Assembly: GCA_020431405.1 (NCBI GenBank)
Contig: JAGQIK010000602.1
Span: 1 to 38,591 of the forward strand
Reading direction: 5' to 3'
Length of the DNA stretch: 38,591 nucleotides
Origin: Myxococcales bacterium
GTDB taxonomy: Bacteria; Myxococcota_A; Polyangia; GCA-2747355
This document shows positions 1 through 38,591 of this stretch, piece by piece. The position numbers were made by a program, and so were the translations under genes. The first letter of the stretch is position 1. Each line of letters starts with the position of its first letter. The notes beneath the pieces were generated by a model. It had not been told where the DNA came from, did not search any database, and was given only the letters and a program-made list of their open reading frames with translations.

Positions 1-75
1 CTTCCATCCCGTTTCAGCCCAGCCGCGCCCGAACGCGCCCCGGCCACCAACGCACGAGGCGTCCCCCCACGCTCG

Positions 76-104
76 CGCCCCGCCCCGCCCCGCTCCGCCC
101 CGCC
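76..104. repeat. CGCCC pentamer tandem repeat
   Basis: Five CGCCC units, with one CGCTC variant among them, lie in the gene-free left edge of the window (1-160), just downstream of the first leftward gene. I see no open reading frame I would defend in 1-160 and no clear terminator hairpin. The repeat is short and of simple composition, so it may only reflect high GC content. Confidence 0.6.
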
Positions 105-160
105 AGCGCCGCTTCGCGGGCGTTCAGTGCTGTAGGCCGCAGCACGCGCGAGGCGAGCGC

Positions 161-2101
161 TCAGCCGCCGGCGACCTTCGACGACGCCGGCTTCTTTCCG
201 CCGCCGCCCTCGTCGATGTCCTCGACGCGCACCGAGACCTCGAGCGTCTCGCCTTTGCCGCCCTTGTAGATCGTGCCCGACGTGGGCGTGGCGTCGCGGT
301 AGTTGCGGCCGACGGCTACGCGCACGTGGTCGACGTTGGCTAGACAGCCGTTGGTGGGGTCGTAGCCGCGCCAGCCGGCCCACGGCAGGTACAGCTCGAC
401 CCAGGCGTGCGAGGCCTCGGACTGGATCTGGTTGTCGTAGTTGGCGGCGGTGTAGACGTAGCCGACGCGATAGCGCGCCGGCACGCCGAGCAGCTGCGCC
501 AGGCAGATGAAGAGGTTGGCGAAGTCCTGACAGACGCCGCGGCGGTTGATGTAGACCTCGAAGGGCGTGGTCTGCAGCGTGGTGGACTTCGACTCGTACT
601 TGAAGTCTTCGCGCAGCGACTGGTTGATGTCCTCGAGCGTCTCCATCAGGTCGTAGTCCTGGCGCTCGACGAAGCCCATGGCGAACTCGGAGAGCTCGCG
701 CAGCTGCGTCTCGGGCAGCTCGGGCGGCAGCAGGTAGGCCTGCATCATCTGACGCTGCCAGGGCATCCACACCAGGGGGATCGACGTGCGCCGCGTGGGC
801 GCCGCGACGGGTGGATCGATCGTGACGCGCACCAGCGAGCGCGAGGTGATGCGCAGCTCCTCGTAGGGGTTGCGCACCTTGGTGCGCAGCGTCTGGTTGC
901 CGAAGACATCCTCGAAGGCGTTGGACTCGCCGGCCGGCGAGACGACGAGCGAGTGCTCGATGACCTCCTGGCGCACGTCGTGTACCGGCCGCAGCCGAAA
1001 GACATGCGTGCTGCGCTCGACGGGCTCGGTGTAGCGATAGATCGTTTCGTGAAGCACGCGCAGCAGGCGGCTCGCTTTGGTGCGCCGCGGCTGCGCGTAG
1101 TTGGTCGTGTCCTGCGCCGCGCGCACCTGCAGCGCCGCCTCGATACGCGAGGGGCGCGCCATCAGCGCCGGCAGGTGAAGCTCTTGCTCCTCGCGCGCCA
1201 CCGCGCTGGCGAGGTCATTGGGCGTCAGCTCGGTGGGCCGCTCGAGCAGCGGCCCTGACACCCTTGGCTTGCTCTCGTCATCGCGATCGCGGTCGTTGAC
1301 GTTGCCGCGCCAGACGATCGCGCCGCGCCGCGCCACGACCATCTCGCCGCCGTCCATCGCCGTCCACTCGGCGCGTCCCACCGGCTCGGTGGCGAACAGC
1401 ACCATGGTGCGGTTGATATCGAGCGGATGCCCGAGGTCGAGGCGCACGACGCGGTTGGAGAGCTTGGTGCGCGTGTGCGGCGGGCGGCGCCGAATGTAGT
1501 GCAGGCTGTTGAACTCTTCCGTGTCGCGATAAGCGACGAGGTCGAGGCCGTCGGTGAGCAGCGCGTTAAACGAGCCGAGGCTGTCGAGCTGCCCCATCCA
1601 GCCGAGCAGCCGCTCCCAGCCAACCTCGCCCAGCGTGCGCGCGCCGGCGTCGCGGATCTTGGTCAGCAGCCAACAGAAGGCGTGCTCCGAGTCGGTGCGG
1701 CCCACCGGCTCGAACACCGGCGGCGTGCCGAGCGGCAGCTCGCTAACCAGCCGCGGCGCGAGCTGGCCGTTGTGCGCGAAGAGCCAGTCGCGCTTGCCAT
1801 AGCTGCGGATGAACGGGTGCGTGTTCTCCTGGCTGGCGCGCTTGGCGGCGCCGCGGATGTGACAGACGAAGATCGTCGCGCGAAAACGCTCCCAGTCGCG
1901 CAGCACGCGCGAGAGCGGCGTGTCGCCGGTGGGCGTCGGGTCCTTGACCACCACCGCGCCTGCCTCGTGCGCCGGATACCAGGCGAAGCCCCAGCCCGTG
2001 GGCGGCACTTCGTGTGCCTCGCGCTCCTCGTCCGCCCAGCCGCGGATGCGGATCGATGGCGAGGCCGCCGCGTCGAATGACATGCCCAGTAGATCGCTCA
2101 A
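161..2101 (-). CDS. Class II glutamine amidotransferase-like / transglutaminase fusion protein
   Basis: Two enzymes are fused in 646 residues. Residues 1-270 resemble YafJ-type class II amidotransferases: DLLGMS at the N-terminus, then GWGFAWYP, NTHPF and FAHNGQL. Residues from about 345 are a bacterial transglutaminase N-terminal domain (HETIYRYTEPV) followed by the papain-like core with triad Cys524 (GVCQDFANL), His565 (SHAWVEL) and Asp581 (GYDPTNG). The start is a TTG at 2099-2101 with GGAG six bases upstream; the ATG at 2081-2083 would delete the conserved N-terminus. With the TTG start, residue 2 is Ser where YafJ-type enzymes have the catalytic Cys, so the amidotransferase half may be a Ser Ntn-hydrolase or inactive. 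It is the last gene of a leftward operon, 26 bp after the alpha-E gene. The transglutaminase call is firm; the reaction catalysed is unknown. Confidence 0.88.
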   Translation of the reverse strand: MSDLLGMSFDAAASPSIRIRGWADEEREAHEVPPTGWGFAWYPAHEAGAVVVKDPTPTGDTPLSRVLRDWERFRATIFVCHIRGAAKRASQENTHPFIRSYGKRDWLFAHNGQLAPRLVSELPLGTPPVFEPVGRTDSEHAFCWLLTKIRDAGARTLGEVGWERLLGWMGQLDSLGSFNALLTDGLDLVAYRDTEEFNSLHYIRRRPPHTRTKLSNRVVRLDLGHPLDINRTMVLFATEPVGRAEWTAMDGGEMVVARRGAIVWRGNVNDRDRDDESKPRVSGPLLERPTELTPNDLASAVAREEQELHLPALMARPSRIEAALQVRAAQDTTNYAQPRRTKASRLLRVLHETIYRYTEPVERSTHVFRLRPVHDVRQEVIEHSLVVSPAGESNAFEDVFGNQTLRTKVRNPYEELRITSRSLVRVTIDPPVAAPTRRTSIPLVWMPWQRQMMQAYLLPPELPETQLRELSEFAMGFVERQDYDLMETLEDINQSLREDFKYESKSTTLQTTPFEVYINRRGVCQDFANLFICLAQLLGVPARYRVGYVYTAANYDNQIQSEASHAWVELYLPWAGWRGYDPTNGCLANVDHVRVAVGRNYRDATPTSGTIYKGGKGETLEVSVRVEDIDEGGGGKKPASSKVAGG

Positions 2102-2107
2102 GATATG

Positions 2108-2111
2108 CTCC
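2108..2111 (-). promoter_or_regulatory. Ribosome binding site deciding a TTG start
   Basis: On the minus strand GGAG stands six bases before TTG at 2101-2099. No comparable Shine-Dalgarno precedes the ATG at 2083. The site supports starting the amidotransferase/transglutaminase fusion seven codons upstream of the first ATG, which keeps the conserved N-terminal motif. Confidence 0.6.
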
Positions 2112-2127
2112 GGCTCGCCAGAAGTGC

Positions 2128-3098
<971 letters not shown>

Positions 3099-3102
<4 letters not shown>

Positions 3103-4562
3103 CGCTGCAGCACCCAGGTATCCTTGGAGCCGCCGCCCTGGCTCGAGTTGACGACGTAGGAGCCCTCGGCGAGGGCCACGCGGGTCAACCCGCCGGGCAG
3201 CACCCACGTCGAGCGTCCGGTGACGATGAACGGGCGTAGGTCCACGCGGCGCGGCGCGATGCGGTCGCCGAGCCACGTCGGGCATGCCGACAGCTCCACC
3301 AGCGGCTGCGCGATGTAGCTGCGCGGGCGCTGCTTGATGCGCTGGCGAAACTCCTCGATCTCGGCCGGCGCCGCGCGCGGCCCGATCAACATGCCGTAGC
3401 CTCCGGAGCCGTTGACGTCCTTGGTCACCATCGAGGCCAGGTTCTGCAGCACGTGGTCGCGCTCGGCGGCGTTCTCGCAGTGATACGTCTCGACCTGGCC
3501 GAGGATCGGCTCTTCGCTCAGGTAGAAGCGGATCATCGCGGGCACGTAGGGATAGACGCCCTTATCGTCGGCCACACCGTTGCCGATGCCGTTGGCCAAC
3601 GTCACGTTGCCGCGCGCGTAGGCGCGCACGATGCCGCGCACGCCGAGCAGCGAGTCGGCGCGAAAGGCCTCGGGGTCGAGAAAGTCGTCGTCGATGCGGC
3701 GATAGATCACGTCGACGCGCTGCGGGCCGGCCGTCGTCTTGACGAACACCGTGTCGTCGTGAACGAAGAGGTCCGTCGGGCAGACCAGGTCGCAGCCCAT
3801 GCGGCGCGCGAGGAACGTGTGCTCGAAGTAGGCCGAGTTGTAGGGCCCCGGCGTGAGCACGACCACGCGCGGGTGGTCGCCGGCGCGCTCGGGCGCCAGC
3901 GAGCTGATGGCGTTGCGCAGCCGCGACGGATACTCGTCCACCGGGCGGATGTCGATCTTGGAGAGCACCGGGGCGAGCACGCGCTTCATCACGGCGCGGT
4001 TTTCGAGCACGTACGAGACGCCCGAGGGCGTGCGCAGGTTGTCCTCGAGCACGAGGAAGCGGCCGTCGGCGCCGCGGATCAGATCGATGCCGGCCACCTG
4101 CACGTAGACGCCGCCGGGCGGACGCACGCCGACCATCTTCTCGAGGAAGCCGGTCGAGCTCTCGACGACGTCGCGCGGCACGTGGCCCTCGGCGATGATG
4201 CGCTGATCGCCGTAGACGTCGGCGAGGAACATGTTGAGCGCGCGGATGCGCTGGCTCAGGCCGCTGTCGATGTGCTCCCAGTCTTCGGCGGCGACGATGC
4301 GTGGGATGACGTCGAAGGGGAAGATGCGCTCGACGCCGCCGCGCCGGTCACCGTAAACGTTGAACGTGATGCCGCCGGTGAGCAGCGCCTTGCCGGCGAG
4401 CCGCTGGCGCGTGCGCAGCTCGGCGGCGCCCATCGCGTTGATCAAGCTGACCGTGGCGGCGAACGCTTCGCGCGGCTTGTCGCGCGCCTCGAACACTTCG
4501 TCAAAAGTGCCGGGTAGCGGCGTGTACTCGGAAAAGGGGGCGGTCGTCTGTTTGGCGTGCAT
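3099..4562 (-). CDS. Circularly permuted ATP-grasp type 2 protein
   Basis: A 487-residue member of the circularly permuted ATP-grasp family (formerly DUF404/DUF407). Typical blocks are [10 protein letters not shown] near residue 65, [72 protein letters not shown] and the glycine loop [20 protein letters not shown]-grasp enzymes join a carboxylate to an amine or thiol through an acylphosphate; this subfamily is predicted to make peptide bonds, substrate unknown. It heads a three-gene leftward operon (ATP-grasp, alpha-E, amidotransferase/transglutaminase) and is only 35 bp from the divergently transcribed transglutaminase-DUF2126 gene. ATG start; only a weak AGGG lies about 16 bases upstream. 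Confidence 0.95.
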
Positions 4563-4597
4563 CTGGCTACGAACTTTACCCTAGAATACGCGCCGCC
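4563..4597. promoter_or_regulatory. Very short divergent promoter region
   Basis: Only 35 bp separate the two divergent halves of the amidoligase locus, so their promoters must overlap each other or the coding sequences. On the plus strand TAGAAT at 4582-4587 is a possible -10 element, placing a start of transcription a few bases before the ATG at 4598, that is, an almost leaderless mRNA. I find no good -35 at normal spacing. The overlap would favour co-regulation of both arms. Confidence 0.3.
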
Positions 4598-7900
<3,303 letters not shown>

Positions 7901-7909
7901 GCAGCACCG

Positions 7910-10033
7910 ATGGCCTCGCGCGCTGAATGGCTCGACCGCTTCGCCAGCGCCATCGACGCGCACGACGCGACGCTCGCCGAACGCGGTCTAGACATCTGGG
8001 TCGGCGGCGAGCCGACCTTCACCGACCGCTGGTCCGCGGACCCGCAGTGGAACGGTGGCGCGCTCGGCGATGACAAGCGGGCCCGCGCGGTAGGCGTGCT
8101 GCGGCGGCTCGCCGAGAGGCGGCCTGGCGCGGCGGTGCTGCGCGCGCTCGGCCGGCAGTATCCCGACGAGGACCTGCCGCGCTGGAGCCTCGGTGTCTAC
8201 GCGCGGCGCGACGGGACGGCGGTTTGGCGCGGACCGCCAGACCCCTGCCTGCTGCCGCCGGAGCTCGATTCGCGCTGCGCGCCGGACGCGCTGGTGACGC
8301 TGCGCGACGTGCTGCTCGAACGGCTCGCGGCGCTCGGGTTGTCGACGGCGAGCTTCGAGCTCGGCGAGAGCGACCTGCGCGTGCTGTACTCGCCCGAGCC
8401 GATCGACGGCATCACACTGGCGTCGCATCCGGACATCGCGCGCGCCTCGGCGCACGACGAGGCCACGCCGCCTGAGGGACCAATTGATGCACTAGCCGCA
8501 CGATCGCTATTTCTCATCGTGCTCGGTCAGCACGATGACGGCACGGCGCGCATCGAGCTGCCGCAGCTCTTCGCGGTCGATCCGTTCGTGCAGCTGCTCG
8601 AGCTGGTCGGCGACGCCGCCAGCCACGTGGGCCTCGCCGCGCTGGTGCTCGGCGGCTTCGCACCACCCACCGACGCCAGCGTGGCTTGGACCACCGTGAC
8701 GCCCGACCCAGGCGTGCTCGAGCTCAACCTCTGCCCCTGCGAGAGCAGCCGCGCGCTGCTCGACGAGACCCGCGCCGCCTACCAGGCCGCCGAGGCCGAG
8801 GGGCTGTCCGCGTGGCGGCTGCACTTCAATGGTCACGTCACCGAGTCCGGCGGCGGCGGACACCTCACGCTGGGCGGGCGCACGCCCGAGACGTCGCCGT
8901 TCTTTGTCGAGCCGCAGCTGCTGCCGCGGCTGATCTGCTACTTCAGCGCGCACCCGAGCCTGTCGTACGCCTTCTGCGAGCAGGCGGGCAGCTCGAGCCA
9001 GGCGCCGCGCGCCGACGAGGGGGCTGCCGAGTCCGTGCGCGAGCTCGAGCTGGCGCTGCACCTGCTCGAGCGCGAGCCTGCCCCCGACCCGGAGCTTATC
9101 TGGCGCACGCTGGCGCCGTTTCTGGTCGACCGCTTCGGCAACACGCACCGCGCCGAGATCAACGTCGAGAAGCTCTGCAACCCGCTGCTGCCGCTGCGCG
9201 GCAAGCTCGGGCTGGTCGAGCTGCGCGCGATGCGCATGCCCGAGCGACCCGAACGTTGGGCGGCGCTGGCGGCGCTGCTGCGCGCCGTGGTCGCGCGCCT
9301 CGGCGCGGGGGCGGCGACGACTCAATTGACCGACTGGGGTCGCCAGCTTCACGACCGCTTCGCCCTGCCCTTCTATCTGCGCCAAGACCTGCGCCGCGTG
9401 TTCGCCGACCTCGACCAGCATGGCCTGCTGCCCGCGGCGCCCGTCACCGAGGAGCTGCTCGACGACGACCACCGCGTGCTCGGCGTGCAGCGCTTCGGCA
9501 CGGCCCAGCTGGTCGTACGGCAGGCGATCGAGTTCTGGCCGGTGATCGGTGACCTCTCGGCGCAGAACGGAACCTCGCGTCTGCTCGACGCGAGCTGTCG
9601 CCGCGTGGAGCTGTGCCTGCGCGCCGTCGACGAGGCGGACGAGGCGCTCGAGGGCTGGACGCTGAGCGTCGACGGCTACGACGTACCGCTGGTGCGCGAC
9701 GACGACGAGGAAGGCGCAGCGCTTGTCATCGGGCTGCGCTACCGCGCCTACACACCGGCGATCGGACTGCATCCGTCGTTGCCCGCGCACGGGCCGCTGA
9801 CGCTAGCGCTGCAGCACCCAGACCAGGGCGCCTACTGCGTGCGGCTTCACGACTGGCGCCCGCAGGGCGGCGCGTACGAGGGGCTGCCCGTCGATCAGGA
9901 CGACGCCATGCGACGCCGGCAGGAGCGGCTGGTGCTCGAAGAGGTCGCGGCGCCCGCGACAGTGCGCGAGGGCGCGCCGGCGGCAGCGCTGACTCGCTAC
10001 TGCTTCGACACGCGTTGGCTGCCCGTGCGCTGA
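7910..10033 (+). CDS. Stand-alone DUF2126 putative amidoligase
   Basis: A 707-residue paralogue of the DUF2126 half of the preceding gene, lacking the transglutaminase domain. The motifs line up in order: VGGEPTFTDRW, DEDLPRWSL, VTPDPGVLELNL, SGGGGHLTLGG, SPFFVEPQLL, HPSLSYAF, SQAPRADE, GNTHRAEINVEKL and GLVELRAMRMP. The charged and glycine-rich motifs conserved in the family are intact, so nothing visible suggests inactivity. The region between about residues 100 and 200 is shorter and more divergent than in the first copy. It begins 9 bp after the upstream stop and lacks a strong Shine-Dalgarno, consistent with an operon and possible coupling. Its last 37 bp overlap the convergent DUF1460 gene. 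Confidence 0.92.
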   Translation: MASRAEWLDRFASAIDAHDATLAERGLDIWVGGEPTFTDRWSADPQWNGGALGDDKRARAVGVLRRLAERRPGAAVLRALGRQYPDEDLPRWSLGVYARRDGTAVWRGPPDPCLLPPELDSRCAPDALVTLRDVLLERLAALGLSTASFELGESDLRVLYSPEPIDGITLASHPDIARASAHDEATPPEGPIDALAARSLFLIVLGQHDDGTARIELPQLFAVDPFVQLLELVGDAASHVGLAALVLGGFAPPTDASVAWTTVTPDPGVLELNLCPCESSRALLDETRAAYQAAEAEGLSAWRLHFNGHVTESGGGGHLTLGGRTPETSPFFVEPQLLPRLICYFSAHPSLSYAFCEQAGSSSQAPRADEGAAESVRELELALHLLEREPAPDPELIWRTLAPFLVDRFGNTHRAEINVEKLCNPLLPLRGKLGLVELRAMRMPERPERWAALAALLRAVVARLGAGAATTQLTDWGRQLHDRFALPFYLRQDLRRVFADLDQHGLLPAAPVTEELLDDDHRVLGVQRFGTAQLVVRQAIEFWPVIGDLSAQNGTSRLLDASCRRVELCLRAVDEADEALEGWTLSVDGYDVPLVRDDDEEGAALVIGLRYRAYTPAIGLHPSLPAHGPLTLALQHPDQGAYCVRLHDWRPQGGAYEGLPVDQDDAMRRRQERLVLEEVAAPATVREGAPAAALTRYCFDTRWLPVR

Positions 10034-11007
10034 GCGCACGCGCGCGCCGCCGGCTGTTTGGCCAGCTCGCGCGCCACCAGCTTACGCAGGCGCGGGCTCT
10101 CGGTGATGAGCTGCACGTTGACGCCGAGCATCGGGCGCGGCGCGCGGCGGTAGTAGGCGCGCGAGCGCACGAGGTAGTCGCGCAGCGGGTACTCGACGAC
10201 GCGCGGGTACTTGCCGAGCTGCGTCGCCTGGCGCACAACGCGCCGGCCGTTGACCACCGCGATAAAGCCTTGATGCGAGATCGGCTCGGGATAGGCGCGA
10301 TGGGGGACGCGCACGGTGTTGAGCAGCGCGCCGTTGGGGAAGCGATGGGCGTTGGCGATGGCCACGTCGAGCGGCAGCACGGGCAGCTGGTACACGCCGC
10401 TCGGCGCCGCGCTGCCGAGGCGCGCGAACTTGCGGAACTTGCCGCGCCAGCTGCGCGGGCCAACCTTGACCGTCAGGACGCGCAGCTTGGCGCCGGGCAC
10501 GATGGTGGCGGTGACGTCGCGCACCACGCCCAGCCGGCCGTTGAGCGGGATCCACTGGCTCGTCGGAAAGTGATGGCGCGCCTTGTAGTGCACGCGGCCG
10601 TCGCGGTAGCGCACCTGCGAAAGCACGCGCGGCGCGAGGTCGAGACGGGGCGCGTGCGCGAGGGCGACGAGCGTCTCGACAAAGGTCTGACAGTCGACGC
10701 GATAGAGCGAGAAGAGCGGATCGCGATCGACCGTGCCACCTGGCCCCTCGCCGAGGGCGTCGAGGCGAAATGGCGTGTTGATGAAGCGGCCCGAGATCGC
10801 GACCAGGCGCCTGCGGAAGTCACGGTGCTGCGCGTGCACGCGCTCGAGCGCGCACGCGGCTTGGCGGCTGGTCATGCGGTGAAACGGCTTGGGCCGGCGC
10901 GCTCGCTGTCGCGAGCGTGACAAAGCGTCCTCTGGCTGTAGGCAGAAGACCAGCGTCGCGAGAACGACCACGACGCCCACGGCGCCGCGACGACCACTGT
11001 AACGCAC
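9997..11007 (-). CDS. DUF1460 (NlpC/P60-like amidase) exported protein
   Basis: A 336-residue protein with a hydrophobic N-terminal segment (residues 9-23) acting as signal peptide or anchor. Family blocks of DUF1460 follow: FINTPFRLDALGEGP, then VDCQTFVETLVALA with the likely catalytic Cys106, VRYRDGRVHYKARHHF with candidate His140 and His145-146, and ISHQGFIAVVNG, GVNVQLI near the C-terminus. Characterised DUF1460 proteins are N-acetylmuramoyl-L-alanine amidases of the NlpC/P60 superfamily, so cell-wall cleavage is the likely role. The start is a GTG that keeps the signal segment, without an obvious Shine-Dalgarno. The 3' end overlaps the convergent DUF2126 gene by 37 bp. Confidence 0.8.
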   Translation of the reverse strand: MRYSGRRGAVGVVVVLATLVFCLQPEDALSRSRQRARRPKPFHRMTSRQAACALERVHAQHRDFRRRLVAISGRFINTPFRLDALGEGPGGTVDRDPLFSLYRVDCQTFVETLVALAHAPRLDLAPRVLSQVRYRDGRVHYKARHHFPTSQWIPLNGRLGVVRDVTATIVPGAKLRVLTVKVGPRSWRGKFRKFARLGSAAPSGVYQLPVLPLDVAIANAHRFPNGALLNTVRVPHRAYPEPISHQGFIAVVNGRRVVRQATQLGKYPRVVEYPLRDYLVRSRAYYRRAPRPMLGVNVQLITESPRLRKLVARELAKQPAARACAQRTGSQRVSKQ

Positions 11008-11055
11008 GTATTGATGGTACCCCAGCGAGCCGGGCCTCGCCCGAAAGTTCTTGGC

Positions 11056-12348
11056 TCAGCGGGGGCGGCGACGACGCCGGCCAACGAGCGCGCAGGCGAG
11101 CAGCAGCGACAGCAGCACCAGCAGCGTCGGCGGCGTCGCCGCGACGTCGTGGCCGGCAACAGCGCGGCTAGCGACCGCGCAGCCGCCTTCGAGCAGGCGC
11201 GGCGTGTCGTCCGGCGTCGCTGGCGGCGTGATGGGCTGCGGATCGGAGGGCACGGGATCGATCGGCTTGGCGGTCGTCTGCGGCTCGGGCGGCGGCGGTG
11301 GCTCGGCGGGCGCCTCGACGGTGATCGGGATCTGCGCGGTGGCCGTGTTGCCGCCGGCGTCGTAGGCGGTCACGCGAACGGCGTGGCGGCCTGGCTCGAG
11401 ACTCGCGGTGACCTCCACCTTGGCCGCCTGCGCCTCGCCGACGAGCTTGTTGTCGACGTGCACCTCGATCTTCGCCAGCGCGCGCTCGTCCTTGGCGCTG
11501 GCGACGATCTTGACGTCGCCGATGATCGTCGCGTCTGCGAAAGGGCTGTCGATGGTGACCGTCGGCGCGATGCCGTCGGCGACGAGGACATCGCCGGCCG
11601 AGGTGCTCTCGAGCCACGGCACGAAGGGATCGAGCCGCACGTCATAGCCCTCCCCCGTGGCGCAGTCCTTCTTGATGAACGAGTGCACGCCGATCTGCGC
11701 CGGCTTGCCATTGAGCACGGTGAAGGTCGGGCCTCCCGAGTCGCCGAAGCAGAGGTTGCCGACGGCGCCGGTGTTTCCGTAGAACGCCAGCCGCAGCTTG
11801 CCCACGGCGCCGACGGTGTTGTCGGCGATGCGCATCACGCCCGGGTCGTTGGCGTTGTCGCCGGTGTAGCCCGCGCCGTAGAGCTTGACCTTCCAACCGT
11901 CCTGCGGCACCGCGGTGGAGACCGGGGTGGCCTGCACGGGCGGCGTCTCGAGCAGGCGCACGAGGGCCAGGTCGTTGATCTTCTGATCGGCGTCGTAGTT
12001 TGGATGCGTCGCCGTCGCCGTGACGTTGTAGCCGGTCCAGGTGCCGTTGACGTCGAAGTAGGCGGCGTTGATCGCCGGCACGTCCGACGACACGCAGTGC
12101 GCCGCCGTCAGCACGGTGCGCTTGCCGATCAGCGTCGCCGTGCAGCGAAAGCTTTTGCCCGACGCCACGAAACCCACCGAGCTCATCGACCCCGGAGCGC
12201 CATTGACCAGCGCCACGCCGCGTCGCTGTCCGAGCCATCGCCCGACGTCATCAGGTTCATCCGCTGCGCCGCAGCCTGTCACGAGCCACGCCGCCAGCGC
12301 GATTAGGAGCACCGTTGGTTTCAGCACGACCGGCGGTGAATCCAACAT
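11056..12348 (-). CDS. Trypsin-like serine protease lipoprotein with MYXO-CTERM-like tail
   Basis: A 430-residue exported S1 protease. A lipoprotein signal ends at Cys26 (LVTGC). The chymotrypsin-fold domain carries His84 (TAAHC), Asp126 (NDLALV) and Ser204 (GDSGGP), a complete triad. Residues about 255-340 look like an Ig-like domain with cadherin-like phrasing (APTVTIDSP, IEVHVDNKLVGEA, HAVRVTAYDAGGNTATA), followed by a Pro-rich linker (335-380). The tail GGCAVA, a hydrophobic stretch (PTLLVLLSLLLACALV) and GRRRRRPR form a MYXO-CTERM-like sorting signal. A lipobox at one end and a sorting signal at the other is an uncommon combination; one may be non-functional. The gene stands alone between DUF1460 and the tRNA region. 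Substrate unknown. Confidence 0.93.
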   Translation of the reverse strand: MLDSPPVVLKPTVLLIALAAWLVTGCGAADEPDDVGRWLGQRRGVALVNGAPGSMSSVGFVASGKSFRCTATLIGKRTVLTAAHCVSSDVPAINAAYFDVNGTWTGYNVTATATHPNYDADQKINDLALVRLLETPPVQATPVSTAVPQDGWKVKLYGAGYTGDNANDPGVMRIADNTVGAVGKLRLAFYGNTGAVGNLCFGDSGGPTFTVLNGKPAQIGVHSFIKKDCATGEGYDVRLDPFVPWLESTSAGDVLVADGIAPTVTIDSPFADATIIGDVKIVASAKDERALAKIEVHVDNKLVGEAQAAKVEVTASLEPGRHAVRVTAYDAGGNTATAQIPITVEAPAEPPPPPEPQTTAKPIDPVPSDPQPITPPATPDDTPRLLEGGCAVASRAVAGHDVAATPPTLLVLLSLLLACALVGRRRRRPR

Positions 12349-12458
12349 CCGCGCCAGGCCCGCCCGACACGATCTCGCACCCTTAGCGCGCCGCCCACCA
12401 GCGCCCCCCTGGGGAGATTTCGCACAACTGGGGAACCGACTCCCGCAAGCCCGCCCTA

Positions 12459-12486
12459 TTGCATTGGCCGAACCTGCGTGCTAACT
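12459..12486 (+). promoter_or_regulatory. Candidate sigma-70 promoter of tRNA-Val
   Basis: TTGCAT (12459-12464) and CTAACT (12481-12486) are 16 bp apart and end 13 bases before the mature tRNA 5' end, a normal distance for a tRNA promoter. The match is by eye only. Confidence 0.4.
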
Positions 12487-12499
12487 GTCCGACGTTCGA

Positions 12500-12571
12500 G
12501 GGCGTATAACTCAGCGGAAGAGTGCCACCTTCACACGGTGGAAGTCGCAGGTTCAAATCCTGCTACGCCCA
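12500..12571 (+). tRNA. tRNA-Val (anticodon CAC)
   Basis: A full cloverleaf folds by hand. The acceptor stem GGGCGTA (12500-12506) pairs with TACGCCC (12564-12570), with discriminator A12571. The D stem is ACTC/GAGT. The anticodon stem CCACC/GGTGG encloses the loop TTCACAC with anticodon CAC at 12532-12534, reading GTG. The T stem is GCAGG/CCTGC with loop TTCAAAT. CCA is not encoded. A candidate promoter lies just upstream, and a strong hairpin terminator begins at the discriminator base. Confidence 0.95.
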
Positions 12572-12600
12572 AAGGCCCAGCGCTAACACGCTGGGCCTTT
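12571..12600 (+). terminator. Hairpin terminator after tRNA-Val
   Basis: Arms AAAGGCCCAGCG (12571-12582) and CGCTGGGCCTTT (12589-12600) are perfect complements around the six-base loop CTAACA. The 12-bp stem ends in TTT on the plus strand, though no longer U-tract follows. Its position immediately after the tRNA fits termination and 3'-end processing. Confidence 0.85.
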
Positions 12601-12659
12601 GTCGTTGCAGGGTTTGTTCGAGCCACGCTGCGGCGCCGCTGGCGCGCCGCCTTGCGTGT

Positions 12660-12682
12660 CAGGAGCAAATCCTGCTACGCCC
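12660..12682 (+). repeat. Partial duplicate of the tRNA-Val 3' end (att-like direct repeat)
   Basis: CAAATCCTGCTACGCCC at 12666-12682 repeats tRNA bases 12554-12570 exactly. Extending leftward to 12660, 21 of 23 bases match tRNA positions 12548-12570. The copy covers the T arm and 3' acceptor strand only, with no 5' half, so it is not a second tRNA gene. Duplication of a tRNA 3' end is the footprint left by tRNA-targeting integrases. The 89 bp between the copies holds only the terminator and no gene, and no integrase is present, so this would be a remnant. Confidence 0.7.
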
Positions 12683-12708
12683 GCTCCGCTGCTGGTCTTG
12701 GTCTTAGA

Positions 12709-13293
12709 CTAGTCGTCCTTGCGGTCTTCTTTCTTCCAGTGCTTGTCGTGCTGCGGCTGATGCACCCGCGAGCGCTCCTTGTGGCCGCCTTTGGACGAGT
12801 AGTGGCCGTCGCGTTCCTGCTGGCGAAAGAGGCGTGACCAGAAGCTGCCGCTGTCGCTGGCGTCGACCTCGTCGGTGAGCTCGCTGCGCGGATCGCCGCC
12901 GCCCTTACCCTTCTTGCCCTTCTTGCCGACGATGCCGGCCTTCATCAGCACACGCCGCTCCTCGCGGCTGATGCCAGCGCTGCCGAGGATCGCGGCCTTG
13001 CGGCGTAGCTGGCTGAACGTGTAGTTGCCCTGCTGCGCCGGCCGCTTGCCGTCCTTGCCGACCTCGAGCGCGCCGACCATGTGCGCGCTCCATACCGCAC
13101 CCGCCTGGCCGGCGCTCACCGGCCGCGCGAGCACGCGCATCAGGCGCCGCTGGTAGCTGCGGCGAAACGAGCGCCGCCCGCGCCGCGCGAAACCGCGGGG
13201 CGCCGCCTCGGCGGTTGCCTCCGCGTAGACCGACCCCGCGCACAGCAGCGCCAGGCCGACGGCGATGGTGCGAAGACGAAAACAGATCTTCAT
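12709..13293 (-). CDS. Small basic exported protein, unknown function
   Basis: A 194-residue protein with a clear Sec signal (MKICFRLRTIAVGLALLCAGSVYA). The mature part is strongly basic: an Arg-rich stretch after the signal (RRGRRSFRRSYQRRLMR), a middle helix-rich part (NYTFSQLRRKAAILGSAGISREERRVLMKAGIVG), a Lys/Gly run (GKKGKKGKGGG) and a His/Lys/Asp-rich tail. The ATG at 13291-13293 was chosen because it opens the signal peptide and GGGAG lies upstream; a longer reading frame only adds non-conserved sequence. I do not recognise a family. The basic, low-complexity composition would suit binding to anionic polymers, but that is inference. Confidence 0.72.
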   Translation of the reverse strand: MKICFRLRTIAVGLALLCAGSVYAEATAEAAPRGFARRGRRSFRRSYQRRLMRVLARPVSAGQAGAVWSAHMVGALEVGKDGKRPAQQGNYTFSQLRRKAAILGSAGISREERRVLMKAGIVGKKGKKGKGGGDPRSELTDEVDASDSGSFWSRLFRQQERDGHYSSKGGHKERSRVHQPQHDKHWKKEDRKDD

Positions 13294-13496
13294 CGGCGAT
13301 TGCTCCCAGTGAGTGACACCTCGCTGCAAAGCAACCGACGCGCCATCACCCGCGAAACAGCGATCACGCGCGTCTGCGCCGAGCCGCACGGCACATCGCC
13401 ACCGCTTGTTTGCACGCCCGACCATCCGCCCGCCGATGCCGACCGTGAGCAGCGCCGAAGGTCAACGCTTGCGGCGGCGCCCGCAGCGATGCTCTG

Positions 13497-14756
13497 ATGC
13501 GCGACGTGGGCACCCGAGACCCTCTAGGCCGAATCGACCCCGACCACCAGGTGCGCGCGACGACCCCGACGCGGCTCGAGCGACCGCTGCGCGCCGCGGC
13601 GCTGCCGCCCGAGGTCATCGCCGCCGTCGCCGCCTGCAAGCGCCGCCGCGACCTGTGGCGCTCGCCGGTCTACCAGCGCCACCGCGACGCGTTGCTCGAG
13701 CTGACCTACGCGATGGAGCACGAGCCAACGCCTGCCAGCAGCAAGCCGCTCGACCGGCCCTTCATCCGCACCGTCGCCTGGAACATCCAGCGCGGCATGC
13801 GCCTCGACGACATCAAGCGCCTGCTCGACACCCACGAGGCGCTGCGCGACACCGACGTGCTGCTGCTCAACGAGGTCGACATCGGCATGGCGCGCTCGGG
13901 CAACCGCAACATCGCCCGCGAGCTCGCCGAGCACCTCGGTTTCGGCTACGTCTTCGGCAACTCGTACCTCTGCCTGAGCTACGGCGACGCGCGCGACGTG
14001 CAGCAGAGCGCCGAGGCCCGCGGCGGCGAAAACCGCGAGAGCATGCACGGAAACGCGATCATCTCGCGCTTCCCGTTCGTGCACGCCGAGAACATCTCGG
14101 TCGCCATCAGCCGCGACAAGCTCTCCAGCTCCGAGCCGCGCCTCGGCCACAAGAAGGCGCTCTGGGCCGAGCTCGACACACCGCGCGGGCCGCTGCACGT
14201 CTGCGCTACGCACCTCGACGCTTACGCCTCGCTCGCGCAGCGCGGCGAGCAGATGCGCGACGTGCTCTCGCTGCTGCGCGCGCGCCGCATCGACCAGCGC
14301 GCCCTGCTCGGCGGCGACATGAACACCAATACCTATGACGTGGACACGGTGTGGCGGCTGCTCGGCAACTTCGCGCGCAAGATGGTGCGCGGCGGGTTCC
14401 CGCACGCCATCGAGCACTACCTCAAGCCGCACGAGATCTACGAGCGCCCGGTCTTCGACGCCCTCGAGCAGCACGGCTTCGAGTACGCGCCGTTCAACGA
14501 CATGAGCACCGGCACCTCGCGCTACGAGGTCGGCAGCGAAGGTGACGAGAGCGTCATCCGCGAGCTGCTGCCGCGCTTCGCGGTCTGGATCCTCGCCTAC
14601 AAGCTGCGTCCCTGGGACGGCGTGGCGCAGCTCAAGGTCGACTGGTTCTTCGGCCGCGGCCTGCGCGCCAACGCCCCCCAGACGCTGACCCGCGCCAGCG
14701 TCGATGGCCGCGAGGTCTCCGACCACGACCCCATCGTCGTCGACGTCTCTTTCTAG
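13497..14756 (+). CDS. Endonuclease/exonuclease/phosphatase (EEP) family hydrolase
   Basis: A 419-residue protein with a complete EEP (DNase I-like) active site: Asn96 (AWNIQRG), Glu126 (LNEVDIG), His239 (THLDAY), Asp274/Asn276 (GGDMNTN) and Asp409-His410 (SDHDPI). Family members cleave phosphodiesters or phosphomonoesters in nucleic acids, lipids or inositol phosphates, and the sequence alone does not say which. About 90 N-terminal residues precede the fold and contain a helical region (ALPPEVIAAVAACKRRRDLW). There is no signal peptide, so the enzyme is probably cytoplasmic. It diverges from the small basic exported protein across 203 bp. The ATG is the first in frame; no strong Shine-Dalgarno is visible. 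Confidence 0.9.
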   Translation: MRDVGTRDPLGRIDPDHQVRATTPTRLERPLRAAALPPEVIAAVAACKRRRDLWRSPVYQRHRDALLELTYAMEHEPTPASSKPLDRPFIRTVAWNIQRGMRLDDIKRLLDTHEALRDTDVLLLNEVDIGMARSGNRNIARELAEHLGFGYVFGNSYLCLSYGDARDVQQSAEARGGENRESMHGNAIISRFPFVHAENISVAISRDKLSSSEPRLGHKKALWAELDTPRGPLHVCATHLDAYASLAQRGEQMRDVLSLLRARRIDQRALLGGDMNTNTYDVDTVWRLLGNFARKMVRGGFPHAIEHYLKPHEIYERPVFDALEQHGFEYAPFNDMSTGTSRYEVGSEGDESVIRELLPRFAVWILAYKLRPWDGVAQLKVDWFFGRGLRANAPQTLTRASVDGREVSDHDPIVVDVSF

Positions 14757-14897
14757 CCGCGCGCGCTCTGGCAGCCGCACTTGCCAAGCTGGGGGTTCCG
14801 TCCCACGGCGGCGCCGCCCAAACCACCGCGATCGCACGCCTCGACGCCGGCACGCTTCCTGCTCTTTCCAAGCGCGCGCGGGAAGAACGGACAGACC

Positions 14898-15494
14898 ATG
14901 CTTCGCGTTCTTCGAACCACCATCTTCGGCGCCGCCCTCTGCACGCTCGCGGGCAGCGCCAGCCTCGCGGCACCGAGCGAAGGTCATCGCTTCGTTCGCT
15001 ACTACCGCGGAAACAACCATCGCGTGCGCGTCACGCCGCACAACGTGATCGCCGGCAAGTCATCGACCCAGCAACACGTCGCGATCCACGTGCAGACGCT
15101 CGACGGCAAACACCTCGGACACATCGTCTATGGCGACATCAAGCTGCTGCAGCGCAGCGGCAGCTCCTCGCTGGGTGCGCTCGGCGAGCGGCTGGCGCCG
15201 AGCTACGAGGTGCGCGGCAAGCACACCGGCAGCGTCATCGCGCGCTGGACGCCGAGCAAGGGCCTCGTGCTGACCACCGATCTACTGCGCGAGGCGAGCC
15301 ACAACGTCGCCGACGCCAGAGGCCCGTACGGCAACTTCCACGCCGCGGGCAAGAGCGACATGCAGCGCCTCGACCAGGCGCTGCGCACGTCGGGCTCCAA
15401 GATCGAGCTCGGCGAGGTCAACGCGTACACCTACGATCCGCAGGCCAACACGCGCTCGAGCCGTCACGCGCTCGTGCCCGACGCGCACCTCTAG
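14898..15494 (+). CDS. Exported protein of unknown function
   Basis: A 198-residue protein with a Sec signal (MLRVLRTTIFGAALCTLAGSASLAAP), predicted to be cleaved after ALA-like residues near 24. The mature part is soluble, with no Cys: HRFVRYYRGNNHRVRVTPHNVIAGKSST, then HVAIHVQTLDGKHLGHIVYGDIKLL, suggesting beta strands. I start at the ATG at 14898 because it opens the signal; upstream in-frame sequence is low-complexity. I do not recognise a family. It follows the EEP hydrolase by 141 bp on the same strand, so co-transcription is possible but not shown. Confidence 0.72.
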   Translation: MLRVLRTTIFGAALCTLAGSASLAAPSEGHRFVRYYRGNNHRVRVTPHNVIAGKSSTQQHVAIHVQTLDGKHLGHIVYGDIKLLQRSGSSSLGALGERLAPSYEVRGKHTGSVIARWTPSKGLVLTTDLLREASHNVADARGPYGNFHAAGKSDMQRLDQALRTSGSKIELGEVNAYTYDPQANTRSSRHALVPDAHL

Positions 15495-15531
15495 CCGCTC
15501 ACTTCATTCAGCGCGCTCGGGATCGACAGCG

Positions 15532-15846
15532 CTAGCGGACGCGGCGAATCGGTCCGCTGTACGGCGTGGTCTCGATCAGATCGGGATCGACGAAGTGCAT
15601 GTCGCGCCGCGTGCGGTTCTGCGGCCGCGGCTGCCGCACCCGCGCCTGCGAGCCTGCAAGGTCACGCGGCCCGGCGACCTGCCGCCGTCCAGCAACGTGC
15701 CGCGCCAGCACGGGCGGCTCCATCTCGGGGATGGTGTCCGGGCCCGCCGGGCGATAGCGGCTGGCGATCAGCCCATCGGGCCGCGTCTGGACGTCGGTGT
15801 CCTCGTCGAAGTCGCTGCGGAACACGCTGTCGTTGTAGAACGCCAT
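15532..15846 (-). CDS. Small hypothetical hydrophilic protein
   Basis: A 104-residue reading frame (MAFYNDSVFRSDFDEDTDVQTRPDG) with an acidic N-terminal part, a Pro/Arg-rich middle and the ending DPDLIETTPYSGPIRRVR. No signal peptide, membrane segment or Cys is visible, and the protein looks largely disordered. A TTG seven codons upstream is an alternative start. GGGAG touches the ATG, which is too close for a normal Shine-Dalgarno, so the start is uncertain. The frame is open over the entire gap between its neighbours and no competing gene is present. Existence moderately likely; function unknown. Confidence 0.5.
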   Translation of the reverse strand: MAFYNDSVFRSDFDEDTDVQTRPDGLIASRYRPAGPDTIPEMEPPVLARHVAGRRQVAGPRDLAGSQARVRQPRPQNRTRRDMHFVDPDLIETTPYSGPIRRVR

Positions 15847-15940
15847 CTCCCGCCAACAGGAGAGCAATCTCCATACCGCCGCCTGACGCGCTCCAACTGC
15901 GCGACCACACTAGCGCGCCTCGTCGCGCTGCGCCCCTGCT

Positions 15941-15980
15941 GTGGAATCGACTCCACGCTCGGATGTGGAGTCGACTCTAC
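15941..15980. repeat. Pair of inverted quasi-palindromes forming a long hairpin
   Basis: GTGGAATCGACTCCAC (15941-15956) and GTGGAGTCGACTCTAC (15965-15980) can form a 16-position stem with 14 Watson-Crick pairs, one G-T and one A-C, around an 8-base loop. Each arm is itself nearly palindromic around ATCGACT or AGTCGACT. The site lies 11 bp beyond the stop of the protein-glutaminase gene on the minus strand. It may be its terminator, though no T-run follows, or a double operator for a dimeric DNA-binding protein. Confidence 0.65.
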
Positions 15981-15991
15981 GGCTCGCCTCG

Positions 15992-17356
15992 TCAGCGGCA
16001 GACATCGTCGCTGCCGAGCGTGCGCCCGACGCAGCCCGACTCGCAGGCGACGAACACCGGCCCGCTGCCGTCGCACTTGTAGAGCCGCCCGCCGCTGCAG
16101 GTCCACAGCTGCACGCTGCCGTAGGCCGAGCTCGTGCAGCTCCAGCTCGACGAGGCCGCCGCCGAGATGCAGTAGTCGCGCTTGCCCGCCGCCGCGCCGT
16201 AGCAACCGCGCGTGCAGGTCTGCGCCGTCGGCGTGCTGCCCACGCACTTGCGCACGTGCGTCTGCCCGTCGCAGGTCCAAAGCTGCGCGCCGAGGTACGA
16301 CGAGCGCGCGCAGCTCCAGCTGCCCGAGGGCGCGGGCGACGGCGGCGTCGGCGCAGGCGGCGTCGGCGCCGGCGCGCTCGGCGTGACCCAGTTGCCACCG
16401 TCGCCGCACTGGTAGCTGCCCACCCGCGAGCCCGGCGCCATGCAGCGGCCGAGCGAGTTGCTCCAACAGAAGTAGACCGACGCGAGGCAGCAGTCCTTGC
16501 TCGTCGGGTTGGTGTTGCCGTCGTCGGGCATGCAGCCAGCCGGACCGCTCGCCGCCTGATAGTCGCGACAGCTCGCCGACAGCTGGCTCGCCGAGCCGCT
16601 GAGCTTGCCGCGCGCCGACAGCTCGCCGAGAGTCTGCAGCGTGATCTGGCTCAGGCGCCGGTGCTTGTAGAGCTTGGTGGAAAGCGACGTCTGCTCTTCG
16701 AGCTCGATGTAGCGGTGCATCACCTCGCAGGCGCTGTTGATCGTCGAGATCGAGTAGCTCGGCATCTGCGCGAAAGGCGGCTCGCCGTATCGTGCCGCGT
16801 CGGGGCTGCGCGGGTTCTGCACGGCGTCGCCGCTGCCCCACGACCCGTACGAGGTGCCCGGCTGCACGATCAGGTTCGGGTAGCCAACCCACGACACGTC
16901 GCTGAAGCGCGCGTCCTGGCGTGCGACCCAGTCGGCGAGCCGCACCGACTGGTTGCGGTCGAAGAGCGGGTCGAGCACGTAGAGCTGGCTCGGGTCTCCG
17001 TCGCGCTTGACCACCGGCGCGACGTGGTAACGCCAGCGCCCCATGATCGGATAGCCGCTCTTGGCGACGCAGTAGACGTGGTTCGACGGGATGCCCATCG
17101 AGGCCAACGTCATCGAGAAGTAGAAGGCGCGCGCGTAGCAGCCGTCGCTGGTGTACTTCCACGGCAGATACGGCAGCCCCGCCAGGTGGCGCACGGCCGC
17201 GTCGAAGTCGCCCTTGTTGAGCGTGGTCTCGCGCTCGTGACTCGCAGCGGAGGGCGCCGGCGGATCCTCGCCGAGGGTACCGACCGCGCCGGGCCCGCAG
17301 CCAGCGGCGGCGAGCGCGAGGAGAACAACAAGGAGGAGATAGCGTCTGGTTTTCAT
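15992..17356 (-). CDS. Protein-glutaminase-like lipoprotein with Cys-rich repeats
   Basis: A 454-residue lipoprotein with lipobox LAAAGC, lipidated at Cys20. The N-terminal domain carries the signature of secreted protein-glutaminases such as that of Chryseobacterium: DGCYARAFYFSMTLASMGIP with Cys73, WRYHVAPVV with His111 and YVLDPLFD with Asp129, a papain-like triad. Such enzymes deamidate glutamine side chains in proteins. A Cys-containing middle part, a Pro-rich linker (SAPAPTPPAPTPPSPAPS) and two tandem Cys-rich repeats follow (SWSCARSSYLGAQLWTCDG and SWSCTSSAYGSVQLWTCSG), possibly an adhesion or binding module. AAAGGA eight bases before the ATG at 17354-17356 fixes the start. Family resemblance is good, activity is inferred. 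Confidence 0.8.
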   Translation of the reverse strand: MKTRRYLLLVVLLALAAAGCGPGAVGTLGEDPPAPSAASHERETTLNKGDFDAAVRHLAGLPYLPWKYTSDGCYARAFYFSMTLASMGIPSNHVYCVAKSGYPIMGRWRYHVAPVVKRDGDPSQLYVLDPLFDRNQSVRLADWVARQDARFSDVSWVGYPNLIVQPGTSYGSWGSGDAVQNPRSPDAARYGEPPFAQMPSYSISTINSACEVMHRYIELEEQTSLSTKLYKHRRLSQITLQTLGELSARGKLSGSASQLSASCRDYQAASGPAGCMPDDGNTNPTSKDCCLASVYFCWSNSLGRCMAPGSRVGSYQCGDGGNWVTPSAPAPTPPAPTPPSPAPSGSWSCARSSYLGAQLWTCDGQTHVRKCVGSTPTAQTCTRGCYGAAAGKRDYCISAAASSSWSCTSSAYGSVQLWTCSGGRLYKCDGSGPVFVACESGCVGRTLGSDDVCR

Positions 17357-17543
17357 GGGGCGCGTCCTTTCGCGCCGCGCGCTGAGCAAGCCCCGCGCCA
17401 TCGCCGCAAATACGCGAACGCGCAGCGTTGTCTAGCGCCGCCGCATCCCGTGCGCACCGCCGCTCGAACGGCAGCGCAGACCCTCGTGTGCACTCGCGAC
17501 TCGATGTAGGATGGCCGCTCGCTCAGCCGAAGGACCTACCAAC

Positions 17544-19298
17544 GTGACTCAGTCAGAACGAGACGGCGGCGCCACCATCGGACAAGTGCTGGCGCAAAAC
17601 GGCGTTCGCGCCCTCTTCACGCTCTGCGGCGGCCACATCTCGCCGATCCTGCGCGGCGCCAAGCAGCACGGCATTCCCGTCGTCGACGTGCGCGACGAAA
17701 AACACGCCGTCTTCGCCGCCGACGCCGTGGCGCGCCTCACCGGCACCGTCGGCGTCGCCGCCGTCACGGCCGGCCCGGGCGTCACCAACACCATCACCGC
17801 GGTCAAGAACGCGCAGATGGGCGAGTCGCCGGTGCTGGTGCTCGGCGGCGCCACCGCGACAGTGCTCAAGGGCCGCGGCTCGCTGCAGGACATCGACCAG
17901 CAAGTGCTGATGAAGCCGATCACCAAGTGGTCGACGGTGGTCAAGACCGTGCGCAGCATCGGCCCCACCATCGAAAAGGCGATCAAGATCGCGCGCGAAG
18001 GCGTGCCCGGTCCCGTCTTCGTCGAGCTGCCGGTGGACGTGCTCTACGCCGAGGAGATCGTCTCGGGCTGGTACATGAAAGAGGCCGGCGTGGAGAACGC
18101 CACCTCCCTCGGCGGCAAGGCGCTCGGCCTGTACCTCAAGGGGCACCTCTATCGCCAGTTCAACCAGCCGCACATCCAGCTCGACCTGCCCACGCCCGAG
18201 CTGCCCTCGCTGCGCGACCGCGACTCGCAGGTGCAGAAGGCGGCCGACCTGCTCGCCCACGCCGAGAAGCCGGTGCTCGTCGTCGGCAGCCAGGCGCTGG
18301 TGGGCTACACCGAAGCGCAGGCCAAGTCCCTCGCCGCGGCGGTGCGCACGCTCGGCGTGCCGACATTTCTCGGCGGCATGGCGCGCGGTCTGCTCGGGCG
18401 CCACAGCGAGATCCAGTTTCGCCACAAGCGCAGCAAGGCGCTGCGCACCGCCGACGTCGTCGTCATCTGCGGCTTCCCCTTCGACTTCCGCATGGGCTAC
18501 GGCCGCAGCATCAGCTCCAAGGCCAAGATCATCTCGGCCAACCTCGATGCGCGCGCGCTGCGCAAGAACCGCCGCCCCGAGATGCCGCTGCAGATGCATC
18601 CGGGAGCGTTTCTGCACGAGCTGGCGGCGAGCGCCGGCAGCACCGGCACGCGTGACGCATGGTTCGCCGAGCTGCGCGAGCGCGAGGCGGCGCGCGACGC
18701 CGAGGTGCTCGAGCAATCCAAGGCCACCGGCGAGCTGATCAACCCCCTCGACTTCTTCGTCAAGCTCGAGGAGAAGCTCGACGACGACGCGCTGCTGGTG
18801 GTTGACGGCGGCGACTTCGTCGCCACGGCGGCCTACATCCTGCGCCCGCGCGCGCCGCTGCGCTGGCTCGACCCGGGCGTCTTCGGCACGCTCGGCGTGG
18901 GCGGCGGCTTCGCCGTCGGCGCCAAGGTCGTACATCGCGACGCCGAGCTGTGGCTGATCTACGGCGACGGATCGTCAGCCTACAGCCTCTCGGAGTTCGA
19001 CACCTGCGTGCGGCACGGCCTGGCGCCCATCGCGGTGGTCGGCACCGACGCCTCGTGGGCGCAGATCGCGCGCGAGCAGGTGGAGATCCTCGAGGACGAT
19101 GTCGGCACCGTGCTGCTGCGCACGCCCTATCACACCGTCGCCGAAGGCTACGGCGGCGTCGGGCTGCTGCTCGACGACCCGCGCAAGATCGACGAGACGC
19201 TCGACGAGGCGAAGGCCATCGCGCGCGAGGGCAAGCCGGTGCTGATCAACGTGCAGCTGCGCCGGAGCGACTTCCGCAAGGGCTCGATCTCGATCTGA
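17544..19298 (+). CDS. ThDP-dependent lyase, ILVBL/HACL2-like
   Basis: A three-domain thiamine-diphosphate enzyme of 584 residues. The sequence closely tracks eukaryotic ILVBL (HACL2): [30 protein letters not shown] with the ThDP-activating Glu, [42 protein letters not shown], and the cofactor site [19 protein letters not shown] with [13 protein letters not shown]. The ending [10 protein letters not shown] is also shared. HACL2 cleaves 2-hydroxyacyl-CoA into an aldehyde and formyl-CoA; relatives include acetolactate synthase and oxalyl-CoA decarboxylase. I prefer the GTG at 17544, which has AAGGA nine bases upstream, over the ATG at 17511. The gene stands alone, and its last 53 bp overlap the convergent Cys-rich gene. 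Confidence 0.92.
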
Positions 19299-19893
19299 GC
19301 CGCCCGATCAGCAGCAGCGCCAGCAGCACGATCACGCTCGCCGGCGCGCCCCGTCCGCCCACAGCACAACCATCCGACGCCTGCGGCCCGACCCCGCTGG
19401 TCAGGCCGGCGTCGCCGCACGACGGCGACGACACGCAGTCGCTGTCGTCGCAGTCGGTGTCACCGTCGCCGTCGTTGTCCTGCCCGTCGGCGCAGGCCTG
19501 CTCCACGGACACGTCCGGCGTCGCGTCGACCGCCCCGGCGTCAGGCTGCGGCCCTGGCGCGCAGGCTTCGCCGATCTCGGGCTCGCAGAGCCCGTTGCAG
19601 ATGCGCGTCTCGGGACACAGCCCGCAGTCGTCAGGGCACGTGTAGCACCACTCCTCGGCGTTGACGTCGCAGCGCCCGTCGCCGCAGCGCGCGGCACTGC
19701 ACGCGCCGCAGTCGTCGGGGCAGACCACACACGTCTCGCCGGCGCTGACCTCGCACTTGCCGTCGCCGCAGCTGGTGGTGGCGCAGATGCCGCACTCGCC
19801 GAGACACGGATCACCCGGTCCGTGCGCGCGCGCCGGCGCCGGCGCCGACGCCGCCAACAGCAACGCCACGAAGGCTAGGCGGAGGGGGCGCAT
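19246..19893 (-). CDS. Exported Cys-rich repeat protein with MYXO-CTERM-like tail
   Basis: A 215-residue secreted protein with a Sec signal (MRPLRLAFVALLLAASAPAPARA). Two near-identical Cys-rich units follow, of pattern CGDG(K/R)CxVxAxExCxxCPDDCGxC, and then a third degenerate unit (CNGLCEPEIGEAC). Next is an acidic, probably Ca-binding stretch (CADGQDNDGDGDTDCDDSDC) of a type common in myxobacterial surface proteins. The tail GCAVGGRGAPAS, hydrophobic SVIVLLALLLIG and RLRSR is MYXO-CTERM-like. It is the last gene of a leftward operon of exported redox proteins: its ATG lies 19 bp inside the end of the cytochrome gene. A GTG eight codons upstream is an alternative start. Function unknown; surface-anchored extracellular protein is the best description. 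Confidence 0.85.
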   Translation of the reverse strand: MRPLRLAFVALLLAASAPAPARAHGPGDPCLGECGICATTSCGDGKCEVSAGETCVVCPDDCGACSAARCGDGRCDVNAEEWCYTCPDDCGLCPETRICNGLCEPEIGEACAPGPQPDAGAVDATPDVSVEQACADGQDNDGDGDTDCDDSDCVSSPSCGDAGLTSGVGPQASDGCAVGGRGAPASVIVLLALLLIGRLRSRSSPCGSRSGAAAR

Positions 19894-21227
19894 AGCCGGG
19901 TGCTCGTGTCGCGCCACTCGATCTCGGTCGAGCGCAGCGTGAAGGTCGGGATCAGCGCGCGCAGCGCCTTGTCGAGATCGCCGCTGTCGATGAGGTCGTC
20001 GATGATGTCGAGGCCGATGGGGCGCACGCGCACGCGCACGGTCACGCGCGTGGGCGTCTCGGGGATCTCGAAGGTGCGGCCGTAGTGCAGAAGCTGCGAG
20101 TTGATGCCGGCCGAGGGCGCCTGCAGCAGCGCGCTTTGCACGCGCCGCACGTCCCAGAACATGTGCACCGGCTTGCCGGCGTCGTCGAAGACGCGGTCAC
20201 CGAAGGTCCACAGGTCGGTGTCGCTGGCGCGCTTGGCGGCGACGGCCTCGCTGTCGCCCACCGCGCCGGTCTCGAAGACGAGCTTATCGCCAGCGTATGC
20301 CTTGACCTCGACCCACACGCGACGATCGTGCGCCGCGCCGCTCGGGAAGCTGTGACCCGCGCCGATGTTCTCGAGGGTCACCACGATCTTGGTGCTGCCG
20401 CTCTGCGTAGGCGAGACGCAGAGCTGCGAGACCAACACGGTGGCCAGCGAGCGCTCGATGGCGGCACGCTGCGCGTCGCGCCGCGGAAAGTCGGTCAGCG
20501 CGACGTCGAGACCAGGCATGCCGTGGTCGTGCAGGTCGCGGTCGCTGATGTTGCCGCGGTCGGGCTCGGCTGCGCGCGTGGGCATGTGGCACTCGCTGCA
20601 GGTCAGCTGCGAGACGACTTGCTCGCGCGAGAAGTTCGAGCGCTTCCACTCGGCGAAGGTGCGTTCGAGGAAGACGCCCGCCGGCGTCACCACGTCGTGG
20701 CAGCTGCCGCACAGCCGCGACGAGTCGAGCCCCGCCCCGGCGTGCAGCGTCGAGTAGGCCGTGCCATGCGCGTTGGTGGCGATCGGATCTTCGATGCCGC
20801 CGCGCATGTGCCTATCGCGTGCGAGCGCGAGCGGGTTGTTGTGCGAGCCGGCGACGGCGCTAACCTGGTGGCAGAAATAGCACGTCACGCCCTGCTGCGA
20901 GGCCGGCAGCGACGGCAGGTCGAGCCCGTCGCTGCTGGCGCCGCCGCGCAGCGCCATCGGCGCGTGACAGCGCACGCAGAAGTCGCCCAGCGCGCCGTTG
21001 GTCTCGCGCTGGCCGCGGGCGTTCATCGCGAGGAACACGGGGTCGGTGGACGCGTAGGCGTGCATGCTGCCCGACCACTGCTCGAAGTGCTGCGGATGGC
21101 AGCTCTTGCAGGCCTCCGGGTCGCGCAGCGCCTCGTCGCTCAGATCGAAGGACGCGCCGCAGCTGCACAAGCAGATGCACAGCGTCGCCAGCGCGCGTTC
21201 AGCGCGGAATGCAGAACCAGACTTCAC
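19875..21227 (-). CDS. Multihaem c-type cytochrome (five haems), probable lipoprotein
   Basis: A 450-residue exported cytochrome with five haem-binding motifs: CKSCH (residues 40-44), CVRCH, CYFCH, CGSCH and CSECH. The first two thirds resemble cytochrome c554-type multihaem proteins (DPEACKSCHPQHFEQWSGSMHAYASTDPVF). The last third has no haem motif and looks beta-rich (IVVTLENIGAGHSFPSGAAHDRRVWVEVKAY). The N-terminus LATLCICLCSC could be lipidated at Cys23. The start is uncertain: a GTG at 21225-21227 gives a plausible signal peptide and overlaps the upstream gene by 29 bp; a more distant ATG at 21320 adds only sequence unlike a signal. Likely periplasmic or surface electron transfer, partner unknown. 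Confidence 0.88.
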   Translation of the reverse strand: MKSGSAFRAERALATLCICLCSCGASFDLSDEALRDPEACKSCHPQHFEQWSGSMHAYASTDPVFLAMNARGQRETNGALGDFCVRCHAPMALRGGASSDGLDLPSLPASQQGVTCYFCHQVSAVAGSHNNPLALARDRHMRGGIEDPIATNAHGTAYSTLHAGAGLDSSRLCGSCHDVVTPAGVFLERTFAEWKRSNFSREQVVSQLTCSECHMPTRAAEPDRGNISDRDLHDHGMPGLDVALTDFPRRDAQRAAIERSLATVLVSQLCVSPTQSGSTKIVVTLENIGAGHSFPSGAAHDRRVWVEVKAYAGDKLVFETGAVGDSEAVAAKRASDTDLWTFGDRVFDDAGKPVHMFWDVRRVQSALLQAPSAGINSQLLHYGRTFEIPETPTRVTVRVRVRPIGLDIIDDLIDSGDLDKALRALIPTFTLRSTEIEWRDTSTRLCAPSA

Positions 21228-21675
21228 CCGTGTCGCGCTCGTCTCCCGCGGAGATTGTAAACAGGTTGCGCCACGGGCCAGGCATGAACAGATCCATCGG
21301 CGGGATGTCGTAGACGCCATCTTCGCTGCCTGCCACCGCGCTGAAGCGTGGCGGCGACGTACCGTGTCCGTGGGTGGGCATCGTCGGCGTGATCGTCAAC
21401 GTGGCACCTCCCAGCGCGGCGCCCGAGGCATCGCTCAGCGCCACGGTCCAGGCGTTGTCGCCACGCGCCGGCGGCGCGGGCGAGGCGCTGCGAAATGTCA
21501 CCGTGAAGAGGCCGTCGGTGGTCGCGAAGCTGAGGCCCGGCGCGAAGACGCTGACATCAACGCCGTCGCAGCGATCGAAGGCCGCGCTATCGGGCACGGT
21601 GGCGGCGCTGTCGTTGCCGCCGCAGGCCGCCAGCAGCAGCCCGAAAAGCGCTGTCGCGAGCGCCTTCACACGCAC
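21199..21675 (-). CDS. Small lipoprotein with YtkA/FixH-like domain
   Basis: A 158-residue lipoprotein with lipobox LLAAC, lipidated at Cys18. The rest is one beta-rich domain: GLFTVTFRSASPAPPARGDNAWTVALSDASG, then LTITPTMPTHGHGTSPPRF. The MPTHGHG phrase is typical of YtkA-like domains, which have an Ig-like fold and may bind metal through Met/His. The gene starts at a GTG 3 bp after the stop of the NHL lipoprotein gene and runs 29 bp into the cytochrome gene, so the three are one transcription unit and probably act in the same extracytoplasmic process. Domain call moderate; function unknown. Confidence 0.82.
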   Translation of the reverse strand: MRVKALATALFGLLLAACGGNDSAATVPDSAAFDRCDGVDVSVFAPGLSFATTDGLFTVTFRSASPAPPARGDNAWTVALSDASGAALGGATLTITPTMPTHGHGTSPPRFSAVAGSEDGVYDIPPMDLFMPGPWRNLFTISAGDERDTGEVWFCIPR

Positions 21676-21678
21676 GCT

Positions 21679-22920
21679 CTACTTCGGCTCGATGCGCAGC
21701 ACTTCGTTGGCCTTGAAGTCGACCACGTAGAGGTTGCCGTCAGGCCCGACGGCGAGCCCCATCAGCGAGCCGGCCGCGCGACCCGTGTCGAGCCAATCGA
21801 GCCGCTTGCCCTGCATGTCGAAGGCGGTGATGCGCGAGGTCTTCCAGTCGCTGACAAAGACCACGCCGTCGTTGATCGCGATGCCGCTCGGTTTGCTGAG
21901 CTGGTTGGCGCTGCCTTCGGCGAAGGTGCGGATCGACACGCCGCTCATCACGACCTGCTCGCCGCCGTCGTAGTTGGGCATCACGGGCGTGGCGACGTTG
22001 CCGAGGCTGGTGTCGATCACGGCGACGCGGGCGTTTCCCGTGTCGGCGACGTAGAGCATCTTCTTCTGCGGCCCGAAAGCCATGTGCGAGGGCACCTGCG
22101 GCTCGCGCTTGACGTTGCCCATGGCGTAGTGCCGCACCGAGCCGTCGCCGTGGTACGTGCCGCCCGGGCCGTGGTCCTTGCCGAAGTCGTAGCGCGCGAT
22201 GGAGTTGTGGTAGCCGTCGAAGACCCAATAGACGTTGGCCTTCTCCCAGGCGATGCCCATGCCGTTGGGCGAGTTGTGCATCATGTCGAGGTGGCCGCCG
22301 TGGCCGCCGTCGAAGACGTTGAGGTCGGAGGTGTAGAGCGTCGGGCCCATGAAGTCGGCGGGCGTGCCGTTGGGCCCCTGCGTCTTCTTGTCCGTCTCGT
22401 GGATCGTGGCGAAGTTGCGCTTGCCGTTCCAGCCGCTGAAGTCCTCGCCGAAGGCGATGCCCGAGGGCTGCGCCAGGAAGTGCGCGCCGGTGAGCGTGCG
22501 GCGCTTGAGGTTCTGGGCGCTGTCGTTGGCGCCGGTGGCGTCGCCGAGGATCACCACCGACTCGTCACCCTGGTTGACGATCCAAAGCTGCCCGCGGCTG
22601 TCGGGGTGGAACGCGAGATCGCGCGGCCCCATCAGGCCGTCTTTGCCCTGCGCGACGACGGTGATCGTCACCGAGCCGGCGCTGTGCGTGCCGTTGCCGA
22701 GCAGCGGGAGGCCAGAAGGCCCGCTGTCAGGCTGTGGCGGTTGTGTCGAGTCGCCGCCAACGCCGCCGTCGCCGCCGCCTGTGCGACCGTCGACGAGATT
22801 GATGGTGCCGTCGCCGTTGGCGGGCGTGCTGTCGCCGCAGGCAACCAGCGAGAGGGACAGCGGAAGCGACAGAAAAGCAGGGAGCGCGGCGCGTACGAGG
22901 CGTCTCGCCAGGATCTGCAT
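21679..22920 (-). CDS. NHL-repeat beta-propeller lipoprotein
   Basis: A 413-residue lipoprotein (signal to LVAC, Cys28) with a Gly/Asp/Pro-rich linker to about residue 75, then a beta-propeller. Repeat-like phrases include GPRDLAFHPDSRGQLWIVNQGD, LAQPSGIAFGEDF, SPNGMGIAWEKANVYWVFDGYHNSIARYDF, LYVADTGNARVAVIDT, LSKPSGIAINDGVVFVSDW and GLAVGPDGNLYVVDFKANEVLRI, typical of NHL/SMP-30-like propellers used as ligand or protein scaffolds. A His/Gly cluster (FDGGHGGHLDMMHNSPNGMG) could bind metal. It is the first gene of the leftward redox operon. AGAGG lies six bases before the ATG. Scaffold or sensor role is inference. Confidence 0.9.
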   Translation of the reverse strand: MQILARRLVRAALPAFLSLPLSLSLVACGDSTPANGDGTINLVDGRTGGGDGGVGGDSTQPPQPDSGPSGLPLLGNGTHSAGSVTITVVAQGKDGLMGPRDLAFHPDSRGQLWIVNQGDESVVILGDATGANDSAQNLKRRTLTGAHFLAQPSGIAFGEDFSGWNGKRNFATIHETDKKTQGPNGTPADFMGPTLYTSDLNVFDGGHGGHLDMMHNSPNGMGIAWEKANVYWVFDGYHNSIARYDFGKDHGPGGTYHGDGSVRHYAMGNVKREPQVPSHMAFGPQKKMLYVADTGNARVAVIDTSLGNVATPVMPNYDGGEQVVMSGVSIRTFAEGSANQLSKPSGIAINDGVVFVSDWKTSRITAFDMQGKRLDWLDTGRAAGSLMGLAVGPDGNLYVVDFKANEVLRIEPK

Positions 22921-23074
22921 GTAATACCTCTGACTAACTTAGATTCGCGTGTAATTCCCGACGATAGCGTCGTGTGTCAGTGAGCATATCCGTTACGGCC
23001 CCCTGGGCAAGCGTGTTACGGTGCGGGCGTCACAAATCCCACAAATGGCTGATCTGGCTGCACAATAGGCGCAG

Positions 23075-24418
23075 ATGAGACTCGACCGCCTCGCGCTCGG
23101 CCTCACGCGGCTGACCGCCCGCTGGACGCCGAGCGCCTTCGCCATCGCGTGCCTGCTGACGCTGGTGACGCTGGTGGCCGGTGTGACCCTCGGCGAGGCG
23201 AGCCTGCCCGAGGTGATCCGCAGCTGGGGCGATGGCTTCTGGGCGCTGCTGCGCTTCGGCATGCAGATGTGTCTGATCGTCTTTTGCGGCTACATGGTCG
23301 CCGTCGCGGCGCCGGTGCGCGCGGCGCTGCGCTGGCTGGCGCGCCGGCCGCGATCGCCACGGCAAGCGGTGGTCGCCATGGCGCTGGTGGCGATGGCCAT
23401 CGCCTGGCTTCACTGGGGCCTCGGGCTGATCGCCAGCGCGGTGATGGTCGGCTTCGTCGCCGCCGAGCAGCCGCGCGCCGACTACCGCTTGCTCGTCGCC
23501 GTCTCCTACTTCGGCCTCGGCGCCACCTGGCACGCCGGGCCGAGCGGCTCGGTGCCGTTGCTGCTGGCGACGCCCAACAACTTCCTCGTCAAGGGTGGGG
23601 TGTTCGACCAGCTGATCGGCATCGATCGCACCATCGGCATGCCCTTCAACATCGGCTTCGTCACCGTCGTCGTCACCGCCCTCGCCCTGCTCGCGGCGCT
23701 CCTGCATCCGCGCGATGAAGACGTGGTCAGCATCGACCGCGCCGTCGCCGACGAGCTCGCCGCCTACGAGCCGCCCGACCGCCCCGCCTCGCCGACGCCG
23801 GCGCAGCGCGTCGACCACTCGCCGCTGATAAACCTCGCGCTCGGCGCGGCGGGCATCGCCTGGCTGGTGCTGCGCTTCACGCGCGAAGGCTTCACGCTCG
23901 ATCTCGACCGCGTCAACTTCATCTTCTTGATCGCCGCCGTGCTGTTGCACTGGCGCCCGGCCTCGCTGACCCGCGCTGCGCGCGAGGGCAGCGCGCACCT
24001 TCACGGCATCGTGCTGCAGTTTCCGCTCTACGCCGGCATGTTCGGCATCATCAAAGGCACCAAGCTCGCCAGCAAGCTCACCGCGGCGTTCGTCTCGCTC
24101 AGCTCGCGCCGCACCTTCCCGCTGGTGACCTTCTGGTACTCGGGCCTGCTCAACTACTTCGTGCCCTCGGGCGGCTCCAAGTGGGCCATCGAAGCGCCGT
24201 ACCTCTTGCGCGCTGGCGCCAAGCTCGGCGTACCGGTCGAAAAGACGGCGATGGCCTACGCCTACGGCGACATGTCGACCAACCTGATCCAGCCGTTCTG
24301 GGCGATCCCGCTGCTGTCGGTGGCCAAGCTCGAGTTCAAGGACATCCTCGGCTACGAGGTGCTGGCCTTCTTGCTCTACAGCATCATCTCCAGCGTCGCC
24401 CTGGCCTTCTTCTACTAG
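23075..24418 (+). CDS. atoE: AtoE-type short-chain fatty acid transporter
   Basis: A 447-residue integral membrane protein, close to the length of E. coli AtoE (about 440), with around ten hydrophobic segments. Family-like phrases are TARWTPSAFAIACLLTLVT, FWALLRFGMQMCLIVFCGYMVA, LHWGLGLIASAVM, YFGLGATWHAGPSGSVPLLLATPNNFL, TIGMPFNIGFVTVV, LLNYFVPSGGSKWAIEAPYLL and YGDMSTNLIQPFWAIPLL. AtoE carries short-chain fatty acids such as acetoacetate or butyrate across the inner membrane. No ato catabolic genes are beside it. It diverges from the NHL operon across 154 bp and ends 13 bp from the convergent aminopeptidase. TAGG lies eight bases before the ATG. Family firm, substrate inferred. Confidence 0.9.
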   Translation: MRLDRLALGLTRLTARWTPSAFAIACLLTLVTLVAGVTLGEASLPEVIRSWGDGFWALLRFGMQMCLIVFCGYMVAVAAPVRAALRWLARRPRSPRQAVVAMALVAMAIAWLHWGLGLIASAVMVGFVAAEQPRADYRLLVAVSYFGLGATWHAGPSGSVPLLLATPNNFLVKGGVFDQLIGIDRTIGMPFNIGFVTVVVTALALLAALLHPRDEDVVSIDRAVADELAAYEPPDRPASPTPAQRVDHSPLINLALGAAGIAWLVLRFTREGFTLDLDRVNFIFLIAAVLLHWRPASLTRAAREGSAHLHGIVLQFPLYAGMFGIIKGTKLASKLTAAFVSLSSRRTFPLVTFWYSGLLNYFVPSGGSKWAIEAPYLLRAGAKLGVPVEKTAMAYAYGDMSTNLIQPFWAIPLLSVAKLEFKDILGYEVLAFLLYSIISSVALAFFY

Positions 24419-24431
24419 ACAGCGCCAAGCG

Positions 24432-27248
<2,817 letters not shown>

Positions 27249-27254
27249 GCGCAG

Positions 27255-27866
27255 CTACGACCGGCCCTTGAGATCGGCCAGCACGTGCTCGGCGGCGCGG
27301 GCGGCCTCCTGGATGTTGGCCTCGGGGCCACCCAGGTAGATGCGCCCGAAGGCGCCGAAGGCGCGAAACTCGAGCACGTTGATCGGCGCTGCTTTTTCGG
27401 CTTCGTTGGCCGCGATCGCCGCGTAGCCGGCCGGACGAACCTCGAGCACGTAGAGCGCCTCGTTCTCGCCGATCATGTTGCCGTGGCGCATGCGGTTGAT
27501 CAGCTGCGACTGATAGCCCTCGAGACCGGTGATGATCTCGTTGGAGATGACCTGCGGCTTCATGCGGTCGTGCTCGGTGAGCCCCATGCGCTCGAGGATC
27601 GCGGCGCCGGCCTCGCGCACCTGGCCCTGATCCTCGTGGTGCAGCTCGAGCAGCCCGTAGGCGCGCTCGACGATGAGCATGCCCGGCGTCGCCGCGGTGC
27701 GCTTGAGCGCCACGTCTGTGAGCTCGTTGATCGCGATGCCTGGCGCTATCTCGACGAACAGCGAGGCCTGCTCCTCCAGCGGCATGAAGCCTGGGCAGAC
27801 GGTCTGCAGAAAGCCCGTGACCTGAGGTTGCAGGATGTCGATGAAGCTGAACGTGCGCAGCTGCAT
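27255..27866 (-). CDS. Tandem-BMC shell protein (BMC-T), CsoS1D/CcmP-like
   Basis: A 203-residue protein with two bacterial microcompartment domains. Domain 1 is about residues 34-95 (QASLFVEIAPGIAINELTDVAL, then MLIVERAYGLLELHHEDQGQV). Domain 2 is about 135-200 (ALYVLEVRPAGYAAIAANEAE, then FRAFGAFGRIYLGG). The N-terminal LRTFSFIDILQPQVTGFLQTV and linker DRMKPQVISNEII resemble, from memory, the carboxysome proteins CsoS1D and CcmP, whose pores are gated by an adjacent Glu-Arg pair; here Glu67-Arg68 occupy the VER motif. Such proteins form trimers that stack into gated double layers. No RuBisCO, other shell genes or encapsulated enzymes are in this window. It heads a two-gene unit with the aminopeptidase. 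BMC call strong, subfamily moderate. Confidence 0.85.
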   Translation of the reverse strand: MQLRTFSFIDILQPQVTGFLQTVCPGFMPLEEQASLFVEIAPGIAINELTDVALKRTAATPGMLIVERAYGLLELHHEDQGQVREAGAAILERMGLTEHDRMKPQVISNEIITGLEGYQSQLINRMRHGNMIGENEALYVLEVRPAGYAAIAANEAEKAAPINVLEFRAFGAFGRIYLGGPEANIQEAARAAEHVLADLKGRS

Positions 27867-27961
27867 GGTGGCCTCGTGAGGGGGGACAGGCTGGTCTACC
27901 AGCGACGCGACGAGCGTGTCAACGCATTCACCTTGCCGGACGTCTCGTCGCGGGCCTCGGT

Positions 27962-27990
27962 TTGCGCGGTGTGCCCCGCTGGGATAGCAT
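27962..27990 (+). promoter_or_regulatory. Candidate promoter of the rightward TPR/lipoprotein pair
   Basis: TTGCGC (27962-27967) and TAGCAT (27985-27990) are exactly 17 bp apart, 23 bases before the ATG at 28013. Matches to the sigma-70 consensus are 3/6 and 4/6. It sits in the only intergenic gap upstream of the pair. Confidence 0.35.
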
Positions 27991-28012
27991 CAAATCTAAC
28001 TTACGGGGATCA

Positions 28013-28927
28013 ATGCAAAGAGCGCTTAGTTATGCCCTGGCGGCGGCGCTGCTGTGCAGCCTGCCCTCTTCGGCCGTCGCCAAGAAGCGAAACATCAGCC
28101 CCGCCGAGCGCAAGCTCGCGCAGCGGCACTTCGAGCTGGCCAGTACCTACTACCAGCAGGCCGCCTACGACGAGGCGCTCAAGTACTTCGACAAGTCGTA
28201 CCAGCTCAGCGGCGAGCCAGCGCTGCTCTTCAACATCGGCAAGTGCTACGAGGCGCTGGGCAAGCTCGAGCAGGCGATCGCGAGCTACCGTGCCTTCCTC
28301 AAGGACAGCGGCAGCAACCCTACCGTCGAGGCGCGTATCCGCAACCTCAGCAGTCGGCTGCCCAAGAAGGCGCCCGTGCCCAAACCCGCGCCGAAGCCGG
28401 CGCCCAAAGCCGGCGGCGACGACCCCAAGGCCAAGCCCAACACGCCCGCGAGCACGCCGAAGACGGCCAGCGCGACGCCTGCGCCGGCCAAGGACCCACC
28501 CGCCAGCAGCACGCCGCCCGCGGCCGCGCCGAGCGACAGCGGCGGCGCGCGCACCTGGAGCTGGTGGACCGGCTGGGCGCTCGCCGGCGCGGGCGTGGCC
28601 GCCGTCGGTCTCGGCATCGCCTTCGGCGTGATCGCCAAGAACAAGGCCGACAGCGTGCAAGGCTACTACCGCGACGGCAATCGAGACTGGAGCGAGGTCG
28701 AGCCCATCGCCAGCGACGGTCAGACCTTCGAGACGGCGCAGGTCGTCTCGCTGGCCGTGGGCGTCGGGCTCGCCGCGGGCGGCGCCGCGCTGCTGTTGTT
28801 CTTGCCGCGCAAGAAGGAGCCGAGCGCACGCGCTGGCCTGGGATCCAGCGGTCTGGGATCCAACGTGTCCGTGGCCCCGGTCATCGGCAGCGGCCTCTAC
28901 GGCGTCGCCGGCGCCTTGCGCTTCTAG
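28013..28927 (+). CDS. Exported TPR protein with two C-terminal membrane helices
   Basis: A 304-residue protein. It has a Sec signal (1-23), then two to three TPR-like helices (residues 30-117: RHFELASTYYQQAAYDEALKYF, LLFNIGKCYEALGKLEQAIASY), then a Pro/Ala/Lys linker (118-180). Two hydrophobic segments follow (about 185-207 and 244-265), and a C-terminus VAPVIGSGLYGVAGALRF. GGGG lies just before the ATG at 28013. The gene at 30877-31881 has the same architecture and a matching C-terminus (FAPVIGGGNFGVAGAIRF), so the two are paralogues. Each is followed by a Cys-motif lipoprotein gene. TPRs mediate protein-protein contacts, so an envelope scaffold is the likely role; the exact function is unknown. 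Confidence 0.85.
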   Translation: MQRALSYALAAALLCSLPSSAVAKKRNISPAERKLAQRHFELASTYYQQAAYDEALKYFDKSYQLSGEPALLFNIGKCYEALGKLEQAIASYRAFLKDSGSNPTVEARIRNLSSRLPKKAPVPKPAPKPAPKAGGDDPKAKPNTPASTPKTASATPAPAKDPPASSTPPAAAPSDSGGARTWSWWTGWALAGAGVAAVGLGIAFGVIAKNKADSVQGYYRDGNRDWSEVEPIASDGQTFETAQVVSLAVGVGLAAGGAALLLFLPRKKEPSARAGLGSSGLGSNVSVAPVIGSGLYGVAGALRF

Positions 28928-28931
28928 GAGG
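28926..28931 (+). promoter_or_regulatory. Consensus Shine-Dalgarno AGGAGG deciding a GTG start
   Basis: AGGAGG overlaps the stop codon of the TPR gene and stands seven bases before the GTG at 28939. The alternative GTG at 28933 is almost in contact with it and is less suitable. The overlap couples translation of the lipoprotein to the TPR gene. Confidence 0.75.
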
Positions 28932-28938
28932 AGTGACC

Positions 28939-30336
28939 GTGCGATCGAAAGCGACATCGCTCGCCGTCGCCGTCGCCGTCGCCGTCGTCGGCTTGGCGGC
29001 CTGCTACAGCGTCGACTTCGGCCCCGACGGCCAGTTCACCTGTCGAAACAGCGACCGCTGCCCCGAAGGCTTCGTCTGCCGCGCCGCGGTGTGCGTGCCC
29101 GAAGGCACCTCTGCCGACGCGACGGTAGACGGCGACGCCGCGCGGCCTGCCGATGGCGATCTCGGCGGCCCGCGCGACGGCGACATCGGCATCGACGACA
29201 CCAGGCCGCCCGACCAGGCCGTGCCCAACGTCTGCGCCGTGGCCGCAGGCCCGGTGCAGGTCGCGAGCAAGCTGCACGTCAAAGGAACCTACGGCGTCGA
29301 CTTCGATCGCGCCGATGGCGTGATGTGGGTCAGCTTCAGCCGCGCCGCCGGCTCGAGCGACGCCGACGCCTCGACGCTCTGGACGCGCCGCACGCGCACC
29401 AATGATCCGACGAGCTTCGAAGCCGAGGTCAAGGTCGGCTCGCAGGCAGCGCCCTACTCGGCCATCGACGGCTACAAGGGCAGCTACGTCGTGGTCTACC
29501 CGAGCGAGAAGGGCGAGCTCGGCGCAGCGCAGGCCGGCGGCGGCACGCCGACGCGCGTCGTCTCGCTCGATTCGCGCAAGGGCGTGACGTGGGTCGCGGC
29601 GCGCGACGTGCCGGCGACCAACCCGCAGCTGGTGCACGTCGCCTTCGCCATCGAAAACGAGCAAGAGCTTCACGCGCTGAGCGTCACGCGCGGCAGCCTG
29701 GCCCTCAAAGACTCGGCGACGCTCGTCGACCGCGTCGTAGCGGGCGCCAGCAACACGGTCGGCCGCGGCCTGCGCATGGACAGCGAGACGCTGCTCAACC
29801 AGCCAGCCGTCGCGATCTCGTACTTCAAGGCCAACCTGCTCAAGGCCAACTTCGACCTGGTGCGCGCGGTGCGCGTCACGCCCACCAACTGGGCCACCAA
29901 GTCGCTCGATGCCACGCGCCCCGGCGCACAGCTCGAGGCGGGCCTCGCCATGTCCGGCGGTCCGCACCTCGCGCACAGCACGCGGCCCAACGCGCCGCTG
30001 AGCTACATCTCGCCCGCCGCGATCACTACCGACGTCTCGCTAAGCGGCACCGTGCCGCGCAACAACGCCCACGCCGTGATCGCGGCTAACAAAACGCAGC
30101 AGCTGATCGCCTTCGTCGACGCCAGCGGCGCGCTGCAGGTCACCGCGCGCAAGCCCAACGGCCCGTGGCTTGGCCCCGTGCTCGTCGACAACAAGGGCAA
30201 CAAGGCCGAGACGCGCGTGCTCGACATCAACGGCGGCGACGTCGCCGGCGGCAAGCTGCGCTACGTGATCTTGTGGCGCGAAAAGGGCGTCAGCGAGGAC
30301 AACCTGCTCGCCGCGCTGCTCGAGTGCACGCCCTAG
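28939..30336 (+). CDS. Lipoprotein with N-terminal Cys motif and beta-rich body
   Basis: A 465-residue lipoprotein with signal MRSKATSLAVAVAVAVVGLAAC, lipidated at Cys22. The first mature residues carry a small Cys motif (FTCRNSDRCPEGFVCRAAVCV) often seen at the start of myxobacterial lipoproteins, followed by an Asp/Gly-rich spacer. The rest is beta-rich and resembles a propeller or sialidase-like fold in phrasing (GTYGVDFDRADGVMWVSFSRAAG, SAIDGYKGSYVVVYPSEKGELG, VHVAFAIENEQELHAL), but I do not recognise a family. It follows the TPR gene by 11 bp. The leftward lipoprotein at 30361-30864 shares the Cys motif but lacks this body. Probably outer-membrane anchored; role unknown. Confidence 0.85.
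   Translation: MRSKATSLAVAVAVAVVGLAACYSVDFGPDGQFTCRNSDRCPEGFVCRAAVCVPEGTSADATVDGDAARPADGDLGGPRDGDIGIDDTRPPDQAVPNVCAVAAGPVQVASKLHVKGTYGVDFDRADGVMWVSFSRAAGSSDADASTLWTRRTRTNDPTSFEAEVKVGSQAAPYSAIDGYKGSYVVVYPSEKGELGAAQAGGGTPTRVVSLDSRKGVTWVAARDVPATNPQLVHVAFAIENEQELHALSVTRGSLALKDSATLVDRVVAGASNTVGRGLRMDSETLLNQPAVAISYFKANLLKANFDLVRAVRVTPTNWATKSLDATRPGAQLEAGLAMSGGPHLAHSTRPNAPLSYISPAAITTDVSLSGTVPRNNAHAVIAANKTQQLIAFVDASGALQVTARKPNGPWLGPVLVDNKGNKAETRVLDINGGDVAGGKLRYVILWREKGVSEDNLLAALLECTP
28963..28986 (+). repeat. GCCGTC hexamer repeat inside a signal peptide
   Basis: Four perfect GCCGTC units encode Ala-Val pairs that make up the hydrophobic core of the lipoprotein signal. A change in copy number would lengthen or shorten the core by two residues without shifting the frame. 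Confidence 0.8.
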
Positions 30337-30360
30337 CGATGCGCGCGCCCTGGACCCAGA

Positions 30361-30864
30361 TCAGATACAGAACGGGTTGAGGCACAGCGGCAGGCAGCCC
30401 CAGATCGGCAGCCCCAGGATCGGGCAGCAGCAGGGGCCGTCCTGCGAGTTGGCGCAGTCGGCGTTGCTCTGACAGGAGCCGATGCGCGGCAAGTCCATCG
30501 TGGAGTCCGTCGGCGTGCCGAAGTCGGGCGGCGGCGGGTTGTTCACGTCGGGGTACGACGTGTCGGGCCACACGAAGGTGTCCTGCCGCGGGGCGTCGTC
30601 GGGCGGCTGCGGGCGGTCCAGCGTCGTGTCGGCGACGATGCCGATGTCCGGGCGCGGCGTGGTCGAGTCGCGCCCGAGGCTCGCGCCCTCTTTGACGCAG
30701 ACGCGGATCGTGCCGTTGCCGACGCACTGGTAGCCGTCGGGACACTCGGGCTGCCCGTTGTTGCAGTAGAACGGCGCGAGGCCGAGGTCAGGTGTGCAGT
30801 CGACGGTGACGACGAGCGCCACTGCGCCGACAAGCAGGGCTCCGCTGACGACCCGCGCGCGCAC
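30361..30864 (-). CDS. Small Cys-rich exported protein or lipoprotein
   Basis: A 167-residue protein with an N-terminal hydrophobic segment (VVSGALLVGAVALVVTVDC); the sequence TVDC is a poor lipobox, so lipidation is uncertain. A Cys motif follows (FYCNNGQPECPDGYQCVGN, VCV) that matches the one in the rightward lipoprotein at 28939. A long Pro/Asp-rich disordered spacer (RPDIGIVADTTLDRPQPPDDAP) leads to a second Cys cluster (CQSNADCANSQDGPCCCPILG, CLPLCLNPFCI). The start is uncertain: GTG at 30862-30864 or TTG at 30871-30873, neither with a clear Shine-Dalgarno. It lies 12 bp after the second TPR gene in the same transcription unit. No family recognised. Confidence 0.72.
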   Translation of the reverse strand: MRARVVSGALLVGAVALVVTVDCTPDLGLAPFYCNNGQPECPDGYQCVGNGTIRVCVKEGASLGRDSTTPRPDIGIVADTTLDRPQPPDDAPRQDTFVWPDTSYPDVNNPPPPDFGTPTDSTMDLPRIGSCQSNADCANSQDGPCCCPILGLPIWGCLPLCLNPFCI

Positions 30865-30876
30865 GAAAGCCAAGCG

Positions 30877-31881
30877 CTAGAAGCGGATGGCGCCGGCGAC
30901 GCCGAAGTTGCCGCCGCCGATGACCGGCGCGAACACCACGTTCGTCTCCGAGCGCGACTTGGTGGTCTTGCTCGAGGTCTCTTTGCTGGGCTTGTCGAGC
31001 ACCCAGAAGATCACGGCCGCCGCCGCCATCGCGCCGCCAGCGGCGAACGAGACGATGGAGATCGTGCGCTTGTTCTTGACGCCCTGCTCGAGGTCGAAGT
31101 GTTCCTTGCTGAACGAGATCGTCGGCTGCGTGCCGGTGGGGTTGCTGTCCTTGACCGCCGACTCGAGCTTGCTCGCGTCGCCCGCTGCGAGGCCGGCGAA
31201 GGTTGCACCCATGGCGATACCGCCAACGGCGAGCCCCGTGGCGACCCACTTGAGCCAACCGAGCGCCGAGCCGCCCTTGCCGCCCTTGTCGGTGGTGTCG
31301 GCCTGCTGCTGTTGCTGCTGCTGCGCCGCCTTCTTGCCGGCGATCGCGTCGGGGACCTCGTTGTCCTCGCCCGTCGGCGCGCCGATCTTGGCCGTCTTCT
31401 TGGCCGCCGGCGTGGGCGTTGGCGCAGGCGTGGGCGTGGGCGTGGGCGCAGGGGCCGGCGCAGCGGCCTTGCCCGAGCTGTCGTCGTCGTCATCATCGCT
31501 GGCGCCGACGACCATCTCGAGCTCGCGCACCTTGGCCTGGATCTTCGCGCGGTCCGGCGCTTGCGGCGCGTCTTTGAGGTAGCGCTTGAAGTACGAGATC
31601 GCCTTCCGCGCCTTGTTCATCTTGTAGTAGGTCTGGCCGAGATAACGCAGCAGCGCCGGGTGTGGCTTGAGCTTGTAGGCGCGCCCCAGCTCCGTGGCGG
31701 CGACCGCGTAGTTGCCAGCTTTGAACGCCGTGCGCCCCGCCTTGAACGCCTTGCGCGCCTCCGCAGCGTTGTCAGCACGTGCCGGCGTCGCGTCGAGCAG
31801 CACGGTGCCGCCGATCAGTGCGGCCATCAGGGCTGCCGGAAGGGCTCCGGCAGCCAGAAAAACTCGATACAGCTTCCGCAT
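30877..31881 (-). CDS. Exported TPR protein, paralogue of 28013-28927
   Basis: A 334-residue protein with signal peptide (MRKLYRVFLAAGALPAALMAALIGGTVLL, cleavage near ARA) and a TPR region (ARKAFKAGRTAFKAGNYAVAATELGRAYKLKP, LLRYLGQTYYKMNKARKAISYFKRYL). A six-Asp run, a Pro/Thr/Ala linker and a seven-Gln run come next, then two membrane helices (WVATGLAVGGIAMGATFAGLA and SIVSFAAGGAMAAAAVIFWVL) and the shared C-terminus FAPVIGGGNFGVAGAIRF. GGAG lies about eight bases upstream of the ATG. It is the middle gene of a leftward unit, 47 bp after the single-pass membrane protein and 12 bp before the Cys-rich gene. Membrane scaffold role inferred from TPRs. Confidence 0.88.
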   Translation of the reverse strand: MRKLYRVFLAAGALPAALMAALIGGTVLLDATPARADNAAEARKAFKAGRTAFKAGNYAVAATELGRAYKLKPHPALLRYLGQTYYKMNKARKAISYFKRYLKDAPQAPDRAKIQAKVRELEMVVGASDDDDDDSSGKAAAPAPAPTPTPTPAPTPTPAAKKTAKIGAPTGEDNEVPDAIAGKKAAQQQQQQQADTTDKGGKGGSALGWLKWVATGLAVGGIAMGATFAGLAAGDASKLESAVKDSNPTGTQPTISFSKEHFDLEQGVKNKRTISIVSFAAGGAMAAAAVIFWVLDKPSKETSSKTTKSRSETNVVFAPVIGGGNFGVAGAIRF

Positions 31882-31928
31882 TGTCGTTGTCTCCAGGCGG
31901 TACTTGCCAGGTGCTTACTTGCGAGGCG

Positions 31929-32885
31929 CTACTTGTAGGGATCTTCCCAGTCGCGAGCCTTCTTGGCGCGCCCCCGACCCCTGTGCGAACGACTAACGTG
32001 CCTACGCGCACCAGCTGACAGCTTGGCTCGCCGGGCACGCCGACGCACGCGCTCTCTATGGGCGCGGGTGTGTTGGCGCCGCAGGGGCGTCGCGCTGGCT
32101 GTGGGCGCGGGGGCGGTCTTGGCGCTGCTTCGCAGCGTGACGTGCGTGCCCGATGCGGCAGCCGCCTTGGCCTCTGGAGCTTTGGCGCCGTCGTCGTCCG
32201 CGAGGGGCTGCACGCGCGGCCCGCCGCTGCCGCTGCCGGCAGGCGCGCCGAGCGACGGCACGGCCGTCGGGTGGCCGGATCCGAGTGGCTGCGCTTGCGG
32301 CACACCCTTGGTCGGCAGCTTGGGCAGCGCGGCGGCGCTCTGGGGGCGCTTCTCGCCCTTGAGCATGCGCCAGAAGTCTTTCGGCCCGACCATCAGCGCG
32401 AACGTCGCCACGCCACCGACGGCCATCGCGACGGCACCGCCGAGGATCCAAGCCCACGTGCGTCCGGCACCGGGCGGTCGCGGCGGCGCCACGCGCACGG
32501 TCTTGTGGCGCTGCCGTCGCTCTGCGACACGGCGCGCGACCTCGGCTGGATCCACGCCCGCAGCCGAAGGCGACGCAGGCGTCACGACCGGCGTCTTCTC
32601 GGCGTCGAAGAGCACCGCCCCATCCGCCGCGTGTGACCCGCTAGCGTCAGCTCTGGCCGCCTGCGGCGTGCCCGCTCCGTGTGGTCTCCCCCGTGCCGCG
32701 CGCGCGTTGCGCGCCTCGGCCTCGATGGCACCCGGCGTGTGCGTGCTGTAGTAGTCGACGAGGCTGCCTAGCGTCTCGTCGAACTCCTGCTCGCTGGTGC
32801 CCGGCGGTCGCGGTGGAGTGCCTCCGCTCTGAGATGGCCACGCTTGCTGCTGACTTGCCATGATCCGTCTCTGGCCCGTATGCAC
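31929..32885 (-). CDS. Single-pass membrane protein, unknown function
   Basis: A 318-residue protein. The N-terminal half is cytoplasmic-looking and hydrophilic, with an acidic helix (SEQEFDETLGSLVDYYSTHTPGAIEAEARNARAARG) and Ala/Asp-rich spacers, then VDPAEVARRVAERRQRHKTVRV. One transmembrane helix spans about 144-166 (TWAWILGGAVAMAVGGVATFALMVG). The C-terminal half is low-complexity and ends very basic (QHTRAHRERVRRRARRAKL, RGRGRAKKARDWEDPYK). AGGAGG six bases before the GTG at 32883-32885 favours that start over the ATG at 32859-32861, which would give 310 residues. It heads the leftward unit with the second TPR gene. Orientation cannot be settled from sequence. No family recognised. Confidence 0.78.
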   Translation of the reverse strand: MHTGQRRIMASQQQAWPSQSGGTPPRPPGTSEQEFDETLGSLVDYYSTHTPGAIEAEARNARAARGRPHGAGTPQAARADASGSHAADGAVLFDAEKTPVVTPASPSAAGVDPAEVARRVAERRQRHKTVRVAPPRPPGAGRTWAWILGGAVAMAVGGVATFALMVGPKDFWRMLKGEKRPQSAAALPKLPTKGVPQAQPLGSGHPTAVPSLGAPAGSGSGGPRVQPLADDDGAKAPEAKAAAASGTHVTLRSSAKTAPAPTASATPLRRQHTRAHRERVRRRARRAKLSAGARRHVSRSHRGRGRAKKARDWEDPYK

Positions 32886-32891
32886 CACATA

Positions 32892-32897
32892 CCTCCT
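32892..32897 (-). promoter_or_regulatory. Consensus Shine-Dalgarno AGGAGG deciding a GTG start
   Basis: On the minus strand AGGAGG stands six bases before the GTG at 32885-32883. It lies just inside the transcript predicted from the promoter at 32908-32936, giving a 5' leader of about 16 bases. It supports a start eight codons upstream of the first ATG. Confidence 0.65.
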
Positions 32898-32907
32898 GCG
32901 AGCGCGG

Positions 32908-32936
32908 AACATACTCCCTTTTAAATATGTGGGCAA
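32908..32936 (-). promoter_or_regulatory. Candidate promoter of the leftward TPR module
   Basis: On the minus strand TTGCCC (32936-32931) and TATGTT (32913-32908) are 17 bp apart, each with 4/6 matches to the sigma-70 consensus. The spacer contains ATATTTAAAA, the most AT-rich patch in the area. Its start of transcription, near 32901, agrees with the GTG start and AGGAGG just downstream. Confidence 0.45.
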
Positions 32937-33008
32937 GGCGTACCCGGCGAATCCCCTACTGCTACAGGGGCTTACACTATCCCACCCGCTCGCGGGCTCG
33001 CCTGCCAG

Positions 33009-33037
33009 TTGGACCGCGCCACGCGTTCGAGTATCGT
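33009..33037 (+). promoter_or_regulatory. Candidate promoter giving a leaderless alpha/beta hydrolase mRNA
   Basis: TTGGAC (33009-33014) and TATCGT (33032-33037) are 17 bp apart and place the transcription start at about 33044, directly at the ATG at 33045. The absence of a Shine-Dalgarno before that ATG is consistent with leaderless translation. Consensus match is modest. Confidence 0.27.
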
Positions 33038-33044
33038 GCGCCGC

Positions 33045-33848
33045 ATGCTTCGAACCATCTCGCGCCCCGGTGCGACGGTCTCATACGAGGTCAGTGGTGA
33101 CGGCCCACCGTTAATCCTCGGTCACAGCCTGCTATGTGACGGCCGCATGTGGAACGCCGTCAGCTGCGAGCTCGAGCAGCGCTACCGCGTCATCAACGTC
33201 GACGCGCGCGGCCACGGCCGATCGCACGCCGACGGCCCGTTCATTCTCGAGTCGCTCGCCGACGACTGGCGCGCGATCATGGACGCCGAGGGCATCGACC
33301 GCGCGGTGCTGTGCGGCCTCTCGATGGGCGGCATGACAGCGATGCGCCTCGCCCTGCGCGCGCCTTCGCGCGTGCGCGCCCTCGCGCTGCTCGACACGAG
33401 CGCGGATCCCGAGCCGCTCCGCAATCGGCTGCAGTACCGTGCCATGGCCGAGCTCACGCGGCGCTTCGGTCAGATCGACGCACTCTACGGCATCGTGCAG
33501 TCGATGATGTTCGGCAAGACGATCATGGCGGCGCAGCCGGCGCTCGTCGAGGCCGCCATGGAGCAGATCCGCGAGCAGGATCCAATGCAGATCTATTTCG
33601 GCGCGCGCGCCGTGATGGATCGCGCGTCGATCACCGAGCACCTCGCCACGCTGACCTGCCCGACGATGGTGATCGTCGGCAGCGAGGACGTCGCCACGCC
33701 GCAGGCTTGCTCGGAGCGCATCCGCTCGGCGGTGCCGAGCGCCTCGCTGCGCGTGCTCGACAACGTCGGTCATCTGAGCGCCGTCGAAGCACCGACGCGC
33801 GTCGTCGGCGCCCTCGGCGAGCTGTTCGCCGAGATCGGCTACTTCTAG
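33045..33848 (+). CDS. Alpha/beta hydrolase, 3-oxoadipate enol-lactonase-like
   Basis: A 267-residue single-domain alpha/beta hydrolase with no signal peptide. The oxyanion motif LGHSLLCDGRMW, nucleophile Ser93 in GLSMGG, Asp215 in VGSEDVATP and His243 in VGHLSAVEAP form a complete catalytic triad. Length, strand order and the phrases VDARGHGRSHADGPF and MGGMTAMRLALRAPSRVRALALLDTSAD resemble PcaD and related hydrolases, but no aromatic-degradation genes are nearby, so the substrate cannot be inferred. No Shine-Dalgarno precedes the ATG; a GTG three codons upstream is an alternative. It is convergent with the EEP hydrolase, 14 bp away. Confidence 0.9.
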   Translation: MLRTISRPGATVSYEVSGDGPPLILGHSLLCDGRMWNAVSCELEQRYRVINVDARGHGRSHADGPFILESLADDWRAIMDAEGIDRAVLCGLSMGGMTAMRLALRAPSRVRALALLDTSADPEPLRNRLQYRAMAELTRRFGQIDALYGIVQSMMFGKTIMAAQPALVEAAMEQIREQDPMQIYFGARAVMDRASITEHLATLTCPTMVIVGSEDVATPQACSERIRSAVPSASLRVLDNVGHLSAVEAPTRVVGALGELFAEIGYF

Positions 33849-33862
33849 CCCTCGAACAAGCG

Positions 33863-34714
33863 CTAGAGGCGCACCTCGGCGAGCACGCCGTAGTGATCCG
33901 AGCAGCGCGTGCCGCGCGCGTCGGGCTCGACGAGCACCACGCGGCAGCGCTCGATGCGCCCCGCCCCCGACGGCTGCTCGGCGCTGACATAGATGTAGTC
34001 GAGGCGCTGGCCCGGCAGGAAGCCGAGCTGCTCGGTGTAGGGATTGTCAGCGCTCCAGGTCAAGCCCGCGGCGCCGGGGTTGCACACCGCGAAGGCGTCC
34101 TGGTAGTAGGCGCGCTCGCCGTCGATGGAGGTCAGCCCGCGCAGGTAGCGCATCTCGTCGGCATCGGGGCCCGCGTTGAAGTCGCCGCACAGCACGGCGA
34201 CCTGCTCGCCGCGGCGCTGCTGCTGCACGAAGCGATGCACCGCCTGCACCTGGCGCTCGCGCAGCGCGCCGTGCTCGGGGCGCCACGCCAAGTGCGTGCT
34301 GAAGAACCACGCCGACTCGCTCGCCGCCGAGAGGCCCGCCGCGGCGAGCTCGACCTCCACCCCGACGCACACCCGCCGCGACGTGCCCTCGTCGTAGGGA
34401 AGCGCGACCATCGCGCTGTCACGCGCCGCGTGCCGCGAGAGCACCGCGATGCCCTCGTCGCCGCCGCCCCAGCGCTGCGCGGGGTGGAACACGCAGGTGC
34501 TCATGCCGAGCGCCGCGGCGAGCGTACGCGCCTGGTTGGGGATCGGCCCCTTGGCGCTCGGCTCGTCGCCGCTGACCTCGCGCACCTCCTGCAAGCACAC
34601 CACGTCGGGCTCGAGCGCGGCGATGCGTTGCTCGCACAGCGCGAGCCGCTCGCGCCATGGTCCCTGCTCCTGCCACAGATTGAGCGTCAGCACGCGCACG
34701 CGCGTCGCTGTCAT
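33863..34714 (-). CDS. Second endonuclease/exonuclease/phosphatase (EEP) family hydrolase
   Basis: A 283-residue EEP-fold enzyme with all expected metal and catalytic residues: Asn12 (TLNLWQE), Glu43 (LQEVREV), His141 (STHLAW), Asp178/Asn180 (CGDFNAG) and Asp273-His274 (SDHYGVL). No signal peptide, hence cytoplasmic. It is much shorter than the EEP protein at 13497 and not closely similar to it. Its ATG shares one base with the stop of the TetR gene (TGATG), so translation is probably coupled and the TetR protein may control it. Phosphodiesterase activity is likely; substrate unknown. Confidence 0.9.
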   Translation of the reverse strand: MTATRVRVLTLNLWQEQGPWRERLALCEQRIAALEPDVVCLQEVREVSGDEPSAKGPIPNQARTLAAALGMSTCVFHPAQRWGGGDEGIAVLSRHAARDSAMVALPYDEGTSRRVCVGVEVELAAAGLSAASESAWFFSTHLAWRPEHGALRERQVQAVHRFVQQQRRGEQVAVLCGDFNAGPDADEMRYLRGLTSIDGERAYYQDAFAVCNPGAAGLTWSADNPYTEQLGFLPGQRLDYIYVSAEQPSGAGRIERCRVVLVEPDARGTRCSDHYGVLAEVRL

Positions 34715-35463
34715 CAGACGAATACGCCGTGCAGGATGTAGTCGAGGATCTCGCGCGCGACGTGATCGCGCGCTTTCGCCTCCTCGCGCGTCAGCCAGTG
34801 CACGAGGATCTCCTTGAGCGCGCCGAGCGACAGACGCGCAACCAGCGTGTTGTCGCAGGGGCGCACCAGCCCCATGGTCTGCCCCAGCTCGAGCGCGCCC
34901 TCGAGCCACGCGCTGAGCCGCTCGTAGAAGCTCGTCAGCTTGAGATCGAGCGCGTCGTCGAGCGAGACCGCCTCGCGCAGCAGGATCAACGACAGGTGGC
35001 GGTGCTCTTCGACGACGATCAGCAGGCGGTCGACGTTGTCGAGCATCTGCACCAGTGGCGGCGCCTCGCCGGGCCCGACGCGCACGCGCTGCAGCGCGTC
35101 GGTGATGTGCTCGAGCATCGTGTCGACGAGCGCCTCGAAGACGGCTCGCTTGCTGGGGAAGTAAAGGTAGAAGGTGCCGCGCGAGACGCCGGCGGCCTCG
35201 AGGATGTCGGCGACGGTCGCGGCGTGGTAGCCGCGCTCGGAGAAGACCTTGCTCGCCGCGCGCAGCAGCTCGGCGCGACGGCGCACCCGCCGCTGCGCCG
35301 CGCGACGCACGCGACCATCTTCAGCCTCGTGCTCGTCGGCGGATTTTTCCGCGACGTCCGCTCCGCGCGAATCCCGCTCTAGCAGCGTCTCTGATGAGTC
35401 TGCAGCTGTAACGCTTGACACCCCTTCTGACAGAAGAATACCATTTCGCACATCTACGGTCAC
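34714..35463 (-). CDS. TetR-family transcriptional regulator
   Basis: A 249-residue regulator. Residues about 60-110 form the TetR DNA-binding domain (ELLRAASKVFSERGYHAATVADILEAAGVSRGTFYLYFPSKRAVFEAL); the C-terminal helical half binds an unknown ligand. About 55 acidic, poorly conserved residues precede the domain. The GTG at 35461-35463 has AGGAG at 35472-35476, eight bases upstream, which supports the long form. Divergent from the small protein at 35502 with only 38 bp between starts, and coupled to the EEP hydrolase downstream, so these two units are its most likely targets. I cannot point to a convincing operator. Confidence 0.92.
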   Translation of the reverse strand: MTVDVRNGILLSEGVSSVTAADSSETLLERDSRGADVAEKSADEHEAEDGRVRRAAQRRVRRRAELLRAASKVFSERGYHAATVADILEAAGVSRGTFYLYFPSKRAVFEALVDTMLEHITDALQRVRVGPGEAPPLVQMLDNVDRLLIVVEEHRHLSLILLREAVSLDDALDLKLTSFYERLSAWLEGALELGQTMGLVRPCDNTLVARLSLGALKEILVHWLTREEAKARDHVAREILDYILHGVFV

Positions 35464-35471
35464 TCAACACA

Positions 35472-35476
35472 CTCCT
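35472..35476 (-). promoter_or_regulatory. Ribosome binding site of the TetR gene
   Basis: AGGAG on the minus strand stands eight bases before the GTG at 35463-35461. It decides for the long form of the regulator, which otherwise has only internal GTG codons as starts. Confidence 0.55.
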
Positions 35477-35501
35477 GAACAAACGCGAGGGCTACAGGCC
35501 A

Positions 35502-35705
35502 ATGGCTGGATCGGACAAGAGGAAGCAGAGTCTTTACTTCCCAGAGGCAATGCTGAAGGAGATTCAGGAAGAGGCGGCGCGACAGGATCGCTCGCTGTCC
35601 TGGATAGTGCAGAAGGCCTGGAAGATCGCGCGCAAAGAAATCATGAAGTACCCGTCGGTCAACGAGTTCCCGGGCGCCGACGATGAAAAAGAGACCGGCA
35701 GCTAG
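35502..35705 (+). CDS. Small ribbon-helix-helix-like protein of a myxobacterial family
   Basis: A 67-residue protein, MAGSDKRKQSLYFPEAMLKEIQEEAARQDRSLSW..., which I recall as the pattern of the TIGR04563 family of small, often multicopy proteins of Myxococcota. The layout (short strand KQSLYFP, helix MLKEIQEEAARQ, turn DRSLSW, helix IVQKAWKIARKEI) resembles MetJ/Arc/CopG ribbon-helix-helix DNA-binding proteins. The C-terminal 20 residues are acidic and Pro-containing. The ATG at 35502 was chosen because similarity begins there. It diverges from the TetR gene with 38 bp between starts. DNA binding is inferred; family recall should be checked. Confidence 0.85.
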   Translation: MAGSDKRKQSLYFPEAMLKEIQEEAARQDRSLSWIVQKAWKIARKEIMKYPSVNEFPGADDEKETGS

Positions 35706-35733
35706 TCCACGCGTGGTCCCGCCGCGGTAGCGC

Positions 35734-35762
35734 TTGGCTCGCCGAGCGCCGCCCGATAGACT
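35734..35762 (+). promoter_or_regulatory. Candidate promoter of the signalling scaffold gene
   Basis: TTGGCT (35734-35739) and TAGACT (35757-35762) are 17 bp apart with 4/6 matches each. They put the transcription start about five bases before the ATG at 35774, a near-leaderless arrangement consistent with the lack of a Shine-Dalgarno. Confidence 0.35.
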
Positions 35763-35773
35763 TTGAGCACTGC

Positions 35774-38200
35774 ATGCTCGACCCCCAGTGGCTCGCAAGT
35801 CAGCTTCGCGCACGCGGCCTCGTCTCGGACGGCCAGCTGCGAGCGGCGTCGAGTGATGGCGGCGATTTCTGTTTCAGCCTGCTCAGCGCCGGCGCCATCG
35901 AAGAGACGGCGCTGCTGCGCTTTCTCGGCCTGCACTTCAACACGCGCTACGTCTCCACCGAGAAGCTGAGCAAGGCCAAGGTCCCGCAGTGGGTTCTCGA
36001 CCTACTGCCGGTGCAGTTGTGCGAGCGCGCGCAGGTCGTCCCCGTCCGCTGCGACAAGCAGAAGATGGTGCTCAGCGTGGTGACGCCGGATCCCTCGGAT
36101 CCGCGCATCCGAGAGGCCGTGCAGCGCGCGTCGCGCGTGCGCGAGGTGCACATGTACGTCGCGCTGCCGCACGCCATCGAGGCGGCGCTGCGCAAGTGGT
36201 ATCGCGGCGACATCCACGCCTTCTCGCGCATGGAGCAGAAGCTGGGCTCGGGCTACAGCCAGATGCTCGACATCTACGACCAGCGCGCCATCGACCTCGG
36301 CGGCGGCGGCGGCAGCGCCAGCATGGACGCCTTCGACGCTGACCTCGCGCTCGCCGACGGCGCCGGCATGGACATGCAGATCGAGCAGGACCGTCCCGGC
36401 ATGGGGACGCGTCCGCGCGCCGGCATCAATCAGCCCCACGCCGACGGCAGCGCCGACTTCGGCATCGACCTCGACAACGGTCCGATGCCCGGCACCGGGC
36501 GCGGAGACTTCGATCTCGATGGCGGGCTCGGCATGGACGTGGGCGGCGGTCGCGGCGGCGGTATGGGCGGCGGCGGTATGGGCGGCGGCGGTATGGGCGG
36601 CGGCGGCATGGGCGGTGGCGGCATGTCGTCGCCTGGTGATCGCTCGATCCCGCTCGATTCAGGTCCGATGGGTGGCGGGCCGGGCGGTGGCGCGATGAGC
36701 GGCGGCGCGATGGGCATGCCACGCTCGGCGCAACCCACCGCGCCGATCCCGGCGATCAAACCGCAGGAGGCCCACCGGCGCCAGACGGCGAACTTCGGCA
36801 GCGTGCCCTCGGCCTCCTCGGGCAGGGTCAGCGACCTCGAGCAGCTCGGCACGGGACCGGCGATGTCGCCCAGCGACAGCGCGCTGATCGCTGCGGAGCC
36901 GATCGTGCCGCTCGAGACGTTCGTGCAGACGGTCTCGGTGCTGGTGAGCTTGCTCGAGATGGGACAAGGCTGGCGTCAAGGTCACTCCGCCGAGGTCGCG
37001 CGGCTGGTGGCGTTGATGGGCCAGCGCGTTGGGCTGCCACCCGACGAGGTCGGCTACCTCAAGCTCGCCGCCTACCTTCACGAGCTGGGCAAGCCCGCCG
37101 AGCCGCATCTGACGGTGGCGAGCGTCGCCGAGTCGCCCGAGCTCAAGGCGCTCGCGCGGCGGGTGTACATGACGCCGATCAAGCTCACCGAGGCGGCCAG
37201 TCTTCCGGCCGCCGTGACGAGCGTGCTGGCTGCGCAGTACGAGCGCACGTCGGGCGACGGCGTGCCGGGCAAGCTGTCGGGACGCGAGGTGCCGCTCGGC
37301 GCGCGCCTGCTCGCGGTGGTCGACGTGTTCTGCGATCTGATGGCCAACCCACGCGCCCCCGGCGGGCGTGCAGCCGATCAGGCACAGGGTCTCGAGCGGC
37401 TGCGCCAGGCCGCCAGCGCGCGCGTGCTCGACGCCAACGCGGTCGACATCTTCTGCCAGGTCACCACCGGCGACGCGCTGCGCGAGCAGCTGCTCGGCGA
37501 CCGGCCGCGCATCTTGATCATCGACGGCGACGCCGAATCGACCACGGTGCTCGAGCTCAAGCTCGTCGCCGCCGGCTACGACGTGCGCGTCTACAAGACC
37601 ACCGCCGAGGCCGCGCGCGAGGTGCTCGGCAGCAGCGTCGATCTGATCCTCAGCGAGGTGCGCCTCGAGCCGGTCGATGGCTTCGGCTTCCTCGAGCGCA
37701 TCCGCGCCGACCCGCGCACGCGCGACATCCCGCTGATCTTCGTCTCCGACCGCACCGACGCCGACGACGTCAACCGCGGCTTCGAGCTCGGCGCGGCCGA
37801 CTACATCGTCAAGCCCTACACGCCCGAGCTGTTGGTGGCGAAGGTCAAGATGGTGCTCGAGCAGCGCCCGCCGGCTCCGGGCACGCGCGGCGTCAGCGGC
37901 TCGCTGCGCGAGATGTCGTTGCCCGACATCCTGCAGATCCTCTCCGCCGGCAAAAAGAGCGGTCAGCTGCGGCTGCGCTTCCCCGACGGCAGCGGCGAGA
38001 TCTATCTCGACGGCGGCCAGGTGGTGAACGCGGTGTGCGGCTCGCTGCGCGGCACCAAGGCGCTCTACCGGCTGCTGCCCGTCGACGACGGCGAGTTCAC
38101 GCTCGATCCCAACGCACAGATCCCCGAGCGCGTGATCCACCAGTCCACCGAGGCGCTGGTGCTCGAAGCCATGCGCCGCTTCGACGAGGGCGGTCGCTAG
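35774..38200 (+). CDS. MshEN / degenerate HD-GYP / receiver / DUF4388 signalling scaffold
   Basis: An 808-residue cytoplasmic protein with four domains. Residues 1-150 resemble the MshEN domain of type II secretion/pilus ATPases (LRFLGLHFNTRYVS, VPQWVLDLLPVQLCERAQVVPV), which can bind c-di-GMP. A Gly/Met-rich linker (about 165-370) follows. An HD-GYP-like domain (about 390-570) keeps His404 and His436 but has HE for HD (Glu437) and AQYERTSGDGVPG instead of HHERxDGxGYP, so phosphodiesterase activity is unlikely. A receiver (574-700) has Lys680, but Glu628 replaces the phosphorylated Asp. DUF4388 (715-805) starts at GSLREMSLPDILQIL. It looks like a non-enzymatic, phosphorylation-independent c-di-GMP-responsive scaffold, perhaps for motility or polarity; that is inference. 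Confidence 0.92.
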   Translation: MLDPQWLASQLRARGLVSDGQLRAASSDGGDFCFSLLSAGAIEETALLRFLGLHFNTRYVSTEKLSKAKVPQWVLDLLPVQLCERAQVVPVRCDKQKMVLSVVTPDPSDPRIREAVQRASRVREVHMYVALPHAIEAALRKWYRGDIHAFSRMEQKLGSGYSQMLDIYDQRAIDLGGGGGSASMDAFDADLALADGAGMDMQIEQDRPGMGTRPRAGINQPHADGSADFGIDLDNGPMPGTGRGDFDLDGGLGMDVGGGRGGGMGGGGMGGGGMGGGGMGGGGMSSPGDRSIPLDSGPMGGGPGGGAMSGGAMGMPRSAQPTAPIPAIKPQEAHRRQTANFGSVPSASSGRVSDLEQLGTGPAMSPSDSALIAAEPIVPLETFVQTVSVLVSLLEMGQGWRQGHSAEVARLVALMGQRVGLPPDEVGYLKLAAYLHELGKPAEPHLTVASVAESPELKALARRVYMTPIKLTEAASLPAAVTSVLAAQYERTSGDGVPGKLSGREVPLGARLLAVVDVFCDLMANPRAPGGRAADQAQGLERLRQAASARVLDANAVDIFCQVTTGDALREQLLGDRPRILIIDGDAESTTVLELKLVAAGYDVRVYKTTAEAAREVLGSSVDLILSEVRLEPVDGFGFLERIRADPRTRDIPLIFVSDRTDADDVNRGFELGAADYIVKPYTPELLVAKVKMVLEQRPPAPGTRGVSGSLREMSLPDILQILSAGKKSGQLRLRFPDGSGEIYLDGGQVVNAVCGSLRGTKALYRLLPVDDGEFTLDPNAQIPERVIHQSTEALVLEAMRRFDEGGR
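36551..36625 (+). repeat. 15-bp tandem repeat encoding GGGGM
   Basis: Five 15-bp units, mostly GGCGGCGGCGGTATG, lie in frame in the linker of the signalling scaffold gene and encode GGGGM repeats. Units 2 and 3 are identical and the rest differ at one or two positions. Being a multiple of three, copy-number change would only alter linker length. Confidence 0.9.
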
Positions 38201-38214
38201 CCAGCGCCCCCCCT

Positions 38215-38296
38215 CCACGGTCACCGTCACGGTCACGGTCCACGGTCACGGTCACGGTCCACGGTCACGGTCACGCCCCACGGTCACGCCCCCACG
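38215..38296 (+). repeat. Nested CACGGT tandem repeats in an intergenic region
   Basis: The gap between the scaffold gene and the next gene is filled by CACGGT-based repeats. A 19-bp unit, CCACGGTCACGGTCACGGT, occurs once exactly (38240-38258) and once with two changes (38259-38277), flanked by a 25-bp expanded and a 13-bp shortened version. GGTCAC half-sites recur at 6-bp steps. The array ends within 6 bases of the next ATG, leaving no room for a Shine-Dalgarno. Confidence 0.85.
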
Positions 38297-38591
38297 ATGC
38301 GCGCCCTAGCCCACGCCGCCCGCACCGCCGCACGCGCCCCGCTACACCTTCTCCTCCTCGCCCTCGCCGCGCTCGCCGCCGAGCTCGCGCTGCGCTGGGG
38401 CATCACCGAAGCGCTCTCCAGCGCCGACCCACTGCCCGCCGTCGGCGCGGCGCTGCTCGCCGTCCCGTTGCTCGCGACCTTCGCCGTCGCCTGCACCGCG
38501 ACGCTCGCACGCCGCAGCTCGCTACGCGACCTGCTCGCCGCCGTCGCACGCATCCCACCCGCCGCCAGCGCCGCGCTGCTCGGCGTGCTGC
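38297..38591 (+). CDS. Membrane protein, 5' part (cut by window edge)
   Basis: An open frame of 98 residues runs off the right end. After a short basic N-terminus (MRALAHAARTAARA) come hydrophobic segments PLHLLLLALAALAAELALRW and AVGAALLAVPLLATFAVACTATL, separated by a short polar stretch, then RRSSLRDLLAAVARIPPAASAALLGVL, the start of a third. This is the pattern of a multi-pass inner-membrane protein. The ATG is the first in frame after the TAG that ends the scaffold gene. Codon third positions are GC-rich as in real genes of this window. No family can be named from this fragment. Confidence 0.65.
   Translation, partial: MRALAHAARTAARAPLHLLLLALAALAAELALRWGITEALSSADPLPAVGAALLAVPLLATFAVACTATLARRSSLRDLLAAVARIPPAASAALLGVL

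Follow-up and report, generated by a model that had tools for sequence, protein, structure and literature searches.

The amidotransferase domain that precedes a family of bacterial transglutaminases is probably a pseudoenzyme, a pseudo-amidotransferase without catalysis that is kept to bind a ligand or to act as a scaffold for an active-type transglutaminase. It has the class II amidotransferase (Ntn) fold, but has lost the catalytic cysteine, and with it probably the hydrolysis of glutamine. The fusion itself, the single clade into which its members fall, the loss of the nucleophile and the occurrence in several phyla make this a coherent candidate pseudoenzyme family, and the annotation of the fused proteins as glutamine amidotransferases is likely to be wrong.

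The gene from which the analysis starts lies in a 38,591-nucleotide stretch of DNA from a Myxococcales bacterium (the window), on the minus strand at 161–2101, and encodes a protein of 646 amino acids (L001) from a TTG start. The frame is free of stops throughout, with the amidotransferase first and the transglutaminase second, as the sequence-only reading had it. The GATase_4 domain (YafJ-type class II amidotransferase fold; residues 1–274, 1280–2101) has serine at position 2 and belongs to the family by score (247.2 bits against a Pfam cut-off of 23, E = 1.9e-73) and by fold. It is followed on the same strand by Bact_transglu_N (residues 347–424, 830–1063, E = 4.3e-21) and Transglut_core (residues 476–582, 356–676, E = 1.9e-19), the latter containing the triad Cys524, His565 and Asp581. 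All three E values are far beyond chance.

A Shine–Dalgarno-like GGAG (2108–2111) stands six bases before the TTG (2101–2099), and the codon directly after it is AGC (2096–2098), which places Ser2 in the column of the catalytic cysteine. The TTG is 26 bases from the end of the upstream Alpha-E gene at 2128. This start is supported by the homologues, since 48 of 83 distinct fused N-domains have a start codon in the same column, and several have a stop codon only two to six codons further upstream. The earlier proposal of a TTG with a good Shine–Dalgarno sequence thus stands, as does the remark that a start at the first ATG (2083–2081), inside the sequence LLGMS, would hide the serine; that ATG is disfavoured by the same columns and nearby stops. 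An assembly or single-base error giving AGC for TGC is ruled out, because cysteine is absent from every fused relative in the set. The source genome (an 11.2 Mb draft of 733 contigs, 95.7% complete) also encodes separate GATase_4 proteins, the clearest of which (L002) begins MCELFAMS and has the cysteine.

How general is the absence of cysteine? The survey combined 59 relatives with the best 80 of a larger number of loci from a scan of genome contigs (L036–L115). The phylum of the window contributed 377 genomes (47 with a match), the class of Asticcacaulis 337 (three with a match), the phylum of G411 240 (two) and the phylum of G408 77 (18). After removal of duplicates and incomplete rows, 112 fused frames were reduced to the 83 distinct N-domains, each complete at its N-terminus; the sample is biased, as the searches were seeded with a set lacking Cys (A1) and the window's own phylum is weighted. 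The rows dropped for an incomplete N-terminus were L196, which is masked by N, the truncated L210 and the second half of L156, a gene broken by a stop codon. Eight fused repeat rows of the control alignment are likewise uncounted; two of these come from genomes outside the 83, and both have proline. Stand-alone GATase_4 proteins of the window's own class, placed in the same alignment, served as the control, 20 of them with a readable N-terminus and a 21st without its N-terminus.

Not one of the 83 fused domains has the N-terminal catalytic cysteine of the class II amidotransferases. Position 2 is Ser in 30, Pro in 29, Gly in 14, Thr in four, Ala in two, and Leu, Asn, Arg or His in one each. 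The stand-alone controls have Cys in 20 of 20 readable cases and keep all of Arg83, Asn111, Gly112 and Asp137, so that the replacement of the nucleophilic cysteine by serine at residue 2, noted from the window sequence, is borne out. A smaller, earlier stand-alone set of 12 rows contained ten Cys, one Ala (L184, distant) and one Ser; the Ser row proved to be the first half of the broken fused gene L156. Genome G249, from which L156 comes, has a second fused copy, L160, with Ala in the nucleophile column. Residue 2 ranks 155th in conservation among 264 columns, and still only 151st when the Pro/Leu clade is set aside and the other 53 rows are ranked by themselves. Nor was another conserved nucleophile, the outcome named beforehand as contrary to the reading, seen among the invariant N-domain columns of the homologues.

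The remainder of the active site has not decayed evenly. The window protein has the oxyanion motif HNG at residues 110–112, with the Asn-Gly pair intact, yet across the 83 domains column 111 is Asn in 34, Ser in 25, Ala in nine, Asp in six, Lys in three, Gly and Val in two each, and Thr and Cys in one each; asparagine has therefore been lost in 49. Asn111 ranks 132nd of the 264 columns, against 10th for His110, 19th for Gly112, 28th for Asp137 and 4th for Glu139. In these rows Ser2 and an intact oxyanion hole do not go together: Asn111 accompanies Ser in 15 of 30 and Gly in 14 of 14, and so does not track the nucleophile. The Pro-clade loci (L045, L048–L053, L055, L056, L060 and others) have HSG, HAG or HGG in place of HNG, and in that clade loss of the nucleophile and loss of the oxyanion asparagine thus go together.

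By analogy with GlmS, we take Asp137 and Arg83 to bind the alpha-amino and alpha-carboxyl groups of glutamine. Asp137 is kept in 79 of the 83 fused domains, and position 83 is Arg or Lys in 71. Both are better kept than the nucleophile, and on this pattern of conservation the ligand of the domain may be glutamine- or glutamyl-like. A ligand common to the whole family is not proven, given that position 83 is non-basic in 12 of the 83 and proline replaces Asp137 in four.

Structural comparison likewise gives the domain a class II amidotransferase fold. The model of the window protein has a pLDDT of 71.9 and a pTM of 0.47, and does not fix the relative placement of the two halves. Its first half matches 1te5 (Z = 30.0, 2.4 Å over 247 residues, 32% identity), PurF, EgtC and GlmS, and its second half matches 3isr (Z = 17.6). 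The window protein shares the fold and most pocket columns with the YafJ-type GATase_4 proteins (PF13230; 1te5), from which the fused family differs in lacking Cys2, in being joined to a transglutaminase and in an N-terminus that is often extended. EgtC (4zfj, 4zfk and 4zfl; Z about 20.5–20.9) is an example of the same fold in a small-molecule pathway, where the substrate is a gamma-glutamyl compound. It differs in keeping Cys2, named by its C2A entry, where the window protein has Ser2, and the window protein scores 33.3 bits against the NCBIfam EgtC equivalog model, below its cut-off of 218.65. The N-domains of the β-lactam and carbapenam synthetases (1jgt, 1mc1 and 1q15) also have the class II amidotransferase fold (Z = 9.5–12.7). 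The β-lactam synthetase has lost the glutaminase use of this fold in a similar decay; in these enzymes the domain is attached to an asparagine-synthetase-like synthase, and in the fused family to a transglutaminase instead.

Of the 83 fused proteins examined, two are gapped in the transglutaminase half and all of the other 81, which align, keep the triad equivalent to Cys524, His565 and Asp581; this half is probably the working enzyme. In a maximum-likelihood tree of the N-domains calculated with columns 1 and 2 left out, the fused domains form one clade apart from the stand-alone ones (SH-aLRT 99, the only type of support calculated, from a quick search). Within it there is a Pro clade of 30 rows (29 Pro and one Leu) and a Ser-rich clade of 53 rows, in which Ser occupies most branches and is replaced in others by Gly, Thr, Ala, His, Arg or Asn; position 2 changes state 11 times on the tree. 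The transglutaminase halves of the fused proteins also group together, with three label changes among 147 rows.

We suggest that the role of the N-domain on the transglutaminase is one of binding or scaffolding. Its ligand may be a glutamyl or glutaminyl peptide end that is made by the ATP-grasp enzymes encoded nearby and handed to the transglutaminase. The Ser2 of the window protein would then reflect one early state in the history of the clade and not a new nucleophile. It had been suggested that ammonia or an amide passes between the two halves. This finds no support, since on the present reading there is no glutaminase to supply the ammonia, and the model of the window protein does not fix the placement of the halves. 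A retained amino-acid-binding pocket on the transglutaminase itself would offer a clue to the product of the system of ATP-grasp, Alpha-E and transglutaminase. We found no paper in the open-licence part of PMC on a fusion of a class II glutamine amidotransferase with a transglutaminase, on such a fusion as a nucleophile-less family, or on DUF2126.

Two of the observations against the reading as a pseudoenzyme would fit a Ser/Thr-type enzyme. Outside the Pro clade Ser or Thr is the commonest state, in 34 of 53 rows, as a nucleophile would look, and six of the 83, including the window protein, keep everything except the cysteine. These six (L001, L128, L146, L149, L152 and L155) combine Ser or Thr at position 2, a clean start, Arg83, Asn111 and Asp137, with Ser and Thr interchanging among them. 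They could represent a minority lineage of Ser/Thr-type Ntn hydrolases, amidases or gamma-glutamyl hydrolases, derived from a Cys-type ancestor. The protein Anbu of a related operon, which is an Ntn protein with a catalytic N-terminal threonine according to passages of PMC5666114, provides a parallel. Taken alone, the window protein does have by its sequence the free N-terminal serine of such an enzyme. The family does not have a conserved one, as Ser or Thr is present in 34 of 83 with a preceding start codon in 17 of the 34. A start codon directly before residue 2 is missing in 35 of the 83, and the 30 Ser members divide equally, 15 with and 15 without. This, with the low conservation of the column and the presence of Asn111 in only 34 of 83, makes serine an unlikely nucleophile family-wide. 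In the sister lineages of the six the same column is occupied by Gly, Ala, His, Arg or Asn, the oxyanion asparagine is intact in all 14 Gly members, and L009, from the same order as the window and with both Ser and Asn111, has CTC before the serine and its ATG nine codons further up. Moreover the residue that follows an initiator methionine is in any case often Ser or Thr. We therefore think it unlikely that the lineage of the window protein is a Ser/Thr hydrolase, and the earlier view that this may be a different hydrolase and not a dead glutaminase is unsupported for a family with nine different residues in the column, often not N-terminal, and a variable oxyanion asparagine. It is quite improbable, too, that the history was a series leading from a Cys glutaminase through a Ser/Thr Ntn hydrolase, surviving in the small lineage of the window protein, to a dead binding domain in the sister lineages, all fused to one transglutaminase.

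The genomic context provides a further comparison. Upstream of the fused gene and in the same direction are the Alpha-E gene (2128–3285, minus strand; Pfam E = 5.6e-81) and a circularly permuted ATP-grasp gene (CP_ATPgrasp_1/2; 3099–4562, minus strand). Divergent from these are a second transglutaminase fused to DUF2126, a putative amidoligase (4598–7900, plus strand), and a second DUF2126 protein (7910–10033, plus strand). Within the sequence examined at 24 fused loci, the permuted ATP-grasp and Alpha-E are found at 15, DUF2126 at 17 and any of these at 21; L036, L037 and L055 have none of them. The window contains two other proteins of note. A 469-amino-acid protein (15992–17401, minus strand) matches Gln_deamidase_2, a glutaminase, with E = 9.6e-12, and thus shares the window with both transglutaminases; an 808-amino-acid protein (35774–38200, plus strand) joins MshEN, HD_5, response regulator and DUF4388 domains.

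The Anbu operon contains ATP-grasp, Alpha-E, transglutaminase and Anbu genes, as described in passages of PMC6376114 and PMC5666114, and the adjacent ATP-grasp, Alpha-E and transglutaminase genes of the window belong to the same three partner families, with one Ntn-fold protein per system. In the window the Ntn domain is instead of the amidotransferase type, is N-terminal to the transglutaminase and lacks a conserved nucleophile, and DUF2126 genes are added. With such partners the fused domain might stand in for Anbu in a variant operon, and in the source genome (a 95.7% complete draft) no Anbu gene was found, the sole PF00227 match being HslV. PF00227 matches, 21 in total, occur in 16 of the 21 genomes that carry the fused gene; 11 of the matching proteins were classified, nine as HslV and two as other than HslV. 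One genome, G406 (Algimonas), has in addition to the fused gene a proteasome-family gene for one of these two non-HslV proteins (L261), adjoining Alpha-E and transglutaminase genes, and so an Anbu-like operon and the fused-gene system can coexist. This, and the disappearance of the catalytic residue from the fused domains, leaves a replacement of Anbu distinctly improbable. Passages of PMC6376114 report that, for the Anbu of Y. bercovieri, one study found neither peptidase nor amidase activity.

Many of the fused N-domains begin before the nucleophile column, with extensions of 1, 4, 5, 7, 9 or more residues; in L136 and L137 the 25 codons upstream of that column include no start codon. Four members from different groups (L007, L042, L058 and L193) share an extension of the form F-x-I-P-x-L-[TS]-S-D (FNIPLLTSD, FKIPDLTSD, FQIPILTSD and FNIPSLSSD). 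The model of the L058 N-domain has a pLDDT of 85.4, with residues 1–6 of its seven-residue extension under 50, and matches 1te5 with Z = 28.1. Its structural alignments to class II enzymes mostly start at Ser9, which stands opposite the first residues (chain positions 1–3) of GlmS and PurF. The β-lactam synthetase aligns from its residue 10 in three of five entries (1mc1, 1mb9 and 1m1z), and so it also has residues before the nucleophile column. That the extensions are propeptides cut off autocatalytically to expose the serine, as removal of a propeptide exposes the cysteine of B. subtilis PurF, is very improbable: the short stretch before the serine is conserved in those four members, but extension lengths differ and the Gly lineage has a one-residue extension without any nucleophile.

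The transglutaminases nearest to the fused halves in the tree include two unfused ones, L059 and L061, of which L061 lies at the end of its contig and is not informative. L059 belongs to the same subfamily and has its own ATG, which lies a few residues ahead of the transglutaminase domain. It follows ATP-grasp and Alpha-E genes, directly after the latter, and no amidotransferase domain was found in its 12.9 kb of sequence. The existence of such an unfused protein indicates that the amidotransferase domain is dispensable somewhere.

What the first reader, a model, noticed from the sequence alone, without database searches (positions are those of the whole stretch)
27255..27866. Orphan CsoS1D/CcmP-like microcompartment shell protein
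Both BMC domains, the N-terminal extension and the Glu-Arg pore pair look like the gated, stacking shell proteins of carboxysomes, yet the gene sits alone in front of an M1 aminopeptidase in a presumably heterotrophic bacterium. With no hexamer, pentamer or cargo genes nearby, it either serves a distant compartment locus or has a role outside compartments, such as a stand-alone gated pore assembly.
Basis: partly seen in the sequence, partly recalled or inferred. Interest (0 to 1): 0.8.

Follow-up and report, generated by a model that had tools for sequence, protein, structure and literature searches.

The report
Satellite gene for HO-type microcompartment shell
The lone gene codes for a gated trimer tile of a bacterial microcompartment, the counterpart of the solved BMC-T3 (HO-3341) protein of Haliangium ochraceum; its shell partners lie elsewhere in the same genome, so it is an ordinary, already described arrangement rather than a free-standing pore.

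Summary
The gene is real: 203 aa on the MINUS strand, 27255-27866. It is a double-layer, CcmP/CsoS1D-type BMC-T protein. Its best solved relative is H. ochraceum BMC-T HO-3341 (PDB 5V76; 65% identity; model TM-score 0.98). The Glu-Arg pore pair is present (E67-R68). The claimed N-terminal extension is not: residue 1 of this protein matches residue 1 of HO-3341.

It is isolated on its contig but not in its genome. Contig C586 carries a main shell locus, T2-H-P1-aldehyde dehydrogenase-T1. C298 carries P2-P3-aldolase. Together these match the published HO-type consolidated locus.

Orthologues form a clade (58 loci plus 5V76) with no hexamer, P1 or T1 gene within 6 kb. In 114 genomes of the class, all 42 with a BMC-T of this family also have BMC-P. 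M1 adjacency occurs only here; in a related genome the M1 gene is 2 kb away and divergent.

Most likely role: a gated facet tile for sugar-phosphate-sized metabolites. A DeoC aldolase with an encapsulation-peptide-like N-terminus, in a nucleoside-catabolism cluster, suggests DNA-sugar catabolism. More unusual, found in passing: a separate array of four extra BMC-P genes.

The parts
27255..27866 (-). BMC-T(dp), orthologue of H. ochraceum BMC-T3 / HO-3341: 203 aa double-layer trimer shell protein
   Evidence: phmmer 7.7e-84 to 5V76; AlphaFold2 pLDDT 94, TM 0.98 to 5V76; tree clade with 5V76, SH-aLRT 95
27663..27668 (-). codons of the Glu67-Arg68 pore pair (E120-R121 of CsoS1D, E69-R70 of CcmP by alignment offset)
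   Evidence: invariant in A1, 34 sequences; offsets
27893..27922 (-). possible own promoter: TTGACA, 18 nt, TAGACC, 26 nt upstream of the ATG; a similar TTGACA-18-TACAGA lies upstream of the orthologue in G003. Weak -10, not reported by the consensus scan
   Evidence: read by eye; scan negative
24432..27248 (-). M1 aminopeptidase with a lipobox-like N-terminus (LSCVVAC), so probably exported; a neighbour, not part of the shell system
   Evidence: Pfam PF01433, PF17900, PF11838; N-terminus; not adjacent to T3 in any other locus examined

Best explanation
The gene is a solitary satellite gene of an HO-type bacterial microcompartment. It encodes BMC-T3, the orthologue of H. ochraceum HO-3341. Two trimers stack face to face and fill a hexagonal facet position of a shell whose other tiles come from the main locus (T2, H, P1, T1) on contig C586 and the P2-P3 satellite on C298. 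Its central pore is gated by Glu67 and Arg68, and the stacked pair acts as an air-lock for metabolites too large for hexamer pores, most likely phosphorylated sugars or their products. Shown here: family, fold, pore residues, presence of all shell partners and an aldehyde dehydrogenase in the genome, and co-occurrence. Inferred: incorporation into the same shell, stacking, gating, and the metabolite. The proposed pathway is deoxyribose-5-phosphate split by an encapsulated DeoC into glyceraldehyde-3-phosphate and acetaldehyde, then acetaldehyde oxidised by the encapsulated aldehyde dehydrogenase; this last part is the least certain (about 0.5).
For: Closest solved chain is 'Haliangium ochraceum BMC-T HO-3341' at 65% identity and TM 0.98. 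The main locus T2-H-P1-AldDh-T1 is on C586, and P2-P3-class II aldolase on C298; the latter is what PMC8217296 describes for type I HO loci. PMC11924220 lists T3 as one of five tile types of HO shells, with T2 and T3 stacking. A T3 clade of 58 loci without H, P1 or T1 within 6 kb contains 5V76, apart from the T2 clade that contains 5V74. All 42 genomes with the family have BMC-P. In some relatives T3 lies 5-10 kb from HO genes: L020 (whole main locus), L022, L027, L070 (T2), L028 (P2-P3-aldolase). The five conserved pore residues of CsoS1D described in PMC13316943 (R57, E120, R121, R178, R229) correspond to R4, E67, R68, R125 and R175, all invariant in 34 relatives. DeoC (C362) carries an N-terminal helix MDQELERIADIVAARVREHIG resembling the AldDh N-terminus MELDEKRIQQIVDRVVSRLG; the helix is conserved in G003 and G001, and the gene sits with pyrimidine nucleoside phosphorylase, nucleoside transporter and purine nucleoside phosphorylase genes.
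Against: No expression or assembly data. Native incorporation of T3 was not tested here; in recombinant HO shells T3 is optional (minimal shells form without it). The assembly is fragmented (733 contigs), so the physical distance from the other shell genes is unknown. G002 (83% complete) shows no T3, and 8 of 50 BMC-P-bearing genomes of the class have no protein of this family, so T3 is not essential to a BMC. The five-residue correspondence rests on alignment offsets, with a one-residue indel before R229.
Confidence: 0.9

Rival explanations
1. A stand-alone gated pore or sheet that works outside any microcompartment.
For: The gene is solitary in nearly all orthologous loci, with a possible promoter of its own.
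Against: 42 of 42 genomes with the family also carry BMC-P; the own genome has every HO tile; the orthologue HO-3341 is used as a tile of HO shells.
Confidence: 0.03
2. Functional pairing with the M1 aminopeptidase, as cargo or shared operon.
For: Same strand, 6-bp gap in the window.
Against: No M1 beside T3 in the other loci examined; in G003 the M1 gene is 2 kb away, divergent, with two genes between; the M1 protein has a lipobox-like export signal rather than an encapsulation peptide.
Confidence: 0.04
3. A true carboxysome protein (CsoS1D or CcmP).
For: NCBIfam CcmP model hits at E 4.5e-77.
Against: Score 258.5 is below that model's cut-off of 340; no Rubisco large subunit in the genome; nearest relative is HO-3341.
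Confidence: 0.01
4. A decaying or dispensable leftover of an HO shell gene.
For: Optional in recombinant shells; not found in G002.
Against: Intact frame, 81% and 78% identity to orthologues in two other genera, all pore residues kept.
Confidence: 0.02

Closest known systems
Haliangium ochraceum BMC-T3, HO-3341 (PDB 5V76)
   Same: Length, both BMC halves, 65% identity over the full length, pore pair, same clade of solitary genes
   Different: Sequence diverged by about a third; the gene neighbourhood of HO-3341 itself was not examined here. No functional difference detected
H. ochraceum BMC-T2, HO-5816 (PDB 5V74, 5V75)
   Same: Fold and pore residues
   Different: 52-53% identity; T2 lies in the main locus and in a separate clade; the own genome has its own T2 on C586
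CcmP (beta-carboxysome; 4HT5, 5LSR)
   Same: Fold, Glu-Arg gate
   Different: 51% identity, below the CcmP cut-off, no Rubisco
CsoS1D (alpha-carboxysome; 3F56, 7DHQ)
   Same: Fold and five pore residues by alignment
   Different: 41-43% identity; CsoS1D has an N-terminal extension that is absent here

Membership tests
HO-type BMC, BMC-T3 (HO-3341) | Closest to HO-3341 among solved BMC-T(dp) and in its clade | tested here: met
HO-type BMC, BMC-T3 (HO-3341) | Main locus with T(dp), BMC-H, BMC-P, aldehyde dehydrogenase and a second BMC-T in the same genome | tested here: met
   C586 13431-16950
HO-type BMC, BMC-T3 (HO-3341) | BMC-P triplet, with two BMC-P plus an aldolase in a satellite (type I HO) | tested here: met
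   C298 1172-2714; definition from PMC8217296
HO-type BMC, BMC-T3 (HO-3341) | Forms stacked trimers that enter the shell | not testable with these tools
   Inferred from HO-3341
Satellite locus (PMC4207490, PMC8217296) | Incomplete shell gene set, with a complete BMC locus elsewhere in the genome | tested here: met
   definition
CcmP | NCBIfam NF053796 equivalog cut-off 340 bits | tested here: not met
   258.5 bits
CsoS1D or CcmP (carboxysome) | Rubisco in the genome | tested here: not met
   PF00016 absent
CsoS1D | N-terminal extension before the first BMC domain | tested here: not met
   Residue 2 aligns to residue 80 of the CsoS1D chain
CsoS1D/CcmP-type gated BMC-T | Conserved pore residues R57, E120, R121, R178, R229 (CsoS1D numbering) | tested here: met
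   R4, E67, R68, R125, R175 invariant in A1; correspondence by offset

The most novel reading that the evidence does not exclude
The T3 protein serves an HO-type shell that, in this lineage, draws on seven BMC-P genes: the usual triplet plus a separate array of four that form their own clade and that in one related family are the only source of pentamers found. The organelle splits DNA-derived deoxyribose-5-phosphate with an encapsulation-peptide-tagged DeoC, with T3 as the gated port for the sugar phosphate.
Probability: 0.35. Interest if true: 0.5.

Novelty: new member of a known kind. Interest (0 to 1): 0.22.

Why it matters
It removes a claim of a free-standing BMC pore and places the gene in a structurally well-studied but functionally unassigned organelle. 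It also shows how a shell gene can look orphaned when only one contig is read. The tagged DeoC (three genomes of the order) beside nucleoside-catabolism genes (seen in this genome) supports the published guess that HO compartments break down nucleic acid sugars.

Tried and rejected
Operon or cargo link with M1: rejected, adjacency not conserved. A conserved T3 neighbour across the clade: none; neighbour families recur only within sublineages, in at most 8 of 60 loci. EUT-module satellite: no EutB in the genome. Carboxysome: no Rubisco. Sigma-70 consensus scan around the gene found no promoter. The other PF01791 hit (C475) looks like a class I fructose-bisphosphate aldolase without an N-terminal tag (judged by eye) and was set aside. 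Trimer prediction was not possible; the tool folds single chains only.

Full report
OBSERVATION. The ORF is at 27255-27866 on the minus strand, 203 aa. By phmmer the best solved chain is 5V76 (E 7.7e-84), then H. ochraceum HO-5816, CcmP and CsoS1D. Foldseek names 5V76 as 'Haliangium ochraceum BMC-T HO-3341', at 65% identity and TM 0.98 to the AlphaFold2 model (pLDDT 94). The Pfam BMC profile sees only the second half and stays below cut-off; this weakness of the profile for CsoS1D/CcmP-type proteins is published (PMC4207490). The Glu-Arg pair is E67-R68. The claimed N-terminal extension does not exist: alignment begins at residue 1.

GENOME CONTEXT. The window is contig C412 of an 11.2-Mb, 733-contig genome, 95.7% complete. 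PF00936 finds a second locus on C586, and PF03319 finds BMC-P genes on C586, C298 and C129. C586 holds, in order, T2 (13431-14069), H (14149-14445), P1 (14449-14742), aldehyde dehydrogenase (14783-16243) and T1 (16258-16950). C298 holds P2, P3 and a class II aldolase.

RELATIVES. In a tree of 93 BMC-T(dp) rows the window protein groups with G003 and G001 (SH-aLRT 99) and then with 5V76 and other myxococcal proteins (95). The wider T3 clade (support 91) holds 58 loci, all without H, P1 or T1 within 6 kb, plus 5V76. T2 proteins, with 5V74, form another clade (100). Many contigs are short, so 'solitary' is partly a matter of contig ends. In several relatives T3 lies 5-10 kb from HO genes (L020, L022, L027, L070, L028). 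In 114 genomes of the class, 42 have a protein of this family and all 42 have BMC-P, against 8 of the other 72 (Fisher p 2e-23, not corrected for kinship). The family search counts both T2 and T3; by match score 36 of the 42 have a T3-type hit.

NEIGHBOUR. The M1 aminopeptidase begins 6 bases after the T3 stop codon, but no other locus examined has it adjacent. In G003 it is 2 kb away, divergent and separated by two genes. Its N-terminus has a lipobox, so it is probably exported. A TTGACA-18-TAGACC sequence upstream of T3, with a similar one in G003, may be its own promoter; the consensus scan did not report it.

MECHANISM. T2 and T3 trimers stack and are used as facet tiles in HO shells (PMC11924220). 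A 2026 simulation study of CsoS1D names five conserved residues as an electrostatic air-lock for phosphorylated metabolites (PMC13316943); by alignment offset they are R4, E67, R68, R125 and R175 here, invariant in 34 relatives. The simplest account is a gated port in an HO shell. For substrate, PMC8217296 proposes nucleic acid catabolism and notes DeoC proteins with encapsulation-like tags in some HO genomes. Here DeoC on C362 has such an N-terminus, with amphipathic moment 0.49 against a 95th percentile of 0.44 within the protein, similar to that of the aldehyde dehydrogenase, and it is conserved in G003 and G001. It lies with pyrimidine and purine nucleoside phosphorylases and a nucleoside transporter. 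A fused acetate kinase-PduL protein on C392 could complete acetyl-CoA to acetate conversion, though it is not shown to be encapsulated.

VERDICT. Already understood in kind: an orthologue of BMC-T3 in a satellite position. The item I would hand on is the four-gene BMC-P array (see Noticed in passing), which I did not find described in the papers read; that is not proof of novelty.

Noticed in passing
L098 9680-10963 (G000:C129:16680-17963), minus strand: Tandem array of four extra BMC-P genes away from P1 and P2-P3, giving seven BMC-P genes. The same four-gene array is found in G003, G004, G040 and G067; the sampled array proteins form one clade apart from P1, P2 and P3 (SH-aLRT 86).
   Followed up: partly
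L137, L138, L142 (arrays) and L144, L145, L146 (main loci) of family f4: G034, G020, G061: In these genomes the four-gene array is the only BMC-P source found, and the main locus is T2-H-(unrelated ORF)-AldDh-T1 without P1. The array pentamers therefore probably cap HO-type shells.
   Followed up: partly
L151 5122-5994 (G000:C362), plus strand: DeoC with an encapsulation-peptide-like N-terminus, in a cluster with pyrimidine nucleoside phosphorylase, nucleoside transporter and purine nucleoside phosphorylase.
   Followed up: yes
L149 6000-7922 (G000:C392), minus strand: Fusion of acetate kinase and PduL-type phosphotransacylase in one 640-aa frame.
   Followed up: partly
L021, L024, L033, L049, L061 (Planctomycetota): T3-type genes followed directly by an aldehyde dehydrogenase only 28-33% identical to the HO enzyme, without H, P1 or T1 homologues found nearby: a possible different satellite type.
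   Followed up: no
window 27962-28927 (+); L147 6577-7443 and L148 5760-6689 (-): A TPR-type protein gene lies next to T3 in all three genomes of the order with T3, but in different orientations.
   Followed up: no
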